64,000 nucleotides of DNA. Origin: Oceanobacillus timonensis (GTDB taxonomy: Bacteria > Bacillota > Bacilli > Bacillales > Amphibacillaceae). The stretch lies in NCBI RefSeq assembly GCF_900166635.1, contig NZ_LT800497.1:2012378-2076377 (forward strand), written 5' to 3'. Below the pieces are notes generated by a model that saw nothing but the letters and a program-made list of their open reading frames with translations, was not told the origin of the DNA and did no database searches. Numbering within the stretch: the stretch's first letter is position 1; each line of letters starts with the position of its first letter. This document shows, in pieces, positions 1-64,000 of the stretch. The position numbers and the translations under genes are program-made.

Positions 1-4
1 TCAT

Positions 5-78
5 GCGGGTGTAGTTTAGTGGTAAAACCTCAGCCTTCCAAGCTGATGATGAGGGTTCGATTCCCTTCACCCGCTCCA
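5..78 (+). tRNA. tRNA-Gly (anticodon TCC)
   Basis: A complete cloverleaf can be folded. The acceptor stem pairs gcgggtg (5-11) with cacccgc (68-74), the anticodon arm is tcagc / cttccaa / gctga with anticodon TCC, and the T arm has the ttcgatt loop. The discriminator T at 75 is followed by an encoded CCA (76-78). It decodes GGA and, by wobble, GGG glycine codons. It may be the last member of a tRNA cluster that starts left of the window. Confidence 0.95.
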
Positions 79-212
79 TACATATGTGATAACGCAGTGT
101 TTCGTACTTAGCCTACGAAGTGTTGCGTTTTTATTTTGCAAAATAATTGTTTCTGCTACTTTCACATAGTACCCTGTTCATAAAGGAGTTCAAACAGAAC
201 GGAGGAGTTATC

Positions 213-1910
213 ATGAAACAGCTAAAAAATACGTTATCACAAATTGACCATAAAAGTTACAAAGCATACAAACAAATTGCCGGAAGTTATATGTATCCGC
301 GTCATACGCTTTATATAGATTATGTACAAGGAGACCCATTTGCCAGCCCTTCTAAAATAAGAGTTGTTATTCCGGAAAAAGAGCGTGCCATCGCATCCGA
401 ATGGCTGGAAACAAAAGCACGTCGAATTGCTGTAGAAGATGCTTTTGCCAGAGTGGTCAGTAAAGCAGTACATCAAAATAACATACCTGTGAAAGGTTCC
501 GGTAAAAGTGGCATGATTGCTTTTGACGGACCGGGTCAGGAGATACTGGAACGCACTGGTGTCCGTATTTCAGAGCAATCCATAACCGTTTGTTTATCAG
601 TAGGTTTACCTGCTAATGGACGTACGATAAACGGAAAAGAAGCAATGAAGTTATTTGATCAAGTCGTTCCATCGTTAATCGAACACTCCATTTTTCAAAT
701 TCAGGATAGAACAATTCAGCAAGCTATCCAGTTAGCAGATCAACAGGAAACGATCTGGGAGAAAATGAAAGAAAACAATTGGGTCAGTTTTATTGCCAAT
801 GGCTCTATTTTGCCGAGAAAAAGCGGTGTCAGTGATTTACCGGCCAAGGGAGCGATAGCTTTCAGGAGCCCTGCAGAAGATGAAGTGGAGCTGGAACTTC
901 CGCACGGCAAAACAATAAAAGGAATGGCGGTCAAACAGGGAGTCACTCTGATTACCGGCGGTGGTTATCATGGGAAAAGTACGCTGCTTCAAGCGATAGA
1001 GCGCGGTGTCTATCCGCATTGTAATGGAGATGGACGTGAATTTATTTGTACCGATCCGAGTGCTGTCAAAATACGAGCAGAGGATGGCAGAGAGATTTCG
1101 TCTGTGGATATCTCTCCTTTCATTTCCAATCTTCCTCATGGAAAAGATACAACTTCTTTTTCATCAAGTAATGCAAGCGGAAGTACGTCACAGGCGGCAA
1201 ATGTGATGGAAGCATTAGAAATCGGAGCAGAAACATTATTGATTGATGAAGATACGAGTGCAACGAATTTTATGATCCGCGACGGTCGCATGCAAAAGCT
1301 GATTGATCCTGAAAATGAACCGATTACGCCATTTATTCACCGTATCACGCAGCTGGCGGAAGAAGCCGATAAATCGGTTATTTTGGTGACAGGCGGCTCC
1401 GGAGATTATTTTGCAGTGGCTGATAATGTGATTCTAATGGAGGAATATAAGCCGAAAAATGTAACAAAAAGAGCAAAAGAAATCATAAAGGAAGATCCAA
1501 TTGCTCATAGTAATGTAGAACCGACGGATTTCATGAATGTGAAGAACCGGAAGTTATTAGCTTCTACATTTCCCAAACAAGCGGATCGAAAATTCAAGAT
1601 TCAGGCGAAAGGACAATTTCAAATCTTATTTGGAAAAGAGCCGATTACTTTTGCTTATACAGAACAGTTAACAGACCCGTCCCAAACAAGAATGATTGCC
1701 GAAGTTATCCAATACCTTTATCGGAATAATGGGGAACAATATGCTTCCTTTTCGGATCTCATTCAACATATAGATGATAAAATGGATCAGGGATTGGAAA
1801 AACTGACGAAGAGCAATGGAAAACATCCTGGAGACTTGGCCAGACCAAGGAAAAATGAAATTGCAGCGGTACTGAATCGGATGCGTAAAGCTGTATTTTC
1901 CATGAAGTAA
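213..1910 (+). CDS. Predicted ATPase of the ABC class
   Basis: This is a 565-residue soluble protein of the family described as predicted ABC-class ATPases (COG3044 type), which has no established role. A P-loop GGGYHGKST lies near residues 247-255 and a Walker-B-like LLIDEDTSATNFM near 340-352. The order of elements is that of the family rather than of a transporter ATPase, and no membrane partner is adjacent. The ATG at 213 is chosen because ggaggag lies 6 bases before it; the longer reading from 147 adds a tail without a ribosome binding site. The gene stands alone between the tRNA and queG. Family assignment is good; the function is unknown. Confidence 0.85.
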   Translation: MKQLKNTLSQIDHKSYKAYKQIAGSYMYPRHTLYIDYVQGDPFASPSKIRVVIPEKERAIASEWLETKARRIAVEDAFARVVSKAVHQNNIPVKGSGKSGMIAFDGPGQEILERTGVRISEQSITVCLSVGLPANGRTINGKEAMKLFDQVVPSLIEHSIFQIQDRTIQQAIQLADQQETIWEKMKENNWVSFIANGSILPRKSGVSDLPAKGAIAFRSPAEDEVELELPHGKTIKGMAVKQGVTLITGGGYHGKSTLLQAIERGVYPHCNGDGREFICTDPSAVKIRAEDGREISSVDISPFISNLPHGKDTTSFSSSNASGSTSQAANVMEALEIGAETLLIDEDTSATNFMIRDGRMQKLIDPENEPITPFIHRITQLAEEADKSVILVTGGSGDYFAVADNVILMEEYKPKNVTKRAKEIIKEDPIAHSNVEPTDFMNVKNRKLLASTFPKQADRKFKIQAKGQFQILFGKEPITFAYTEQLTDPSQTRMIAEVIQYLYRNNGEQYASFSDLIQHIDDKMDQGLEKLTKSNGKHPGDLARPRKNEIAAVLNRMRKAVFSMK

Positions 1911-1993
1911 GCAATAAATATGGAATGCTGTTTTTAAACGTTTCGATTCCTATAAGTTTGTCAAGATTTCAGATAAAAGAAAGGGGGGGCGGT

Positions 1994-3133
1994 ATGGTGA
2001 AAGTAGAAGAGCTAAAAAAAGATATTCAAGCATATGCAAAAACGATTGGTATCGATGAGATTGGTTTTACAACAGCTGACATTTTTACGGAACTAAAGGA
2101 AAGGCTGCGGCGCCAGCAAGAACTAAATTATCAATCGGGCTTTGAAAAAGGAAGCATTGAAGAAAGAACGGAACCGAAGAGGCTGCTTCCGGAAGCACAA
2201 TCTATCATTTCCATTGCCGTCGCCTATCCTTCGCGGATGGAGCAGACACCAAGAGGGACAAAAGGAGACAGACGCGGTATCTTTGCCCGTGCATCGTGGG
2301 GGATTGATTACCATGTCGCTTTAAGAGAACGGCTGGATAAACTCGGGGAATATATTCGAGAAAGAGTGCCTGATGCGATTGTTAAGTCAATGGTAGATAC
2401 AGGAGAATTAAGCGACCGGGCAGTGGCTGAACGTGCTGGTGTAGGTTTTAGCGGTAAGAATACATCTATTATTACGAAAGAACATGGATCGTTTGTTTAT
2501 TTAGGAGAAATGCTGACCAATATTCCATTTATTCCTGATTCCCCGATAGAAGACGGCTGCGGGGATTGTACAATTTGTTTGGATGCCTGTCCTACAGGAG
2601 CTATTGTGCAAGGCGGTCAGCTGAATGCACAGCGTTGTATCGCGTTTTTGACACAAACAAAAGATTTTCTGCCGGAAGAATTTCGTAACAAAATAGGCAA
2701 TCGCTTATACGGGTGTGATACTTGCCAGCAGGTATGCCCTTGGAATCGTGATAAAGATGCGCATTTTCACGAAGAATTAGAGCCCGATCCTGAACTGGTT
2801 AAACCAAGGCTCAGACCAATGCTCCATTTATCGAATCGCGAGTTTAAGGAAAAGTTTGGCCATATGTCAGGTTCTTGGCGCGGAAAAAAACCAATTCAAC
2901 GTAATGTGATTTTGGCGTTGGGTCATTATAAAGAAAAAACAGCGGAAGAGGATTTAGTGGCTGTGATGAAGCACGATCCACGACCAGTTATCCGCGGTAC
3001 TGCTGCATGGTCTTTAGGGAAAATAGGAACAGCTTCTGCGAGAGAAGCACTTGCTGACACATTGGAAAAAGAAGCGGATGAACAAGTGCAGTTTGAAATA
3101 GAAAATGCGCTCTCTGCAATGACGGTGAAATAA
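1994..3133 (+). CDS. queG: Epoxyqueuosine reductase QueG
   Basis: This 379-residue cytosolic enzyme performs the last step of queuosine synthesis, reducing epoxyqueuosine to queuosine in the wobble base of GUN-anticodon tRNAs with cobalamin and two [4Fe-4S] clusters. The first ferredoxin-like motif CGDCTICLDACP is near residue 188 and the second, YGCDTCQQVCP, near 240. A C-terminal HEAT-like repeat region (about 300-379, with RGTAAWSLGKIG) would grip tRNA. The conserved MVDTGEL segment is present. The ATG at 1994 follows a purine-rich aaaggggggg site. With the next two genes it keeps the B. subtilis yhbA-yhbB-cspR order. Confidence 0.95.
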   Translation: MVKVEELKKDIQAYAKTIGIDEIGFTTADIFTELKERLRRQQELNYQSGFEKGSIEERTEPKRLLPEAQSIISIAVAYPSRMEQTPRGTKGDRRGIFARASWGIDYHVALRERLDKLGEYIRERVPDAIVKSMVDTGELSDRAVAERAGVGFSGKNTSIITKEHGSFVYLGEMLTNIPFIPDSPIEDGCGDCTICLDACPTGAIVQGGQLNAQRCIAFLTQTKDFLPEEFRNKIGNRLYGCDTCQQVCPWNRDKDAHFHEELEPDPELVKPRLRPMLHLSNREFKEKFGHMSGSWRGKKPIQRNVILALGHYKEKTAEEDLVAVMKHDPRPVIRGTAAWSLGKIGTASAREALADTLEKEADEQVQFEIENALSAMTVK

Positions 3134-3250
3134 AAAACTGCTAGGATTAATACCGTTTCTGCGTCCTTATTCGCTTCCTCTGTCATAAGAAAATGCCCAT
3201 GGAATGAAGTGACATTTAAAGCATAAGCTTTGACGAGGGGGCGATTTTTA

Positions 3251-4105
3251 ATGGGCGATATCTCGACATATTGGCACCGTTTTTTCCATGGTAATAAAGA
3301 GGGGCAAGATTGGTGGCAGAAAAAGAAAGAACTCTGCAGGAAAAGAGAAGCGCAACTTGTAAAGATTAAAGGAAAAGGCCTTATCTTAAGTAAACAGTCC
3401 TATGACACAACGAACAGGACAGAATATGCGCTGCATCTGGAATATCTGCTGAAGCAGGGAGATTTTTTTTATAAGGAAGAACAGGTTATTCCATACCAAT
3501 TTGTAAAAAGTGCAAATGGAAAAGAGCGGCATGAATATATCGAAAAACCATTTGTAGAGAAAAGCAGAAATCCTTTTCCGGTATTTAAGCAAGGTAACCA
3601 GAAAGAGCCTTACCGTGAAACAGAATACAACCGGCTGGAAGCAGTGAAATATGCAGAGCGGTGGTGGAACAGTTTTAATCCGGAATACCTCCGCTTTGAA
3701 GATGATTGTACAAATTATATTTCCCAATGCTTGCGGGCAGGGGGAGGCCCGATGTGGGGAGAACCGGTCCGGGAACAAGGCTGGTGGTATGGCAGTGATT
3801 CATGGAGTTTCAGCTGGTCTGTGGCACATTCTTTCCGCTGGTACTTAAGCGGATCGGAACGTGGAATAAGAGGAATAGAAGTTGAATCGCCAGAAGAATT
3901 GAACCCTGGTGATGTTATTTGCTATGATTTTGACGGAGACGGGGCATGGAATCATTCCACCATCGTGGTGCGAAAAGACGTAAATAACATGCCGCTGGTT
4001 AATGCTCATACGGATAACAGCCGCAACCGTTATTGGTCTTACGAAGATTCAACGGCCTGGACGCCGGAAATACAATATAAGTTTTTTCGCATTGAAATAA
4101 ATTAG
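3251..4105 (+). CDS. YhbB-like amidase domain protein
   Basis: This 284-residue protein resembles B. subtilis YhbB. The C-terminal half (from about residue 120) looks like the putative amidase domain (Amidase_6): a cysteine in DDCTNYISQCL and histidines in WNHSTIVV and NAHTDN are placed as in papain-like/NlpC-type hydrolases. The N-terminal 120 residues are basic and lack a clear signal peptide. The ATG at 3251 follows gagggg by about ten bases. It lies between queG and trmL, as in B. subtilis. A role in cell wall or spore peptidoglycan processing is only inferred. Confidence 0.8.
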   Translation: MGDISTYWHRFFHGNKEGQDWWQKKKELCRKREAQLVKIKGKGLILSKQSYDTTNRTEYALHLEYLLKQGDFFYKEEQVIPYQFVKSANGKERHEYIEKPFVEKSRNPFPVFKQGNQKEPYRETEYNRLEAVKYAERWWNSFNPEYLRFEDDCTNYISQCLRAGGGPMWGEPVREQGWWYGSDSWSFSWSVAHSFRWYLSGSERGIRGIEVESPEELNPGDVICYDFDGDGAWNHSTIVVRKDVNNMPLVNAHTDNSRNRYWSYEDSTAWTPEIQYKFFRIEIN

Positions 4106-4352
4106 TGTATAATTGTTTTGTTTGCGATTAGATGATAGAGCAGGTTTTGTACTTAAGAAAAATAAAGGTTTTAAAGTGTGGAGTACAACGCATGCGATGT
4201 CATGGAATCGATACAAGTCACTCGCATTTTTAGCGGGCGGTTAATCCCCGCCTCATGGCATGATGCACTTAGACGACAAAGAAAAACTGCCGCTATATTA
4301 AAAAAGGAGCAGATGCAGGTTTTTTTAAGAATTTAACACTGAAGGAGAATGA

Positions 4353-4829
4353 ATGGTGGGTTTACATGTAGTTTTATTTGAACCAGAAATACCTGCAAAT
4401 ACAGGGAATATTGGAAGAATGTGTTTAGCAACCGGAACAACGTTACATCTGATTCATCCGCTCGGATTTTCAACAGATGATAAAATGGTACGGCGCGCTG
4501 GATTGGATTATTGGGAGCACGTAGATGTAAGAGAATATCATTCTATCGAAGAATTGTATCAGACTTACCCAGAAGGAAACTTTTATTATATAGAAAATTT
4601 CGGTACAAAGTATTATACAGATTTTGATTTTTCACCTGTAGATACAGACCAATTTTTTGTGTTTGGGAAAGAATCAACAGGGATTCCCCGGGATCTGCTG
4701 GAAGGGAAGGAAGATAAATGCCTGCGGGTTCATATGAACGATCGCGTTCGTTCACTAAATCTGTCCAATACAGCTTCTATTATTATTTATGAAGTATTAA
4801 GGCAGCAGAAATTTCCTGGTTTGCATTAA
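4353..4829 (+). CDS. trmL: tRNA (cytidine/uridine(34)-2'-O)-methyltransferase TrmL
   Basis: This 158-residue SpoU/TrmD-fold (SPOUT) enzyme methylates the ribose of the wobble nucleotide in leucine tRNAs using S-adenosylmethionine. The signatures are the N-terminal EPEIPANTGNIGRMC, the middle FGKESTGIP loop and the C-terminal RSLNLSNTASI knot segment. The size is that of a minimal TrmL. A gaaggag site precedes the ATG at 4353. The 247 bases before it contain a GC-rich hairpin (ggcgg 4236-4240 with ccgcc 4248-4252) of unknown purpose. In B. subtilis the orthologue is called cspR. Confidence 0.93.
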   Translation: MVGLHVVLFEPEIPANTGNIGRMCLATGTTLHLIHPLGFSTDDKMVRRAGLDYWEHVDVREYHSIEELYQTYPEGNFYYIENFGTKYYTDFDFSPVDTDQFFVFGKESTGIPRDLLEGKEDKCLRVHMNDRVRSLNLSNTASIIIYEVLRQQKFPGLH

Positions 4830-4849
4830 TCGTGTGTGTTCAAACAATT

Positions 4850-4889
4850 ACAAAAAAGATGTCTCCGGAAAAGAGGCATCTTTTTTGTA
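4850..4889 (+). terminator. Rho-independent terminator after trmL
   Basis: The arms acaaaaaagatg and catcttttttgt flank a short loop and end in a T run. The stem reads similarly on both strands, so it may also stop the small leftward gene at 4921-5028. Confidence 0.85.
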
Positions 4890-4920
4890 ATGTCATTTAA
4901 TGCAACGTATTTAGAAATCA

Positions 4921-5028
4921 TTAAGTACGTTGGTCTTCTTTTGGAACGCCTGGTTTTGATTCGTAACCGGCTGTGAAGCAAGAAACAAGAAAAGTCACAA
5001 TAACGCCCATGATTAATGCTAAATTCAT
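4921..5028 (-). CDS. 35-residue single-pass membrane peptide
   Basis: Read leftward, a gaaggagga site is followed by ATG and 35 codons. The peptide starts MNLALIMGVIVTFLVSCF, one hydrophobic helix, and continues with a short polar tail ending in EDQRT. The start, ribosome binding site, membrane helix and following terminator-like stem together support a real gene. It resembles the tiny membrane subunits or regulators common in Bacilli, but I do not recognise the family. It is transcribed divergently from odhAB. Confidence 0.6.
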   Translation of the reverse strand: MNLALIMGVIVTFLVSCFTAGYESKPGVPKEDQRT

Positions 5029-5408
5029 AAACGGATTCCTCCTTCTATGTAATAGTAATACCTGTTTGGAACATTCTCTGTAATTAACCCTTATTATAAC
5101 GGAAAAATCGGATGTTGTGAACTATTCTTCTATTTTGTACATCCAAGCAAATATGTTACGTTGAAAAAAGGCGGTAAACCAATCCAAATCAGTTGCTTTA
5201 TTATCAGAAAAATAAGAAAGCATAAGCTGTTTTGACTCTATTTTTTCTTTTATATAAAAAATGTCGAATTCTCCCCGGGAATCGGTGCCGAATCCTTGTA
5301 ACTGCCTTGAAAATCATGTATATTAATTAATGTAAACAAAGTAAGATGATTATAACAAAATTGAACCGTTTTCAAAGACGGATTAGTAATGCAATGGGGG
5401 TATCAGTC
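5029..5408. other. Intergenic region between small peptide gene and odhA
   Basis: This AT-rich stretch must hold the odhAB promoter. A TTGAAA at 5307-5312 could be a -35 element, but no convincing -10 lies at 17 bases. I see no RNA structure or clear catabolite-repression site. An alternative, longer odhA reading begins at ATG 5346 but has no ribosome binding site. Confidence 0.4.
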
Positions 5409-8279
5409 GTGCCAGGAAATGAAGAGTCTGCAGAACAATTTTGGGGACAGTTTCACGGACCAAATGCGGGGTATTTAGAACAACAGTATGAACTATATAA
5501 AGAAGATCCGGAGCAAGTCGAATCTTCTATAAAATCATTGTTTGATACACATGGAGCACCTGACTGGTTGACGGGAGAAGAAACCGTTCGTCCTGCTAGC
5601 GGACAAACTACTTCTAATATGAATGTATCAGAAGATTTAGATGTGACTAAATTATCCTCAGCAACCAAACTTGTTGAGGCTATTCGACGTTACGGTCATA
5701 CAGATGCTGATATTTATTCCGTCGGCGGGTATAAAAGTGCTCCGTCAAAAATGTTGGATTTGAAGCATCATCATTTAACAGAAGAAGATTTGCAAAAAAT
5801 CCCTGCAACATGGATTTGGGAACGTAAAAAAGAAGGAATTGAAACAGGTTTAGATGTAATTAACCTGCTGAAAAAATATTACACGGGTACGATTACGTTT
5901 GAGTACGATCATGTGAATAATGATGAAGAACGTACCTGGTTGTTTGACCTGATTGAAGAAGGCGATGCAAGATTTGATTCGAATCAGGAAGACAGAGTGG
6001 ATATTTTAAAACGTTTATATGAAGTAGAAGGTTTTGAAAAATTCCTTCAAAAAACGTTTGTTGGTCAAAAGCGTTTTTCCGTTGAAGGATTAGAATCTAT
6101 GATTCCGATGATTGATTATCTTGTTAAATATGCAAATGAAGATAATATCGAACATGTGATGCTTGGAATGGCGCACCGGGGACGTTTAGCGGTACTCGCA
6201 AACGTATTAAAAAAACCATATGATAAGATTTTTTCCGAATTTAATTACACGAGAGATAAGGAATTAATGCCGTCAGAAGGTTCCAAAGCAATTACCTATG
6301 GCTGGACCGGAGACGTTAAATATCACTTAGGTGCAGAAAAAGAAGTCATACACGGAAGTAAGGTAAATACAAAAATAACGCTTGCACATAATCCGTCACA
6401 TCTTGAATTTGTGAATCCGGTAGTAGAAGGTTTTGCCCGGGCGGCTCAGGATGAACGTGATGTAAGCGGTTATCCGACGCGGGATATTAACAAATCTATG
6501 CCGCTTGTTATTCATGGAGATGCCGCTTTCATCGGAGAAGGTGTTGTTGCAGAAACGTTGAATCTAAGCGGTTTACCGGGATATACAACGGGCGGTACAG
6601 TCCATCTGATTGCCAATAACCAGCTTGGTTATACAACGGATCGTGTTGACGGACGTTCAACCCGTTACGCAAGTGACTTGGCAAAAGGTTTTGAAATTCC
6701 GGTTATTCATGTCAGTGCTGATGATCCGATTTCCTGTATTTCTGCTGTTAAAATAGCTTGTGAGTATCGTAAAAAATTCCACAAAGATATTTTAATTGAT
6801 TTAGTAGGTTACCGCCGTTATGGACATAATGAAATGGATGAGCCGAGAACGACGCAGCCGCAATTATACGGTGAAATTGATGAGCATCCTTCTGTGTCAA
6901 CGCTGTTTGCGCGTGCGATGGAAGAGCGGAACCTGCTGGAATCCGGAGAATTTGATGAAATCAAGCAGGGAATTGATAAGAAGCTTTCCGACATTTATAA
7001 GGAAATGACAGAGAGTGAAATCGGAGAGCCTCAGCCAAAATCTATGCCGGAGATATTATCTAATAGATTAGATCAATTTGAAACAGCAGTAGATTTAGAG
7101 ACTTTAAAGCAATTGAATAAAGAATTGCTGGAACGTCCGGAAGGGTTTAAAGGTTTCCGGAAAACAGAAAGAATCTTAAAACGCAGAGAAAATGCTTTAG
7201 AAGAAGGGAATAAAGCGGATTGGGGTACAGGAGAAGCTTTGGCATTTGCCTCTATATTAAAAGACGGCACACCAATTCGTTTGACGGGACAAGACACAGA
7301 GCGCGGAACCTTTGCGCATCGTCATGCTGTCCTGCACGATGTGGAAACAGGTGAAAAATATAGCCCGATGCACGGATTATCTGATGTAAAGGCCTCCTTC
7401 GATGTACGGAATAGCCCGTTATCAGAAATTGCTGTTCTAGGGTTTGAATACGGCTATAGTGTTTACTCACCAAGCACCTTGGTTATTTGGGAAGCTCAAT
7501 TTGGTGATTTTGCGAATGCCGGACAAGTTATTATTGATCAGTTTATCGCTTCCGCGCGAGCCAAATGGGATGAAAAGTCCAATATGGTCTTATTGCTTCC
7601 TCATGGATATGAAGGACAAGGACCGGAGCATTCCAGTGCACGGTTAGAACGTTTCTTACAAATGGCTGCAGAAAATAACTGGATTATAGCGAATGTAACT
7701 TCATCTGCGCAGTTATTCCATCTGCTTCGTCGTCAGGCGGCAATGCGTTCCCGTCCGGAGGCGCGTCCATTGATATTGATGACACCGAAAAGCAGTCTGA
7801 TCCGAGATTACAAGATGGCTTCCAGTGCAGAAGAGTTTACAAGTGGTAAATTTAAAACATTACGTGAACAGCCATACTTTGATACAGATCCGGAAAAAAC
7901 AACACGCTTGTTATTAGGAAGCGGAAAAATTATGGTTGATATTGAAGGGGAAATGGAAGAAGCAGAAGAGAATTGTGATTGGATTCGCGCGCTGCGAGTA
8001 GAGCAAATCTACCCATTCCCGCAAAAAGCAATTCAAGAAGAAATCAAAAAGCTTCCGCACTTAAAAGAAATTGTATGGGTACAGGAAGAGCCAAAAAACA
8101 TGGGAGCATGGGATTTTGTAGATGACCTTCTAAGAGAGCTTCTGGAAGACGATCAAAAATTACATGTTATCAGCAGACCGAAGCGTGCAGCACCAGCTGG
8201 AGGTATTCCTACTGTGCACCAAACAGCGCATAAATATATTATCGATCAAGCATTGAGTGAATTTGAAGGAGGAAAATAA
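5409..8279 (+). CDS. odhA: 2-oxoglutarate dehydrogenase E1 component
   Basis: This is the thiamine-diphosphate-dependent decarboxylase of the 2-oxoglutarate dehydrogenase complex, which with OdhB and lipoamide dehydrogenase makes succinyl-CoA in the TCA cycle. Family features include the N-terminal [11 protein letters not shown] segment, the central [14 protein letters not shown] and [12 protein letters not shown] blocks, the ThDP/Mg region [11 protein letters not shown], and the C-terminal [18 protein letters not shown]. Start choice is uncertain: GTG 5409 gives 956 residues, close to Bacillus homologues, and has ggggg about ten bases upstream; ATG 5394 and ATG 5346 are alternatives. The gene is followed one base later by odhB. 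Confidence 0.95.
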
Positions 8280-8280
8280 A

Positions 8281-9558
8281 GTGCAAGATATTAAAATACC
8301 TGAACTGGCGGAATCTATCACGGAAGGAACGATAGCGGAATGGCTTGTCAAAGAAGGCGATAAGGTAGAAAAAGGCGACGCTATTGTAGAATTAGAGACG
8401 GATAAAGTAAATGTGGAAGTAAACGTAGAATTTACTGGTGTAATTACTGAAATCAGCAGTACAGAAGGTGAAGATGTTTCTGTCGGCGATACGATTGGGA
8501 AGCTGGATGAAAATGGAGAAGCTGGAGCATCTTCTGGCGGAGAAGAAAGTAAGGAAGCTGCTGCCGATAAAAAAGAGGAAGCATCTCCTAAAGAAGAACC
8601 TCAGCAGTCTTCTTCTCAGGAAAGCAAGCAAGAAACGGCATCTGAACAAAATAATGGGGATGTAATTGCTTCTCCGGCAGCCAGAAAACGTGCCCGCGAA
8701 CTGGGAATTGATTTAAGTGAAGTCCAGTCGCGTGATCCGCTAGGCAGAGTACGTCCGGATGATGTAGAAGCACATAATAATGCACCGAAGCAAGACGCGG
8801 CGCCATCAAAACCGGCGAAGAAGGAAGAACCTAAAACGGAAAAAACAGAGTTTGATAAACCGGTAGAACGCGTTAAAATGACACGCCGCCGTCAAACAAT
8901 CGCTAAAAATCTTGTGGAAGTACAGCATAATACGGCGATGTTAACAACATTTAATGAAGTAGATATGACAGCAGTCATGGAGCTTCGTAAGCAGCGGAAA
9001 GATAAATTTTTAGATAAAAATGGCGTGAAGTTAGGATTTATGTCTTTCTTTGCAAAAGCCGTTGTTGGCGCATTGAAAGAATTCCCGCTTCTTAATGCAG
9101 AGATTCAAGGCAATGAATTAGTGCTTAAGAAATTCTATGATATCGGTATTGCTGTTTCCACAGATGATGGTCTTGTGGTTCCGGTTGTTCGTGATGCCGA
9201 TCGGAAAGACTTCGCAGGAATTGAACAAGACATCGTTGATTTAGGTACAAAAGCTCGTGATAATAAATTGTCCTTAAACGATTTACAAGGCGGCTCATTT
9301 ACAATTACCAATGGTGGTACGTTTGGTTCCATGATGTCCACGCCAATTCTAAACGCGCCGCAAGTCGGTATTTTAGGGATGCATAATATTATCAAACGTC
9401 CAATGGCTATGCCTGATGATTCCATTGAAGTCCGTCCGATGATGTATATTGCTTTGTCTTATGACCATCGTATTGTTGATGGAAAAGAAGCAGTTCAATT
9501 CTTAGTTCGGATTAAAGAAATGCTTGAAGATCCATATGATTTATTACTGGAAGGTTAA
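8281..9558 (+). CDS. odhB: Dihydrolipoyllysine succinyltransferase (E2)
   Basis: This 425-residue E2 core transfers the succinyl group to CoA in the 2-oxoglutarate dehydrogenase complex. An N-terminal lipoyl domain carries the lysine in [10 protein letters not shown] (about residue 42). An acidic, low-complexity linker follows, then the peripheral subunit-binding domain ([14 protein letters not shown], near 135-170). The catalytic acyltransferase domain ends with SYDHRIVDG, containing the active-site His and Asp. The start is GTG 8281, directly after gaaggagg, one base past the odhA stop, so the two are co-translated. E3 is not in the window. Confidence 0.96.
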
Positions 9559-9569
9559 GAGTTGAAAGA

Positions 9570-9606
9570 AAAAGCCTTGATACAACGCTCGTATCAAGGC
9601 TTTTTT
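9570..9606 (+). terminator. Terminator of odhAB
   Basis: The arms aaagccttgatac and gtatcaaggcttt enclose aacgctc-type loop bases and are followed by a T run. Confidence 0.92.
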
Positions 9607-9816
9607 CATCAAAAGTTATTTCATTTATTTTGATATTACGCGCTTATGGAAATAAAAATTAATTAATTTCCTGTATTGGAAATTATTTTAATAATTAATT
9701 CTTTTTGAGAGTATTGAAATTCTTTTCTATGTCGAATATGATTGTATTTGAAGGAACAACTTGTTTAAGTAGGGAAATGAGTAGGATGTTTATTTCCTGA
9801 AAATACATTTGTACAT
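9607..9816. other. AT-rich intergenic region
   Basis: There is no gene. A short dyad, ggaaat (9648-9653) with atttcc (9666-9671), and an AT-only palindromic stretch are visible, but I assign no function. Confidence 0.4.
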
Positions 9817-9836
9817 AAATGAATACTCATTCATTT
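9817..9836. promoter_or_regulatory. Palindromic operator candidate
   Basis: The sequence aaatgaat-actc-attcattt is a perfect dyad with 8-base arms, 57 bases before the transporter start codon. A dyad with the same arms (aaatgaa, six bases, ttcattt) lies at 16279-16298 upstream of sigI. The shape fits a TetR-type or similar dimeric regulator, but the protein is not identified. Confidence 0.4.
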
Positions 9837-9892
9837 GCAATGCAGTTTATTTTTCTGAAAATAAAAAAAGCGCTTTATAAGGAGGTAACAAT

Positions 9893-11080
9893 TTGGACAT
9901 TCTCTTAGGGATTCTGGCAATTATTATTACATTTGGTTTAGCGTTCCTCATGTCAAACGATAAGAAAAGAATTAACTTTAAAGGTGTCGGTGTCATGCTG
10001 GTTTTACAGTTACTGATTACCTGGTTTATGTTTTCAACAAACATGGGACAACAAATTATTACAGGGATAGCAAGCGCCTTTAATAAGTTAATTGAATTTG
10101 GTCAAGAAGGAATCGGTTTTGTCGTGAATGGATTTGTATTGGATGAGGGAGGCGTATTTTTCTTTAACGTCCTTCTGTTAATCATCTTTTTCTCCACTTT
10201 GCTTTCCGTATTAACTTATTTAAAGATTCTTCCGCTAATTATTAAATATATTGGTGCAGCGATTTCAAAAATTACCGGATTACCGAGAATTGAATCATTT
10301 AACGGCGTCAACAGTATTTTCTTTGGTCAGTCTGAAGCATTGATTGCTATTCGTTCTCAGTTTCATCATTTAACAGAAAATCGTCTTTATATTATCAGTG
10401 CATCTGCTATGAGTTCGGTCTCTGCGTCCATTGTTGGTTCATATATGCTGATGCTTCCGGAAGAATATATTTTAGTGGCGTTGCCATTAAATATGCTCAG
10501 CTGTTTAATGATTTCAACGATTATCGCACCAGTTCATGTTCCTAAAGAAGAAGATAAAGTAGATATTAAGGATGTCAGCAGTGACAAAAGTATTTTTGAA
10601 GCAATGGGAAATGGTGCACTGGAAGGTGGAAAGATTGCTCTAATTGTAGCCGCAATGTTAATGGCTTTCATCGCATCATTGGAACTTGTAAACTGGGTTA
10701 TCCAATTGATATTTGCAGGAGTTACAATAGAAGAAATTCTTGGTTATATCTTTTATCCGATTGGAATCCTGATGGGGATTGCTCCCGGGGAAGTATTGGA
10801 AGCCGGTAGTATCATGGGTACCAAAATTGTTACCAATGAATTTGTAGCCATGTCGTTGTTCGAGCCTTTAACCGAACAGCTTTCTGAAAAAACAGTCGGT
10901 ATTGTAACAGTATTCTTAACAAGCTTTGCTAATTTCTCATCGATCGGTATTATTGCAGGTACGGTGAAAGGAATTGATAGTGCCAAAGCTGTGATTGTTT
11001 CCAAATTTGGCATGAAGTTGCTGGCAGGTTCGATTTTAGTATCCATCCTTTCCGCAACAATTGCTGGTTTATTCTTATAA
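9893..11080 (+). CDS. NupC-family concentrative nucleoside transporter
   Basis: This 395-residue inner-membrane protein is of the CNT family (proton- or sodium-coupled nucleoside uptake). It has about ten hydrophobic segments and the family motifs GQSEALIAIRSQ, SAMSSVSASIVGSYM, GTKIVTNEFVAM and SFANFSSIGIIAGTVKG. It is colinear with B. subtilis NupC. The start is a TTG, supported by a strong aaggaggt site 6 bases upstream; there is no ATG nearby. It is monocistronic between two terminators, so its substrate (pyrimidine or purine nucleosides) cannot be deduced from neighbours. Confidence 0.9.
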   Translation: MDILLGILAIIITFGLAFLMSNDKKRINFKGVGVMLVLQLLITWFMFSTNMGQQIITGIASAFNKLIEFGQEGIGFVVNGFVLDEGGVFFFNVLLLIIFFSTLLSVLTYLKILPLIIKYIGAAISKITGLPRIESFNGVNSIFFGQSEALIAIRSQFHHLTENRLYIISASAMSSVSASIVGSYMLMLPEEYILVALPLNMLSCLMISTIIAPVHVPKEEDKVDIKDVSSDKSIFEAMGNGALEGGKIALIVAAMLMAFIASLELVNWVIQLIFAGVTIEEILGYIFYPIGILMGIAPGEVLEAGSIMGTKIVTNEFVAMSLFEPLTEQLSEKTVGIVTVFLTSFANFSSIGIIAGTVKGIDSAKAVIVSKFGMKLLAGSILVSILSATIAGLFL

Positions 11081-11088
11081 AATAACGT

Positions 11089-11131
11089 AAAAGCACCATG
11101 AATCATTCAAGTTGATTCATGGTGCTTTTTA
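11089..11131 (+). terminator. Terminator after nucleoside transporter
   Basis: The arms aaaagcaccatgaatca and tgattcatggtgctttt form a long stem. It lies between convergent genes and may serve both strands. Confidence 0.9.
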
Positions 11132-11150
11132 GTATACGGATAAGCCATTT

Positions 11151-12518
11151 CTAGCTGCTTGTTACCTGATTATTTCGCTTAACTTTACGTTGAATGTATT
11201 GTAAACGTAGCAGGAGAGCAAGAGCGCCTGCGCTCAAACCGACAATAATGCCAATCCAGTAGCCGAAAGCCTCTAAATTGGTATAGTTTGCAAATAAAAA
11301 TCCAACCGGCAGACCGATAATCCAATAAGAGATTAATGCAAGAACAAGGGTTACATTTACATCTTTATATCCTCTTAAAGCACCTTGAATCGGGGCACCG
11401 ATAGCATCTGCAAGCTGATAAAAAATCGCAAACAGAATAAATTGTTTGGTTAATGCAATCACTTCCGGATTGGTGTGATATAAACGTGCAACGGTTCCAT
11501 CAAATAGGAATAAAATAATCCCGATAAAAACAGCGATTATAATGCCGCCCATGATTCCAAGATAAGTGTAAGAACGGGCATCTTGAAAACGTTTAGCACC
11601 TACTTCAAATCCGACAGCAATCGTCAGAGCCATCCCGACACTTAATGGGAGCATATATAACAACCCTGCAAAGTTCATTGCTGCTTGGTGGGCAGCGATT
11701 GTGTTGGTATCATAGTTACTCATCATCATCGTGACAACTGAAAAAATACTTGTTTCAAAAAACATAGCAAGTCCGATGGGCATCCCAATTTTTAATTGAC
11801 TGATCCAATAAGAAAGTTTTGGTTTCACAAACACTTTAAAGACTCGATAGGTTTTAAAAGGAGCAACCCGATGTATCATATATATAGAAATAATGCTGAC
11901 AATCCAATATGTAACGCTTGTCGCGATACCTGCTCCAATTCCGCCAAACGCCGGTATTCCTAACTTGCCAAAAATAAAGATATAGTTCAAGAATGCATTG
12001 ATTGGCAAGGATATTAAGATAATAATCATGGAAGCTCGTGTTTGCCCCAATCCATCCATAAAACTCCGGATAGTGTGGAAAAGGAATAAAGGGATAATCC
12101 CTGTAGCCAGTGAAACTAAGTAATATTTTGCAATATAATGTACATCTTGCTCCAAACTCATGAGCTGTAATACCGGCTCTAAAACAAAAAAGCCGCCAAT
12201 GAGAATAAGGCAGGACAAACCAATAGATAGATACATTCCCTGTTGGATTACTTGCGGAATGTCTTCTTTCTTTTTGGCGCCGATAAGTTGGGCAATAATT
12301 GGCGTAATCGCAAGAACCACACCATTAACCGCCGTCAAAATAGGTACCCAAAGGCTGGACCCAATTGCAACACCAGCTAAATCAACGGCACTTGATTGGC
12401 CCGACATCACGGTATCAAAAAAATTCATCAAATTCATGCTGACTTGTGTTACAAGAATCGGCAGCATGATGATAATAAAGAGCTTGATTTTCTGTCTTCG
12501 ATTGCTTGTTTCGTACAT
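11151..12518 (-). CDS. MATE family efflux transporter
   Basis: This 455-residue protein has twelve predicted membrane segments in two similar halves, as in the MATE (NorM/MepA-like) family of Na+- or H+-coupled drug exporters. Diagnostic stretches are QVSMNLMNFFDTVMSG in the first helix, IGSSLWVP, and the second-half ETSIFSVVTMMM and MPLSVGMALTIAVG-type segments (here LPLSVGMALTIAVG). The start ATG follows aggaagatgaaag. It is divergent from murG and monocistronic. The natural substrate is unknown. Confidence 0.9.
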   Translation of the reverse strand: MYETSNRRQKIKLFIIIMLPILVTQVSMNLMNFFDTVMSGQSSAVDLAGVAIGSSLWVPILTAVNGVVLAITPIIAQLIGAKKKEDIPQVIQQGMYLSIGLSCLILIGGFFVLEPVLQLMSLEQDVHYIAKYYLVSLATGIIPLFLFHTIRSFMDGLGQTRASMIIILISLPINAFLNYIFIFGKLGIPAFGGIGAGIATSVTYWIVSIISIYMIHRVAPFKTYRVFKVFVKPKLSYWISQLKIGMPIGLAMFFETSIFSVVTMMMSNYDTNTIAAHQAAMNFAGLLYMLPLSVGMALTIAVGFEVGAKRFQDARSYTYLGIMGGIIIAVFIGIILFLFDGTVARLYHTNPEVIALTKQFILFAIFYQLADAIGAPIQGALRGYKDVNVTLVLALISYWIIGLPVGFLFANYTNLEAFGYWIGIIVGLSAGALALLLRLQYIQRKVKRNNQVTSS

Positions 12519-12621
12519 CTTTCATCTTCCTGACATTTAGTAATTCTTTTTTTCGTTAAATTAATAGGTGCAATGGTAATTATACGCTGATATAATGATT
12601 TGGGAAAGGATGAATTGGTCC

Positions 12622-13707
12622 ATGGAGAAACGAAATAAAAAACGTATTGTATTTACTGGCGGTGGGACTGCCGGTCATGTCATTGTTAATTTAGCACTTA
12701 TACCATATTATCAGGAACAGGGTTATAATGTGGATTACATTGGTTCCTATGAAGGCATCGAAAGAAATTTGATTGAAAAATTGGATGGCGTAACCTATCA
12801 TTCGGTATCAACTGGAAAACTGCGCCGTTACATGTCCAAAGAAAACTTTAAAGATCCATTTAAAGTTTTAAAAGGAACGATGCAAGCTTTTCGTATTTTA
12901 GGAAAAGGGAAAAAACCAGCGGCGGTTTTTTCAAAAGGTGGATTTGTATCTGTACCGGTTGTTGCAGCAGCAAAATTGAGAGGGATTCCATCTGTTATTC
13001 ACGAGTCTGATTTCACTCCTGGTTTGGCGAATAAGCTTTCCATCCCATTTACAAAAAAAGTTCTGGCGACATTCCCGGAAACAATGAAGTATCTGCCGGA
13101 AAAGAAGGCAGCTTACGTTGGTGCGGTGATTCGTGATGAATTATTTACAGGAGATAAAAAGGCTGGATTAGCGTATGCGCAAATTTCAGGGGAAAAGCCT
13201 GTTCTATTAATTATGGGCGGAAGCGGCGGATCGGAAAAAATCAATGCAACAATCCGTGAGGCATTAGATGACTTATTAAAAGAATTTGAAATTATTCATA
13301 TCTGTGGAAGCGGAAAAGTAGATGCTTCCCTTCGTATGCCGGGATATGCGCAGTTTGAATATGTGCATGAGGAATTAAAAGATATTTTTGCGGCAACCGA
13401 TTTTGTGGTATCCCGTGCCGGTTCCAACGCGATATTTGAATTTTTGGCTTTACAAAAACCGATGCTGTTAATTCCACTTTCTCGTGGTGCAAGCAGAGGG
13501 GATCAGATTATTAATGCCAATTCTTTTAAAGAAAAAAATTATGCCAAAGTGGTTGAAGAAGAAACATTAACAACAGAAAAACTGATTCAGGAAGCGGGCG
13601 CATTAAAAAAAGCAGCACCTGTTATGCTGGATGAAATGAAAAAATATAAGAGTGAAGAATCGAAAAATAAAGTAATCGAAATCATTGCATCTATTCAAAA
13701 AAAATAA
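12622..13707 (+). CDS. murG: MurG-type N-acetylglucosaminyltransferase
   Basis: This 361-residue GT28 enzyme resembles MurG, which adds GlcNAc to lipid I to form lipid II at the inner membrane face. It has the N-terminal glycine loop [47 protein letters not shown] and the [14 protein letters not shown] motif of the UDP-GlcNAc site. The first loop reads GTAGHV rather than the usual GTGGHI, and no other cell-wall or division gene is near. This suggests it is the stand-alone second MurG seen in some Bacilli rather than the dcw-cluster copy. ATG 12622 is preferred over 12610 and 12595 because of aaagga eleven bases upstream. Confidence 0.85.
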
Positions 13708-13720
13708 TGTTCAAGCTAAG

Positions 13721-13764
13721 AAAAAGGACCTGCACAGCTCTATTAAAGGGTTGCAGGTCCTTTG
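13721..13764 (+). terminator. Terminator between murG and carbonic anhydrase
   Basis: The arms aaaggacctgca and tgcaggtccttt flank a 16-base loop. It lies between convergent genes and is likely bidirectional. Confidence 0.85.
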
Positions 13765-13777
13765 TTTAGTATGGGAG

Positions 13778-14332
13778 TTAGTCTTCTCTGGTAACGACGT
13801 CTAATTTCCCTGTTTCCGGATCAATGACCAGCCCGTGAACTTTTATTTCATTGGGAAGCAGCGGGTGATTACGAATAATTCCTACGCTCTGAGTCACAGA
13901 GTCCTCAATTTTTTCAAAACCATGGAACTCTTTATGAAGGTTAATACCGGAATGCTCCAAGGTATGTAAGGTTTCTTCTGTTATTCCACGGTCGAGCATG
14001 GTTTGCTGTAATGCTTCTGTGTCTACATTGGACATTCCACAGCCGTGATGTCCGATAACAACAACTTCTTCTGCTTTTAAACTATAAATAGCTACTAATA
14101 AACTTTTCATAATACTATCAAAAGGCTTTCGGATAATAGCGCCGGCATTTTTAACCATTTTCACGTCCCCATTACGGATGTTTAATGCTTTAGGGAGTAA
14201 TTCTACCAAGCGTGTGTCCATGCAAGTGAAAATAACCATTCGTTTATTCGGGAACTTGTCCGTTGTATAAGCCTCATAGCCTTTACTGTCTACAAATTTT
14301 TCATTGAAATCTAATAGTTGATCTAAATTCAT
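13778..14332 (-). CDS. Beta-class carbonic anhydrase
   Basis: This 184-residue cytosolic zinc enzyme interconverts CO2 and bicarbonate. The zinc and catalytic residues are visible: CMDTR (Cys, Asp-Arg dyad) near residue 36 and GHHGCGM (His, Cys) near 93. The length and sequence fit the YtiB-like subgroup of Bacilli. An ATG nine bases upstream (14341) sits directly on the aaaggag site, so the ATG at 14332, nine bases behind it, is the likelier start. Confidence 0.9.
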   Translation of the reverse strand: MNLDQLLDFNEKFVDSKGYEAYTTDKFPNKRMVIFTCMDTRLVELLPKALNIRNGDVKMVKNAGAIIRKPFDSIMKSLLVAIYSLKAEEVVVIGHHGCGMSNVDTEALQQTMLDRGITEETLHTLEHSGINLHKEFHGFEKIEDSVTQSVGIIRNHPLLPNEIKVHGLVIDPETGKLDVVTRED

Positions 14333-14486
14333 CACTTTCATCTCCTTTAAATAAAAATAATAGCATTAAATGCAAAATATGAAAATAAATAAAATGGAGA
14401 AATTCGTTAAAAACTTAAAGAAAGGCTGCTTTTATGGATATTTGTTAAAATAAACACAGGATATGTTAATGAAGAAAGGGGGGGGG

Positions 14487-15308
14487 ATGTTGAAAGATCA
14501 AGAGAACCATCAGGATAGAAAAAAACATATAGACGAAGATTTAATGGAAGATTTTGATGAAGAAGAAATAGATGAACTGGTGATGCAAGCAAAAGCAGAT
14601 GCATTGGAAAGAGCGCGCACAGAGGAAAAGGAACCAAAACCGAAACGGCGATTCTCAAAGATGATTGCTATTCTGATTGCTGTTGCGATGGCTTTTTATG
14701 TTCTTTCCCTATTTCCGAGAGTGATTTCGGTTCCTGCTATTGATTTTCTTCAAGCATCCAGTCGCCTCTCCCAAGATGAACAAGTAGCAGCATATAAAGA
14801 AGCTGTCGTTGCGATTGAAACAAATGATGGAAAAGGAACAGGGTTTTCTATTTCTGAAGAAGGCACGATTTTAACCAATCAGCATGTTATTGAGGACGAC
14901 CCGACAGTAACCGTGGCTTTTCCGGAAGAAGGTTTATTTCAAGGGGAGGTCGTTGAAGAAATGCCTGAGATAGATTTAGCAGTAGTAGAGGTAGAAGGAG
15001 AAAACCTCCCGTCGCTTCCATTGGATGAAACAGCTTCTGCAGAACATGGAGATTATATCCGTTTCATAGGTAACCCCTTATTTTTTAACGGAATTGCCAA
15101 TGAGGGAACCATATTAAGTCCGCTGCAACTTTCCGGCTGGGACAAAGAAGTTATGATGATTAGGGCACCTGTATATCGCGGAAATAGCGGTAGTCCAGTT
15201 ATAAATGAGGAAGGAAATGTCATTGGTGTGATTTTTGCAACATTGGACCATGAGGAATATGGAAATGTTGGCCTGTATGTACCTATTCGTTATTTTACAA
15301 ATGAATAA
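14487..15308 (+). CDS. Membrane-anchored trypsin-like serine protease
   Basis: The 273-residue protein has an acidic cytosolic N-terminus of about 55 residues, one membrane helix (MIAILIAVAMAFYVLSLF, near 58-75), and an extracytoplasmic chymotrypsin-fold domain. The triad is visible: His in TNQHVIE, Asp in EIDLAVVEV and Ser in YRGNSGSPV. It resembles the HtrA/DegP protease domain, but no PDZ domain follows, so regulation must differ from HtrA. The ATG at 14487 comes after a run of eight G. The next gene encodes a PRC-barrel protein 74 bases on. Confidence 0.85.
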   Translation: MLKDQENHQDRKKHIDEDLMEDFDEEEIDELVMQAKADALERARTEEKEPKPKRRFSKMIAILIAVAMAFYVLSLFPRVISVPAIDFLQASSRLSQDEQVAAYKEAVVAIETNDGKGTGFSISEEGTILTNQHVIEDDPTVTVAFPEEGLFQGEVVEEMPEIDLAVVEVEGENLPSLPLDETASAEHGDYIRFIGNPLFFNGIANEGTILSPLQLSGWDKEVMMIRAPVYRGNSGSPVINEEGNVIGVIFATLDHEEYGNVGLYVPIRYFTNE

Positions 15309-15382
15309 CAAATAAGATAGAGCCGTTTAATTTGCTGTTAAAAGGGTATGGAATAGTAAGACCTTTTTTAGGGGGGGTTTAC

Positions 15383-16105
15383 ATGTTTCTCAGTTCAACA
15401 TTAACAAATTTAACGATACATGCGACAGATGGAGAAATAGGTAAAGTAAAAGATTTATATTTTAATGACAATTGGGAATTACGATTTATTATTGTGGATA
15501 CAAGAAAATGGCTGCCAGGAAAGAAAGTCCTGTTACCTTATCATGTGCAAGAAGAAATTAATTTGGAAGAAGGCTATATAAAGGTAGCTAGAGATAAGGA
15601 AACCATCCGTGACAGCCCGAAAGCACCGATAGATGATAATGATTATATTTTTGCTTATCAAGAAGCTGTGTTAGATTATTTTGGCTGGAACAGCTATAAG
15701 GAAAATGCAGTATTAGATTCCGATCACGGTCCGGTAACAACCGGGAATGGCGAACTTGAAAATAAAAATGTGCCTCCAGAACCGGATTTGGCTGCACCGG
15801 AAAGCTCAAATGATAATTTAAGAAGTATGGATGAATTGATGACATTTAAAGTCCATGCAACTGACGGAAAAATTGGTATCATGGATAATGTTATTTTAAC
15901 AAAGCAGGGAAAAATCCACTATCTTGTAGTAAACAGCAATGAAAGTTACGTGGAAAATAATTTATATTTATACCACACGAATCAGGTTACATCCGTAGAT
16001 TGGTTTGAAAAAGATCTGTATATAGACGATTCTGTGGAAAGTTTAGAACAAGTGACGTCGTTAAAAAGTAATGAAGAAGTATTCCGTCATGTAAATCATG
16101 TATAA
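15383..16105 (+). CDS. Two-domain PRC-barrel protein
   Basis: This 240-residue soluble protein contains two PRC-barrel-like repeats. Each begins with a similar element: LTIHATDGEIGKVKDLYF near residue 10 and TFKVHATDGKIGIMDNVI near 155. Each is followed by WELRFIIVDT or KIHYLVVNS-type strands. The domains are joined by a Pro/Asn/Glu-rich linker. PRC barrels are small RNA- or protein-binding modules; the tandem form is common in Bacilli as a stress or spore-associated protein, but its role is unknown. ATG 15383 has ggggggg seven bases upstream. Confidence 0.8.
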   Translation: MFLSSTLTNLTIHATDGEIGKVKDLYFNDNWELRFIIVDTRKWLPGKKVLLPYHVQEEINLEEGYIKVARDKETIRDSPKAPIDDNDYIFAYQEAVLDYFGWNSYKENAVLDSDHGPVTTGNGELENKNVPPEPDLAAPESSNDNLRSMDELMTFKVHATDGKIGIMDNVILTKQGKIHYLVVNSNESYVENNLYLYHTNQVTSVDWFEKDLYIDDSVESLEQVTSLKSNEEVFRHVNHV

Positions 16106-16137
16106 ATAAGTTTATTAAAAATAAACAGCAGCGTTTG

Positions 16138-16182
16138 GCATTTCATCTTGACCATTGCAGAGGTAAGGATGGAATGCTTTTT
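16138..16182 (+). terminator. Terminator after PRC-barrel gene
   Basis: The arms gcatttcatctt (16138-16149) and aggatggaatgc pair over 12 positions including two G-T pairs and are followed by five T. Confidence 0.6.
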
Positions 16183-16503
16183 ATATAGCCTATTTGTTTT
16201 CTTCTCGTAATATTTTTTACAAAATCCTATCTTTTTCGGGTGTGTTTTACAAAAAACTATTTTTCGTCATATTAATTTAAATGAAATGTTATTCATTTGT
16301 GATAGTAACGTTGCCGGATATAGGGTAGTATTAACTGTAGAGACTAAAAAAGTCTGCATATATAACCAATAAAATGATTTTTATTGCTATGAAAAAAAGT
16401 TCATTGAAGTGAATGAACCTAACCAACAAGAACGACAAAAATGGAGATTATTTGATATGAAAATAATAAATACAACGACAGATTTTTTAAATATACATTT
16501 TAA
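16183..16503. other. sigI upstream region with two dyads
   Basis: No gene is visible. Two perfect dyads are: aaatgaa-6-ttcattt at 16279-16298 and gttcatt-6-aatgaac at 16399-16418. Both have 7-base arms and a 6-base centre. They could bind a repressor or form RNA hairpins if a distal sigI promoter exists. Confidence 0.45.
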
Positions 16504-16530
16504 ACCCGAAAAAATAAATAGGATTTCGAA
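16504..16530 (+). promoter_or_regulatory. Candidate SigI-dependent promoter of sigI-rsgI
   Basis: ACCCGA (16504-16509) and CGAA (16527-16530) are separated by 17 bases and lie about 28 bases before the sigI ATG. Known SigI promoters in B. subtilis combine an ACCCC-like -35 with a CGAA-like -10. A TATAAT at 16534-16539 lacks any -35. Autoregulation by SigI is therefore the better reading, but this is a motif match only. Confidence 0.45.
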
Positions 16531-16557
16531 TTATATAATGTTTGGGGGAGTTATGAA

Positions 16558-17301
16558 ATGATGATGACGAAACAATTAACAGATACCCCTATTGAAGAAA
16601 AAATTGAAGCCATTCAGGAAGGTGATATCGTATTACAAAATGAAATCCTGCAAACATATAAGCCGTTTATTGCCAAATGTGTTTCGGAAGTTTGTAAACG
16701 ATATATTGACCCTAAAAAGGATGATGAATTCAGTATTGGCTTAATGGCTTTTAATGATGCCATTTTCTCTTTTGAACCGGATAAAGGAAGTTCTTTTTTA
16801 TCCTTTGCCAAACTTGTTGTGAAACGAAAAGTAATCGATTATATTCGTTATCATCAAAAGCGCCCGAATCTGTTATCTTTAGATGAAATCAACGAAGAAG
16901 AACAGATGGAAAATCCGCTTATTATTGCTGCGGCAAAAGAAAAACATCAAATAGAAGCGGAGAATGCCAAAAGACGGGAAGAAATCATGTTATTCCAAGA
17001 AAAATTAAATGCATACCGGCTGACGATGGAAGAGCTTACCAAGGCTTCTCCTAAACATAAAGATGCCAGGGAATCTGCTGTACAGGTAGCTTATGCTTTA
17101 TACCAGGACAACCAGCTGAGCGCGTATGTTCAGCGCAAAAAGAAGCTGCCGATTAAAAAGTTATTAATGAAAGTAGAAGTAAGTAAAAAAACATTAGAGC
17201 GGAATCGCAAATTTATTATAGCTATCTTTATTGTGCTGAGCAGTGAATATGCTTATCTTAAGGACTACCTTAAGGATTACCTCAAGGATGTGAAAGAATG
17301 A
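16558..17301 (+). CDS. sigI: RNA polymerase sigma factor SigI
   Basis: This 247-residue sigma-70-family factor is of the SigI type, used in Bacilli for heat and cell-wall stress. Region 2 is clear (FEPDKGSSFLSFAKLVVKRKVIDYIR, near residues 75-100), followed by the SigI-specific domain rather than a normal region 4. A C-terminal repeat, YLKD three times, ends the protein. Three ATG codons are in tandem at 16558, 16561 and 16564; gggggag lies seven bases before the first. The stop overlaps the rsgI start (ATGA), so the two are translationally coupled. Confidence 0.93.
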   Translation: MMMTKQLTDTPIEEKIEAIQEGDIVLQNEILQTYKPFIAKCVSEVCKRYIDPKKDDEFSIGLMAFNDAIFSFEPDKGSSFLSFAKLVVKRKVIDYIRYHQKRPNLLSLDEINEEEQMENPLIIAAAKEKHQIEAENAKRREEIMLFQEKLNAYRLTMEELTKASPKHKDARESAVQVAYALYQDNQLSAYVQRKKKLPIKKLLMKVEVSKKTLERNRKFIIAIFIVLSSEYAYLKDYLKDYLKDVKE

Positions 17302-18107
17302 AAAAAGGAATTGTGATGGAAATCCATCGCAAATATGCCATTTTACTTACGAAAGATGGCAGTTTTGAAAAGGGAATTATTTTAACAACATATGCGGATC
17401 AGGGAGATGAAGTTATTTTTCAGTCTGTATCGGAAAAAGCCGGATGGAAAAGCTATTGGGATAAAACGCCCTTAGCTGTAAGATTGTCAGCCATTGTTCT
17501 TCTGGCATTATTTATTTTCGGCTTTTCTCTGTTTTACGGGACGAATAACTCTGCAACGGACGCCTATGTTGCTATTGATATAAATCCCAGTATTGAATTA
17601 GAATTAAATGATGATTTTGTGGTTACAAATATCCATGCATTAAATGACTCTGCAGATCAGCTGATAGAAGAAGTAAGCAGTATCCAAAACCGGACTGTCA
17701 ACTCCGTTTTAACAGACATTATTCGTGAAAGTGAAGACCAGGGTTTAGCAGCGGATAAAACGATGATTGTAGGCGTTAGTTGTCAAAATCAGGATGACAA
17801 CCCAGATAGCTTAATCTCGCAAATCAATACTTACATAGAAACGCTTTCTGATTGGGATGTCGCAACGCTGGAGATTCCTGATGAAGTCCGAGAAATTGCA
17901 CAAAACAATCATCAATCAATGAATGAAGTAATGGCGGCAGAATTGGAAAACCATTCTGTTGATATAGAACAAACGCATTTAGAAATCACAGACCCGGATG
18001 ATCGTGCAATTATTGATTCTTTTTATGGTGAAGAAGCGTCTGACTCAGATGCGGGTCGTTCTATAGAACCAGAGAAAAAGCCGGTGGAGATGGAAGATAA
18101 CGAATGA
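17298..18107 (+). CDS. rsgI: Anti-sigma factor RsgI
   Basis: This 269-residue membrane protein holds SigI inactive. The N-terminal RsgI domain (MKKGIVMEIHRKYAILLTKDG onward, about 1-55) binds SigI. A single helix (LSAIVLLALFIFGFSLFYG, near 66-84) is followed by the conserved extracytoplasmic AYVAIDINPSIELELN segment. The rest is strongly acidic. Oddly, the reading frame continues after the TGA at 18105 for 16 more acidic or polar codons to a TAG at 18156-18158, so the tail may have been shortened by a recent nonsense change. It overlaps sigI by four bases. Confidence 0.92.
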   Translation: MKKGIVMEIHRKYAILLTKDGSFEKGIILTTYADQGDEVIFQSVSEKAGWKSYWDKTPLAVRLSAIVLLALFIFGFSLFYGTNNSATDAYVAIDINPSIELELNDDFVVTNIHALNDSADQLIEEVSSIQNRTVNSVLTDIIRESEDQGLAADKTMIVGVSCQNQDDNPDSLISQINTYIETLSDWDVATLEIPDEVREIAQNNHQSMNEVMAAELENHSVDIEQTHLEITDPDDRAIIDSFYGEEASDSDAGRSIEPEKKPVEMEDNE

Positions 18108-18303
18108 ACGGATGAAGATTCTGATGAAAAAGAAAATCAACGGGTTGATTTAACTTAGATCATTTAAAGTAAGAAGGACAGACAGTTTCCTCCCTGTCCG
18201 AATGCAAACAGACATTTAAATAAATAACCGGATTGGAATGGAAGGGCTGTATGAGCAGATACAAGCCTGTTTTCGACTGGCATCTGCTTCATCAGCATGG
18301 GGC

Positions 18304-18549
18304 TTATTCTAATTCTAATTCATACATCCATGGACTGCTGATTTGCAAGGCATGTTCTAAATAATAGAGCAGTGTATCATGCGATTGATTGACATGTTTT
18401 TGGTTTGTGGAATGATGATAAGCATAAAGGAAGTACTCAATTTTTTTGGCGAGTAAATCATCATCTGTCCGTGACATTAATATGAATAAGTTATCCCACT
18501 GTCCCCATATGGTGTAGTATAATGCTTTATCGTAGTCAGGTATCAACAA
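18304..18549 (-). CDS. YhdB-like small protein
   Basis: This protein of about 81 residues is rich in aromatic and acidic residues (PDYDKALYYTIWGQWDNL, DDDLLAKKIEYFLYAYHH). It resembles the YhdB-like family of Bacilli, which has no known function. No ATG is available. The aaaggag site abuts a GTG at 18555 too closely, so a TTG at 18549 or 18546 is a likelier start. It is oriented opposite to rsgI and separated from it by about 200 bases. Confidence 0.7.
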   Translation of the reverse strand: MLIPDYDKALYYTIWGQWDNLFILMSRTDDDLLAKKIEYFLYAYHHSTNQKHVNQSHDTLLYYLEHALQISSPWMYELELE

Positions 18550-18705
18550 TTTCACTCCTTTATCAAGAAGGAATTTGGCAGGAATCGAAGGAGAATGACC
18601 AATTGCAGTGCAATGTGATGTTCCTTAAGTATAGCTTCTCCATTGTTACGTAAATATGTCTGCAACTTTCATGGTGTTATTTCCATAAATTAACGTATTC
18701 TTCAT

Positions 18706-18735
18706 GCATAATCCTTTGACTGTTTATCCATAATA
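18706..18735 (+). promoter_or_regulatory. Sigma-G (forespore) promoter
   Basis: GCATA (18706-18710) and CATAATA (18729-18735) with exactly 18 bases between them fit the sigma-G consensus GHATR-18-CATNHTA at every fixed position. It ends 28 bases before the YhcN-like start, whose family is forespore-expressed in B. subtilis. Confidence 0.7.
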
Positions 18736-18763
18736 AAGGCAAACAGGTTAAGGAGGAATGAAA

Positions 18764-19345
18764 ATGAAATTACGTTTGTTTACGGTTTTAACCGTTCTTA
18801 TGATGGTCTTAGTTGCTTGTCAAAATACGGATAATAATGAGGATGCCAATCCGAATAACACGGATGGAAATGTAGAGCCGACACGTTATGAAGGTCAAAA
18901 CATCAATGATGGTAACAGAGATGGTGACCGAAACCAAAATCGCGATCATATGTTAGAAAGAGATGCGGATCGTAATACAGATGCGGAATACAATGTATCC
19001 AAAGAAGCAGCTGAAAAAATTACGGATAAAATGGACAACATCGACCATGCGTATGTATTAACAACAGAAAATAATGCATATGTAGGAGCAAATTTGGATA
19101 TCGATAATGACGATAATGCGAGAAATGACAGCAATATGGAAATCACGGATGACGTAAAAGATGAGATTGCAGATATTGTACGCTCTGTTGATTCATCCAT
19201 TGACCATGTTTATGTCACATCGAATCCAGACTTCTTGGACTTAGCTGACAAATATGTCAATGATATGGATAATGGCAACCCGGTTGAAGGTTTCTTTGAC
19301 CAAATCGGCAGCATGATTGATCGTGTTTTCCCGGATGCCAAATAA
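18764..19345 (+). CDS. YhcN/YlaJ-family sporulation lipoprotein
   Basis: This 193-residue lipoprotein has a lipobox LVAC ending at Cys19 (MKLRLFTVLTVLMMVLVAC). An Asn/Asp/Arg-rich low-complexity stretch (about 20-80) follows, then the YhcN/YlaJ domain (NVSKEAAEKITDKMDNIDHAYVLTTENNAYVG and IVRSVDSSIDHVYVTSNPDF-type elements, here split in two halves). Members sit in the inner forespore membrane or spore coat region and affect germination. ATG 18764, seven bases after aggagg, is preferred over 18758. A sigma-G promoter precedes it. Confidence 0.88.
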   Translation: MKLRLFTVLTVLMMVLVACQNTDNNEDANPNNTDGNVEPTRYEGQNINDGNRDGDRNQNRDHMLERDADRNTDAEYNVSKEAAEKITDKMDNIDHAYVLTTENNAYVGANLDIDNDDNARNDSNMEITDDVKDEIADIVRSVDSSIDHVYVTSNPDFLDLADKYVNDMDNGNPVEGFFDQIGSMIDRVFPDAK

Positions 19346-19428
19346 ATGACGTTATATAACGCATATATTTTTCTTGAGGGTTGAGATTGCTCTCCCAGCA
19401 AAAAAAATTTTCTAAGGTCATTTGATGG

Positions 19429-19472
19429 AATCCAATTTCTTTCTGCTTTTTAGTGAGAAATTGGATTTTTAT
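19429..19472 (+). terminator. Terminator after YhcN-like gene
   Basis: The arms aatccaatttct and agaaattggatt form a 12-base stem with a 15-base loop followed by T-rich sequence. Confidence 0.85.
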
Positions 19473-19612
19473 TTTGGTCAAAAGTTGAAAAGGAAAAAAA
19501 TAGCATCCAACATGCTGTCAACGCACTCTGCTTTTCTTACATAATTTTTTCATGTATGATAAAAAAAGATACCATGCCAATCAAAGTATAAAGAGAAGGG
19601 GAGTTGAACAAC

Positions 19613-20074
19613 ATGGCTCAAAAAATGAATGTAGAAAGTTTTAATTTAGATCATACAAAAGTAAAGGCTCCTTATGTACGGCTTGTAGGCGTAACGGAAG
19701 GCGCACATGGCGATAAAGTGCATAAATATGATATCCGTTTTAATCAGCCTAACAAAGACCATATGGAAATGGATGGACTGCACTCTTTAGAGCATTTAAT
19801 GGCGGAAAATATCCGTAATCACTCGGATGCTGTATTGGATATCGGCCCAATGGGATGCCAGACCGGTTTTTATCTTTCTTTAATGAATCAAGATAATTAC
19901 GACGAAGTACTCGATATGGTGGAGAAAACATTAAAAGATGTATTAACGGCAACAGAAGTCCCTGCATGCAATGAAGTGCAATGTGGCTGGGCAGCAAATC
20001 ACAGCCTGGAAGGGGCAAAAGAAATTGCTGAAGACATGCTAAAGTATAAAGATACATGGCATGAAGTATTTTAA
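19613..20074 (+). CDS. luxS: S-ribosylhomocysteine lyase LuxS
   Basis: This 153-residue iron/zinc enzyme cleaves S-ribosylhomocysteine to homocysteine and the AI-2 precursor DPD, part of the activated methyl cycle. The metal ligands are visible: HSLEH (residues near 54 and 58) and the Cys in ACNEVQCGW near 123-129; GCQTGFY marks the active-site loop. ATG 19613 follows aaggggag by nine bases; a TTG nine bases upstream is less likely. It is monocistronic. Confidence 0.96.
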
Positions 20075-20129
20075 TAAAGCATTCCGGTGAGGAGCTGCAT
20101 GTATCCAAGTTGAAGGAGGAATAAGCACT

Positions 20130-21491
20130 ATGAGTGATAAGGCAATTGCTTATCTGAAAGACAATCACGACGCGCTATTACAAAAATTATATGACTTTTT
20201 AGCTATTCCAAGTGTAAGTACGGATCCAGCACATAAAGAAGATATTGGACGTGCTGCAGATTTTTTAACGGAATACTTAAACGAATTAGGATTTGAAAAT
20301 GTAGAAAAAATGGAAACAAAAGGGCACCCGCTCATTTTTGCAGAATACACAAAAGCAGGCCCGGATGCTCCGACTGTTTTGCTTTATGGCCATTATGATG
20401 TGCAGCCGGTTGATCCGATTGAACAATGGGAAAGTCAGCCATTTCAGGCCGAAGTACGCGATGGAAGAATCTATGCCCGCGGTTCAAGTGACGATAAAGG
20501 ACAAGTATTCATGCATCTTGCCGTTTTTGAAGCTTTCTTAAAAACGGAAGGAAAACTGCCGATGAATGTAAAGGTTTGTATTGAAGGAGAAGAAGAAATT
20601 GGCAGTGAAAACCTTTATGAGCTGCTGCAAGAAAAGAAAGATCAATTTGCAGCTGATTTTGCAGTTATTTCTGATTCCGGGATGGCTGAGAAAAATCAGC
20701 CGACTATTTTATATGGTTTAAAAGGTTTCACGGGGATCGAAATTACCTTAACTGGACCGGATCATGACCTTCATTCCGGTATGTATGGCGGTGCAGTTCG
20801 AAATCCTTTAATGGCGATGAGCCACTTGCTTGCATCCATGAAAGATGAGAATGAAGTCATCACAGTAGATGGTTTTTACGATGGAGTAGAGGACTTGACA
20901 CCAGATGAAAGAGAGCTGATGGAAAAAGCTCCTGGGGAAGATTTTGTTCAAGCAACAAATATCCCGGAAACCGTCTCTGAAAAAGGATATACAGCAAAAG
21001 AACATACCATGGGCAGACCAACATTGGAAGTAAATGGACTGTATGGCGGTTATCAAGGAAAAGGAACAAAGACCATTATTCCTTCCACCGCAACGGCAAA
21101 ACTTACTTCACGGCTTGTCCCTGGTCAAGATCCGCAAGATGTACAGGATAAATTAGTGAAACATGTCGAGAAATTTGCTCCGGCAGGCGTACATGTGGAT
21201 ATTACAAAAGAAAAGCTCTCTGCTAAAGCTTACAAGGTCGAACCGGATCATCCATTAATTAAAAAAGCTGCGAAAAGCTATACAAAAGCATTTGGAAAAG
21301 AAACGGTCTTTCTGAGAATGGGCGGATCCATTCCTGTTGTTGAATGGTTGGAGGCTGCGTACCAATATCCAATTGTACTGCTCGGTTTTGGTACACCAGA
21401 AGATCGTCTGCATTCGCCAAATGAAAGCTTTCCATTAGATAGCTTTGCAAAAGGAATGGAAACATTGGCTTATTATTGGACAGAGTTATAA
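20130..21491 (+). CDS. M20-family dipeptidase
   Basis: This 453-residue zinc metallopeptidase is of the M20 family, in the carnosinase/CNDP-like dipeptidase branch. Metal-binding and catalytic residues are visible: YGHYDVQPVDP (His and Asp), RGSSDDKGQV (bridging Asp), EGEEEIGS (Glu pair) and the C-terminal HSPNES histidine. The dimerisation domain begins at YGLKGFTGIEI. It starts at ATG 20130 after gaaggagga. It is likely transcribed alone and cleaves dipeptides in the cytosol; its substrate specificity is not evident. Confidence 0.92.
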   Translation: MSDKAIAYLKDNHDALLQKLYDFLAIPSVSTDPAHKEDIGRAADFLTEYLNELGFENVEKMETKGHPLIFAEYTKAGPDAPTVLLYGHYDVQPVDPIEQWESQPFQAEVRDGRIYARGSSDDKGQVFMHLAVFEAFLKTEGKLPMNVKVCIEGEEEIGSENLYELLQEKKDQFAADFAVISDSGMAEKNQPTILYGLKGFTGIEITLTGPDHDLHSGMYGGAVRNPLMAMSHLLASMKDENEVITVDGFYDGVEDLTPDERELMEKAPGEDFVQATNIPETVSEKGYTAKEHTMGRPTLEVNGLYGGYQGKGTKTIIPSTATAKLTSRLVPGQDPQDVQDKLVKHVEKFAPAGVHVDITKEKLSAKAYKVEPDHPLIKKAAKSYTKAFGKETVFLRMGGSIPVVEWLEAAYQYPIVLLGFGTPEDRLHSPNESFPLDSFAKGMETLAYYWTEL

Positions 21492-21518
21492 AGTAAATTA
21501 TCCTTTTAAGACAGATGA

Positions 21519-21567
21519 AAAAAGATCAGTTTCAAGGAGTAGGTGTTCATTGAGACTGATCTTTTTT
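21519..21567 (+). terminator. Terminator after M20 dipeptidase
   Basis: The arms aaaagatcagtttca and tgagactgatctttt pair imperfectly and end in seven T. Confidence 0.85.
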
Positions 21568-21716
21568 TATTGATGGAACCAATGAAGTTATGTTGGGATA
21601 TTTGTGACGTTTTTTCTAACACCACTTTCGTACTTTAAAAAGTAACCTCCATCGGAACAGGGGTTGATTGTTTCTTCCATACATCTATTGACAAAGATGA
21701 GAAGGTAACGTGTAAG

Positions 21717-21853
21717 ATGACCGCTACGGAAAAATACTGCGCTTTCCGTGGGCTTGAGCTCAGCCTCCTCGGTAAAAAGAAGACCACTTTTTCCCTGCGG
21801 GGTCTTCCCACTACGCATTCCCACAGGAGTCTCCGTATTTTTCCTCCGCTAGC
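21717..21853 (-). repeat. Dispersed palindromic repeat, full-length copy
   Basis: This is a GC-richer, roughly 135-base unit in an AT-rich gap. Its ends are inverted: ccgctacggaaaaatac at 21721 and gtatttttcctccgctagc at about 21835-21853. The inside contains gaggctgagctc- and cctgcggggtctt-type boxes on one strand or the other. The composition and boxes resemble intergenic repeats I recall from alkaliphilic and marine Bacillaceae. A shorter relative lies at 44553-44606. There is no coding capacity; rightward and leftward readings here are shadows. Confidence 0.7.
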
Positions 21854-21984
21854 AGGATATTCGATGCGGTTGAAATGAATCAATAAAAAAGTTCGATCAG
21901 ACAGAACAAATTTTTCGTGGTGCATGATAAATAAGAAAAAAGGGAATAGGGTAATATGTTTAAATCGGGAGAGGAGAAGTGTTT

Positions 21985-22734
21985 ATGGAGACAGCAATCA
22001 TTACAGGAGCATCAAAGGGCTTAGGAGCATCGGTTGCAAAGCTATTTTTAGAGTCAGGGATTAATGTAGTGGGTATTTCCCGCACAGATAATACCAAGCT
22101 ATATGACTATGCCAAAGAAAATAATGCGCATTATTATTTCATTGCATGTGATTTATCCGAAAAAGATTCTATACAAACTGCATGTAACAATCTGGATGAC
22201 TTTTTATTTAAAGAAAACGTATCGAAACTGTATGTCATTAATAATGCCGGATTAGTGGATCCGATTGATCGTGCCGAAAATATAGATATGGATGGATTAA
22301 TGAAACAAATTCAAGTAAATACAGTTGCACCAATGTATTTAACCAATCATTTCTTAAAAAAAGCGACAGAGCATCATGTGCAGCTTCTTACCGCAATCGT
22401 AACTTCAGGGGCAGCTGAAAAGCCGAAATACGGATGGAGTGTTTATTGTTCTACTAAAGCCAGTATGAATATGTATACGAAAACCGTTGCGATGGAACAG
22501 GAGAAAACAGGGCATAAAGTGATTGCCTTCAGCCCGGGTGTGATGGATACAGGAATGCAGGAAATCATCCGTTCCAGTACACCAGGTGCATTTAAAGATG
22601 TAGAAAGTTTCCGTGCGTTAAAAGAAAATAATCAACTCAAGGACGCTGATATGATAGGTGGCGTTTTAATTGATATTTTAATGGATGACAACATTGAAAA
22701 CGGGAAAATTTATGACGTGAAGGAATATCTTTAA
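21985..22734 (+). CDS. Short-chain dehydrogenase (YueD-like)
   Basis: This 249-residue NADP-dependent SDR has the glycine motif TGASKGLGASVAK, the NNAG motif (VINNAGLVDP) and the catalytic Ser...Tyr-x-x-x-Lys set (TSGAA, then YCSTKAS). It resembles B. subtilis YueD and sepiapterin reductase-like proteins, annotated as (S)-benzoin-forming benzil reductase, although the physiological substrate is unknown. ATG 21985 lies eight bases after gaggag; a GTG at 21979 is too close. Confidence 0.88.
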   Translation: METAIITGASKGLGASVAKLFLESGINVVGISRTDNTKLYDYAKENNAHYYFIACDLSEKDSIQTACNNLDDFLFKENVSKLYVINNAGLVDPIDRAENIDMDGLMKQIQVNTVAPMYLTNHFLKKATEHHVQLLTAIVTSGAAEKPKYGWSVYCSTKASMNMYTKTVAMEQEKTGHKVIAFSPGVMDTGMQEIIRSSTPGAFKDVESFRALKENNQLKDADMIGGVLIDILMDDNIENGKIYDVKEYL

Positions 22735-22857
22735 TACGTAAAAAGGACAAATAAAAAACGAAAACAAATGTATTTTCTTAAAAATATGGTCATTCGCCTT
22801 CCCAATCTGGATAAACGTGCATAAGTTAAAGTAGTCCAGATAGAGGAGGTTATACAC

Positions 22858-23007
22858 ATGGGTAAAGAATGTTGTGAGCATGATTGTAATCAAAGCTTTG
22901 GCTCAGCGGGCTTTGCGTTATTAGTTGTGTTATTTATTTTGTTAATTATTATTGGAACAGCATACTCAGGCAACAACCAAGGCTACAATGGTGGCTATTA
23001 CTGTTAA
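22858..23007 (+). CDS. YjcZ-family sporulation peptide
   Basis: This 49-residue peptide starts MGKECCEHDCNQSFGSAGFA, then has a hydrophobic helix (LLVVLFILLIIIGTAY) and a Gly/Asn/Tyr tail ending in C. This layout is typical of the YjcZ/SscA-type spore peptides of Bacillaceae. The site agaggaggt lies seven bases before ATG. A CATAAGTTA (22820-22828) upstream resembles the -10 of mother-cell sigma-E/sigma-K promoters, but no matching -35 is evident. Confidence 0.85.
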   Translation: MGKECCEHDCNQSFGSAGFALLVVLFILLIIIGTAYSGNNQGYNGGYYC

Positions 23008-23017
23008 TGATGAAAAG

Positions 23018-23068
23018 AAAGAAGACGTACCCGGCAACGCGTATGATTGCCGGGTACGTCTTCTTTTT
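23018..23068 (+). terminator. Strong bidirectional terminator
   Basis: The arms aaagaagacgtacccggcaa and ttgccgggtacgtcttcttt form a 20-base perfect stem. It serves the YjcZ gene on one strand and the ABC permease gene, whose stop is at 23071, on the other. Confidence 0.93.
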
Positions 23069-23070
23069 AT

Positions 23071-24711
23071 TCATTCCCCTAATTTTTGCAGCGTTTTTAG
23101 CGTTACTTTTTTACGCAAATAGGTTTGTGTTAAAGCGGTAGCGATAAGAGTAACCATGAGCAGGATAAACAGTATCAGATAGACACCATTTATCTGCATA
23201 TTCCAAAGTATTATCGTTATAATTCCAAAAAAAGCAACTTGGGCAAGAGAAATAAAAAACGGAATGAACCTTCCTTTAAATAATTCTTGCTCGTCGGTCC
23301 AATGTAGCTTCGGGTTTTGGACATCAACGATAAAATGAATCATTACAGATAACCAGTTATACAACAAGGAAATAGCAACCCAGCCGATGAAGATATGTAT
23401 AGGAATATGGATATACATACCGACTCCGATGATAAGGACAAATGGCAGAAGCGCCATAAGATAAGCAACAAATAATTTTGCGTCAATCAAATGATGAAAA
23501 GGAATTGGCAAAAATAAATTTAATTTTCTGCTTGCTCCTTCTCTGGAAATAGCTGTAGAAGCTGTTACATTCATACTTAATATAAATACCGAAACCATAA
23601 ATAAGATGAGAAATAGATTTTTTTCCGGGGCAGCCGGAACTAGTGCGGCCAGCTCATCTCCCATATCCAAAAATAGAATCACGGTTAGGAATACCGGGAA
23701 AAACAAAGATTGAATCACACACTGCATCAGAAAAGCAGGGGTACGAAAAATGACTTTGAGTTCCTTACGCATATACGTGATAAGACTTGAATGCTGTTTT
23801 GTCAGCTTTTGTGTTGCTTTCGCTGATAAATTCCCCTTACTGCCGGAGCTCATTCCGCGAACACCTTTCAAATAAAACCGTTGTCCTGCCCAGACAAATA
23901 CTAACACACTGATTACAAATAAAAACAACAGAGCAATCAGATAAAAAAGACCGGACCAGCTAGCTGCAAGATGAAGACTGTTGGCGCCAAAGTAGGCGGG
24001 TGGAAAGATAAATGTAATCAATCGCATCAAGCCTTCCTGTTCCTGCATGTAGGTCATAAAGGTATCCATGAATGCAGCATTATCCATATTTAATCGCACA
24101 AGCACGTTAACGAGGATAACAAACAATAAAGAGCCAATTCCCATAAAGATTTTTGAACGGTCCTTATTTTTGGCAATATTAACATAGCGCATAATAAACA
24201 TAAGAATAACAGCAACGAGACAAAATGGAATAATAGGAAAAATAATAAACAATATAAATCCATAGACATAAAATAAAAAGGATGCATCGTTCAAACTCCC
24301 ATACATAAATAAAAAGGGAAGAAAGATAAATGCAGTCAGGAAATAATTATAAATTAATGGATTTGCCGCCTTCCCGACTAATAATTGATAAGGATGAACG
24401 GGCAACGGTATATAAGCCGAAATATCATCTGAAAAATAAAAAGCCGATAAAATCATGATGAATGATAAAAATAGCAAGATAACTGCAATAGAAAGAAGCG
24501 CCAACCCAAGAAGCATACTTTCCTGGTTTATCTCAGCCAGAAAGTTATAAGCGTAGGTGATCATGGAATTTAGCCCCTGCAGTACGATAATAGCAAATGG
24601 AATTAAAAAAATAGCAAGAATAATGTATACCCATGCATTACTTTGCTTCCCGGCAGAGGAATACTGCATTTTTAACATAATTCTAGTCAATGTCCATGTT
24701 TTACGCATCAT
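23071..24711 (-). CDS. ABC exporter permease (ABC-2/YthQ-like)
   Basis: This 546-residue integral membrane protein has about twelve hydrophobic helices in two groups, joined by a basic cytosolic loop (about residue 290-320, SKGNLSAKATQKL). This is the architecture of large one-subunit exporter permeases such as YthQ and EcsB. The ATG overlaps the end of the ATPase gene by 11 bases and has ggag seven bases upstream, so the pair forms one transporter. The substrate is unknown. Confidence 0.82.
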   Translation of the reverse strand: MMRKTWTLTRIMLKMQYSSAGKQSNAWVYIILAIFLIPFAIIVLQGLNSMITYAYNFLAEINQESMLLGLALLSIAVILLFLSFIMILSAFYFSDDISAYIPLPVHPYQLLVGKAANPLIYNYFLTAFIFLPFLFMYGSLNDASFLFYVYGFILFIIFPIIPFCLVAVILMFIMRYVNIAKNKDRSKIFMGIGSLLFVILVNVLVRLNMDNAAFMDTFMTYMQEQEGLMRLITFIFPPAYFGANSLHLAASWSGLFYLIALLFLFVISVLVFVWAGQRFYLKGVRGMSSGSKGNLSAKATQKLTKQHSSLITYMRKELKVIFRTPAFLMQCVIQSLFFPVFLTVILFLDMGDELAALVPAAPEKNLFLILFMVSVFILSMNVTASTAISREGASRKLNLFLPIPFHHLIDAKLFVAYLMALLPFVLIIGVGMYIHIPIHIFIGWVAISLLYNWLSVMIHFIVDVQNPKLHWTDEQELFKGRFIPFFISLAQVAFFGIITIILWNMQINGVYLILFILLMVTLIATALTQTYLRKKVTLKTLQKLGE

Positions 24712-25426
24712 TGGTCAGCTCCAAAAACACATTTTCAAGCGACTGGTCTGTATGATACTCAGATTGTAATTCCTCTATCGTACCGTAAAATAAAAGCCTG
24801 CCATGATTAATAATCGCTACTTCATCACAGAGCTGTTCTACAACCTCGAGGCCATGACTGGAAAAGAAAACCGTGTTCCCTCGATCTGCATGTTCCCGCA
24901 TCATTTGTTTTAAGGCATAGGAAGATTTCGGGTCAAGACCGGTTAACGGTTCATCTAAAATCCAAATATCCGGATCATGCAATAGCACAGATGTAACCAT
25001 TATTTTTTGGCGCATACCATGAGAGTAGCTTTGAATATAATTTCCGAGTGCGTGATCGATGGAAAACTGTTCCGTATAATATGCTATTCTTTCTTTTCGT
25101 ACATCTTCAGGTACTTGATACATATCCGCAATGAAGTTTAGGTATTCCAGCCCTTTCAATCTCAGGAAAATATCGGAACGATCAGGCACAAAGCCGAAAA
25201 CCTGTTTTGCTTGTAACGGATATTTTTCAATATCAATCCCATTTAAGGTAATGGTCCCGTCATCAATGGGCAGAATACCGGTCATCATATTAATCGTCGT
25301 AGATTTACCAGCACCATTGGGACCGAGAAAGCCGATAATTTTCCCATCAGGTATCACCAAGGATAGATCTTCAATAATTTTATGATTACCATCAAAGCTT
25401 TTATTAATTTCGGAAATTTCTATCAT
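24701..25426 (-). CDS. ABC exporter ATP-binding protein
   Basis: This 241-residue ABC ATPase has Walker A GPNGAGKST, the signature YSHGMRQKI (SHGMR in place of SGGQ, as in EcsA-type exporters), Walker B IWILDEP and the switch His in FFSSHGLE. The ATG at 25426 is chosen because ggaggt lies seven bases upstream; the frame stays open to 25549 without a site. It powers the adjacent permease. A 31-base palindrome lies 31 bases upstream of the start and may be its operator. Confidence 0.88.
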   Translation of the reverse strand: MIEISEINKSFDGNHKIIEDLSLVIPDGKIIGFLGPNGAGKSTTINMMTGILPIDDGTITLNGIDIEKYPLQAKQVFGFVPDRSDIFLRLKGLEYLNFIADMYQVPEDVRKERIAYYTEQFSIDHALGNYIQSYSHGMRQKIMVTSVLLHDPDIWILDEPLTGLDPKSSYALKQMMREHADRGNTVFFSSHGLEVVEQLCDEVAIINHGRLLFYGTIEELQSEYHTDQSLENVFLELTNDA

Positions 25427-25456
25427 AACAAGACCTCCAATTCCATTTAAACGTTC

Positions 25457-25487
25457 AAACATATCTTTTTTAAAAAAAGATATGTTT
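25457..25487. promoter_or_regulatory. 31-base perfect palindrome upstream of ABC exporter
   Basis: The arms aaacatatctttttt (25457-25471) and aaaaaagatatgttt are exact inverted copies around a single A. The site lies in the leader or promoter of the leftward ABC genes. Because it contains T runs on both strands, it could be a weak terminator, but its position suggests an operator. Confidence 0.5.
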
Positions 25488-25766
25488 ATGATAACATGCG
25501 GTTTCTTTTTAATAAATTGTACTTTACCATTTTTACAGCGTAGCCCCATTTTTTGCTTGGCGTTTAGGCCGGATATGTTGGAATGTTTTCATTTCAATGG
25601 GTTAGAAAAAGTGTATACAACATCATAAGAAGGTGATTTACTGTCCGTTTCAGAATGGTTGTGTTAAAATTTACAATGGACTATGGGTGTGAAACATTGT
25701 TTAAATAATTGAATTGATTTCCTATATAGTATCGCGAATATAGAACAAGGAAAGGAAGTTGAGTGA

Positions 25767-26519
25767 ATGATTACCAGAAAAAGTAAAAGAGAAGTACAAC
25801 AAATGCAAGATGCGGCAGATTTGCTTGTCGCTACACATAAAGAAATTGCAAACCGGATTAAGCCGGGTGTAACGACGTTGGAATTAGATGCATTTGTGGA
25901 GAAGTTTTTGGAAGAGCATGGTGCAACACCGGAACAAAAAGGCTATAACGGTTATCCGTATGCAATTTGCGCTTCTCTAAATGATGAAATTTGCCATGGT
26001 TTTCCGACAGACAGACCATTAGAAGATGGAGATATCCTGACGGTCGATATGGTTGTTAACTTAGATGGAGGTTTAGCTGACTCTGCATGGACCTATGCTG
26101 TTGGGAATGTAGATGAAAAAGGACAGAAGTTGATTGAAGTAACCAAAGAAGCATTATATAAAGGAATTGCCCAGGCAAAACATGGTAACCGCCTTGGAGA
26201 TATTGGCCACGCGATTCAGTCTTATGCTGAAGCAGAAGGATTTTCGGTTGTTCGTGATTTCACTGGTCATGGAATCGGACCTACGATTCATGAAGACCCG
26301 CATGTTCCCCATTATGGGTTGCCAAATAAAGGAACCCGTTTAAAGGAAGGCATGGTTATTACGATAGAGCCAATGATAAATGAAGGTGATTGGCACAGCA
26401 AAATGGATGATAACGGCTGGACAGCCAGAACGGTTGATAAAGGACGCTCTGCACAGTTTGAACATCAAATCGTTATCACAAAAGATGATGCAATCATTTT
26501 GACAGATCAAGATAAATAA
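25767..26519 (+). CDS. map: Type I methionine aminopeptidase
   Basis: This 250-residue cytosolic metalloprotease removes the initiator methionine. The five metal ligands are visible in order: Asp in TVDMVVNLDGG, Asp in LADSAWTYAVG, His in TGHGIGPTIHE, Glu in TIEPMIN and Glu in AQFEHQIVI. The N-terminus lacks a zinc finger, so it is a short (YflG-like) form. The site aggaaaggaag precedes ATG. It is unlinked to ribosomal genes and may be the second paralogue of the genome. Confidence 0.93.
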   Translation: MITRKSKREVQQMQDAADLLVATHKEIANRIKPGVTTLELDAFVEKFLEEHGATPEQKGYNGYPYAICASLNDEICHGFPTDRPLEDGDILTVDMVVNLDGGLADSAWTYAVGNVDEKGQKLIEVTKEALYKGIAQAKHGNRLGDIGHAIQSYAEAEGFSVVRDFTGHGIGPTIHEDPHVPHYGLPNKGTRLKEGMVITIEPMINEGDWHSKMDDNGWTARTVDKGRSAQFEHQIVITKDDAIILTDQDK

Positions 26520-26524
26520 TGGAT

Positions 26525-26565
26525 AAAGGCCCTGATGAATGAAAACACATCAAGGCCTTTTTTTC
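26525..26565 (+). terminator. Terminator between map and nhaC-like gene
   Basis: The arms aaaggccctgatg and catcaaggccttt form a stem with one bulge, followed by T. It is likely shared by the convergent genes. Confidence 0.85.
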
Positions 26566-26568
26566 ATC

Positions 26569-27933
26569 TTATTTTTTTGCAGTTCTGGCACCGAATATAA
26601 TCGTAATTATTGGGCTTAACAGACAGAAAAATGCAAATGGCAAGTAAGTCAGGACAGGGACACCTAAGACGTCTGCGATAAATACGCCGCATACACTCCA
26701 AGGGACAAGCGGGTTAATCACTGTTCCTGCATCCTCTAACGTTCGGGATAAAGCTTTCTTTGTTAATCCTGCCCGTTCATAGATTTGCTGAAATGTTTCT
26801 CCGGTTAACAGAATGGATAAATATTGTTCGCCGATGAAAACATTCACACCAATTGCTGTAAAGGCGGTGGAAGTAATAATCGATCTGGTTCGTCTCAGTC
26901 TGGTTTGAAGTGCTTGTAAGATTACCGGAAAAATTCCTGTCACGAATAATAATCCGCCAAAACTTAAAGCGAGAAGCACAAGGGTAATCGTGAAAAACAT
27001 CCCTTCCAGACCGCCTCTTGTAAGCAATTCATTAACAGGGTCAAAATCAGAACTTCCGATATATCCGCCGAACCAGATGCCTGGAATAGCTGTTAATGGA
27101 AATTGATTCACAACAATCGCAAAAATACTGGCAATGATACTGCTGATGGACATTGATAAGAAAGCAGAAATTTTAAAAACGGTACAAATGATTAAAACGA
27201 TTAATGGAATCCAAGAACTCCAATGTATCAGGCCTGTAGCTTGTAATGCTTCCTGGTATTGTGCAATATTATTGCCTGCATGGGATTCATTGGGCGATAA
27301 TATCGCAAAAATAATAAAAGATATAATAAATGCAGGGATCGTCGTTAAACTGATATGTTTAATATGCTCAAATAAATCAACCCCAACAATCGTGGAAGCA
27401 AGATTCGTTGTATCCGACAATGGTGACATTTTATCTCCGAAAAACGCTCCGGAAACAATTGCTCCGGCTGTTATAGCTATCGAAGCATCCATTGCACCAG
27501 CCATTCCTAATAATGCTACTCCAACTGTGGCTGTCGTGGTCAGGGAACTTCCTAAAGAAATCCCGATGATCCCTGTAATGGCAAAGACAACGGCATAGAA
27601 CCAGGTCGTTGAAATAATAGACAATCCTGTCATCATCAGCACAGGGATCGTTCCACTGATTATCCAGCTGCTGATTAAAATACCGATAACAAAGAACAAG
27701 AATACTGCTCCCATAGCTGAACCGGCACCCAGAGCCATCGCGTCCTGCAGAGATGGATAACTGATTTTATTCCATAAACCATAGCCGATCAGAATGAAAA
27801 TTCCGATAAGAATAGGTACGTGCGGTGCTGTTTCGAGACCAATCATAAACAAGCTGATAATCACTACAATCATGAAAAGAAAAATGATTGAACCAATTAA
27901 TGAGGGATGATGTTTTGCCTTGATTGAATTCAT
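26569..27933 (-). CDS. NhaC-family transporter, probable amino-acid (tyrosine) carrier
   Basis: This 454-residue membrane protein of the NhaC superfamily has about twelve helices and motifs SLGSSLTTTATVGVALLGM, GAFFGDKMSPLSDTTNLAS and GTVINPLVPW. NhaC proteins are usually annotated as Na+/H+ antiporters. Here a complete T-box leader precedes it, ending 85 bases upstream of ATG, so expression responds to an uncharged tRNA. T-box-controlled NhaC proteins in Firmicutes have been proposed as amino-acid transporters, tyrosine in particular. The specifier reading TAC (Tyr) agrees, though TTA (Leu) is possible. The start has aaggagga seven bases before it. Confidence 0.85.
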   Translation of the reverse strand: MNSIKAKHHPSLIGSIIFLFMIVVIISLFMIGLETAPHVPILIGIFILIGYGLWNKISYPSLQDAMALGAGSAMGAVFLFFVIGILISSWIISGTIPVLMMTGLSIISTTWFYAVVFAITGIIGISLGSSLTTTATVGVALLGMAGAMDASIAITAGAIVSGAFFGDKMSPLSDTTNLASTIVGVDLFEHIKHISLTTIPAFIISFIIFAILSPNESHAGNNIAQYQEALQATGLIHWSSWIPLIVLIICTVFKISAFLSMSISSIIASIFAIVVNQFPLTAIPGIWFGGYIGSSDFDPVNELLTRGGLEGMFFTITLVLLALSFGGLLFVTGIFPVILQALQTRLRRTRSIITSTAFTAIGVNVFIGEQYLSILLTGETFQQIYERAGLTKKALSRTLEDAGTVINPLVPWSVCGVFIADVLGVPVLTYLPFAFFCLLSPIITIIFGARTAKK

Positions 27934-28011
27934 TTATAATTCCTCCTTGACTTTTCCTATACTCTAATTCAATTAGAATAAAATACATTAGGTATTATCG
28001 TATCGTTTTAC

Positions 28012-28240
28012 GCCAATAAAAAAACTCCGCCCCTAAATAGGGACGAAGTGCAGCTCCGCGTTACCACCCTTGTTGATGCACAGATAAGTGCATCCACTTG
28101 ATTACAGCGACAAGTATTTATACAAAGCCTGTAATTCGAATCCATTATACACCAAGGTTTGCACCGGCCACCTTGTCTCTGACGTCCTGTTATATAATGG
28201 TCTACTGCGGACTTTTCCTGTCTAACGATAAGATTGTTAA
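28012..28240 (-). ncRNA. T-box riboswitch leader, probably Tyr-specific
   Basis: On the minus strand the conserved T-box core GGTGGTAACGCG lies at 28057-28068, followed by the antiterminator partner CGTCCCT and a terminator (28018-28050, GU-containing stem, then seven T). Stem I is closed by ccattata / tataatgg, its 5' side has the AGTA loop-E motif, and its 3' side reads GAA-T-TAC-A. The codon placed like other specifiers is TAC (28131-28133). The frame one base earlier gives TTA. High uncharged tRNA should favour read-through into the NhaC gene. Confidence 0.9.
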
Positions 28241-28245
28241 TAATG

Positions 28246-28275
28246 ACTATACAATTAATTTACTCGTATTGTCAA
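28246..28275 (-). promoter_or_regulatory. Sigma-A promoter of the T-box transcript
   Basis: On the minus strand TTGACA (28270-28275) and TATAGT (28246-28251) are 18 bases apart, just downstream of the CDF gene's stop. The predicted start, near 28240, matches the beginning of the T-box fold. Confidence 0.7.
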
Positions 28276-28284
28276 TAAGAGATT

Positions 28285-29184
28285 TTACGTATTTAAAGTT
28301 GGCGAATCGCCGTCTTCTCCATAAGGTTCAATATGGATTAACGCATGATTAATGCCATATTTTTGATAAAGGTAGTCCTCAATTTGTTCTGTAATGGCGT
28401 GACTGTGAGCGACCGTTAGTGTGGAATCCACTAAAATAGTGATATCTAAAAGCTCTTGGTTACCATGGATACGCCCTTTAATATCAATGACATCCCGTAC
28501 ATTTTTAAATGTGCGGATGTCTTCTTTCATTTCGTCTAATTTTTTATAATCAAAGCCATCCGTTAATGTGACAGTGGAATCTTTAAAAATATCCCAGGCT
28601 GTTTTACAAATGATAAATCCAACCAATATCGCGACAACCGGATCCAACCAGAATAGCCCGAATTGTGATCCAATAATCCCGATAAACACGCCAATACTGA
28701 CAAAAGCGTCGGAACGATTATCCATTGCAGCGGCATAAAGCGCACTGCTGCCCACTTTTCTGGACAGTTTCAAATTATAATTGAAGACACCCAGCATGAT
28801 AAGAGCGGCAAATAAGGCTACCCAAGCTGTCAGCATACCAGGTTGCTCATAATCAGCTGCATAAAGGGATTGGCTGGCAGTAAATATAACTTGCAGGCCA
28901 ATAAACACCATAACAAAAGCGGCGAATAAAGAAGCAATACTCTCTGCCCGGTAATGTCCATAACGGTGAACGGAGTCAGCTGGCTTCCGGGCTATTTTTA
29001 ATCCTACTAATACCGCAACGGAAGTAATAATATCTGTAAAGTTATTTAAACCATCTGCACGCAGCCCTTCCGAATTTCCGATAGACGCAATAAAAAGCTT
29101 CATAACGGCCAGAAATATATAGGCGACGATGCTCAGCCAAGCTCCTTTATCACCGGTTTTTAAATTTTCATCATGATTATTCAT
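28285..29184 (-). CDS. Cation diffusion facilitator (MneP/MneS-like)
   Basis: This 299-residue CDF exporter moves divalent metal (probably Mn2+, possibly Zn2+ or Fe2+) out of the cell in exchange for protons. The family metal-site motifs are DGLNNFTDI in helix 2 and DNRSDAFVS in helix 5; the asparagine in NNFTD is typical of the manganese-exporting branch in Bacilli. A cytosolic ferredoxin-like domain with HGNQELLDITILVD and HSHAI follows six helices. The start follows gggat. A sequence resembling an MntR box lies 212 bases upstream. Confidence 0.87.
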   Translation of the reverse strand: MNNHDENLKTGDKGAWLSIVAYIFLAVMKLFIASIGNSEGLRADGLNNFTDIITSVAVLVGLKIARKPADSVHRYGHYRAESIASLFAAFVMVFIGLQVIFTASQSLYAADYEQPGMLTAWVALFAALIMLGVFNYNLKLSRKVGSSALYAAAMDNRSDAFVSIGVFIGIIGSQFGLFWLDPVVAILVGFIICKTAWDIFKDSTVTLTDGFDYKKLDEMKEDIRTFKNVRDVIDIKGRIHGNQELLDITILVDSTLTVAHSHAITEQIEDYLYQKYGINHALIHIEPYGEDGDSPTLNT

Positions 29185-29289
29185 AGCTATCCCACCATGT
29201 CTTAAAAATGAAGATACATTGTGTAGACCAACATTTTTGTATAGTATTTGTTGTTTTTCAATACGTTATATAACCTTTCTGTATATAGT

Positions 29290-29306
29290 CTTGAAATTAT
29301 TTCAAG
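29290..29306. promoter_or_regulatory. 17-base palindrome
   Basis: cttgaaat-t-atttcaag is an exact palindrome in the divergent gap between the CDF and IDEAL genes. The binding protein is unknown. Confidence 0.35.
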
Positions 29307-29395
29307 TTAGCTTTTATAGTCTAACAAATCACCTGCTGGTGGGTCTAGAGAAACATAAGCGACCTCAGGAAGAGTTATTGAGATTTGTAAGCATC

Positions 29396-29411
29396 TTTTC
29401 CTTTAGGAAAC
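29396..29411. promoter_or_regulatory. MntR-box-like site
   Basis: TTTTCCTTTAGGAAAC matches the B. subtilis MntR consensus as I remember it (TTTGCCTTAAGGAAAC) at 14 of 16 positions. MntR activates the manganese exporters mneP and mneS, which fits the CDF gene on the left. The remaining part of this 324-base gap shows nothing else I can name. Confidence 0.4.
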
Positions 29412-29508
29412 ATTACTAAACATCACCAAATATTTCAAAATACCTTATAGTTGAAATTTATAGAAAGTTTGTGCATAATGGATAAAAGGCTTTAAGGGGG
29501 AATCTTCC

Positions 29509-29745
29509 ATGAAACAAGAAAAAGTCGTTTACCGCTTTTTTCAATATGTAGGCGAGCCGCTAACTGCACGAAAAGAATTAGCATTTGAAGACAAGCTGAT
29601 TGCACAATTCGTATTAGATGAGCTTGTGTTTAACTGGAACAAATCTCACTTGGAAGAAAGAATCAATCATGCCATTGACACAAATAATCACACAGACTTT
29701 AAAGAATATAGTGAAGCTTATAAACAATATGTATGGGAAGATTAA
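29509..29745 (+). CDS. IDEAL-domain protein
   Basis: This 78-residue soluble protein ends in an IDEAL-type motif: LDELVFNWNKSHLEERINHAIDTNNHTDFKEYSEAYK, where the helix ERINHAIDTNNHTDF fits the IDEAL pattern found in ComK-related and other small Bacillus proteins. The motif is a short protein-binding module; no catalytic role is expected. It starts at ATG after aagggggaatc and has its own terminator, so it is a single-gene unit. Confidence 0.75.
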   Translation: MKQEKVVYRFFQYVGEPLTARKELAFEDKLIAQFVLDELVFNWNKSHLEERINHAIDTNNHTDFKEYSEAYKQYVWED

Positions 29746-29755
29746 AGAATATAAC

Positions 29756-29797
29756 AAGGCATAGATCGTATAAATCAAATGCGGTCTATGCTTTTTT
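29756..29797 (+). terminator. Terminator after IDEAL gene
   Basis: The arms gcatagatcg and cggtctatgc pair with one G-T and are followed by seven T. Confidence 0.85.
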
Positions 29798-29873
29798 TAT
29801 AAGTTTTGTTAAATTACGAAAAGAGATAGGATTTACTAAATAAATCCATTATAATGCAGTAAAGGAGGGGGAT

Positions 29874-31187
29874 ATGGTGGACGCAAAATCGAAAAAGAAA
29901 ATACAGCGCAGTTGGATGATGTATGATTTTGGGAATTCTGCTTTTGCGACAACAATCATGGCTGCTGTACTTCCAGTATATTATTCATCAGTTGCTGCAT
30001 CTGGATTGGAAGGGCATTTAGCGACAAGCTACTGGGGCTATTCGCAATCTATTTCGGTACTTATTGTAGCAATCCTGGCACCAATTCTAGGTGCAATCAG
30101 TGATTTTTCAGCAGCAAAGAAAAAGTTTCTCCGATTTTTTGCATTTATGGGTATTATTGCGAGTATTTTAATGATATTTATCAGTGAAGGAGATTATCTG
30201 CTTGCTTCCCTATTGTTTATTATAGGTTCAATTGGATTCTCTGGCGGGAATATATTCTATGATGGATTTTTGCCGGAAATCGCTGATAAGGAAGAGATAG
30301 ATAAAGTATCTTCCGGCGGTTTCGCATACGGTTATATTGGCGGAGGAATTCTGCTGGCTGTGAATGTGATGATGATATTAAAACCATCGTGGTTCGGAAT
30401 TGCCAATACAGAATGGGCAAGCCGTATTTCACTTGCATCAGTCGGGATCTGGTGGCTGGTATTTACGATTCCGCTGCTGAAAAATTTGAAAGAAGAGAAA
30501 AAAGAGAAGGAAGAGCGGACGAAATCATATATTTCCATCGGGTTCTCCAGAGTTGGCAACACTTTTCGGGAAATAAAACGGTTTAAGCAGCTGCTTATTT
30601 TCCTGCTGGCTTTTTGGCTTTATAATGATGGTATTTCAACAATTATCCGCATGGCAACGGTATACGGAAGTGAAATCGGTATCGGTCAAAATGATCTGAT
30701 TGTTGCTTTATTAATTACCCAATTTGTCGGCATTCCGTTTACATTCTTTTTTGGGTGGCTGGCAACAAAAATAACAGCGAAAAAAGCGTTATTTATCACC
30801 TTATATGTGTATTTAGGCATTGTTATTATTGGCTATTTTATGAATACAGCACTTCATTTTTATATATTAGCTATTATTGTAGGGATGGTTCAGGGAGGAG
30901 CACAATCATTGAGCCGTTCCATTTTCGGACGAATGATTCCGACTGGCAAACACGCGGAGTTTTTTGGATTTTATGGTATTTCTTCCAAGTTCGCTGCTGT
31001 TATCGGCCCATTTATATTTGCGTTGATTGGCCAGTTGACGGGGAACAGTCGCTTAGGAATCCTTTCTCTTATTTTCTTCTTTATTATCGGAATAGTTCTT
31101 TTGAAATTTGTAGATATTGATAAAGGAATAGAAGAAGCGAAAAACGCTTCGAATAAAAAAGAGGAAGTCGATGTACGTCCGCAATAA
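29874..31187 (+). CDS. Atg22-like MFS transporter (UMF1 type)
   Basis: This 437-residue protein has about twelve membrane helices. The opening SWMMYDFGNSAFATTIMAAVLPVYY is the hallmark of the Atg22/UMF1-like MFS family, which includes proteins related to yeast vacuolar amino-acid efflux. The bacterial members have unknown substrates. The ATG at 29874 is only three bases from aggaggggg; a GTG at 29877 is an equally good start. It is transcribed alone. Confidence 0.85.
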   Translation: MVDAKSKKKIQRSWMMYDFGNSAFATTIMAAVLPVYYSSVAASGLEGHLATSYWGYSQSISVLIVAILAPILGAISDFSAAKKKFLRFFAFMGIIASILMIFISEGDYLLASLLFIIGSIGFSGGNIFYDGFLPEIADKEEIDKVSSGGFAYGYIGGGILLAVNVMMILKPSWFGIANTEWASRISLASVGIWWLVFTIPLLKNLKEEKKEKEERTKSYISIGFSRVGNTFREIKRFKQLLIFLLAFWLYNDGISTIIRMATVYGSEIGIGQNDLIVALLITQFVGIPFTFFFGWLATKITAKKALFITLYVYLGIVIIGYFMNTALHFYILAIIVGMVQGGAQSLSRSIFGRMIPTGKHAEFFGFYGISSKFAAVIGPFIFALIGQLTGNSRLGILSLIFFFIIGIVLLKFVDIDKGIEEAKNASNKKEEVDVRPQ

Positions 31188-31188
31188 T

Positions 31189-31232
31189 AAAAAGCACATG
31201 CTGCCAAATTAGGCTGTAGCATGTGCTTTTTC
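31189..31232. terminator. Bidirectional terminator
   Basis: The arms aaaaagcacatgct and agcatgtgcttttt surround gccaaattaggctgt. The stem separates the convergent MFS and phospholipase-like genes. Confidence 0.88.
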
Positions 31233-31234
31233 CT

Positions 31235-32149
31235 TTACACAATAGGGACACTGAAACGGTTTCTATCCTGGTTTGCCAAGGGAGTTCCTGTATCGTATGA
31301 TATGTTGCCGATTCTGCGGCTGAGCTGTTCATAAACAGATGCCCCGCCTTCATTCCAATAATCCGTAACAAGTGGAAGTAAACTGACGGCATCATTTAAT
31401 GCATCATCGTATAATTCTGGAAAACTTTCCTGGTGCACCTCTCCAGTAGCTGCATGCAGCCAGGGGGTTTTATTTTCATTCAGATAATCGATAGATGCAT
31501 CGATAGGCCGATGGGAATAAGAGCTGATAAAAGGCTTTAACATTTTATTTTTCCACCCGCTTGGATCCGCAAATAGTTTTTGGGCAGCCAGCATGTCCTG
31601 ATAAGCGATTTGGATGTCCTGTATTTGAAAAGATAATCCGGGATAAAAGGTGCGGATACTTTCATCTAACAGGTGTAAAATAGATGCGGGCAACGTAGTG
31701 CCGACGTTTATTTCAGCATATGCCGGATGTTTCCAAAGCTCCATTTTACGAGTGCGGAAGGCCCACTTTGTATCGATGATGGTTTCCAGTTTTTGATGTT
31801 TGCTGCCTTGATAGCCAGCACGATAATGGATATAAGGGTGCGTATGGCGATCCAGTAAATGATGCGTGATAAAACCCATTACATAAGCCTTTGTTTCATC
31901 GGCTTGTTTCATGGCTTTTGTAATCAGATGCAAGAGAAAAGGCCCGCATTCTTTTGTATGTAAAGTGTTGCCGATTTCCTGTCCGGTTTTTTGATTTGAA
32001 AACCAGGGCCAAAATCGATAATAAAAGAAAGGATCAGGACCCTGTGCTCCCAGGAACAACGTATGTTTATATGGAGAACGATGTGTATCACAGGACAAAG
32101 AATTACAAACATCTTCTGCGAAAAAAATATGTGTCCAAATATTTGGCAT
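31235..32149 (-). CDS. Zinc-dependent phospholipase C-like protein
   Basis: This 304-residue protein belongs to the zinc-dependent phospholipase C superfamily. It begins MPNIWTHIFFAEDV, has LGAQGPDPFFYY, and a histidine cluster FITHHLLDRHTHPYIHY that fits a metal site. There is no signal peptide, so unlike secreted PlcA-type enzymes it should be cytosolic; related proteins are common in Bacilli without known function. The start follows gaggg. It is divergent from fumC. Confidence 0.8.
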   Translation of the reverse strand: MPNIWTHIFFAEDVCNSLSCDTHRSPYKHTLFLGAQGPDPFFYYRFWPWFSNQKTGQEIGNTLHTKECGPFLLHLITKAMKQADETKAYVMGFITHHLLDRHTHPYIHYRAGYQGSKHQKLETIIDTKWAFRTRKMELWKHPAYAEINVGTTLPASILHLLDESIRTFYPGLSFQIQDIQIAYQDMLAAQKLFADPSGWKNKMLKPFISSYSHRPIDASIDYLNENKTPWLHAATGEVHQESFPELYDDALNDAVSLLPLVTDYWNEGGASVYEQLSRRIGNISYDTGTPLANQDRNRFSVPIV

Positions 32150-32311
32150 GATGTATCCCTCGTTTCTTTCAAATTGAAATACGTGAAAAAGGAAGATATT
32201 GTCGGAAAAAGAACGATTACTGTATTATATCATGAAAAAGAAATCGAAAAAAAACAAAAAATTTGATACACTAGAAAGGGATTCAAGGAAAAGTTTCAAG
32301 GAGGAGTTAAG

Positions 32312-33697
32312 ATGGATTATCGTATAGAAAAAGATACTATTGGGGAAATCAATGTACCGGCAGACAAATTTTGGGGAGCACAAACACAGCGCAGTAAGCA
32401 GAACTTCCCGATTGGTCAGGAAACCATGCCTGTCGAAATCATTAAAGCGTTTGCAATTCTGAAAAGAAGTACAGCGGTTGCTAACTTTGAATTGGGCTTA
32501 ATGGAAGAAGAAAAAGCAGAAGCTATTAAGTATGCTGCAGACCAAGTATTAGCAGATAAATTAAACGAGCATTTTCCATTAGTCGTTTGGCAAACAGGAA
32601 GCGGTACACAATCCAATATGAATGTCAATGAAGTATTGGCGTATGTTGGAAATGAGTGGCTCAAAGACAAGGGCAGCGAATTAAAACTTCATCCCAATGA
32701 TGATGTAAACAAGTCGCAGAGTTCTAATGATACATATCCTACTGCTATGCATGTAGCAGCTGTATTAAAGCTCGAAGACACTGTTCTTCCTGCAGTGAAG
32801 CAACTCGCAAATACACTGGAAGAAAAGCAGCAGAAGTTCGCTGACATTGTTAAAATCGGACGTACCCATTTGCAGGATGCAACGCCATTGACGTTAGGAC
32901 AAGAAATCAGCGGCTGGCACCGCATGTTGGAGAAGTCCTATACCATGATTAAAGAAAGCAATGCGCATCTGCGTGAACTGGCTATTGGCGGAACAGCAGT
33001 AGGAACCGGTTTAAACGCTCATCCGGATTTTTCGGAAAAGGTATGTAAAGCTATTTCAGCATATACTGGAAAAACATTTATCTCTGCTGAAAATAAATTT
33101 CATGCATTGACGAGCCATGATGAAACGGTATATGCACATGGTGCTTTAAAAGGATTAGCAGCAGATATGATGAAGATTGCGAATGATGTACGCTGGTTAG
33201 CAAGCGGTCCACGCTGCGGAATTGGAGAAATTGCCATCCCGGCAAATGAACCAGGAAGTTCTATCATGCCTGGGAAAGTCAATCCGACACAGAGCGAAGC
33301 AGTGACCATGGTTGCTGCACAGGTAATGGGAAATGATGCCACGATTGGTTTTGCAGCGAGCCAAGGGAACTTTGAGTTAAATGTATTCAAGCCGGTGATT
33401 GCATATAATTTCTTGCAATCCAGCCAATTATTAGCGGACAGTATAATGTCCTTTGACGAACGTTGTGCTGCCGGAATTGAAGCAAACTTAGAAAATATCG
33501 AAAAGAACTTGCGGGATTCCTTGATGCTGGTAACGGCATTAAATCCGCATATTGGCTATGAAAATGCAGCCAAAATTGCCAAAACCGCATTTGCGGATAA
33601 TGCTACGTTAAAAGATACAGCAGTTAAACTGGGATTATTAACAGCAGAACAATTTGATGCGTATGTCAAACCGGAAGAAATGACACATCCAAAATAA
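32312..33697 (+). CDS. fumC: Class II fumarate hydratase
   Basis: This 461-residue tetrameric TCA-cycle enzyme interconverts fumarate and (S)-malate without an iron-sulfur cluster. Family motifs are [13 protein letters not shown] (near residue 100), the histidine segment [16 protein letters not shown], and the signature [11 protein letters not shown] near 315, which carries the catalytic serine loop. The site aaggagg lies eight bases before ATG. It is monocistronic with its own terminator. Confidence 0.97.
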
Positions 33698-33710
33698 ATA
33701 GAAAGAAATC

Positions 33711-33744
33711 AAAAACTGCCGGACAATCGAACCGGCAGTTTTTG
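33711..33744 (+). terminator. Terminator after fumC
   Basis: The arms aaaaactgccgg and ccggcagttttt enclose acaatcgaa-type loop bases. Confidence 0.92.
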
Positions 33745-34060
33745 ATTAAAAAAGAAGAATATAAGAAAAAATGCAAACTTTTTGTTAAAAAATCCAAAAA
33801 CGTGAAGCTGTACTTCTTGCTATGGTGTAACCGCTGCCAAAAACCGGTGATAGGGATGTGAATCCTGTTACTTCCCTTGCAATCTTTTGCAGGGTGCTAT
33901 AAGCTAAACTTAAAGTCAAACGTTTATCTGTCGAATATTGTACTTCCCATTTTCAATAAATTATGTTACTTCCTCTCTCCATTATTTTTGAAGAGAGGTT
34001 TTAAATAGGGGGAAAAACAAGTTAGGAAATGGGTACATAGACAGTAAGGGGAGGATTATA
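33745..34060 (+). promoter_or_regulatory. Structured leader region of the ThDP operon
   Basis: This 316-base gap contains several potential hairpins: accg/cggt around 33828-33850, ccc-ttgca with tgca-ggg (33874-33894), and cctctc (33972-33977) with gagagg (33993-33998) followed by TTTTAAAT, which looks like an intrinsic terminator 62 bases before the start codon. Such an arrangement can be an attenuator. It does not match a riboswitch class I know. The promoter is not obvious. Confidence 0.4.
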
Positions 34061-35725
34061 ATGAATCAGAAAGAAATGACCGTTGCAGATGCAATTGTAA
34101 AAGAACTTGTTAAAGCAAATGTAGATACAATATTTGGAATTGTCAGCATCCATAATATGCCTATTTATGAAGCATTGCTGGAAGAAGGTTCCATCCGAAT
34201 AGCCACTGCTCGGGGAGAAAGCGGCGCGGTGAATATGGCAGATGCTTATGCACGAACAACGGGTAAATTAGGTGTTGTACTGACTAGTACAGGAGCAGGT
34301 GCCGGAAATGGAGCCGGATCCTTAACCGAAACGTGGAATGCAGGAACACCGCTGCTTCATATTACAGGCGAAGTAGATTCCGATTATATCGGAAAAGATT
34401 TACGCTATATTCATGAATGTAAAGATCAGCAAAAAATGATGGATGGTGCTAGTAAATCATCTTACTTATTGCGCTTGCCGCATCAGATTACACCATTTAT
34501 GCGGGCGGCAATGAATGATGCACGGGAAGTTCCCAAAGGCCCGGTGACGATATCGATTCCAACGAATTTTCAAGCACAGATTATTCCAGATAACCAGCTG
34601 ATTGAATCGAAAACAAAGCAACAAAATACAGAAGTAAGTATACCTGCAGACATAATAGAAGCCATTGCATCTGCTAAAAGACCAATTGTATGGACCGGCG
34701 ACGGGATTATTCACGCTGGGGCTTCTGAAGCACTAACTACATTGGTTGAAAAAATCCAGCCGGCAGTGATTACAAGCGAATCCGGTAAAGGAGGCATGCC
34801 GGAGAATCATCCGCTTTGCATCGGAAATTTCGCCGCTACCCCACAAGTGACAGAGCTTCTTAAAAAATCGGATTTGCTTGTCAGTATCGGAGTCAGATTT
34901 CGGGAAACAGAAACGGCAGAAGGCACGCTTCCATTACCGGAAAACCATATTCATATTGATTTAAACCCATTTGCGTTTAACCGAAATTATGATACAAAGT
35001 ACGGATTAATCGGCGATGCCAAAGCTGTCTTGCAAACCATTAATAACACACTGGCAGACAAAGAAACCCAGCCGGATAACGCGTATGTAGAAGAAGTAAA
35101 GACAACCCGGACAGCCGTCCGCAATGATTTACATGAAATGGTTCAGCCTTATGGAGAATTTGCCGATATCATGAACAAGCAATTACCGGAAAATACGATT
35201 TTAGTAACTGATGTAACAATGCATGGCTACATATGGGGAAATAAACTGGTCCAAATCCAGGAACCAGGTAATTATTTGCATATGACCGGCGGCGGAATTG
35301 GACAGGGCTTGCCTATGGCAGTTGGTGCCAAAGTTGCTCAGCCGGAAAAACCGGTTGTGTTGATAGCTGGTGATGGTGGTTTTATGGTGAACGCAGGAGA
35401 AATGATTTCGGCTGTCCAGGAAGATGCACCGATTATTGTTTTACTGTTTGATGATGGCGGCTATGGCATTCTGCAATATTATCAGGAAGCAGCGTATGGC
35501 CGGCAGACAGCTGTTCATTTACAGAACCCTGATTTTGCTATGATGGCAAAATCGATGGGATTTGAAGCGGAAAAAGCAACATCTGCCAGTGAATTTGATA
35601 ACGTGTTGGCAAAGGCTCTTGCAAGTAACCAATCCTATATGATTGTTGTGGATACGAAGGCGATTGGTCATTTGGCATATGAAGATTCTCCGGAATATAT
35701 CCGTTCATTTCGTCCACATCAATAG
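34061..35725 (+). CDS. ThDP-dependent 2-oxo acid decarboxylase-like enzyme
   Basis: This 554-residue enzyme has the three-domain fold of acetolactate synthase and benzoylformate/phenylpyruvate decarboxylases. The cofactor-activating Glu is in ARGESGAVNMADAYAR (near residue 52). The ThDP/Mg motif starts GDGGFMVNAGE near 437, but the usual NN partner reads DDGGYG. No acetolactate synthase small subunit is near, so branched-chain amino-acid synthesis is unlikely. The next two genes, aldehyde and amino-acid dehydrogenases, suggest it decarboxylates a 2-oxo acid to an aldehyde. Which acid is unknown. Confidence 0.82.
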   Translation: MNQKEMTVADAIVKELVKANVDTIFGIVSIHNMPIYEALLEEGSIRIATARGESGAVNMADAYARTTGKLGVVLTSTGAGAGNGAGSLTETWNAGTPLLHITGEVDSDYIGKDLRYIHECKDQQKMMDGASKSSYLLRLPHQITPFMRAAMNDAREVPKGPVTISIPTNFQAQIIPDNQLIESKTKQQNTEVSIPADIIEAIASAKRPIVWTGDGIIHAGASEALTTLVEKIQPAVITSESGKGGMPENHPLCIGNFAATPQVTELLKKSDLLVSIGVRFRETETAEGTLPLPENHIHIDLNPFAFNRNYDTKYGLIGDAKAVLQTINNTLADKETQPDNAYVEEVKTTRTAVRNDLHEMVQPYGEFADIMNKQLPENTILVTDVTMHGYIWGNKLVQIQEPGNYLHMTGGGIGQGLPMAVGAKVAQPEKPVVLIAGDGGFMVNAGEMISAVQEDAPIIVLLFDDGGYGILQYYQEAAYGRQTAVHLQNPDFAMMAKSMGFEAEKATSASEFDNVLAKALASNQSYMIVVDTKAIGHLAYEDSPEYIRSFRPHQ

Positions 35726-35767
35726 TCAGGATAACCGCTGCTAAAGTGAAATAAGGAGGCTTATGAT

Positions 35768-37249
35768 ATGACCAAACATTTGAAGTTGTATATAGATGGT
35801 GAATGGCTGGATTCGGTCAATCCTGATAGGCAAGAGGTAATCAATCCTGCCAATCAGGAAGTCATTGCGCAAGCGCCGCAAGCGACAAAAGAAGAAACCG
35901 AAAAGGCAATTCGTATCGCCAGAAGCACATTTGAAAGCGGGATATGGTCGGAACAGACGCCTGGAGAAAGAGCGGAAGTATTATACCAGATCGCCAATAA
36001 AATAGAAGCGCATGCTGAGGAATTGACCGAACTGGAAGTATTAAATAACGGAAAAACAATCAGAGAAGCAGAAGCCGACGTAGCTGATGCGTTGCACACA
36101 TTCCGTTATTACGCTGGTCTGTTACAAAATCAGACAGATGAAACCTTTGAAGCGGAGAAGGATTTACAAACGATGATTGTCAAAGAACCAATGGGAGTAG
36201 CCGGTTTAATCGTTCCTTGGAATTTCCCGATTTTGATGAGTGTGTGGAAAATAGCTCCTGCTTTAGCTGCTGGGAATTCCATTATTTTAAAACCGGCAGA
36301 AATAACGCCGATGACTGCCGTGAAGCTGTATGAACTCTTCGAACAAACCGATTTGCCTAAAGGTGTTGCGCAGCTGGTGCTTGGAACAGGGGCTGTAGCG
36401 GGACAAACACTTTCCGAAAGTAAGGATGTAGATATCGTATCTTTTACAGGCAGCACAAAAGTAGGGCAGCAGATTATGCAGGCAGCAGCTGGTAATTTGA
36501 AAAAAGTTTCTTTGGAACTTGGCGGAAAATCACCGAACATTGTCTTTAATGATGCGGATATAGATTTGGCAGTTGATTATGGTTTATTTGGTATTTTTAT
36601 GGGAGCGGGACAAGTCTGTACTTCAGGCAGTCGGCTGCTCATTCAAGAAGATATATATGAAACATTTGTGGAAAAGTTTATCGAAAAAGCGAAAGCCATC
36701 CGAGTTGGTCCTGGAAATGATAAAGCATCGGAAATGGGAGCTATTGTCAGCAACAAGCATATGGATAGTATTATGGAATATATACAGATTGGTAAAGAAG
36801 AGGGCGCACATTTAGTTTTAGGTGGCAAGCGTATCGAAAAAGATGGGTTAGAGAAAGGTTTCTTCATCGAACCGACTGTATTCACCAATGTAACAAGTGA
36901 TATGCGTATTGTCCGGGAAGAAATATTCGGTCCGGTAATTGTGATTCAAACATTTAAAGATGAAGAGGAAGCTATCCATGTGGCTAATGATACGGATTAT
37001 GGACTTGCCGGCGCGGTATTTTCCACTGATCAGGCCAAAGCTGTCCGTGTCATAAAGAAAGTACGTGCGGGGATTACCTGGGTGAATAACTATCACCTGT
37101 CCAGCGTGCAATCGCCGTGGGGAGGATACAAAACAAGTGGGATTGGAAGAAGTCTCGGAAAATACGGCCTGGATGAGTACCAGGAGACAAAACAAATCAA
37201 TATTAGTATGAACCCGGAACGTTCTGACTGGTTTGATGGAGAAAAATAA
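35768..37249 (+). CDS. NAD(P)-dependent aldehyde dehydrogenase
   Basis: This 493-residue ALDH-superfamily enzyme has catalytic Glu in SLELGGKSPNIV (near 250) and catalytic Cys in GAGQVCTSGSR (near 284); VPWNFP and EEIFGPV are further signatures. It is close to betaine-aldehyde/general aldehyde dehydrogenases. It begins 42 bases after the ThDP gene with aaggagg upstream of ATG, and the amino-acid dehydrogenase gene follows 16 bases after its stop. It would oxidise the aldehyde made by the ThDP enzyme to the acid. Confidence 0.92.
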   Translation: MTKHLKLYIDGEWLDSVNPDRQEVINPANQEVIAQAPQATKEETEKAIRIARSTFESGIWSEQTPGERAEVLYQIANKIEAHAEELTELEVLNNGKTIREAEADVADALHTFRYYAGLLQNQTDETFEAEKDLQTMIVKEPMGVAGLIVPWNFPILMSVWKIAPALAAGNSIILKPAEITPMTAVKLYELFEQTDLPKGVAQLVLGTGAVAGQTLSESKDVDIVSFTGSTKVGQQIMQAAAGNLKKVSLELGGKSPNIVFNDADIDLAVDYGLFGIFMGAGQVCTSGSRLLIQEDIYETFVEKFIEKAKAIRVGPGNDKASEMGAIVSNKHMDSIMEYIQIGKEEGAHLVLGGKRIEKDGLEKGFFIEPTVFTNVTSDMRIVREEIFGPVIVIQTFKDEEEAIHVANDTDYGLAGAVFSTDQAKAVRVIKKVRAGITWVNNYHLSSVQSPWGGYKTSGIGRSLGKYGLDEYQETKQINISMNPERSDWFDGEK

Positions 37250-37265
37250 ATAAAGGAGAAGAGAC

Positions 37266-38411
37266 ATGTTAAAACCATATTTAGTTGTAGAATGGAATGA
37301 TACGGAAACAGATGCACAAGGCTGGCTGGTTGTCCAGAATCTGAAAAAAGGATATTCCGGCGGAGGAACAAGAATGCATCCATCCGTAACAAAAGAAGAA
37401 GTGATTCGTCTGGCAGAAGCGATGGCCTATAAATATGTGGCCAGTGAATCGGAAACAACAGGCGGATGTAAAGCCGGCATTGCTTTTGATTTTAAATCAC
37501 CTGAAGCACCCGGTGTATTAAAACGATTCCTGACAGCTATGATGCCATATATTGATAACGGCGTGTCCTTGGGGAATGATTTAGGAACAAAATATGAAGA
37601 TATTCTGGAAATATTCCATGAATTTGGTATCGATATTCCACTGACTAAATCCATGAAGGAAAATCCGGTTGTGTTAAAAGGAATCAAGGATTATGATGAT
37701 TTATTAACACAAAAGCTGGACGGACTTCTTTTAAATGATATTGTCACCGGCTATGGCGCTGCTTTTGCAACAGATGAAGCCTGGAAACGAATGAATGGAA
37801 AAGGCGGAGCAAAAGTTGTTATTCAAGGATTTGGCTGTGTCGGTGCCAGCTGTGCATTAAAATTACATCAACTGGGCTATAAAGTAGTTGGAATTTCAGA
37901 TGCCAATTTATTGGTCACTTGTAAAGAAGGACTGGATATACCTTCTCTGATTGACCATAAAAATGAATATGGGGAGATGGATAAAGCCTATTTCGAGTCT
38001 AATTATCATGTAAGACCAAATAATGAATGGCTGGATGTCGATACAGATATTCTGATTCCTTGTGCGCTCGAAGATGTGATTCATGCAGGCAATGCGGATT
38101 CAGTGAATGCAAGTCTGATTGCGGAAGCAGCAAATATTCCAATTTCCGCTGAGGGAGATCAAATTGTCAAAGAAAAAGGTATTCATTTAGTAAATGACTA
38201 TGTCGTCAATTTAGGGTCTGTCCGCGCTTATGACGCTGTGGTATTCGGCCTTGTAGATCCAACGCCGCAAGCAGTGATTGACGATATTGAACAGCTATGC
38301 CGAAAAAATGTGCAGCGTTTATTTATAGAATCAGAAAAACAGAACAGATATCAAAGAGACGTAGCAAATGAGCTTTTCCGTCCCGGGAAAAGCGACCTGT
38401 TAGAATATTAA
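37266..38411 (+). CDS. Glu/Leu/Phe/Val-type amino-acid dehydrogenase
   Basis: This 381-residue oxidative deaminase homologue has the substrate-carboxylate lysine in TGGCKAGIAFD (near residue 69; usually GGxKGGI) and a possible catalytic Asp in GNDLGTKYED (near 104). The Rossmann motif VVIQGFGCVGASCALK is near 185. The usual substrate-loop sequences differ from glutamate and leucine dehydrogenases, so the amino acid cannot be named. It lies last in a three-gene operon. It would supply the 2-oxo acid for the ThDP enzyme and release ammonia. Confidence 0.85.
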   Translation: MLKPYLVVEWNDTETDAQGWLVVQNLKKGYSGGGTRMHPSVTKEEVIRLAEAMAYKYVASESETTGGCKAGIAFDFKSPEAPGVLKRFLTAMMPYIDNGVSLGNDLGTKYEDILEIFHEFGIDIPLTKSMKENPVVLKGIKDYDDLLTQKLDGLLLNDIVTGYGAAFATDEAWKRMNGKGGAKVVIQGFGCVGASCALKLHQLGYKVVGISDANLLVTCKEGLDIPSLIDHKNEYGEMDKAYFESNYHVRPNNEWLDVDTDILIPCALEDVIHAGNADSVNASLIAEAANIPISAEGDQIVKEKGIHLVNDYVVNLGSVRAYDAVVFGLVDPTPQAVIDDIEQLCRKNVQRLFIESEKQNRYQRDVANELFRPGKSDLLEY

Positions 38412-38537
38412 AAGATAAAAAAAGGGCGCAGAGCAAGCTGCGTTCTGCATTTTAAAGTTTGCCATTGTTATTACCAATAATTAACTATCATAAGATCAGC
38501 AAAATTGCAGATGATAGGTGTACAGGAGGTGATAACT

Positions 38538-38735
38538 ATGGCAAACAACAACTCAAACCAATTAGTAGTACCTGGAGTTCAACAAGCTCTTGATCAAATG
38601 AAATACGAAATTGCTCAAGAATTTGGTGTGAATCTTGGTGCAGATTCAACTTCCCGTGCAAACGGTTCTGTAGGCGGAGAAATCACAAAACGTCTTGTTC
38701 AAACTGCTCAACAACAAATGCATCATGGTCAATAA
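38538..38735 (+). CDS. Alpha/beta-type small acid-soluble spore protein
   Basis: This 65-residue SASP coats spore DNA and protects it. The conserved [11 protein letters not shown] (containing the GPR protease cleavage site) and [13 protein letters not shown] blocks are clear. ATG 38538 follows aggaggt by eight bases; a longer reading from 38505 has no support. SASP genes are sigma-G-dependent, yet no clean sigma-G promoter is visible in the 120 bases upstream. The location near yheA/yheE matches the sspB neighbourhood of B. subtilis. Confidence 0.95.
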
Positions 38736-38762
38736 TTTTATTAAACAAAATATTACTGGCTG

Positions 38763-38792
38763 AAAAGGGGAGCTTTTAAAAGCTCCCCTTTA
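38763..38792 (+). terminator. Terminator after SASP gene
   Basis: The arms aaaggggagctttt and aaaagctccccttt form a perfect stem with almost no loop. Confidence 0.85.
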
Positions 38793-38815
38793 CCAATTTA
38801 GAAACAAGGCAAATA

Positions 38816-39913
38816 TTAATGTATCCGCTGCTCATTGTCTTTGTCAAAGAAGTGGACCTTATTCATATCAAAGGAAAGTTCTATATCGTCACCGCCTTGT
38901 ATATCGGTTCGGGAATCAACCCGTGCAACAAATTCCTGTCCATCGATACTGGAATAAAGAATGGACTCCGCTCCCATCAGCTCAGCAACTTCGATTTTTG
39001 CTGTAAGTTTCGAATCAGCGGATGCTTCTAAAAATACTAACTCATCATGGATATCTTCAGGACGCACGCCAATAACCAGCTCTTTCCCTTCATATCCTTG
39101 ATTTTTTAAGGGGTTAAGCTTTGGTTGCGGAATGAGAAAGGAATTGTCGCCAATGGTAAATCTGTCTCCTTCCAATGTGCCTGTAAAGAAGTTCATCGAT
39201 GGAGAACCGATAAAACCGCCGACAAATATGTTCTCCGGCAAATCATATACATCTTTCGGAGCACCAACCTGCTGAATCACACCGTCTTTCATAACAACTA
39301 ATCTTGTCGCCATGGTCATCGCTTCTGTCTGGTCATGGGTTACATAAATGGTTGTGGTTTGAAGACGCTGGTGAAGCTTTTGAATTTCCGCGCGCATTTG
39401 CACACGCAATTTCGCATCTAAATTGGATAAAGGCTCATCCATTAAGAAAACTTTCGCATCCCGGACAATCGCACGTCCTAATGCCACACGCTGTCTTTGC
39501 CCGCCGGATAATGCTTTTGGTTTTCTATCTAAGTATGCTTCCAACCCTAAAATTTTCGCTGCTTGATCCACGCGCTCTTTGATTTCTTCCTTTTTGAATT
39601 TCCGCAGTTTCAGTCCGAATGCCATATTATCATATACATTCATATGCGGGTATAAGGCGTAGTTTTGAAATACCATTGCAATATCACGATCTTTTGGGGA
39701 AACATCATTCATTAATTTATCATCAATATATAATTCTCCCTCCGATATTTCTTCTAAACCGGCAATCATACGAAGGGTTGTTGATTTCCCGCAACCGGAT
39801 GGACCAACAAATACAATAAATTCCTTATCTTGAATATGCAAGTTAAAATCCTCTACTGCCAAAACATCTTTCCCATATATCTTTTGAATATGGTCCAGTT
39901 TTAATTCTGCCAT
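38816..39913 (-). CDS. msmX: Multi-sugar ABC importer ATPase MsmX
   Basis: This 365-residue ATPase is the same length as B. subtilis MsmX, the shared energy subunit of several oligosaccharide importers. Walker A is GPSGCGKST, signature [14 protein letters not shown], Walker B VFLMDEP, and the switch His is in YVTHDQTEA. The C-terminal OB-type domain (about 240-365) carries VIGVRPEDI. No cognate permease or binding protein is adjacent, consistent with a promiscuous ATPase. ATG 39913 has gggagg before it. A cre-like site lies about 40 bases upstream. Confidence 0.93.
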
Positions 39914-39951
39914 GTTTTTTCCTCCCTGATTTTCATGCAAGTATTTATTCG

Positions 39952-39965
39952 TGAAAGCGTTTTTA
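39952..39965. promoter_or_regulatory. cre-like site upstream of msmX
   Basis: TGAAAGCGTTTTTA matches the CcpA consensus TGWNANCGNTNWCA except for T in place of C at position 13. Carbon-catabolite control of a sugar-import ATPase would make sense. Confidence 0.5.
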
Positions 39966-40024
39966 GTAACTGATTTCAGTTTACGGAAAAAACGGTGAAA
40001 ATCATATGGTGGAGTTGCATAAAA

Positions 40025-40924
40025 TTATGTATCGGCATTGTGCATGTTTGCTAAAATGGCTAAATAAACCGTGAAGGCCTTATCAAATTGCTTCATATCA
40101 ATACCAGTACTTTCATAAAATTTATCAAGCCGGTACTGTAGACTGTTTCTGTGAATATATAGTTTCTTGGCCGTTTCAGAAACATTTAAATTACAATGGA
40201 TAAACATGTGCATGGTTTCTAATGCTTCGGTATCCGTCCTGAATTCTTTTAATATCCATTCACTTAACTGGTGCTGCTGCTTTGGAAGAAGGTTACCGAT
40301 AAGGCATAGCGGATATGCTTCGGTATAGTCCATCACAGCACGGTCTATTTTGGGAATGCTCATTGTCGCCATTTGTAAAAGCTGATCTGTATAATCAGCC
40401 AAGTCCTTATCATTTTCCAGGTAAGGGCCAATGAGGAAGGTGATTTTGACATATAATTCACTCATGAAGGTATCTGCAATATGATGATAGGAGATATCTT
40501 CTTCTAAGAAACTGTTTCCGTCTTCGATAATAAACCCTTGATTGGGGTGGTTCCATAAAATAGATACATTATCTTTAAAAAATGCCTGCAACGTTTTTTT
40601 GAAAATCGATGCATCAACCTGTCCTTTTTCGATTTGAAAGAATATAAAACGGTATCGTCCGTTTCTTCCCAGGTTTTGGTCTTTTCTATTCTGGATCCGT
40701 GTTTCCCATTCTTTTTCTTTTGGTGTTTTATCCGGCAATTCAACATGGTAAGGGGTAAGAAAAGTACTTAAAAGCATACCATCTTTTTCGGTTAATTCTT
40801 TTTTATCGATTCCAATTATTTTATTTTCAAATTGATACCAATAAAAATCAGGATCAATATGTGGCTGTATTTTGGAAAGTTCAATTAAACTGGGATACAG
40901 CTTTTTTAATCGTTGTAAATACAA
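40025..40924 (-). CDS. PucR-family HTH regulator (YxkF-like)
   Basis: This protein of about 299 residues has a C-terminal PucR-type helix-turn-helix (NLNVSETAKKLYIHRNSLQYRLDKFYESTGID, about residues 250-285) and an undefined N-terminal domain. In B. subtilis a PucR-like gene, yxkF, adjoins msmX, and the pair is kept here. No ATG is near the family start. A TTG at 40924 lies six bases after aaaggagga and is chosen; the open frame extends to 41014 without a site. It may control sugar use together with MsmX. Confidence 0.75.
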   Translation of the reverse strand: MYLQRLKKLYPSLIELSKIQPHIDPDFYWYQFENKIIGIDKKELTEKDGMLLSTFLTPYHVELPDKTPKEKEWETRIQNRKDQNLGRNGRYRFIFFQIEKGQVDASIFKKTLQAFFKDNVSILWNHPNQGFIIEDGNSFLEEDISYHHIADTFMSELYVKITFLIGPYLENDKDLADYTDQLLQMATMSIPKIDRAVMDYTEAYPLCLIGNLLPKQQHQLSEWILKEFRTDTEALETMHMFIHCNLNVSETAKKLYIHRNSLQYRLDKFYESTGIDMKQFDKAFTVYLAILANMHNADT

Positions 40925-41068
40925 TACAGCTCCTCCTTTATTTAAATACAGAGTGACTTTTAAAAATCTCTTGACGTTATTTCTTATACATGTCGAATAG
41001 ATATGGCTATACATACGCTTACAGCTTTGTTATAGTAGCAAGAGACGATTGAAGGAGGAATTTATTTA

Positions 41069-41416
41069 ATGGCAAATTTACAAGAGCAAGCAAATCAATT
41101 AGAACAAGCACTACGTGAAAGCCAAGAATTTCAAGATTTAAAACAAGCTTACGAGGCAGTAATGGCTGATGAAGTTGCCAAACAAATGTTTGAAAACTTT
41201 CGTGAAACACAATTAAACCTCCAGGAAAAGCATATGCAAGGCTTGGATATTTCGGAAGAGGAAATTGAAAAAGCAAGACAAATTGTTGAAACAGTGCAAC
41301 AGCATGAAGCAATTTCAAAACTCATGGAAGAGGAACAAAAACTAAACAATGTGATTAATGAAGTTTCTCAAACCATTACAAAACCATTAGAAGAACTTTA
41401 TGGTGCAAATGAATAA
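41069..41416 (+). CDS. yheA: YlbF/YheA-family protein
   Basis: This 115-residue all-helical protein aligns along its length with B. subtilis YheA: ANQLEQALRESQEF, KQMFENFRETQLNLQEK, and a C-terminal ITKPLEELYG. YlbF/YmcA paralogues form the Y-complex acting on RNase Y; YheA itself has no proven role. It starts at ATG 41069 after gaaggagga. Confidence 0.9.
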   Translation: MANLQEQANQLEQALRESQEFQDLKQAYEAVMADEVAKQMFENFRETQLNLQEKHMQGLDISEEEIEKARQIVETVQQHEAISKLMEEEQKLNNVINEVSQTITKPLEELYGANE

Positions 41417-41423
41417 TGAACAT

Positions 41424-41468
41424 GCAAAACCCCGGCGCTGCTTTATCTTGGCAGCAGCGGGGTTTTTT
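41424..41468. terminator. Bidirectional terminator of yheA and yheE
   Basis: The arms aaaaccccggcgctgc and gcagcagcggggtttt pair with one mismatch and end in T. The right arm reaches the stop of the leftward yheE. Confidence 0.9.
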
Positions 41469-41653
41469 TAACGATGGAAAAGAACCAGTTTCGCAGTGGG
41501 ACTGACACAACGATGCGTGTGTTCCAAGTATCCTTTTTCCGCAAGTTTAGCTGTTCCAATTTTCTTCGCTTCTCCATCCGCCGAAGCATCAAAATACTCA
41601 TCAAGTAATTTCTCGCCATCTTTTGAAAATACCGTCAAATAGTACGCAACCAT
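41468..41653 (-). CDS. yheE: YheE-family small protein
   Basis: This 61-residue protein (MVAYYLTVFSKDGEKLLDE at the start, LVLFHR at the end) resembles B. subtilis YheE, of unknown function. The site aggaggctgtgag precedes ATG. It is convergent with yheA, its neighbour in the same region of B. subtilis. Confidence 0.8.
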   Translation of the reverse strand: MVAYYLTVFSKDGEKLLDEYFDASADGEAKKIGTAKLAEKGYLEHTHRCVSPTAKLVLFHR

Positions 41654-41847
41654 CTCACAGCCTCCTTCATCTGAAACCGTTTTATACGTTTATTGTAAAA
41701 CAAGGAGAAGCATGCTGCAATGAAAATGGAGCATTGTTTATTTTCATTGCAGCATATATGATGAAGTAGGACAAATGAAAATACAGAAAGAATCATTGAA
41801 ACTTTTTTTATAATGTCACGTATTAGAGTAGGAAGGGAGAGAAGTGT

Positions 41848-42744
41848 GTGCTGAAACTATCAAATGTAACCAAGCGTTTTGGAAACCATACGGCTGTAGA
41901 CAATTTGTCTCTGGAAATCCCGGAAAGTGAAATGTTCGGCTTTTTAGGCGGAAACGGCGCAGGCAAAACAACGACATTTCGTATGATTCTTGGATTGCTT
42001 GACCAAACAGCAGGAGATATTACCTGGCAGGGAGGATCAATCTCTTATAATCAGAGCCATTTAATTGGTTATCTGCCGGAAGAAAGAGGTTTATACCCCA
42101 AATTAACCGTGAAAGAACAAATTATTTACTTAGGTCGGCTGCGGGGGATGAAAAAACAGGATATCCTTCAAAAACTGGATGCCTGGCTGGAGCGATTTAA
42201 AGTGCCAGAGTATCTGGATAAAAAAGTAGAGGAGTTATCCAAAGGAAATCAGCAGAAGATTCAGTTTATCTCTGCGGTGATTCATGAACCGAAGCTGCTT
42301 ATACTGGATGAACCGTTTTCGGGATTAGATCCGGTAAATGTTGAATTGCTGAAGGAAGCGGTGCTCGATTTAAAAAATCAAGGAACATCGATTGTGTTTT
42401 CTTCTCACCAGATGGAGCATGTAGAAGAAATGTGTCAGCATATTTGTATTCTGCAAAAAGGAACGCCTGTTGTCCATGGATCATTACGGGAAATTAAGCA
42501 GGAGTTCGGAAAGAAGAATCTGAACATCCGCGGTGATTTTTCCATGGAATTCTTAAAGAATTATCATGGAGTGGTATCTTATAAGGAATTACCAGATGGA
42601 TGTGCGTTACAGATTGAGGATGAACAGGCAGCGCAGGATATTTTTGCCGGACTACAAGGGAAAGGTTTTGTCCGGAAATTTGAAATAGAAGAGCCTTCAT
42701 TAAATGATATCTTTATTGCAAAGGTAGGTGCTTCTTATGAATAA
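41848..42744 (+). CDS. yhaQ: NatA-like ABC ATPase YhaQ
   Basis: This 298-residue exporter ATPase is of the NatA/YhaQ type (Na+ or drug efflux). Walker A reads GGNGAGKTT, signature LSKGNQQKIQF, Walker B LLILDEPFSGLDP and switch FSSHQMEH; about 80 C-terminal residues form an accessory domain. It begins at GTG 41848 after ggaaggga and overlaps yhaP by eight bases, so the two are coupled. The order yhaQ-yhaP-yhaO-yhaN-yhaM follows B. subtilis. Confidence 0.88.
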   Translation: MLKLSNVTKRFGNHTAVDNLSLEIPESEMFGFLGGNGAGKTTTFRMILGLLDQTAGDITWQGGSISYNQSHLIGYLPEERGLYPKLTVKEQIIYLGRLRGMKKQDILQKLDAWLERFKVPEYLDKKVEELSKGNQQKIQFISAVIHEPKLLILDEPFSGLDPVNVELLKEAVLDLKNQGTSIVFSSHQMEHVEEMCQHICILQKGTPVVHGSLREIKQEFGKKNLNIRGDFSMEFLKNYHGVVSYKELPDGCALQIEDEQAAQDIFAGLQGKGFVRKFEIEEPSLNDIFIAKVGASYE

Positions 42745-43990
42745 ATTCTGGACCATTGTCGGTCATACTTATTTTTCAAGAGTGAAATCGAAATCATTTA
42801 TTATTACGACCGTGATTACATTAGCTATTATTATCGGTATGGCAAATTTACCTTCTATCATTGATATGTTTTCCGGAGAGGATGAGTCCGATGACGTGCT
42901 GGTTATGGATGAATCCGGAACCTATGGGGATTATTTACTGGAAGAAGGGATTAGTGAAGGAACAGGAATTGCCTTTGAGAATTTTGAAGGAACCGAGGAA
43001 GAGGCAAAGGAAGCCGTTATCGATGAAGAATATGATGGTCTGCTTGTCGTAACTGCTGATGAAGATAACCTGCCTGAAGGGGAATATTATGCAAATCGCA
43101 TTTCGGAAACAGGGGAACAAGTGCAGATTGAGCAGATATTACAGCAGTTGAAAGTAATGACAGGAACACAGGAAGCAGGAATTGATCAGCAGACGTTGGA
43201 TACGATTTACGCTCCTGTGACTTTGCAAACGGAGCAGCTCGATGACAGTGCCCGGACAGCAGAAGAAATGAATCAGTCCAGAGGCCTTGTATATGCGATG
43301 CTTTTCATTTTATATATGACCGTTTTGATTTATGGGCAGATGATCGCCACTGATGTCGCAACAGAAAAATCTTCGCGTGTGATGGAACTGCTTATTTCCA
43401 GTGCTCCACCTATTATGCATATGTTCGCAAAAATTATCGGTATTGCCTTCTTAGGGCTGACGCAAATTATTATCCTGCTTGGGGGAGGGTATTTTGCGAT
43501 TCAGGCAAATGAAGGTTCGATGGCCGGCGAATTTTTTGAAGTCATGGGGTTGACCAATAATGACCCGGTTATTTATATTTACGCAGTAGTGTTCTTTTTA
43601 TTAGGCTATTTCTTATACGCAACGTTGGCAGCCATGCTTGGTTCGCTGGTAAGCAGAATAGAAGATGTTAATCAGCTGGTGACGCCGATGATTATGGTGA
43701 TTGTTGTTGCATTTATCCTGGCTATGATGGGATTGAGTATGCCTGAATCAACACTGATTACAGTGACATCTTATATTCCATTCTTTACGCCGATGATTAT
43801 GTTTTTACGTATCGGTATGCTCAATATTCCTTTCTGGGAAATTGGCTTATCGATTGCGATTCTGGTTGTAACCATTGCATTGCTTGCAGCATTAGCAGCA
43901 CGTGTTTATAAAGGTGGCGTGTTAATGTATGGCAAATCAGGTTCAATCAAGGATATAAAACAGGCAATGAAGTTATCGAAAAAGGAATAG
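42737..43990 (+). CDS. yhaP: NatB-like ABC permease YhaP
   Basis: This 417-residue permease has one N-terminal helix (FIITTVITLAIIIGMAN), a large acidic extracytoplasmic domain (about residues 45-185, many Glu/Asp) and five or six C-terminal helices including MQSRGLVYAMLFIL-type and EKSSRVMELLISS (the conserved coupling loop). This is the NatB topology. The acidic outer domain is typical of halotolerant species. ATG 42737 lies within the end of yhaQ. Confidence 0.88.
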   Translation: MNKFWTIVGHTYFSRVKSKSFIITTVITLAIIIGMANLPSIIDMFSGEDESDDVLVMDESGTYGDYLLEEGISEGTGIAFENFEGTEEEAKEAVIDEEYDGLLVVTADEDNLPEGEYYANRISETGEQVQIEQILQQLKVMTGTQEAGIDQQTLDTIYAPVTLQTEQLDDSARTAEEMNQSRGLVYAMLFILYMTVLIYGQMIATDVATEKSSRVMELLISSAPPIMHMFAKIIGIAFLGLTQIIILLGGGYFAIQANEGSMAGEFFEVMGLTNNDPVIYIYAVVFFLLGYFLYATLAAMLGSLVSRIEDVNQLVTPMIMVIVVAFILAMMGLSMPESTLITVTSYIPFFTPMIMFLRIGMLNIPFWEIGLSIAILVVTIALLAALAARVYKGGVLMYGKSGSIKDIKQAMKLSKKE

Positions 43991-43998
43991 AACAGGTG

Positions 43999-44041
43999 CC
44001 GAAAGTCTCCATTGTTATTTAAAGATGGAGACTTTTCGGTT
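43999..44041 (+). terminator. Terminator after yhaP
   Basis: The arms ccgaaagtctccat and atggagacttttcgg form a long stem; the T tail is short. Confidence 0.75.
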
Positions 44042-44068
44042 TAGACTCATCTATGCAAGGTTTTTTCT

Positions 44069-44097
44069 TTGACAAAAATACGGTCGGGTGGTATTTT
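44069..44097 (+). promoter_or_regulatory. csoR promoter with overlapping CsoR operator
   Basis: TTGACA (44069-44074) and TATTTT (44092-44097) are 17 bases apart. The dyad aaaatac-ggtcgggtg-gtatttt (44075-44097) fills the spacer and the -10. CsoR operators are GC-rich centres flanked by ATAC/GTAT, as here, so autorepression released by Cu(I) is likely. Confidence 0.6.
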
Positions 44098-44125
44098 AAA
44101 AATGTAACCAATAAGGAGGGATACG

Positions 44126-44425
44126 ATGGATTCCTTACATGAACATACCGTAAAACCAAGAACAGATGCAGAAAAAAAAGCAATGACGAATCGATTAAAA
44201 CGAATTGAAGGTCAAGTACGCGGCATCCAAAAAATGATTGATGAAGATCGATATTGTGTGGATGTTCTTGTCCAAATCAGTGCGATTAACTCCGCATTAA
44301 AACGAGTCGGATTTGAAGTGACGGAGCGCCATGTCAAACATTGTGTCAGCGACGCCGTGAAATCCGGAGAAGGCGAAGAAGCAATAGATGAACTGATGGA
44401 CGTGCTAAATCAGATGACAAAATGA
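44126..44425 (+). CDS. csoR: CsoR-type copper-sensing repressor
   Basis: This 99-residue all-helical tetrameric repressor has the Cu(I) ligands of CsoR: Cys in YCVDVL (near residue 45), and His and Cys in ERHVKHCV (near 70 and 74). The N-terminal RIEGQVRGIQKMI is the family signature. No copZA copper genes are beside it, unlike B. subtilis, so it acts elsewhere and on itself. It interrupts the yhaP-yhaO order. It starts at ATG 44126 after taaggaggg. Confidence 0.9.
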   Translation: MDSLHEHTVKPRTDAEKKAMTNRLKRIEGQVRGIQKMIDEDRYCVDVLVQISAINSALKRVGFEVTERHVKHCVSDAVKSGEGEEAIDELMDVLNQMTK

Positions 44426-44433
44426 TATATAAT

Positions 44434-44466
44434 GTTAAAGTCTACACATCCGTGGTAGGCTTTTTC
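44434..44466 (+). terminator. Terminator after csoR
   Basis: The arms aagtctac and gtaggctt pair (one G-T) around acatccgtg, followed by TTT. Confidence 0.65.
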
Positions 44467-44552
44467 TATTTGTACGCTAAAATGATTCCGAATATAAGTT
44501 CAACACTAAAATCTATTGTTGATATTATTTTATAAATAAGTTAGTGAAACGA

Positions 44553-44606
44553 GTTAGCGAAGGAAAAACACGGAAAGCGTAGTGTTTTTCCGTAGCGGTT
44601 GCTAAC
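44553..44606 (+). repeat. Dispersed palindromic repeat, short copy
   Basis: This 54-base unit is bounded by gttagc and gctaac and folds as ggaaaaacac / gtgtttttcc around ggaaagcgta. Reverse-complemented, its left part matches the left end of the 21717-21853 repeat (ccgctacggaaaaa.act.cgctttccgtg), and its right part matches the right end, so it looks like an internal-deletion derivative. The rest of the 44467-44804 gap shows nothing recognisable apart from the yhaO start region. Confidence 0.7.
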
Positions 44607-44804
44607 ATCAAAAATATAGTCATTTGTCAATCATAAATTTTGATGAAGAGTCAAAATATAAATAAAGATAAATGGAAGAGTTTTGTTGGGAAGAATCAGC
44701 GTGTATCAAAGATGATCTTTTTTGGAAGTGACTGCCTAACAGAACGTGCATTCTATTATCGCCTCTGTTAAAATAAGGGTATGATAAAAGCGGGAGGGAA
44801 GACA

Positions 44805-46022
44805 GTGAATTCTGCAGTTACTTTTATCCATGCAGCTGATTTGCATTTAGACAGTTTATTTAAAGGGCTCAGACATGTGCCGGAAAATATATTTAAAGAA
44901 ATTCAAGAGAGTACATTTACTGCTCTGAACCATTTAGTGGACAGAGCAATCGAACATCAGGTGGACTTTTTATTATTAGCAGGGGACTTATATGATCATG
45001 AATCACAAAGTCTAAAATCACAAATAAGGCTGCGCCGTGCTTTTGAACGGCTGAAGGATGAACATATTGACGTATATCTATCTTATGGAAATCATGATTT
45101 TATCAAAGGAGATTCTTTTGACGTAGCGTATCCGGATAATGTACATATCTTTCCTGATGAAACGGTAACGTGTATTCCTTTTTATAAACATGGTAAAGCT
45201 GCTGCAGCGATATACGGTTTTAGCTATGAACATAGAGCAGTTTATGAAAATAAATCATCAGCATACATAACGACAACAGACGATGATTTTCCGTTTCATA
45301 TTGCTATGCTGCACGGCAGTGTGGCGACAAATACAGAACATGATACCTATGCTCCTTTTCAAATAAAAGACTTGTTAAACAAAGGAATGGATTATTGGGC
45401 GTTGGGCCATATTCATAAACGGCAGCAACTCCATGAAAATCCGTCCATCATTTATCCCGGTAATATACAAGGGAGGCATCGGAAAGAGACGGGAGAAAAA
45501 GGTTGTTATTTGATTACTTTAAGCAAACATCAGACAAAGCAGACCTTTTTACCGCTTCAGGCAATCCGTTATGAAGAAGTGGAAGTGGATATCCGGGATG
45601 GTTTATCACCTTCCCAAGCAGAAAAAGCAATCATAGAGCGGCTCCCGGAATCTAGTGTTCCCAGCTTATTCTATTTGAAAATAGCAGCGAAAGAAACAGA
45701 AACATTCACACCGGACGAGGGACTTATCCAAGAGCTGGTCGAAGTAATCAATGAATCGCTGATGGAACGTTTCCCATGGCAATATATTTATCAGCATCAG
45801 ATTGTTTTAGAAGAAGAATCAAGTCAACTGGCAGATGATTTCTTAACAGATATATTAGAAGAAGTGGATATGGATTTTATCCATGAAGGATTACAAGAAA
45901 TCTATCGTCATAAGGATGCCCGAAAGTTTTTACCCGCTTTGTCGGATGAAGATGCACAGGATGTTAAAGCTGATGCATATAAGTTGCTGAATGACGTATT
46001 GCGAAAGGAGCGGTCAAAGTGA
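44805..46022 (+). CDS. yhaO: SbcD-like metallophosphoesterase YhaO
   Basis: This 405-residue DNA-repair nuclease subunit homologue has the calcineurin-type motifs IHAADLHLDS, LAGDLYDH, YGNHDF, MLHGSV and LGHIHK that bind two metals. It is the YhaO branch of SbcD/Mre11 and is paired with YhaN. Its start is GTG 44805, nine bases after gggaggg; a longer frame from 44781 has no site. The stop overlaps the yhaN start. Confidence 0.9.
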   Translation: MNSAVTFIHAADLHLDSLFKGLRHVPENIFKEIQESTFTALNHLVDRAIEHQVDFLLLAGDLYDHESQSLKSQIRLRRAFERLKDEHIDVYLSYGNHDFIKGDSFDVAYPDNVHIFPDETVTCIPFYKHGKAAAAIYGFSYEHRAVYENKSSAYITTTDDDFPFHIAMLHGSVATNTEHDTYAPFQIKDLLNKGMDYWALGHIHKRQQLHENPSIIYPGNIQGRHRKETGEKGCYLITLSKHQTKQTFLPLQAIRYEEVEVDIRDGLSPSQAEKAIIERLPESSVPSLFYLKIAAKETETFTPDEGLIQELVEVINESLMERFPWQYIYQHQIVLEEESSQLADDFLTDILEEVDMDFIHEGLQEIYRHKDARKFLPALSDEDAQDVKADAYKLLNDVLRKERSK

Positions 46023-48961
46023 AAATAAAAGAAATAACCATTTACGGATTTGGCAGATGGATTGATCAGTCATTCTCCTTTTCAGATTCACATCTGATAA
46101 CGCTTCTTGGTAATAATGAATCAGGTAAAACGACTTTGCATCAATTTATGATATATATGTTGTTTGGTATGACAAAAAAGCAATGCGATTTTTACCGTCC
46201 GAAAACAAGCAGTAAACTGGGCGGGAGGATGATTATCGAACATCCTCTTGAAGGTACGGTCAGGATAGAACGCCTGGACGCGACAGAGGTAAGATACTTT
46301 GATAACAAGGGAGAGGAAAAAGATGGAACCTGGTTTGGAGCGCTTCTGGGGAATGTGAATGCAGAAACGTTTCAATCCATTTATTCCTTTTCTGATCAGG
46401 ATTTAACCGTAATGGAAGAAATGAATGAAGAAGATATGAGTGAACTGCTGCTGAGTGTTGGTCTAACAGGATCGGCAGCTATTTATAAAGCAGAGAAAAA
46501 ACTACAGACAGAATTGCAAAAACGGTTCAGACCGTCTGGAACGAAACCGGTTATCAATGAAAAATTAAGGGAATTGCGCTCCAAAGATAAACAGGCAGAA
46601 GAAAAGAAGCAGCTGGAAAAATCATATAAAGAGCAAATAGAGAAACTGCATACATTGGAAAATAAACATACATTAAAAAAAGAACAGATTGCAGCGTTGG
46701 ATGAACAGCTGGAAAAGAAAAAATTGCTCGACAATACACTTCCTATCCGAAAAGAAATCCTTCATATTTCTGAAGAATTGCAAGCATTGACAGATGTTCA
46801 AGACTTTCCCTTAGATCATCAAGAACAAATCAGGACAATCTATGCTGATATCAACCAGTTCGATAGAGAAATTCATTCCCATCAGGCTACCCTGGATACG
46901 TATACAGAAAAAAAACAAAATGTAGCAATCAATTCTCTTGGAAGTGAAGAAAAAGAGGAATTAACGCAGCTGCTAAATCAAAAAGCGGAAATAACTTTCA
47001 TGATGGAACGCCGTAAAACGCTGGAACAGGATGATAATTATAAAGCACGCGAAATGACCGGAATGATTCAAGAAAAGCAGATTAATATAACAACAGAAGA
47101 ATTGAAACAGCTGGAATTGCCTTTTTATCTGGAGAAGGAATGGGCAGCAATACGGAAAGAACAGGAACATCTGCAAGAAAGTACTGCTGATAACCAGCAA
47201 CAGAAAGAAAAGCTGACACAAGAAAAATTACGCATCCAAGAGGAACAGAAAGATGTAGAAAAAGAACTGCTTGCTGACGTGCATGTAAAGGAATTAAACC
47301 AGCGGATGGAAGCTTACCAACAGAGAAATCATCAGGATGAAAAGCAGCAAAAAGGGATGTACCAGCTGCTGGAGCAAATGATTCGAGGGAAAAAGAAACA
47401 GCAGAAAATGGTTACTGTTACCGGAATCATAGTCGTTCTGGCGGTTCTGTTAGCTGGCTTGATTATAGACATGCCCTGGCTATTTTTATTAAGTTTGGCA
47501 GGCGGTATCGGCGTGTATTATATCCGCCGCATCCTGGAACAGCACATGACAAAGTTAAAGCAACAGCAGCAAGACTGGCAGATAGATTATTCGGGACAGG
47601 AAATGGATGTGACTGCAGCAGAATATGCGGAGGCACAAGAAATTTTAGAAGAACAGCAGCGGTTGCATCATAAACGCTCCACCTTACAGGATGCCTTTCA
47701 ACAAACAATTCGTGAGCTGGAAACCACGGAAACATTACAATCTGATTTAGAAAAACGGCAACAGCGCTTAGAAGAAAAAATTGCACATCAAGAACTTCAG
47801 TTTCCATTTTTACAATCGATAGCTATTTTTTATTGGCAGGATGTCTACCATTTACTGCAAAAACTGCTTCAGCTATCCAATGAAAAACAGCAAATTCAAA
47901 TAGAGTTAGATGAGGTAAAAGAGCACTTGGATCAGTTTTTTGCACAGGTTAAAGATTGGTTGGAACAGAATGGATTTTCCAGTGAACCCAGTCTGGAAGC
48001 TATGATGCGCACGTTAGAGGATATACAGCAGCAAGAACAGCAACAACAGTATGAGATGCAGCAGCTGGATCAGTTGATAAAAGATGTACAACATAAGCAA
48101 TTGGCGCTCAAACAAAAAAAACATTATTACAGAGAAGAACAGGATCAGTTATTAAAAGCGGCTGGAGCGGCATCAGAAGAAGATTACTTTAAAAAACAGG
48201 AGAGAAAAGAACATTTTAATAAACTGTTCAACCGGCAAGAAGAACTAACAGAGAGAATGCAGATGATGCTTCCGGAAAAATGGCAGCAGGAATGGACCGA
48301 GGGATCCTTGGAAGCTGATCAGCCTTATAAAAATAAAAAAGAGCTGGAATTAGCATTAGCGGAGGAAGAAGAAGCATTAGAACAGTTAAAAAATCAACTG
48401 GCAGAGCAGAAATTACGTATTGAACAATTGGAATCGGCAGAAGATATTTCTTTGCAAATGCATGAACTGGCAATGGAGAAGGAAGAATTGCAAGATATGG
48501 TCAAAGCGTGGGCTGTGCAAAAAACCGCTTTACGGATGCTCCTTGCCGCCAAACATCAATACAAGGACAAATATTTGACCCTCGTGATAGAATCAGCACA
48601 AACTTATTTTAAAGAGATTACTGGAAACCAATATGATACAATATATGCAGCAACAGCAGAAAAACCTTTTCAGGTCGAAAATAGTAAAAATAAACAGCGA
48701 TTTCACGTCGGAGAGCTTTCTAAAGGAACCAGAGACCAACTCTATATTTCTTTAAGATTTGCGATTAATGAGGTGATGGCTAAAACATCCGGATTACCAT
48801 TTCTGATGGATGATGCGTTGGTTCATTTTGACAGGAAACGTACAGAGAGAATGCAACAGGTCTTAGAACGGTTGTCTGAAAATCAACAGGTAATTTTATT
48901 TACCTGCCATAGAGAATTTGCTGAAGCTGCTAACGGAGATATTATTCAACTTCATTCATGA
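46019..48961 (+). CDS. yhaN: SbcC/Rad50-like ATPase YhaN with central membrane hairpin
   Basis: This 980-residue ATPase has an N-terminal Walker A (GNNESGKTT, near residue 31), long Gln/Glu/Lys-rich coiled coils (about 175-460 and 505-860) and a C-terminal half-site with LSKGTRDQLY and LPFLMDDALVHF. Instead of a zinc hook, two hydrophobic helices sit mid-coil (about 463-500, VTGIIVVLAVLLAGLI and FLLSLAGGIGVYYI), so the tip is probably in the membrane. It starts at GTG 46019, overlapping yhaO. The pair probably processes DNA ends at or near the membrane. Confidence 0.9.
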   Translation: MKIKEITIYGFGRWIDQSFSFSDSHLITLLGNNESGKTTLHQFMIYMLFGMTKKQCDFYRPKTSSKLGGRMIIEHPLEGTVRIERLDATEVRYFDNKGEEKDGTWFGALLGNVNAETFQSIYSFSDQDLTVMEEMNEEDMSELLLSVGLTGSAAIYKAEKKLQTELQKRFRPSGTKPVINEKLRELRSKDKQAEEKKQLEKSYKEQIEKLHTLENKHTLKKEQIAALDEQLEKKKLLDNTLPIRKEILHISEELQALTDVQDFPLDHQEQIRTIYADINQFDREIHSHQATLDTYTEKKQNVAINSLGSEEKEELTQLLNQKAEITFMMERRKTLEQDDNYKAREMTGMIQEKQINITTEELKQLELPFYLEKEWAAIRKEQEHLQESTADNQQQKEKLTQEKLRIQEEQKDVEKELLADVHVKELNQRMEAYQQRNHQDEKQQKGMYQLLEQMIRGKKKQQKMVTVTGIIVVLAVLLAGLIIDMPWLFLLSLAGGIGVYYIRRILEQHMTKLKQQQQDWQIDYSGQEMDVTAAEYAEAQEILEEQQRLHHKRSTLQDAFQQTIRELETTETLQSDLEKRQQRLEEKIAHQELQFPFLQSIAIFYWQDVYHLLQKLLQLSNEKQQIQIELDEVKEHLDQFFAQVKDWLEQNGFSSEPSLEAMMRTLEDIQQQEQQQQYEMQQLDQLIKDVQHKQLALKQKKHYYREEQDQLLKAAGAASEEDYFKKQERKEHFNKLFNRQEELTERMQMMLPEKWQQEWTEGSLEADQPYKNKKELELALAEEEEALEQLKNQLAEQKLRIEQLESAEDISLQMHELAMEKEELQDMVKAWAVQKTALRMLLAAKHQYKDKYLTLVIESAQTYFKEITGNQYDTIYAATAEKPFQVENSKNKQRFHVGELSKGTRDQLYISLRFAINEVMAKTSGLPFLMDDALVHFDRKRTERMQQVLERLSENQQVILFTCHREFAEAANGDIIQLHS

Positions 48962-48988
48962 TAAGCTTGATTTGGAAGGAGAAATTAG

Positions 48989-49933
48989 ATGAAAAAAGGA
49001 ATTGCATATTTAACAGTCGGTGATAAATTTGAAGGGTTTTTATTAATTAATCAATCGACAAAAGGGACGACGAGTAACGGAAAACCATTTTTAACATTAA
49101 TGCTTCGTGATGAATCTGGAGAGTTAGAAGCAAAGCTGTGGGATGCCACGAAAGAGGATGAGGAGAATCTCGTCGCTGAACAGATTATTCATGTGAATGG
49201 AGAAATTAATCAATTTCGTGGGAAAAATCAGTTGCGTATACATGCCATTCGCTTATCCCAACCTACAGACCAGGTGCATGTGAGCGATTTTGTCGGTAAA
49301 GCTCCATTGGGTAAAGAAGAACTTGGGTCAAAGTTAACAGAAGCTATTTTTGAAATGACAAATCCAACCCTGCAACGGATTGTAAGAGGGTTTGTAAAAA
49401 AGTATCAACATGATTTGCTTATTTATCCGGCTGCTGCGAAGAATCATCATGATGTAGCATCTGGACTTGCATATCATGTTGTCAGTATGCTGGGTATTGC
49501 TCGAAAACTGCATGAATTATATCCTTCCATTGATAGAGACTTACTCTATGCAGGTATTATTCTCCATGATATCGGGAAAATCAGAGAATTATCCGGCGTG
49601 GTGTCCACCACGTATACACTGGAAGGAAAGCTGCTGGGTCATATCACGATGATGACAGAAGAAATAGCGGAGATGGCAAAAGAACTGCAAGTCGAAGAAA
49701 AAGAAGAGGTGCTTATTTTACAGCACTTGATTCTAAGTCATCATGGCAAAGCAGAATGGGGCAGCCCGAAACCGCCGATGGTGAAAGAAGCAGAACTGTT
49801 GCATCTTATTGACTTAATTGATGCCAAAATGAATATGTTGGATAAAGCTTTAGATAAAGTCCAGCCGGGAGAATTTACAGAACGGCTTTTTGCCATGGAT
49901 AATCGCTCTTTTTATAAACCTTCTTTTGAATAA
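48989..49933 (+). CDS. yhaM: 3'-5' exoribonuclease YhaM
   Basis: This 314-residue nuclease has an N-terminal OB fold (about 10-100, [22 protein letters not shown]) and an HD domain ([30 protein letters not shown]) that binds two metals. B. subtilis YhaM degrades short RNA or single-stranded DNA from the 3' end. The ATG follows gaaggag by eight bases, 27 bases past yhaN, so it belongs to the yhaONM operon. Confidence 0.93.
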
Positions 49934-50015
49934 GTGGTATCAAAATGAAGATCATGTCATTTTCTAAGAACTTGTTCATATATATTTAGTAAGGAGTGGA
50001 CAAGGGGGATATAAG

Positions 50016-50192
50016 ATGAGCTCGATTCCAATTTGGGTGTTTGCAGTGATTCTATTGATTTTATTTAGTGGATATATGGCGTTACGTGCATTTATGGCTG
50101 AAAAAAAGCTGGATAGACAGTTTATTGAAAGTGAAGGCAAGATCTACATGGAACGGATTCAGGAAGAACGGATGAAAAAAAGAGAACAGTGA
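50016..50192 (+). CDS. yhaL: YhaL-like small membrane protein
   Basis: This 58-residue protein has one N-terminal helix (IPIWVFAVILLILFSGYMA) and a basic, helical cytosolic tail (EKKLDRQF, RIQEERMKKRE). Position after yhaM and general build match B. subtilis YhaL, linked to sporulation. The site aagggggat precedes ATG. It is too short for most gene callers but has start, site and terminator. Confidence 0.8.
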   Translation: MSSIPIWVFAVILLILFSGYMALRAFMAEKKLDRQFIESEGKIYMERIQEERMKKREQ

Positions 50193-50204
50193 TAAAATGG
50201 ATGA

Positions 50205-50258
50205 AAAAGCGTCCTGTCATTCTTATGCTCAGTATAAGAATGACAGGACGCTTTTTTT
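50205..50258 (+). terminator. Strong terminator after yhaL
   Basis: The arms aaagcgtcctgtcattctta and taagaatgacaggacgcttt form a perfect 20-base stem, then T. This closes the yha operon at the junction with the catabolic block. Confidence 0.93.
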
Positions 50259-50291
50259 AGTGGGATTAGAGACTACATACCCATAATAAGT

Positions 50292-50307
50292 AGTTAAACG
50301 TTTTTCT
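50292..50307. promoter_or_regulatory. LacI-type operator candidate O1
   Basis: agttaaacgtttttct has the central AACGTT and flanking half-site shared by the other operators of the block. It lies about 270 bases upstream of operator O2. Confidence 0.45.
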
Positions 50308-50522
50308 GTATATTTGATTTTATAGTAAATAAAGTATGATCGAGTGGTGTCTTAAATAGTAATTATTGAAGAACAGAAGAATGGGGGTAAGCACCCTGCT
50401 CCAAGAATAGAGAAGAATTGAAACGTCTAAATAGGAGTCGGCGCAACCAGTATGCAGCTCTATTTTTAAAGGAGTATATAAGGTTGTTTCTATTAAGAAG
50501 ACAAATAACCAGTCATTTCAAG

Positions 50523-50551
50523 TTGACATGTTTCCGCTTACAGCTTATAAT
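50523..50551 (+). promoter_or_regulatory. Consensus sigma-A promoter of dctPQM
   Basis: TTGACA (50523-50528), 17 bases and TATAAT (50546-50551) match the consensus exactly. Transcription would start near 50558, at the left edge of operator O2, so the promoter needs repression. Confidence 0.85.
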
Positions 50552-50560
50552 TCAATAAAA

Positions 50561-50578
50561 AGGTAAAACGTTAAACCT
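50561..50578. promoter_or_regulatory. LacI-type operator O2 at dctP promoter
   Basis: aggtaaaac-gttaaacct is an imperfect dyad (7 of 9 pairs) centred on CG, lying at about +4 to +21. It has the size and symmetry of LacI-family operators. Confidence 0.65.
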
Positions 50579-50890
50579 AATAGGAAATTATTTTTCTTGA
50601 TATATGAATTCCAATTATTAAGAAGAAATGAAATATACGGACGGAGGTGACTTAGCGAAATAACATAACAAATAGGAGAGAACAAGAAACAAACTCATTC
50701 AAATTTTATTTGATTTCGTAATCGTTTTCTCAACCAAGATAAAAGTGGAGCTAGATGCTTTGTGGCTGCATTTATGGAATGAAATGACGGTCTAATGACA
50801 TTGTAGACAAGGTTGTTAACGCCTTCCATAAATAGTAACGATAAAATGAGGGCTTCTAAGAAGAACTGTCGGGGATGGAGGTTAAATAAA
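50579..50890 (+). other. Long leader of dctP mRNA
   Basis: About 310 bases separate O2 from the dctP start. A ggaggtga site at 50643 leads only to an 11-codon or shorter frame. A poor cre-like sequence (50717-50730, two mismatches) is present. I see no known riboswitch. Confidence 0.4.
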
Positions 50891-51889
50891 GTGAAGATAA
50901 TTCGAAATGTAAGCGTTTTTGCAATTGTAGTATTAGCGATAGGGATTGTTGTTGCTTTCTTTACAACAAGCAATGCGATGACGGATGACACGATTACGAT
51001 TCGTTTTGGGCATGACCAAGTAGAGTCGAATGAAAGGCATATAGCAATAATGCATTTTAAAGAACTGGTAGAAGAGAGATCCGATGGGCATATGGAAGTG
51101 CAGGTTTATCCGAATAACCAGTTAGGATCTGAGTCGGAAATGGTTGAAAGCGTAGCATTAAATGATTTACAGATGGTTGCTGCAGCGGCTTACAGCCAAT
51201 ATAGTCCGGAAATTAGTATGCTTGAACTTCCATATTTATTTGATGATTATGAACAAGCTTGGGATTCATTGGATGGGGAAGTAGGAGATATCGTAGCTGA
51301 ACCGTTATTAGATGATAATTTAAGGATTATTTCGTACTTTGAAAATGGTTTTCGTCATATTACAGCCAATCATCCAATTGAAGAACCGGATGATTTAAAA
51401 GGAATAAAAATCCGAACGCCGGAGTTTCCTGTAAACGTGAATACGTTAGCTTCTTTTGGAGCAAATCCGACACCAATGTCTTTCGGAGAAGTGTATATGG
51501 GGTTGCAGCAAGGTACAATTGACGCGCAGGAAAATCCAGTTGCTAATACTTATGCAAATAAATTAAATGAAGTTCAAGATTATCTTATTATGACAGGTCA
51601 TCAATATACACCCCTTCCTGTTGCGATTGGAGATGAATTTTGGCAGTCTCTGACACCCGAAGAACAAGACATTATTGAAGAGAGTGCTGTAGAGACAGCG
51701 CAATATCATCGTGATTTATTGCGGGAAAATGAAGCGAAAATGATAGAAGAATTAGAAGAACAAGGTATGACAGTGATTGAAAATCCGGATACAGAGGCTT
51801 TTGAAGAAGCAGGGGAAGCCGTTTATGAACAGTTTAGAAATGCTTATGGGGATGAACTCTTAGACCAGGTTTTGGATGAGATAGAATAA
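50891..51889 (+). CDS. dctP: TRAP transporter solute-binding protein DctP
   Basis: This 332-residue extracytoplasmic receptor of a TRAP transporter has an N-terminal signal or anchor helix (SVFAIVVLAIGIVVAFF) and the DctP family blocks RFGHDQVESNERH, YPNNQLGSESEM, LPYLFDDYEQAW, LKGIKIRTPE and GTIDAQENP. The arginine of KIRTPE normally binds the substrate carboxylate. Start GTG 50891 lies nine bases after ggatggagg; the open frame from 50813 is unsupported. The downstream genes suggest a four-carbon acid sugar as ligand. Confidence 0.9.
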   Translation: MKIIRNVSVFAIVVLAIGIVVAFFTTSNAMTDDTITIRFGHDQVESNERHIAIMHFKELVEERSDGHMEVQVYPNNQLGSESEMVESVALNDLQMVAAAAYSQYSPEISMLELPYLFDDYEQAWDSLDGEVGDIVAEPLLDDNLRIISYFENGFRHITANHPIEEPDDLKGIKIRTPEFPVNVNTLASFGANPTPMSFGEVYMGLQQGTIDAQENPVANTYANKLNEVQDYLIMTGHQYTPLPVAIGDEFWQSLTPEEQDIIEESAVETAQYHRDLLRENEAKMIEELEEQGMTVIENPDTEAFEEAGEAVYEQFRNAYGDELLDQVLDEIE

Positions 51890-51904
51890 GGGGTGAGAAA
51901 AAAC

Positions 51905-52444
51905 ATGAAAGTGTTAAGATGGTTGGATGAGCATTTTGAAGAATATATTCTTGTTTTCTTAAGTGCTTTCACAGTAATTATCATATTTATGCAAGTGGTT
52001 ATGAGATATATTTTTGGCAACTCGCTTGCTTGGTCTGAAGAAATTGCAAGATATGCTTTTATTTGGCTGATTTACATTGGAGTAAGTTATGGAGTGAAGC
52101 GGAATAAACATTTAGGGGTAGACGCATTATCGATGCTATTCCAGCGGAAAGGAAAGTTAATCATTGCAATGATTGCGAATATTTCTTTCCTCATCTTTGC
52201 AGTAGTGATGACGTATTTTGGAATTGATATTGTTGCGAGGGTATCCAGAACATCAGCGGCGTTACAAATCCCGTTATTTTGGGTGTATCTGGCTCCGGTT
52301 GTAGGTATGCTGTTAACCTCTATTCGATTACTGCAAAAAATGGTCTATGATATGAAAGACTATCGATCTATGAAGAAAAACGAAAATGTAAATAATCAGG
52401 ATAGAAACGAATCCTTGGCAGGTCAGGAGGAGAAAACAGTATGA
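51905..52444 (+). CDS. dctQ: TRAP transporter small permease DctQ
   Basis: This 179-residue protein has four membrane helices, including VIIIFMQVVMRYIFGNSLAWSEEIARYAFIW-type DctQ signature residues (RYIFG, WSEE) and GVSYGVKRNKHL. The tail is polar. ATG 51905 is preferred over GTG 51893, which sits on the aagggg site. Its stop overlaps the dctM start by four bases. Confidence 0.88.
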   Translation: MKVLRWLDEHFEEYILVFLSAFTVIIIFMQVVMRYIFGNSLAWSEEIARYAFIWLIYIGVSYGVKRNKHLGVDALSMLFQRKGKLIIAMIANISFLIFAVVMTYFGIDIVARVSRTSAALQIPLFWVYLAPVVGMLLTSIRLLQKMVYDMKDYRSMKKNENVNNQDRNESLAGQEEKTV

Positions 52445-53709
52445 CACCGTTTATTTTATTTGGCACATTCTTTTTATTTATGGCGTTAACTGTTCCTATC
52501 GGAATTGCGCTAGGCATTGCCGGCCTTGTTACTGCCATGTATTCGGCAAATATATCAGTTACTTTTCTATCACAGGGGTTAGTGACATCGACAGATAATT
52601 TTGCATTAATGGCGATTCCGTTCTTTATTCTTGCGGGAGAAATCATGGGAAAAGGCGGTATATCCAACCGTCTGTTTGATTTAGCAAATGTTTTTGTCGG
52701 CAGGTATACCGGCGGTTTTGCGATGGCAGCTGTTGTTACTTCCATGTTTTTTGCGGCTATTTCCGGATCAGGTCCAGCAACCGTAGCTGCAATCGGGGGT
52801 ATTATGATTCCGGCGATGGTTGCGGAAGGCTATGATAAAAAATTTGCCACCGCTTTAATTGCAGCAGCAGGTTCATTAGGAATTATCCTGCCTCCAAGTA
52901 TACCGATGGTTTTGTATGGTATTTCAGCCAATGAATCCATTGGGGATCTATTTCTGGGCGGGATTATTCCAGGTTTATTGATTGGCGGATTAATTCTATT
53001 ATGGGCCTACATTTATTCGAAAAAGAAAGGCTATGCAGGAACTGGTGAATCGTTCAGTTTTAAAAAATTATTTCAGACGCTTAACCAAGCGAAATGGTCT
53101 TTACTGGTGCCGATCATTATCCTTGGTGGTATTTACGGCGGTATTTTCACACCTACAGAAGCTGCTGTTGTAGCTGTGGTCTATGCATTATTTGTAAGTA
53201 TGTTCTTGCATAAATCAATCAAATTTAAAGATTTGCATGCCATCTTTAGAAATGCAGCATTAAGTTCGGTAGCGATTTTAATTATTATTGGAACAGCCAA
53301 TGCATTTGGCACAATCTTGTCGATGGAAAGAATTCCACAGGCGTTTGCAGAAGGTTTCTTAACTGTTTCGCCTAATAGCATGGTTATTTTGCTAATGATT
53401 ATTATCATGTTATTAATTATTGGCTGTTTTATTGATACTGCCGCAGCAGTTATTATATTTACACCGATTCTTTATCCGGTCGCACTTGAAATTGGCATGG
53501 ATCCAATTCATTTTGGTGTTGTCATGATTGTTACTTTAGCAATTGGATTCATTACTCCGCCATTAGGAGTGAATTTATTTGTAGGATCCGGACTATCTGG
53601 TCTAAGTATGCCTGTGCTGGCCAAAGCGGTTATTCCATTCTTTTTTGTTATTTTGTTTGGTCTTCTTTTGATTGCTGCTATTCCGCAGCTAACAACGCTG
53701 TTCTTATAG
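52441..53709 (+). CDS. dctM: TRAP transporter large permease DctM
   Basis: This 422-residue Na+-coupled permease has about twelve helices. The family motifs are AIPFFILAGEIMGKGGIS, ISGSGPATVAAIGGIMIPAM, GIILPPSIPMVLYG, TPTEAAVVAVVYAL and TPPLGVNLFV. It overlaps dctQ through ATGA. With DctP and DctQ it forms one importer. Confidence 0.92.
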   Translation: MTPFILFGTFFLFMALTVPIGIALGIAGLVTAMYSANISVTFLSQGLVTSTDNFALMAIPFFILAGEIMGKGGISNRLFDLANVFVGRYTGGFAMAAVVTSMFFAAISGSGPATVAAIGGIMIPAMVAEGYDKKFATALIAAAGSLGIILPPSIPMVLYGISANESIGDLFLGGIIPGLLIGGLILLWAYIYSKKKGYAGTGESFSFKKLFQTLNQAKWSLLVPIIILGGIYGGIFTPTEAAVVAVVYALFVSMFLHKSIKFKDLHAIFRNAALSSVAILIIIGTANAFGTILSMERIPQAFAEGFLTVSPNSMVILLMIIIMLLIIGCFIDTAAAVIIFTPILYPVALEIGMDPIHFGVVMIVTLAIGFITPPLGVNLFVGSGLSGLSMPVLAKAVIPFFFVILFGLLLIAAIPQLTTLFL

Positions 53710-53817
53710 TTTGGCACGTATAAAGAAATCGCTTTTACAGAGAAGTTGCAGGGAGGTATGGACGTACAACGAATGGAATGTACGATATCTTCTATAAAAC
53801 TCGAAGGAGGAATAAAG

Positions 53818-54411
53818 ATGTCATATACGATTGAATTGGGAACGAATGCACCAGATTTTTCACTTCTGGCGACAGACGGAAAAAATTATCGTTTAAACGA
53901 TTTTGATTATGCAGAAATACTCGTTGTGTTTTTTACATGCAATCATTGTCCGTATGTGATTGGTTCGGATGAGGTAACAAGGGAAATCGCGGATACCTAT
54001 AAGGATAAAGGCGTTTCTTTTGTAGGCATTAATTCCAACAGTGCAGAGACAAAAGAATTGGACGCTTATGAATATATGGTTGAAAGAATGGAAGAAAAAC
54101 GTTTTCCATGGGTTTATCTCCGAGATGAAAATCAAGAAGTGGCCAAAGCATATGGAGCATTAAAAACGCCGCATTTCTTTGTTTTTGATAAGCAGCGCAA
54201 GCTTATTTATACAGGAAGGGGGATCAGTAATCCTAAAAATCCTGAAGAAGCATCGGTCAATGATCTGAAAAATGTATTGGAGGAAGTCGTATCAGGAAGA
54301 GAAATCACCGAGCCAATGACGAATCCTATCGGATGTAATATAAAATGGAATGGTAAAGATAAATATTGGATGCCTCCAGAAGCTTGTGATTTGATACCGA
54401 AAAATAGCTAA
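53818..54411 (+). CDS. Thioredoxin-fold protein with CNHCPY motif
   Basis: This 197-residue protein of the thioredoxin/peroxiredoxin (AhpC/TSA-like) superfamily has the redox pair in [11 protein letters not shown] (near residue 43) and a cis-Pro element KTPHFFVFD. There is no signal peptide, so it should be cytosolic. It begins 108 bases after dctM (ATG after gaaggagga) and ends 175 bases before pdxA2. Similar proteins are widespread; its place inside an acid-sugar cluster is unexplained and may be accidental or indicate oxidant sensitivity of a pathway enzyme. Confidence 0.85.
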
Positions 54412-54483
54412 TAAAAAACGAAATGGGTCGAAAAAACCAGCAAGACAGACTATTGGCAGTAGCTTAGGAGTTCATTTATGAAA

Positions 54484-54501
54484 TGGTTAAACGTTAAAAC
54501 A
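54484..54501. promoter_or_regulatory. LacI-type operator O3
   Basis: tggttaaac-gttaaaaca is a dyad (7 of 9 pairs) ending 5 bases before the -35 of the pdxA2 promoter. With O4, whose centre is 58 bases away, it brackets the promoter. Confidence 0.65.
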
Positions 54502-54506
54502 TTTTA

Positions 54507-54535
54507 TTGACATAGTTAAACCTTACGTATAGAAT
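54507..54535 (+). promoter_or_regulatory. Sigma-A promoter of pdxA2-dtnK
   Basis: TTGACA (54507-54512) and TAGAAT (54530-54535) are 17 bases apart. The predicted start at about 54542 coincides with operator O4. Confidence 0.8.
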
Positions 54536-54541
54536 ATAAAC

Positions 54542-54559
54542 TATAAAAACGTTTAACCA
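54542..54559. promoter_or_regulatory. LacI-type operator O4
   Basis: tataaaaac-gtttaacca has the same CG-centred core with one good half-site, gtttaacc. It lies over the start point. Confidence 0.55.
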
Positions 54560-54585
54560 AATTAAAATAGATAGGAGTAATGATA

Positions 54586-55608
54586 ATGAGCGGAGATTTA
54601 AAAAAACCAGTTGTAGCTGTAACAATGGGAGATCCAGCAGGGATTGGACCGGAAATAACTGTAGACACGATGTTGGCTGAGAAGGTTTATGACGAATGTA
54701 ATCCCTTCCTTATTGGCTCTGTAGATATTGTTAAAAGAGCTTTAGATATTAAAAATAGTGATTTTAAAGTGAATAAAATTGATTCTCCATCACAAGCTGC
54801 ATTTACTTACGGTGTAATCGATGTTTTGGAGCCAAAAGAATATGATTGCTCACAAATTGAATTTGGGAAAGTGCAAAAATTGGCTGGAGAAATGTCCTAT
54901 GGCTATGTAACAAAATCCATTGAATTAGGATTAAATAAAGAAGTTGATATTGTTTCTACAGCTCCTATCCATAAAGAAGCAATTAAGCTGGCAGGTTGTA
55001 AACATGAAGGACATACAGAAATATTCGGTGATTTAACAAATTCGGATTATGCATTAACTATGTTTAACTGCCATAACTTGAAAGTATTCTTTGTCAGCCG
55101 GCATAAAGCATTGGTTGAAGCTTGCCGTTATGCGACAAAAGATGTTGTTTTAGATACATTGCATCAAATTGATACAGAACTAAAAGGTATTGGATATGAG
55201 CATCCGGAAATTGCACTGGCAGCATTAAATCCGCATGCTTCAGATAATGGACTATTTGGTACAGAGGAAAAAGACCATTTAATTCCAGCGGTTGAAGCAG
55301 CCAAAGAACAAGGAATGAATGTAGTCGGCCCTGTACCGGCTGATTCTATATTCCATTTAGGATTACAAGGCAAATATGATGCTATTTTATCGCTTTATCA
55401 TGATCAAGGCCATATTGCTTGTAAGACATATGATTTTGAAAAATCGATTACGATTACGTGGGGCCTGCCGTTTATGCGGAGTTCGGTAGACCATGGCACA
55501 GCATTTGACATCGCTGGAAAAGGCATTGCAGGGTCAGTAAGTATGATTGAGTCTACTTTAGTTCCTGTTCAATATTGGAAACAACAACAAAAAGCATTAC
55601 AAGCATAA
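54586..55608 (+). CDS. pdxA2: PdxA2-type 4-phospho-acid-sugar dehydrogenase
   Basis: This 340-residue NAD-dependent oxidative decarboxylase is of the PdxA family: TMGDPAGIGPEIT at the N-terminus, metal-binding His in KHEGHTEIF, SLYHDQGHIACK and a C-terminal DHGTAFDIAGKG. PdxA proper acts in vitamin B6 synthesis, but the PdxA2 group, found beside DUF1537 kinases, oxidises and decarboxylates 4-phospho-D-threonate or -erythronate to dihydroxyacetone phosphate. The neighbours here favour PdxA2. ATG 54586 is nine bases after ataggag; 54580 is too close. Confidence 0.88.
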   Translation: MSGDLKKPVVAVTMGDPAGIGPEITVDTMLAEKVYDECNPFLIGSVDIVKRALDIKNSDFKVNKIDSPSQAAFTYGVIDVLEPKEYDCSQIEFGKVQKLAGEMSYGYVTKSIELGLNKEVDIVSTAPIHKEAIKLAGCKHEGHTEIFGDLTNSDYALTMFNCHNLKVFFVSRHKALVEACRYATKDVVLDTLHQIDTELKGIGYEHPEIALAALNPHASDNGLFGTEEKDHLIPAVEAAKEQGMNVVGPVPADSIFHLGLQGKYDAILSLYHDQGHIACKTYDFEKSITITWGLPFMRSSVDHGTAFDIAGKGIAGSVSMIESTLVPVQYWKQQQKALQA

Positions 55609-55646
55609 TATATTACGTTATGATGTTCGAATTTACTCCATTTAAA

Positions 55647-55688
55647 TAGAAATAAAACAGGGAGGGAGACTTTCCTGTTTTATTTCTA
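55647..55688 (+). terminator. Intercistronic hairpin between pdxA2 and dtnK
   Basis: The arms tagaaataaaacagg and cctgttttatttcta are exact over 15 bases with a 12-base loop. The tail ATAAGGGG is not T-rich, so it is probably a processing or stabilising hairpin, or a partial terminator that lowers kinase expression. Confidence 0.6.
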
Positions 55689-55745
55689 TAAGGGGTTACT
55701 TCGTTCGTTTTCTAAAAAATGCAGTTATCAAAGCGAGGTGCACAC

Positions 55746-57095
55746 ATGTCCAAATTAGGTATCGTTGCTGATGATTTAACAGGTGCAACAACAGCAGGTG
55801 TCTTATTAGCAAGATCGAATATCCCTGTCGCTGCCTATTTTGATTCAGATAATTTATCTAAGGATAAAGAACAGGAAGCATTTATTTTAACAACAGATTC
55901 AAGGTCAATCAAAAAAGAAGAGGCAAAAGCAAGAGTTCAACAAGCTGTGATTCAATTAAAAGAAAACGGTGCCACCTATTTAGCTAAAAGAATTGATACA
56001 ACATTAAGGGGAAATATAGGTGCTGAAGTAGAAGCCATGCTAGAAATGATGGATGACGATGCTATTGGTATTATGGTTCCAGCAATGCCGCAATCTAAAC
56101 GGATTTTAGTAGGAGGATATTCGATTATTGATAATATCCCTTTATCACAAACTCCCGTAGCAAAGGATGTACGAACGCCTGTAGAAGAATCACATTGTCC
56201 TACCTTAATCAAAAATCAAACGGATTATCCTGTTGAAACCATTTCATTAAATACGATACTGGCCGGTAAAGCATCGCTGGAAAAACGGTTGCAAAAAGTC
56301 CGGGAGAGCGGTGCGAAAATCGTTATTGCCGATGCAGTGTCCTTGGAGCATATCGATGTAATCGCACAGGTTGTTTCAGGTTTAAAATGGAATGTACTGA
56401 TGATTGATCCAGGGCCATTTACAGAGAGAATGGCTTATTATAATGGATTTACGATGAAGGAAGAAGCGTTAAACACCAGTGCTGTTTCTACGGAGCAACA
56501 AAAAGGGACTGTTCTTGCCGTTGCTGGCAGTGCTTCCTCTGTAACCAAAGAGCAGATTCATCATTTAGCCAAACAGGAAAATGTGATTCAAATCCCAGTC
56601 GCAGCAAAAGATTTAGTGTGTTCTAATGAAACTTCCTCTAAAGAAATCAGACGCGTTATTGATGTAGCGGTAAACCATTTAAAAGATACTTCTCCGCAGG
56701 CGCTAATTATCGAAACATCTGTAACAAATGAACGGGTGGATTTAAAGGCCGAGGAGAGAAGGAACGGTTTATCCCTTGGGGACGCTGCTGATAATATCAA
56801 TAAAGCACTCGGCGAAATTACAAAGGGCATATTATTGCAGACATCTAAAGTGAAAGGGATATATATGACAGGCGGAGACACCATGGTTCATATTTTGAAA
56901 ACACTGGAAGCAGTTGGAATTAAATTGCTGGACTATGTTATCCCACAGGCCGATTTAGGGATTGTTATCGGTGGTCATTCAGATGGGCTGGTTGTCGTTG
57001 GGAAAGGCGGTTTAACAGGATCTGTCCAGACAGCGGCAGATATTGTTGAACGAATTTGTAAAGAGGCAAGTGTTCGAGAGTTGATTGAGAATTGA
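55746..57095 (+). CDS. dtnK: DUF1537 four-carbon acid sugar kinase (DtnK/OtnK-like)
   Basis: This 449-residue kinase phosphorylates a four-carbon acid sugar at C4. The N-terminal substrate domain begins GIVADDLTGATTAGVLL, has TTDSRS and KRIDTTLRGN; the C-terminal nucleotide-binding domain has YMTGGDT and GHSDGLVVVGKGG. These match DUF1537 kinases such as D-threonate (DtnK) and D-erythronate (OtnK-like) kinases. The pdxA2 partner favours one of these two substrates. ATG 55746 follows gcgaggtg; the frame is open to 55719. Confidence 0.87.
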   Translation: MSKLGIVADDLTGATTAGVLLARSNIPVAAYFDSDNLSKDKEQEAFILTTDSRSIKKEEAKARVQQAVIQLKENGATYLAKRIDTTLRGNIGAEVEAMLEMMDDDAIGIMVPAMPQSKRILVGGYSIIDNIPLSQTPVAKDVRTPVEESHCPTLIKNQTDYPVETISLNTILAGKASLEKRLQKVRESGAKIVIADAVSLEHIDVIAQVVSGLKWNVLMIDPGPFTERMAYYNGFTMKEEALNTSAVSTEQQKGTVLAVAGSASSVTKEQIHHLAKQENVIQIPVAAKDLVCSNETSSKEIRRVIDVAVNHLKDTSPQALIIETSVTNERVDLKAEERRNGLSLGDAADNINKALGEITKGILLQTSKVKGIYMTGGDTMVHILKTLEAVGIKLLDYVIPQADLGIVIGGHSDGLVVVGKGGLTGSVQTAADIVERICKEASVRELIEN

Positions 57096-57144
57096 ATGCA
57101 TTATTAGTAATCGGATGCATTTGTCCCACTGGAGATTATATTAA

Positions 57145-57191
57145 AAACATGTAAAAAACCATCAATCTGCTTGATGGTTTTTTACATGTTT
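57145..57191 (+). terminator. Terminator after dtnK
   Basis: The arms aaacatgtaaaaaaccatca and tgatggttttttacatgttt form a perfect long stem with a 7-base loop. It may also act on the leftward HPr-like gene. Confidence 0.9.
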
Positions 57192-57221
57192 GATTTTGTG
57201 CAATGAAAAGCTGTATGTAGA

Positions 57222-57488
57222 TTATTCTCCTCCAAAAAAGCGGATAATCTCATTAACAGCGTCCTCGGCATCTTTTCCTTCTGCCCGTACAGTAGCTTCG
57301 ACACCATTTCGCAGTTGCAGCGTCGCAAGACCCAAGATGCTTTTCGGGTTCACTTCATGGATTTGATTTCCAGATTGGTTTCGGATGAATACTTCACAAT
57401 CATATTTTTGCAATAAGTAACTTAATTCAATAATGGTCTGTTCTTCACTAATATGAATAACGGTGCTTTTTTGAAATGATGATATAAT
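57222..57488 (-). CDS. HPr/Crh-like protein lacking the active-site histidine, non-canonical start
   Basis: The frame contains the HPr regulatory-serine block NPKSILGLATL and C-terminal GKDAEDAVNEIIRFF, so the fold is HPr-like. No TGIHARPA motif is present; the matching region reads ISEEQTII, so His15 phosphorylation is impossible, as in Crh. A TTG at 57413 would cut off the first third and has no ribosome site. The frame continues upstream to a strong taggaggag, where only ATT (57488) or ATA (57485) follow, giving 87-88 residues, the normal HPr length. It lies 72 bases after lacI on the same strand. Confidence 0.65.
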   Translation of the reverse strand: MISSFQKSTVIHISEEQTIIELSYLLQKYDCEVFIRNQSGNQIHEVNPKSILGLATLQLRNGVEATVRAEGKDAEDAVNEIIRFFGGE

Positions 57489-57544
57489 AATCTCCTCCTA
57501 AAATGAATCCTACCTAAATTATATAGATAAAAAGCGCACATGAA

Positions 57545-57562
57545 AAGAAAAACGTTTAACTT
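57545..57562. promoter_or_regulatory. LacI-type operator-like site O5
   Basis: aagaaaaac-gtttaactt has the CG-centred AAACGTTTAA core between lacI and the HPr-like gene. It could control a separate transcript of the latter. Confidence 0.45.
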
Positions 57563-58568
57563 AACAGCCGCAGGATTTTCTTTTTATCAAATAAGTAGGC
57601 ACAATCACTTTGTTCATGTAATCTGGATTATTTATTTTATTTAAGAGCATATCAAAAGCTGTTCTCCCCATTGTCTCTGCAGAAGCGCTAATGGTTGTGA
57701 TCGGACGGTTAATAATAGAAGCTGACGGAAAATCACCGAAACCAATCACTGCCATCTCATTAGGTATGGATACGTTCATCTCGTTCAATGCAGAAATAGC
57801 ACCGATTGTCATGGAATCATTCAGAAGGAACATAGCAGTAATATCCGGCTGATTTGCAATCATTTTTTTAACTGCTTTCTCGGCACCCTGAACAGTCGAT
57901 TCTCCATCAATAATTTGCTCCGGATCTAACGTTAATCCTTCTTGTTCCATAGCAGCTTTAAAACCTTTAATCCGGTTGAAGGTTGGTCCGATATCATCCA
58001 TTGAATAAACAACCACCATGTTTTTATGTCCGTGTGCTAAAAAGTGTTTCGCTGCATCAAATCCGGCCTGGTAGTCATCCTGATAAACCATGGGCGTGTC
58101 CGAAAGCGCATCATGATATCTACTGATTAAAACGATAGGCAAATTCTTCATAATGTTATGTATATCATATGGAAATGGCTTGGAATAATTGGCAGCAGGG
58201 GAGAGAATAATACCATCCACCATCTGGGAACTGAACAATTTTAAAGTAGCTTCTTCATAATCCACATCTTCATTTGTATTCACAAAAAGCAGGTTATAAT
58301 TCATTTCTTTTGCTCTAAGGGAAATAGCGTTTATATATTCTGTGACAAATGAGTCCGGAAAGCTTGGTATAATCAGACCGGCTGTTTTTGTAGTATTATT
58401 TCTCAAATTTTTTGCGGAATAGTTAGGTACATAATTATATTTATTGACGATGTCCATGACACGATTATACGTTTCTTCCGTGATTTTTTTACTGCCATTG
58501 ATTACATGAGAAACGGTAGTTACAGATACACCAGCTTCTTTAGCTATCTCTTTCATTGTGATACGCAT
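57561..58568 (-). CDS. LacI-family transcriptional regulator
   Basis: This 335-residue repressor has an N-terminal LacI helix-turn-helix (MKEIAKEAGVSVTTVSHVINGSKKI, residues 5-29), a hinge with NYVPNYSAKNLRN, and a periplasmic-binding-like ligand domain (TAGLIIPSFPDS, HGHKNMVVV, GFGDFPSASIINRPITTI). It closes the catabolic block and probably represses dctPQM and pdxA2-dtnK through the AACGTT operators. Its own leader contains half-sites cgtttaac (58593-58600) and acgttta (58608-58614) after a TATAAT -10 (58642-58647), suggesting autoregulation. ATG follows agaggtg. Confidence 0.9.
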   Translation of the reverse strand: MRITMKEIAKEAGVSVTTVSHVINGSKKITEETYNRVMDIVNKYNYVPNYSAKNLRNNTTKTAGLIIPSFPDSFVTEYINAISLRAKEMNYNLLFVNTNEDVDYEEATLKLFSSQMVDGIILSPAANYSKPFPYDIHNIMKNLPIVLISRYHDALSDTPMVYQDDYQAGFDAAKHFLAHGHKNMVVVYSMDDIGPTFNRIKGFKAAMEQEGLTLDPEQIIDGESTVQGAEKAVKKMIANQPDITAMFLLNDSMTIGAISALNEMNVSIPNEMAVIGFGDFPSASIINRPITTISASAETMGRTAFDMLLNKINNPDYMNKVIVPTYLIKRKSCGC

Positions 58569-58741
58569 TTTTATTCACCTCTGAGAATACGTCGTTTAAC
58601 AACAATTACGTTTAGTATGTTTTACGAAAATATGTACGTTCATTATAACATTGATACCTTCTGAATAGTATAGATGATTTTTGTTTGCAGAGAGAGGGGA
58701 GAGGGGTAACAGAACGAGAACCACACCATTTGTCTTGCATA

Positions 58742-58786
58742 ACAAAAAACAATCGCATGCAAATCAAGCAGCGATTGTTTTTTGTA
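58742..58786 (-). terminator. Terminator of prsA
   Basis: Arms acaaaaaacaatcgc and gcgattgttttttgt pair perfectly around a 15-base loop, with T runs on either strand. Confidence 0.88.
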
Positions 58787-58801
58787 TCAGATGATATTTA
58801 C

Positions 58802-59707
58802 TTATTCTTCCACTGGGCTAGCAGGGTCAGCAGGTGCTTGGGGATCTTCTCCGCCGCCTTCAAATATATCCTCTAATCCTTCTGCTGAAACATCTACATC
58901 AGCATCTTCAATGAGGCTTTGGACTTTTTCCTGGATTTCTTGCTGATCAGCCTGCTGAAGAACTAATTCACTTCTTAATTCTTCTTTCAGTTCATCAAAA
59001 TCACCAATAGACTCTTCTTTTTCACGAACATCATTCACTTTAATGATATGATAACCGAATTGAGACTCTACCGGATCACTGACGTCACCAGGTTCCATGT
59101 CGAATGCCACTTCTTCAAATTCTGGTACCATTTCTCCAGCAGAGAAATAACCAAGGTTACCGCCGTCTTCTGCACTTCCATCTGTAGAGTATTCAGAAGC
59201 TAAATCCTCAAATTCTTCGCCATCATCTAATTTTTCTTTGACTTCATTGGCTGTTTCTTCATCTTGAACGAGAATATGTTGTGCATCTATTTCTGTATTT
59301 TTTCTGTCATAGTAATCCTTCAATTCTTCATCTGTGATTTCCATATCTTCAGAAATAGCAGCTTCTTGAAGCATTCCTACATAAACGAGATCTCTCAGTT
59401 CTTCTTCATCTCCGAACTGCTGGTTGATCACTTCTTCAAATTGATCTTCCCCGAGTTCCTCTTTCATATTTTCAATTTCATCATCTACTTGCTCATCTGT
59501 TACTTCATAATTGTCTTCCAGCACTTTGATGGTAACAAGTTCTTCAAGTACAGCCTGACCATTTCGATCTTTTAATTCATCATAAAATTCTTCTTTGGTA
59601 ACGTCGCCGGCATCGGTGGATGCAACTACTTCATCGTCGGAAGAACTACATGCAGCTAGTGCAAGTACACTGGCCGATATTGTTGCAGCTAATGTCCATT
59701 TTTTCAT
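58802..59707 (-). CDS. prsA: Foldase lipoprotein PrsA
   Basis: This 301-residue lipoprotein helps secreted proteins fold outside the membrane. The lipobox LAAC ends at Cys20. A helical N-terminal domain is followed by a parvulin-type PPIase domain ([47 protein letters not shown], about 140-230) and a C-terminal arm with an acidic, Pro/Ala-rich end. It is unusually rich in Glu and Asp. In B. subtilis it sits next to yhaL; here the catabolic block separates them. Confidence 0.95.
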
Positions 59708-59821
59708 GTCTGATATACACTCCTACTCTTTCCAAATGTTACTTTTATTGTTTACCATGATTAATATATCATACTTTCTGCATTAAAATAATTATTTTCA
59801 ATTTTTTACTTAAAAATCACA

Positions 59822-60007
59822 TTAAACTGTCACATTTAAAACGCGTAGGTAAGAACAAACGAGCATGGCTACCAATATCATATTTGTAACCCGGTCCATT
59901 CTTTGTGATTTTTGCTTGGACATCTCCATTTTCGTGCTTAAAGCAGTAATCATGACGTTGAAGATAAGTAATACGAAAAAGCCAAAAATAATATAAAAGA
60001 TAGCCAT
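59822..60007 (-). CDS. Small two-helix membrane protein
   Basis: This 61-residue protein has an N-terminal helix (FYIIFGFFVLLIFNVMITAL), a basic stretch (KMEMSKQKSQRMDR) and a second helix (MILVAMLVCSYL). The site aaagggg lies eleven bases before ATG. I do not recognise a family. It lies between prsA and yhaH, where B. subtilis also has small genes. Confidence 0.6.
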   Translation of the reverse strand: MAIFYIIFGFFVLLIFNVMITALSTKMEMSKQKSQRMDRVTNMILVAMLVCSYLRVLNVTV

Positions 60008-60102
60008 GTTTATATATACGCCCCTTTACAATAGTAATACTCCTATAACTCTATCAAAAACAAAACGTGTTGAACAGTGAAAAAGCTGATGAAACTCAAA
60101 AT

Positions 60103-60147
60103 AAAGAAAGCTTTCACCAGCTGTAAACTGCCGGCAAAAGCTTTCTT
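60103..60147 (-). terminator. Terminator after yhaH
   Basis: Arms agaaagcttt and aaagctttct pair perfectly around a loop of 22 bases; the leftward tail is T-rich. Confidence 0.75.
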
Positions 60148-60148
60148 T

Positions 60149-60520
60149 CTATGAATTGGCATTTGTGTTTTTCAGTTTTTCTTCTAGTTCACGAATACTG
60201 GACTCAATTTGTTCCAATGACTGATGAATATTTTCTTGTTGAGGTTCAACAGCGGTTTTCCAGTCTTCTACGGATTTTCGCATTTCTTCCGTCAGCTCTT
60301 TGACTAACACAGCGCCTTCTTTGGAAGTTCGGAGCAATTGCTCTTTAATACGTATACTGTCTTCTTTTAAGTTCATCAATAATTCTTTTAAATCGGAGGA
60401 TTGTCTTATCACTCTTCCGCGAACATTCTTACCTGATTCAGGCGTGCTTAACAGTGCAATACCTGCACTGACAGATGCACCCACAATAAATCCCAGGGTT
60501 AATGATTTTTTCTTAGACAT
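60149..60520 (-). CDS. yhaH: YtxH-like protein YhaH
   Basis: This 123-residue protein has an N-terminal membrane-associated glycine-rich helix (LGFIVGASVSAGIALLSTPESGK), typical of YtxH-domain proteins, and a long amphipathic, coiled-coil C-terminus. YhaH/YtxH proteins are stress-linked in Bacilli. ATG 60520 is used because aaaggag lies eleven bases upstream; the frame from 60547 lacks a site. Its position before prsA matches B. subtilis. Confidence 0.85.
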   Translation of the reverse strand: MSKKKSLTLGFIVGASVSAGIALLSTPESGKNVRGRVIRQSSDLKELLMNLKEDSIRIKEQLLRTSKEGAVLVKELTEEMRKSVEDWKTAVEPQQENIHQSLEQIESSIRELEEKLKNTNANS

Positions 60521-60713
60521 AGGAAACGCACTCCTTTCTTCTTTCACATATACCTTTTCCTTTTACCATATGTATTTAAACATTTCCTTTTACACAAATG
60601 ATACATACATATTATAGGAAATGGAATCATTTTCTGCTAGTATAATGTATTTTAACTAACTATAGTTTAACACAAAATAGATAGGATATGATAAATATGC
60701 TTTTGGATAATAG

Positions 60714-60753
60714 AAAAAACATTCGTTCCAATTTGAAATGGAACGAATGTTTC
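60714..60753 (-). terminator. Terminator of trpP
   Basis: Arms aaacattcgttcca and tggaacgaatgttt form a 14-base stem; on the minus strand it ends in six T. Confidence 0.88.
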
Positions 60754-60808
60754 GGAAGACGAAGAGAAGGGGGAGTAATCTTCTCACTTAGCTGGCTCCT
60801 CCTTCATC

Positions 60809-61327
60809 TTATACCGCAGCTACTTTACTTCGTTTCATAATACCCTCGACAATTGGATAGACGACAACCATGATAACGGTATTTAATACTGCTGCCGGCA
60901 GAACAACAGCTGCGAATAAAGCCGGAAAACCGCCTTCCATAAACCCGATAAGGAACAGGGCAACAGATAAAAAGATACTGCCGCTAATCAGTGTCCCTGC
61001 AAAAGTTAATACAGATGCAGCTACTTTTGTATTCAGATGCTTTCCTACCAGTAAAAATAGCAGGAAGAAAGCAACTGCTGTCAACGGTTTATCTATCATA
61101 TTAGCGATTTGTCCTCCCGGAGCTGCTGTAGTTAATGCAGAAATCGCACCTGTTGCAAATGCGAGCAGAAGAACATAATTCCATTTTGGAAATAAAATAA
61201 TTCCTAAAAACATCATTGCCAGCATCATATCAGGCTTTACTCCAAATAATAGCGGGGGCATTACAAAATGCAGTACGGTACCGATACTCACCAAAAGGGC
61301 AAGAATGGTTAAAATTTTTGTCTTCAT
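60809..61327 (-). CDS. trpP: Tryptophan transporter TrpP
   Basis: This 172-residue membrane protein has five or six helices and matches the TrpP (YhaG) family: LHFVMPPLLFGVKPDMMLAMMFLG and AAPGGQIANMIDKPLTA. It imports tryptophan. It starts at ATG 61327 behind gaggagag. The leader contains several GAG/TAG triplets near the ribosome site, which recalls TRAP-protein control of trpP in B. subtilis, but the spacing is irregular. Confidence 0.92.
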   Translation of the reverse strand: MKTKILTILALLVSIGTVLHFVMPPLLFGVKPDMMLAMMFLGIILFPKWNYVLLLAFATGAISALTTAAPGGQIANMIDKPLTAVAFFLLFLLVGKHLNTKVAASVLTFAGTLISGSIFLSVALFLIGFMEGGFPALFAAVVLPAAVLNTVIMVVVYPIVEGIMKRSKVAAV

Positions 61328-61445
61328 TACTTAACTCTCCTCTGCTTTTCTAAACTCTGCTTTCCGTCTGTGCGCTCATCGCCAGACGCGAAAGTGTATC
61401 ACCAGTATATCAAATGCTGGTTAAAATAAAAAGTACTGCCCGGAT

Positions 61446-61877
61446 TTACGCTTGAATTTGTTCATGAATGGTTTTAGCCATCGCTTGTAAATCGTCGGAC
61501 GTATAATCTTCCGTGTGCGTAATCCAGTTTGGCGTATAACCGTCCCCATCACCATAACGGGGGATCAAATGAACATGCAGATGGAATACAGATTGCTCTG
61601 CAGCTGCTTCATTGTTATTGAGCATATTCATTCCTAACGGTTGATACGCATCACGGATAGCGTTGGCAATGACCGGTACTCTGCTGAACAATTCTTTCGC
61701 TATTTCCGGCGGTGTTTCATAGATATTTTTCGTGTGTTCTTTGGGAATAACAAGGGTATGCCCTTTGGTTACTTGACTGATATCGAGGAAAGCATATACC
61801 TTTTCATCCTCATAAACCTTTGCTGATGGAATAACACCATCGATAATTTTGCAAAAAATACAATCTTCATGCTTCAT
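61446..61877 (-). CDS. hit: HIT-family protein
   Basis: This 143-residue nucleotide hydrolase or transferase of the HINT branch has the zinc/N-terminal CIFCKI motif, GHTLVIPKEH and the catalytic histidine triad HLHVHLIPR near residue 100. It cleaves nucleoside phosphoramidates or dinucleotides. The site aggagga precedes ATG. It is divergent from ecsA, as in B. subtilis. Confidence 0.94.
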   Translation of the reverse strand: MKHEDCIFCKIIDGVIPSAKVYEDEKVYAFLDISQVTKGHTLVIPKEHTKNIYETPPEIAKELFSRVPVIANAIRDAYQPLGMNMLNNNEAAAEQSVFHLHVHLIPRYGDGDGYTPNWITHTEDYTSDDLQAMAKTIHEQIQA

Positions 61878-62061
61878 ATTTTGTTCCTCCTATCAATGAA
61901 AAATGGATGCTTACATCTATTGTATAGAGTTATAACGGGTAAAGTAAAGGAATCTATATTATTCTAGTTAAGGGAAGTGTGAAAAAGAATGCTGCTGTCA
62001 TTTTAAAGCGGAAAATGCTATACCTTATCAAATGTTCCCATCATTTGCAGAACGGTTCATT

Positions 62062-62090
62062 TTGGAATCTTTTATGAATAATGATAAAAT
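62062..62090 (+). promoter_or_regulatory. Sigma-A promoter of ecsAB
   Basis: TTGGAA (62062-62067) and TAAAAT (62085-62090) are separated by 17 bases and lie 30 bases before the ecsA start. Confidence 0.65.
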
Positions 62091-62119
62091 CAGATTAGTG
62101 AACAAAGGAGGTTAATAAG

Positions 62120-62863
62120 GTGAGTCCTTTATTACATATTGAAAACTTATACGGGGGATATACCCACAAGAATGTATTGCATGATATATCATTTGATTTA
62201 AATAAAGGAGAAATCGTCGGGCTGATCGGGTTAAACGGCGCCGGGAAGAGTACAACCATTAAGCATATCATTGGGTTGATGCAGCCAAAAAAAGGGGTGG
62301 TGCAAGTACAGGGGAAAAGTTTTCAGGATGATCCGGAAGCATATCGTAACCAGATGGCATATATACCGGAGATGCCCATCCTGTATGACGAGCTGACGCT
62401 GTATGAACACCTTCGTTTGACAGCGATGGCTTACGGCATTGAGGAAAAGGTATTTGAACAAAGGCTGCCGCAGCTTTTAAAAGCATTCCGGCTGGAAAAG
62501 AAACTAAAATGGTTCCCGGTACATTTTTCAAAAGGAATGCGGCAGAAGGTCATGATTATGTGTGCTTTTCTGATTGAACCGCCGCTTTATATCGTCGATG
62601 AGCCATTTGTTGGGCTGGACCCATTGGGTATCCAATCTTACCTGCAGACGATGGATTCGATGAAAAAACAGGGGGCAGGTGTCTTAATGTCCACCCATAT
62701 TCTCGCGACAGCAGAAAGGTACTGTGATCGTTTTCTGATTATGCATGATGGAAAATTGCGTGCAGAAGGAACGTTAGAGGAATTGCGCAAAGATTTCCAG
62801 ATGCCGGATGCAACGTTAGATGATTTGTATGTTCAGCTGACAAAGGAAGATAGCCATGTTTGA
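62120..62863 (+). CDS. ecsA: ABC transporter ATPase EcsA
   Basis: This 247-residue ATPase pairs with EcsB in an exporter needed for protein secretion, intramembrane proteolysis and competence. Walker A GLNGAGKST, signature FSKGMRQKVMI, Walker B LYIVDEPFVGLDP and STHILATAERYCD are visible. It begins at GTG 62120 after aaaggaggt. It overlaps ecsB by eight bases. Confidence 0.94.
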   Translation: MSPLLHIENLYGGYTHKNVLHDISFDLNKGEIVGLIGLNGAGKSTTIKHIIGLMQPKKGVVQVQGKSFQDDPEAYRNQMAYIPEMPILYDELTLYEHLRLTAMAYGIEEKVFEQRLPQLLKAFRLEKKLKWFPVHFSKGMRQKVMIMCAFLIEPPLYIVDEPFVGLDPLGIQSYLQTMDSMKKQGAGVLMSTHILATAERYCDRFLIMHDGKLRAEGTLEELRKDFQMPDATLDDLYVQLTKEDSHV

Positions 62864-64000
62864 TTCCCATGAACTCTATAAAAAACGCTTATCTTCTCAT
62901 GTTACCAATTTAAGCAGGTATTTAAAATATATGTTTAACGGGCATATTGCCTTCGCTATGCTGTTTTTCGTTGCTGCGACAGCATATTATTACCAGCAAT
63001 GGCTGGAACAGCTACCGCCGAATTTTCCGACCGGTATTATTATGGGAATCGTTTTAGGTTTGCTGATGAGTTATAATCCAATACGGACGCTGTTGCAAGA
63101 ACCAGATCTCGTATTTCTTATTGCTGCCGAGCAGCGGATGGGACCGTATTTCCGAAATAGTATTATTTATAGTTTTATCATTCAAATGTATCTGGTTGTA
63201 TTAGCAGCAGCTGCATTTGGTCCGTTATATTTTGCAAGCTTCAGCGGACGGACAGGTAGTGTCTATTTAGTGATGCTGCTGTTATTCCTTGTTTTAAAAG
63301 GAATGAATATGCTGACCAACTGGCATATGTTAAAAGTCCGGGAAAAAAGTTTACGTACCGTTGATTTAACCGCACGAACACTTCTTAATATCGTTATCGC
63401 GTATTTTATAATCGAAGGACATGCTGTATTTGCCATTATCAGTATTGTGCTGTTACTGCTCGTTATCGTGTATGATTTTACAGTAGCTGTTAAACAGCCG
63501 GGAATCTCTTGGGAGCTATTAATAGAAAAGGATCAAATGCGTCTGCAATCCTTTTACCGTATCGCCAATTTATTTGCGGATGTCCCGCATCTGAAAAATA
63601 AAGTGAAGAAAAGGGAGTGGCTGACCAGACCCATTATCAGCAGGGTTCCATTTGCACAGTCAGCGACCTATGATTACTTATATCAACTTTCCTTTCTACG
63701 CAGCGGGGACTACTTAGGAATGTATGTCCGGCTCGTTATCATAGGCGGTATTTTTATTTGGGTTATTCCAAATGGCTGGATAAAAATATTATTTGCGATT
63801 CTGTTTATTTATTTAAGTGTGTTTCAAATGATGGCTCTATACCATCATCACCGTACTCAAATGTGGCTGGATCTTTATCCGGTGAAACCAGACTTAAAAC
63901 GAGCGGCAGTCATAGCAATTATCCGGAAGCTTGGTTATGTACAAACAATTGTTTTCACGCTTTTATTTCTTTTCCAGTTCGAGTGGCTGGGCAGTATCAT
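62856..64000 (+). CDS. ecsB: ABC transporter permease EcsB (partial, runs off the window)
   Basis: The frame opens at ATG 62856 inside the end of ecsA and remains open for 381 codons to the window edge, so the C-terminus is missing. It starts MFDSHELYKKRLSSHV, has LSRYLKYMFNGHIAFAM and multiple hydrophobic helices, as in EcsB. About 400 residues are usual, so only a small part is lost. It forms the membrane subunit for EcsA; in B. subtilis ecsC follows. Confidence 0.9.
   Translation, partial: MFDSHELYKKRLSSHVTNLSRYLKYMFNGHIAFAMLFFVAATAYYYQQWLEQLPPNFPTGIIMGIVLGLLMSYNPIRTLLQEPDLVFLIAAEQRMGPYFRNSIIYSFIIQMYLVVLAAAAFGPLYFASFSGRTGSVYLVMLLLFLVLKGMNMLTNWHMLKVREKSLRTVDLTARTLLNIVIAYFIIEGHAVFAIISIVLLLLVIVYDFTVAVKQPGISWELLIEKDQMRLQSFYRIANLFADVPHLKNKVKKREWLTRPIISRVPFAQSATYDYLYQLSFLRSGDYLGMYVRLVIIGGIFIWVIPNGWIKILFAILFIYLSVFQMMALYHHHRTQMWLDLYPVKPDLKRAAVIAIIRKLGYVQTIVFTLLFLFQFEWLGSI

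Follow-up and report, generated by a model that had tools for sequence, protein, structure and literature searches.

A Histidine-Less HPr-Like Protein of Bacillales Is Linked to One TRAP Transporter Clade and Likely Starts at AUA in Oceanobacillus

Results and Discussion

Within a 64,000-nucleotide stretch of the Oceanobacillus timonensis genome (hereafter the window), we found a gene for an HPr-like protein that has an acidic residue in place of the phosphorylatable His15, keeps the Ser46 block, and has tripartite ATP-independent periplasmic (TRAP) transporter genes close by, which places it in a proposed TRAP-linked subfamily of HPr homologs. As far as our searches show, an HPr-like subfamily accompanying one TRAP clade is undescribed in the literature searched. 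We tentatively propose, without regarding it as the probable answer, that the protein may be a dedicated HPr kinase (HPrK)-controlled catabolite switch of aldonate uptake by the TRAP transporter. The features of the locus are collected in Table 1.

Table 1. Features of the window around the HPr-like gene
Feature	Position	Strand	Basis or remark
TRAP-side operator copy	50293..50306	+	exact GTTAAACGTTTTTC; upstream of TRAP operon, about 0.5 kb before dctP frame
TRAP solute-binding protein DctP	50813..51889	+	PF03480, 307 bits
TRAP small membrane subunit DctQ, charged C-terminal tail	51893..52444	+	PF04290; alignment
TRAP large membrane subunit DctM	52441..53709	+	PF06808, 395 bits; in HPr-linked DctM clade
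Operator copy upstream of pdxA	54544..54557	-	1 mismatch to GTTAAACGTTTTTC
PdxA-family dehydrogenase	54580..55608	+	NCBIfam PRK03743, 530 bits
DUF1537 four-carbon acid sugar kinase (DtnK-like)	55719..57095	+	PF07005/PF17042
HPr-like gene	57222..57485	-	ATA codon to stop, 87 codons; Glu at His15 column; Ser49 = HPr Ser46
Proposed AUA start codon	57483..57485	-	aligns with first Met in Gracilibacillus and Alteribacillus
Shine-Dalgarno core AGGAGG	57494..57499	-	within longer tract TTTAGGAGGAGATT; read in window
LacI-type operator GTTAAACGTTTTTC	57547..57560	-	exact; between lacI stop and HPr-like gene
LacI-family regulator, not CcpA	57561..58568	-	ccpA model 151 bits vs cut-off 442

An HPr-Like Protein with an Acidic Residue in Place of His15

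The minus-strand open frame extends from a stop just 5′ of a Shine-Dalgarno site as far as the stop at 57222, and its translation contains ..EEIIISSFQKSTVIHISEEQTIIELSYLLQKYDCEVFIRNQSGNQIHEVNPKSILGL... Like HPr (PtsH), the protein is recognized by the Pfam profile PF00381 (49.7 bits; cut-off 23) and is predicted to adopt the HPr fold, its best structural matches including those of Crh; unlike HPr, it scores below the cut-off of the HPr-family model TIGR01003 (36.6 against 47.9 bits) and lacks both the phosphorylatable histidine and the GLHARP motif, which we did not find in it. In the alignment, Glu14 occupies the His15 column and Ser49 corresponds to Ser46 of HPr, which agrees with the original prediction of a gene without the His15 motif that keeps the Ser46 block. 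Because an acidic residue replaces His15, the protein cannot be a PTS phosphocarrier, as had also been claimed. Pairwise dN and dS were used to work out dN/dS ratios over codons 2-87, which lie between 0.025 and 0.043 in all 10 pairs from five Oceanobacillus genomes and therefore indicate strong purifying selection on the gene.

The same prediction saw in the locus the arrangement of Crh, and this identification fails. Whereas Crh combines Gln15, Arg17, and Ser46, the HPr-like protein has Glu at position 15 and Gln at position 17 and shares only Ser46 of the three; the two proteins also differ by a three-residue deletion and a four-residue insertion in the alignment. The Gln15 Crh-type gene of the window's genome is at a separate locus, preceded by a gene that we take to be whiA; Crh is encoded behind whiA, and the HPr-like gene instead adjoins TRAP genes. 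A further, shorter HPr-like protein without the His15 motif but with KSIMG kept is encoded in the same data (L004:1468-1713, minus strand), next to what is presumably a DhaM/EIIA-man-like protein.

Residues Conserved across the Family

A search with the single protein detected five relatives and a profile search 39; a wider profile gave 211 relatives at E <= 1e-12, the best 120 of which were inspected. Many organisms among the matches listed are salt- or alkali-loving Bacillaceae, and Sporosarcina and Cytobacillus also occur among those of the wider profile. The family is present in 49 of 397 Bacillales genomes and in eight of 398 genomes drawn from the class. In the window's own taxonomic family, a loose threshold gave HPr-like matches in 42 of 159 genomes, 11 of them above 70 bits. 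From this last search, G070 and the rows of 37-47 bits were not taken up; most of those rows match only the C-terminal two thirds and are probably other HPr-family genes.

Residue conservation was assessed in an alignment of 97 rows (64 stretches and 33 database proteins), three of which repeat others in the core, and the counts given here use the 94 distinct sequences. One ordinary His15 HPr (L010) was dropped, and a broken copy (L136) was excluded from the residue counts and retained for the context counts. That copy (G066:C66:68893-69111) has an internal stop, lies directly behind the P-Q-M genes of a TRAP operon, and comes from a genome of the same genus as the window.

The His15 column contains Glu in 84 sequences, Asp in nine, and Ser in one, so that 93 of the 94 are acidic at this position. 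The Pro18 column is Thr throughout (94/94), and the Arg17 column is Gln in 72 sequences, with Arg kept in only two. The Ser46 block is retained: Ser46 and Gly49 are invariant (94/94 each), Lys45 is found in 92 sequences, and the Ile47, Met48, and Met51 positions remain hydrophobic. By these counts, the surface through which HPr meets its partners was rewritten and has since stayed fixed, with the Ser46 block kept. Ser46 is also kept in HPr proteins of bacteria without HPrK, and its conservation may therefore be structural.

TRAP Transporter Genes Are the Most Constant Neighbors

In the window, DctM is encoded about 3.5 kb from the HPr-like gene. We compared the context in 66 stretches, comprising 60 from genomes, five further loci (L005-L009), and the window. 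TRAP genes are found in 61 of the 66 and form one uninterrupted same-strand run with the HPr-like gene in 53; DctM is present in 60 and directly upstream of the HPr-like gene in 22. Two stretches (L126 and L127) contain no TRAP gene. Every one of the 60 carrier genomes tested encodes DctM, with one to at least 24 genes per carrier genome (median 6), and the number of these genomes expected by chance to have a DctM within 8 kb is 1.77 of 60, a figure for which the DctM counts of four genomes are lower bounds. Three genomes outside the 60 tested carriers (G676, G723, and G580) have DctM in the survey of 397 Bacillales genomes. TRAP transporters are numerous in the window's genome, given its 18 DctM matches.

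The TRAP transporter is thus the most constant neighbor of the family, and the other neighbors vary. RpiR regulators are found in 23 of the 66 stretches, and, with one representative taken per cluster, the neighbors include galactonate dehydratase, KDG kinase, KDPG aldolase, gluconokinase, a relative of 6-phosphogluconate dehydrogenase, an AEC-type permease, and the PdxA-DUF1537 kinase pair. These enzyme families point to sugar-acid pathways. The PdxA-family dehydrogenase of the window probably acts in four-carbon acid catabolism, and the DUF1537 kinase scores 237 bits with the D-threonate kinase model, below its cut-off of 450.

Nearly all linked DctM proteins belong to one clade. A quick tree was made of 88 DctM proteins, 57 linked (the stretches, out of 66, with a DctM longer than 300 residues) and 31 unlinked, 20 of the latter chosen among best-scoring rows and not at random. 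One branch with a support of 97 holds 55 of the 57 linked and two of the 31 unlinked proteins; of the linked proteins outside it, that of L132 joins just outside and that of L081 is found elsewhere. The linked or unlinked label changes four times on the tree, against 25.6 times in shuffles. The two unlinked proteins inside the branch (L161 from G688 and L163 from G873) are each a second copy within a carrier genome, and the single HPr-like match of each of these genomes in the Bacillales survey lies away from them. By eye, the charged C-terminal tail is longer in many of 21 linked DctQ proteins than in most of 13 unlinked ones, with exceptions in both directions: L133 and L135 are linked and lack it, and L161 and L163, unlinked members of that clade, have it. 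Linked genes share a history, and the agreement with a DctM clade is therefore no proof of contact.

A Tentative Model for HPrK Control of TRAP Uptake

HPrK is encoded in 394 of the 397 Bacillales genomes, and the three genomes lacking a match, each 90% complete or less, all carry the HPr-like protein. The window's genome has two HPrK genes. The second (L174:8370-9290; G000:C3, about 158.9-159.8 kb) has both HPrK domains over the cut-off and lies about 6 kb from a TRAP cluster that has its own LacI and that, from its enzyme labels, we take to be of hexuronate type. A private kinase for the HPr-like family was considered and rejected, as a second HPrK copy shows no association with it (five of 49 carriers and 44 of 348 other genomes, a tally made by hand in which two genome draws were taken as the same 397 genomes).

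We favor an HPrK-controlled TRAP regulator because HPrK is near-universal, the TRAP transporter is the most constant neighbor, and both P-Ser-HPr and TeaD offer precedents. According to excerpts of the respective reports, P-Ser-HPr inhibits ABC maltose uptake (PMC2860498) and TeaD modulates the TRAP transporter TeaABC (PMC9006882). The HPr-like protein would be made together with a TRAP transporter of sugar acids of the gluconate, galactonate, or threonate type. During active glycolysis, HPrK would phosphorylate its Ser46 equivalent, and the phospho-form would bind the cytosolic side of DctQ/DctM through the old HPr face and slow uptake, a form of inducer exclusion. The sign of the effect could also be the opposite, with unphosphorylated HPr-like protein needed for full TRAP uptake. 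In Oceanobacillus, the amount of protein may be kept low by a LacI-type operator and by initiation at AUA, which follows a strong Shine-Dalgarno site. The narrower proposal, in which HPrK-driven phosphorylation of Ser46 in a His-less HPr paralog directly gates a TRAP transporter, is conceivable but on the doubtful side.

The precedents are partial. P-Ser-HPr in Lactobacillus casei and Lactococcus lactis resembles the proposed system in that Ser46 phosphorylation inhibits uptake of a less favored substrate, but its target is an ABC transporter, whereas here a dedicated paralog would act on a TRAP transporter. TeaD is likewise encoded with the transporter that it regulates, an analogy of working only, since the excerpted report describes an ATP-binding, UspA-like member of the universal stress protein superfamily (PMC9006882), unlike the HPr-like protein. 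We did not find HPr-type control of a TRAP transporter in a literature search made mostly outside subscription papers, and TeaD was the only dedicated regulator of these widespread transporters that we met there. If the proposal is true, PTS-type carbon signaling reaches a secondary, ATP-independent transporter family, and in Oceanobacillus AUA initiation would set the dose of the switch, which could respond to IF3 and growth. Because a His-less HPr is tied to one TRAP clade in dozens of Bacillales genomes, HPrK control of TRAP transport becomes directly testable.

The residue pattern could instead be read as that of a Crh-like corepressor that acts with CcpA, and not with the local LacI, when phosphorylated at Ser46 and so provides the aldonate regulon with a catabolite repression of its own, or of a decoy for HPrK and CcpA in competition with HPr and Crh. 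The invariant Ser46 with its hydrophobic surroundings fits such a role, as do the presence of CcpA and HPrK and the Crh structures among the fold matches. The loss of Arg17 and the acidic residue at position 15 do not, and such a role would not explain a link with one TRAP clade instead of with CcpA targets at large; we judge this reading unlikely.

Rather improbable, too, is a contact independent of Ser46, such as that made by a fixed accessory subunit or an assembly factor of the TRAP membrane complex, with the acidic residue at position 15 mimicking phospho-histidine. Such a role would suit the rewritten and fixed face (Glu or Asp at the His15 column, Thr at the Pro18 column) and the uninterrupted runs with TRAP genes, but most TRAP genomes manage without the HPr-like protein (DctM is encoded in 313 of the 397 Bacillales genomes and the HPr-like protein in only 49), and two unlinked DctM proteins fall inside the linked clade.

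A Likely AUA Start Codon in Oceanobacillus

The HPr-like gene had been predicted to have no canonical start behind a strong Shine-Dalgarno site, and this is what the window contains: ATT, ATT, and ATA come next in frame after TAGGAGGAG, and no ATG, GTG, or TTG occurs in frame ahead of a TTG at 57413. The ATA stands 8 nt after AGGAGG. It is found at this position in five of five Oceanobacillus genomes with an intact gene, in which the Shine-Dalgarno tract is also aligned, one genome reading GGGGGAG. In Gracilibacillus DNA, ATG takes the place of the ATA, and the Alteribacillus protein has its initial Met there. Of the 66 stretches, five have ATA here, 60 carry ATG, GTG, or TTG at roughly the same position, and one is broken. 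In three of the five Oceanobacillus genomes, one of them that of the window, neither ATG nor GTG nor TTG occurs from the upstream stop as far as the conserved N terminus; in the remaining two, an ATG precedes the Shine-Dalgarno site, six codons upstream. A database protein from O. neutriphilus (P0001) begins at that upstream ATG, and it illustrates how annotation misplaces noncanonical starts.

Other start positions were rejected. The original prediction allowed ATT or ATA as the start; the ATA is supported by relatives, and the second ATT (57486-57488), at which the predicted gene begins, drops out because it is not conserved, being CCT, ACC, ACC, and ACT in the other Oceanobacillus genomes. 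The first ATT (57489-57491) is conserved in the five genomes but is an improbable start only 2 nt from AGGAGG. The TTG at 57413, named beforehand as the start that homologs might use, is not used by them: the relatives begin with Met upstream, and codons 2-23 are under selection, with dN of 0.019-0.121 and dN/dS of 0.025-0.20 in five pairs, dS being saturated in the other five.

Conservation of the ATA is by itself a weak argument, because the lacI genes of these genomes, used as a control, have identical codons in 11 of 29 invariant Ile columns, three of them all ATA. No RNA structure beyond chance was detected at the start site (z -0.01). The case for an AUA start is made by its position and by the relatives, and with no canonical start, a conserved AUA, and good Shine-Dalgarno spacing, the gene in Oceanobacillus likely starts at the AUA in Table 1, as judged from comparison of the genomes.

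Conserved AUA starts are rare, though not unprecedented. Excerpts of a study of Staphylococcus aureus (PMC13009471) describe AUA starts with an extended Shine-Dalgarno site for infC and ccpN, the latter conserved with Bacillus subtilis; citZ is reported to start at AUA too, and AUA-start reporters gave about 10-30% of AUG. The likeness to the HPr-like gene lies in the AUA with a strong Shine-Dalgarno site and, for ccpN, in a carbon-control function like that proposed for our candidate. The S. aureus starts were shown, according to the same excerpts, by Ribo-Ret and reporters (PMC13009471), whereas the Oceanobacillus start is proposed by comparison only. The Oceanobacillus gene would be a conserved, apparently AUA-initiated carbon-control candidate besides ccpN and infC.

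Loss of the start codon, with the Oceanobacillus gene decaying or silent, would account for the lack of a canonical in-frame start in three of the five genomes and would be in keeping with the internal-stop copy in G066. We consider it very improbable in view of the low dN/dS of codons 2-87 in all ten pairs, the conservation of the operator and Shine-Dalgarno tract, and the AUA activity reported for S. aureus.

The infC gene of the window's genome (L149, about 1495) has an apparent ATT start after cggaggtgg (cggaggtggccggctATT), which would be a second noncanonical start in this genome.

The Neighboring LacI Regulator and Its Operators

An operator-like site had been noted between lacI and the HPr-like gene, and the exact GTTAAACGTTTTTC found there recurs in the window (Table 1), where three sites of this type occur at no more than one mismatch against 0.01 expected. 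The five aligned Oceanobacillus intergenic regions share an identical operator ahead of the HPr-like gene, and an operator upstream of pdxA is also present in L005, L006, and L008, the three searched.

The LacI protein had been put forward as the dedicated partner of the HPr-like protein. The window's genome has its own CcpA (497 bits), and in an alignment with it the LacI protein has Asp for Arg and Leu for Thr of MRLLT. In CcpA, as described in excerpts of two reports, Arg303 contacts the phosphoserine and Thr306 transmits the switch (PMC6155242), and for B. subtilis CcpA, R304 is named as the contact (PMC4591507). The LacI protein lacks equivalents of Arg303 and Thr306 and so does not qualify as a corepressor partner of the CcpA type. 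A dedicated corepressor role with the neighboring LacI is therefore scarcely credible and was rejected, even though lacI adjoins the HPr-like gene on the same strand with an operator between them and this arrangement is kept in five Oceanobacillus genomes: the LacI of the window's cluster is found in only 11 of the 66 stretches, against 61 for TRAP genes, two Gracilibacillus stretches (L133 and L134) keep the HPr-like gene without such a LacI, and the phosphoserine-contact Arg and the switch Thr are both replaced.

Three Oceanobacillus loci (L006-L008, from O. neutriphilus and two O. sojae records) have no TRAP gene in their 8-kb flanks or in a further 17 kb downstream. Elsewhere, their genomes encode a DctM of 93-94% identity, and the HPr-like gene, LacI, and pdxA-dtnK remain together, so that the TRAP transporter is kept in trans. 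At these separate TRAP clusters, we found no copy of GTTAAACGTTTTTC at one mismatch or fewer and only two-mismatch sites of the AATCGTT type; coregulation with the TRAP genes is therefore supported in the window and not in these three genomes. The separation counts partly against a TRAP regulator.

The separate clusters with the AATCGTT-type sites are L192 and L194 (O. sojae) and L193 (O. neutriphilus). L192 has a LacI-like gene of its own, and the genes upstream in all three clusters are presumably a split transketolase. In the window, the region between dtnK and the HPr-like gene contains an inverted repeat, noticed by eye at 57135-57195, that has T-runs on each strand and is apparently a bidirectional terminator shared by the two.
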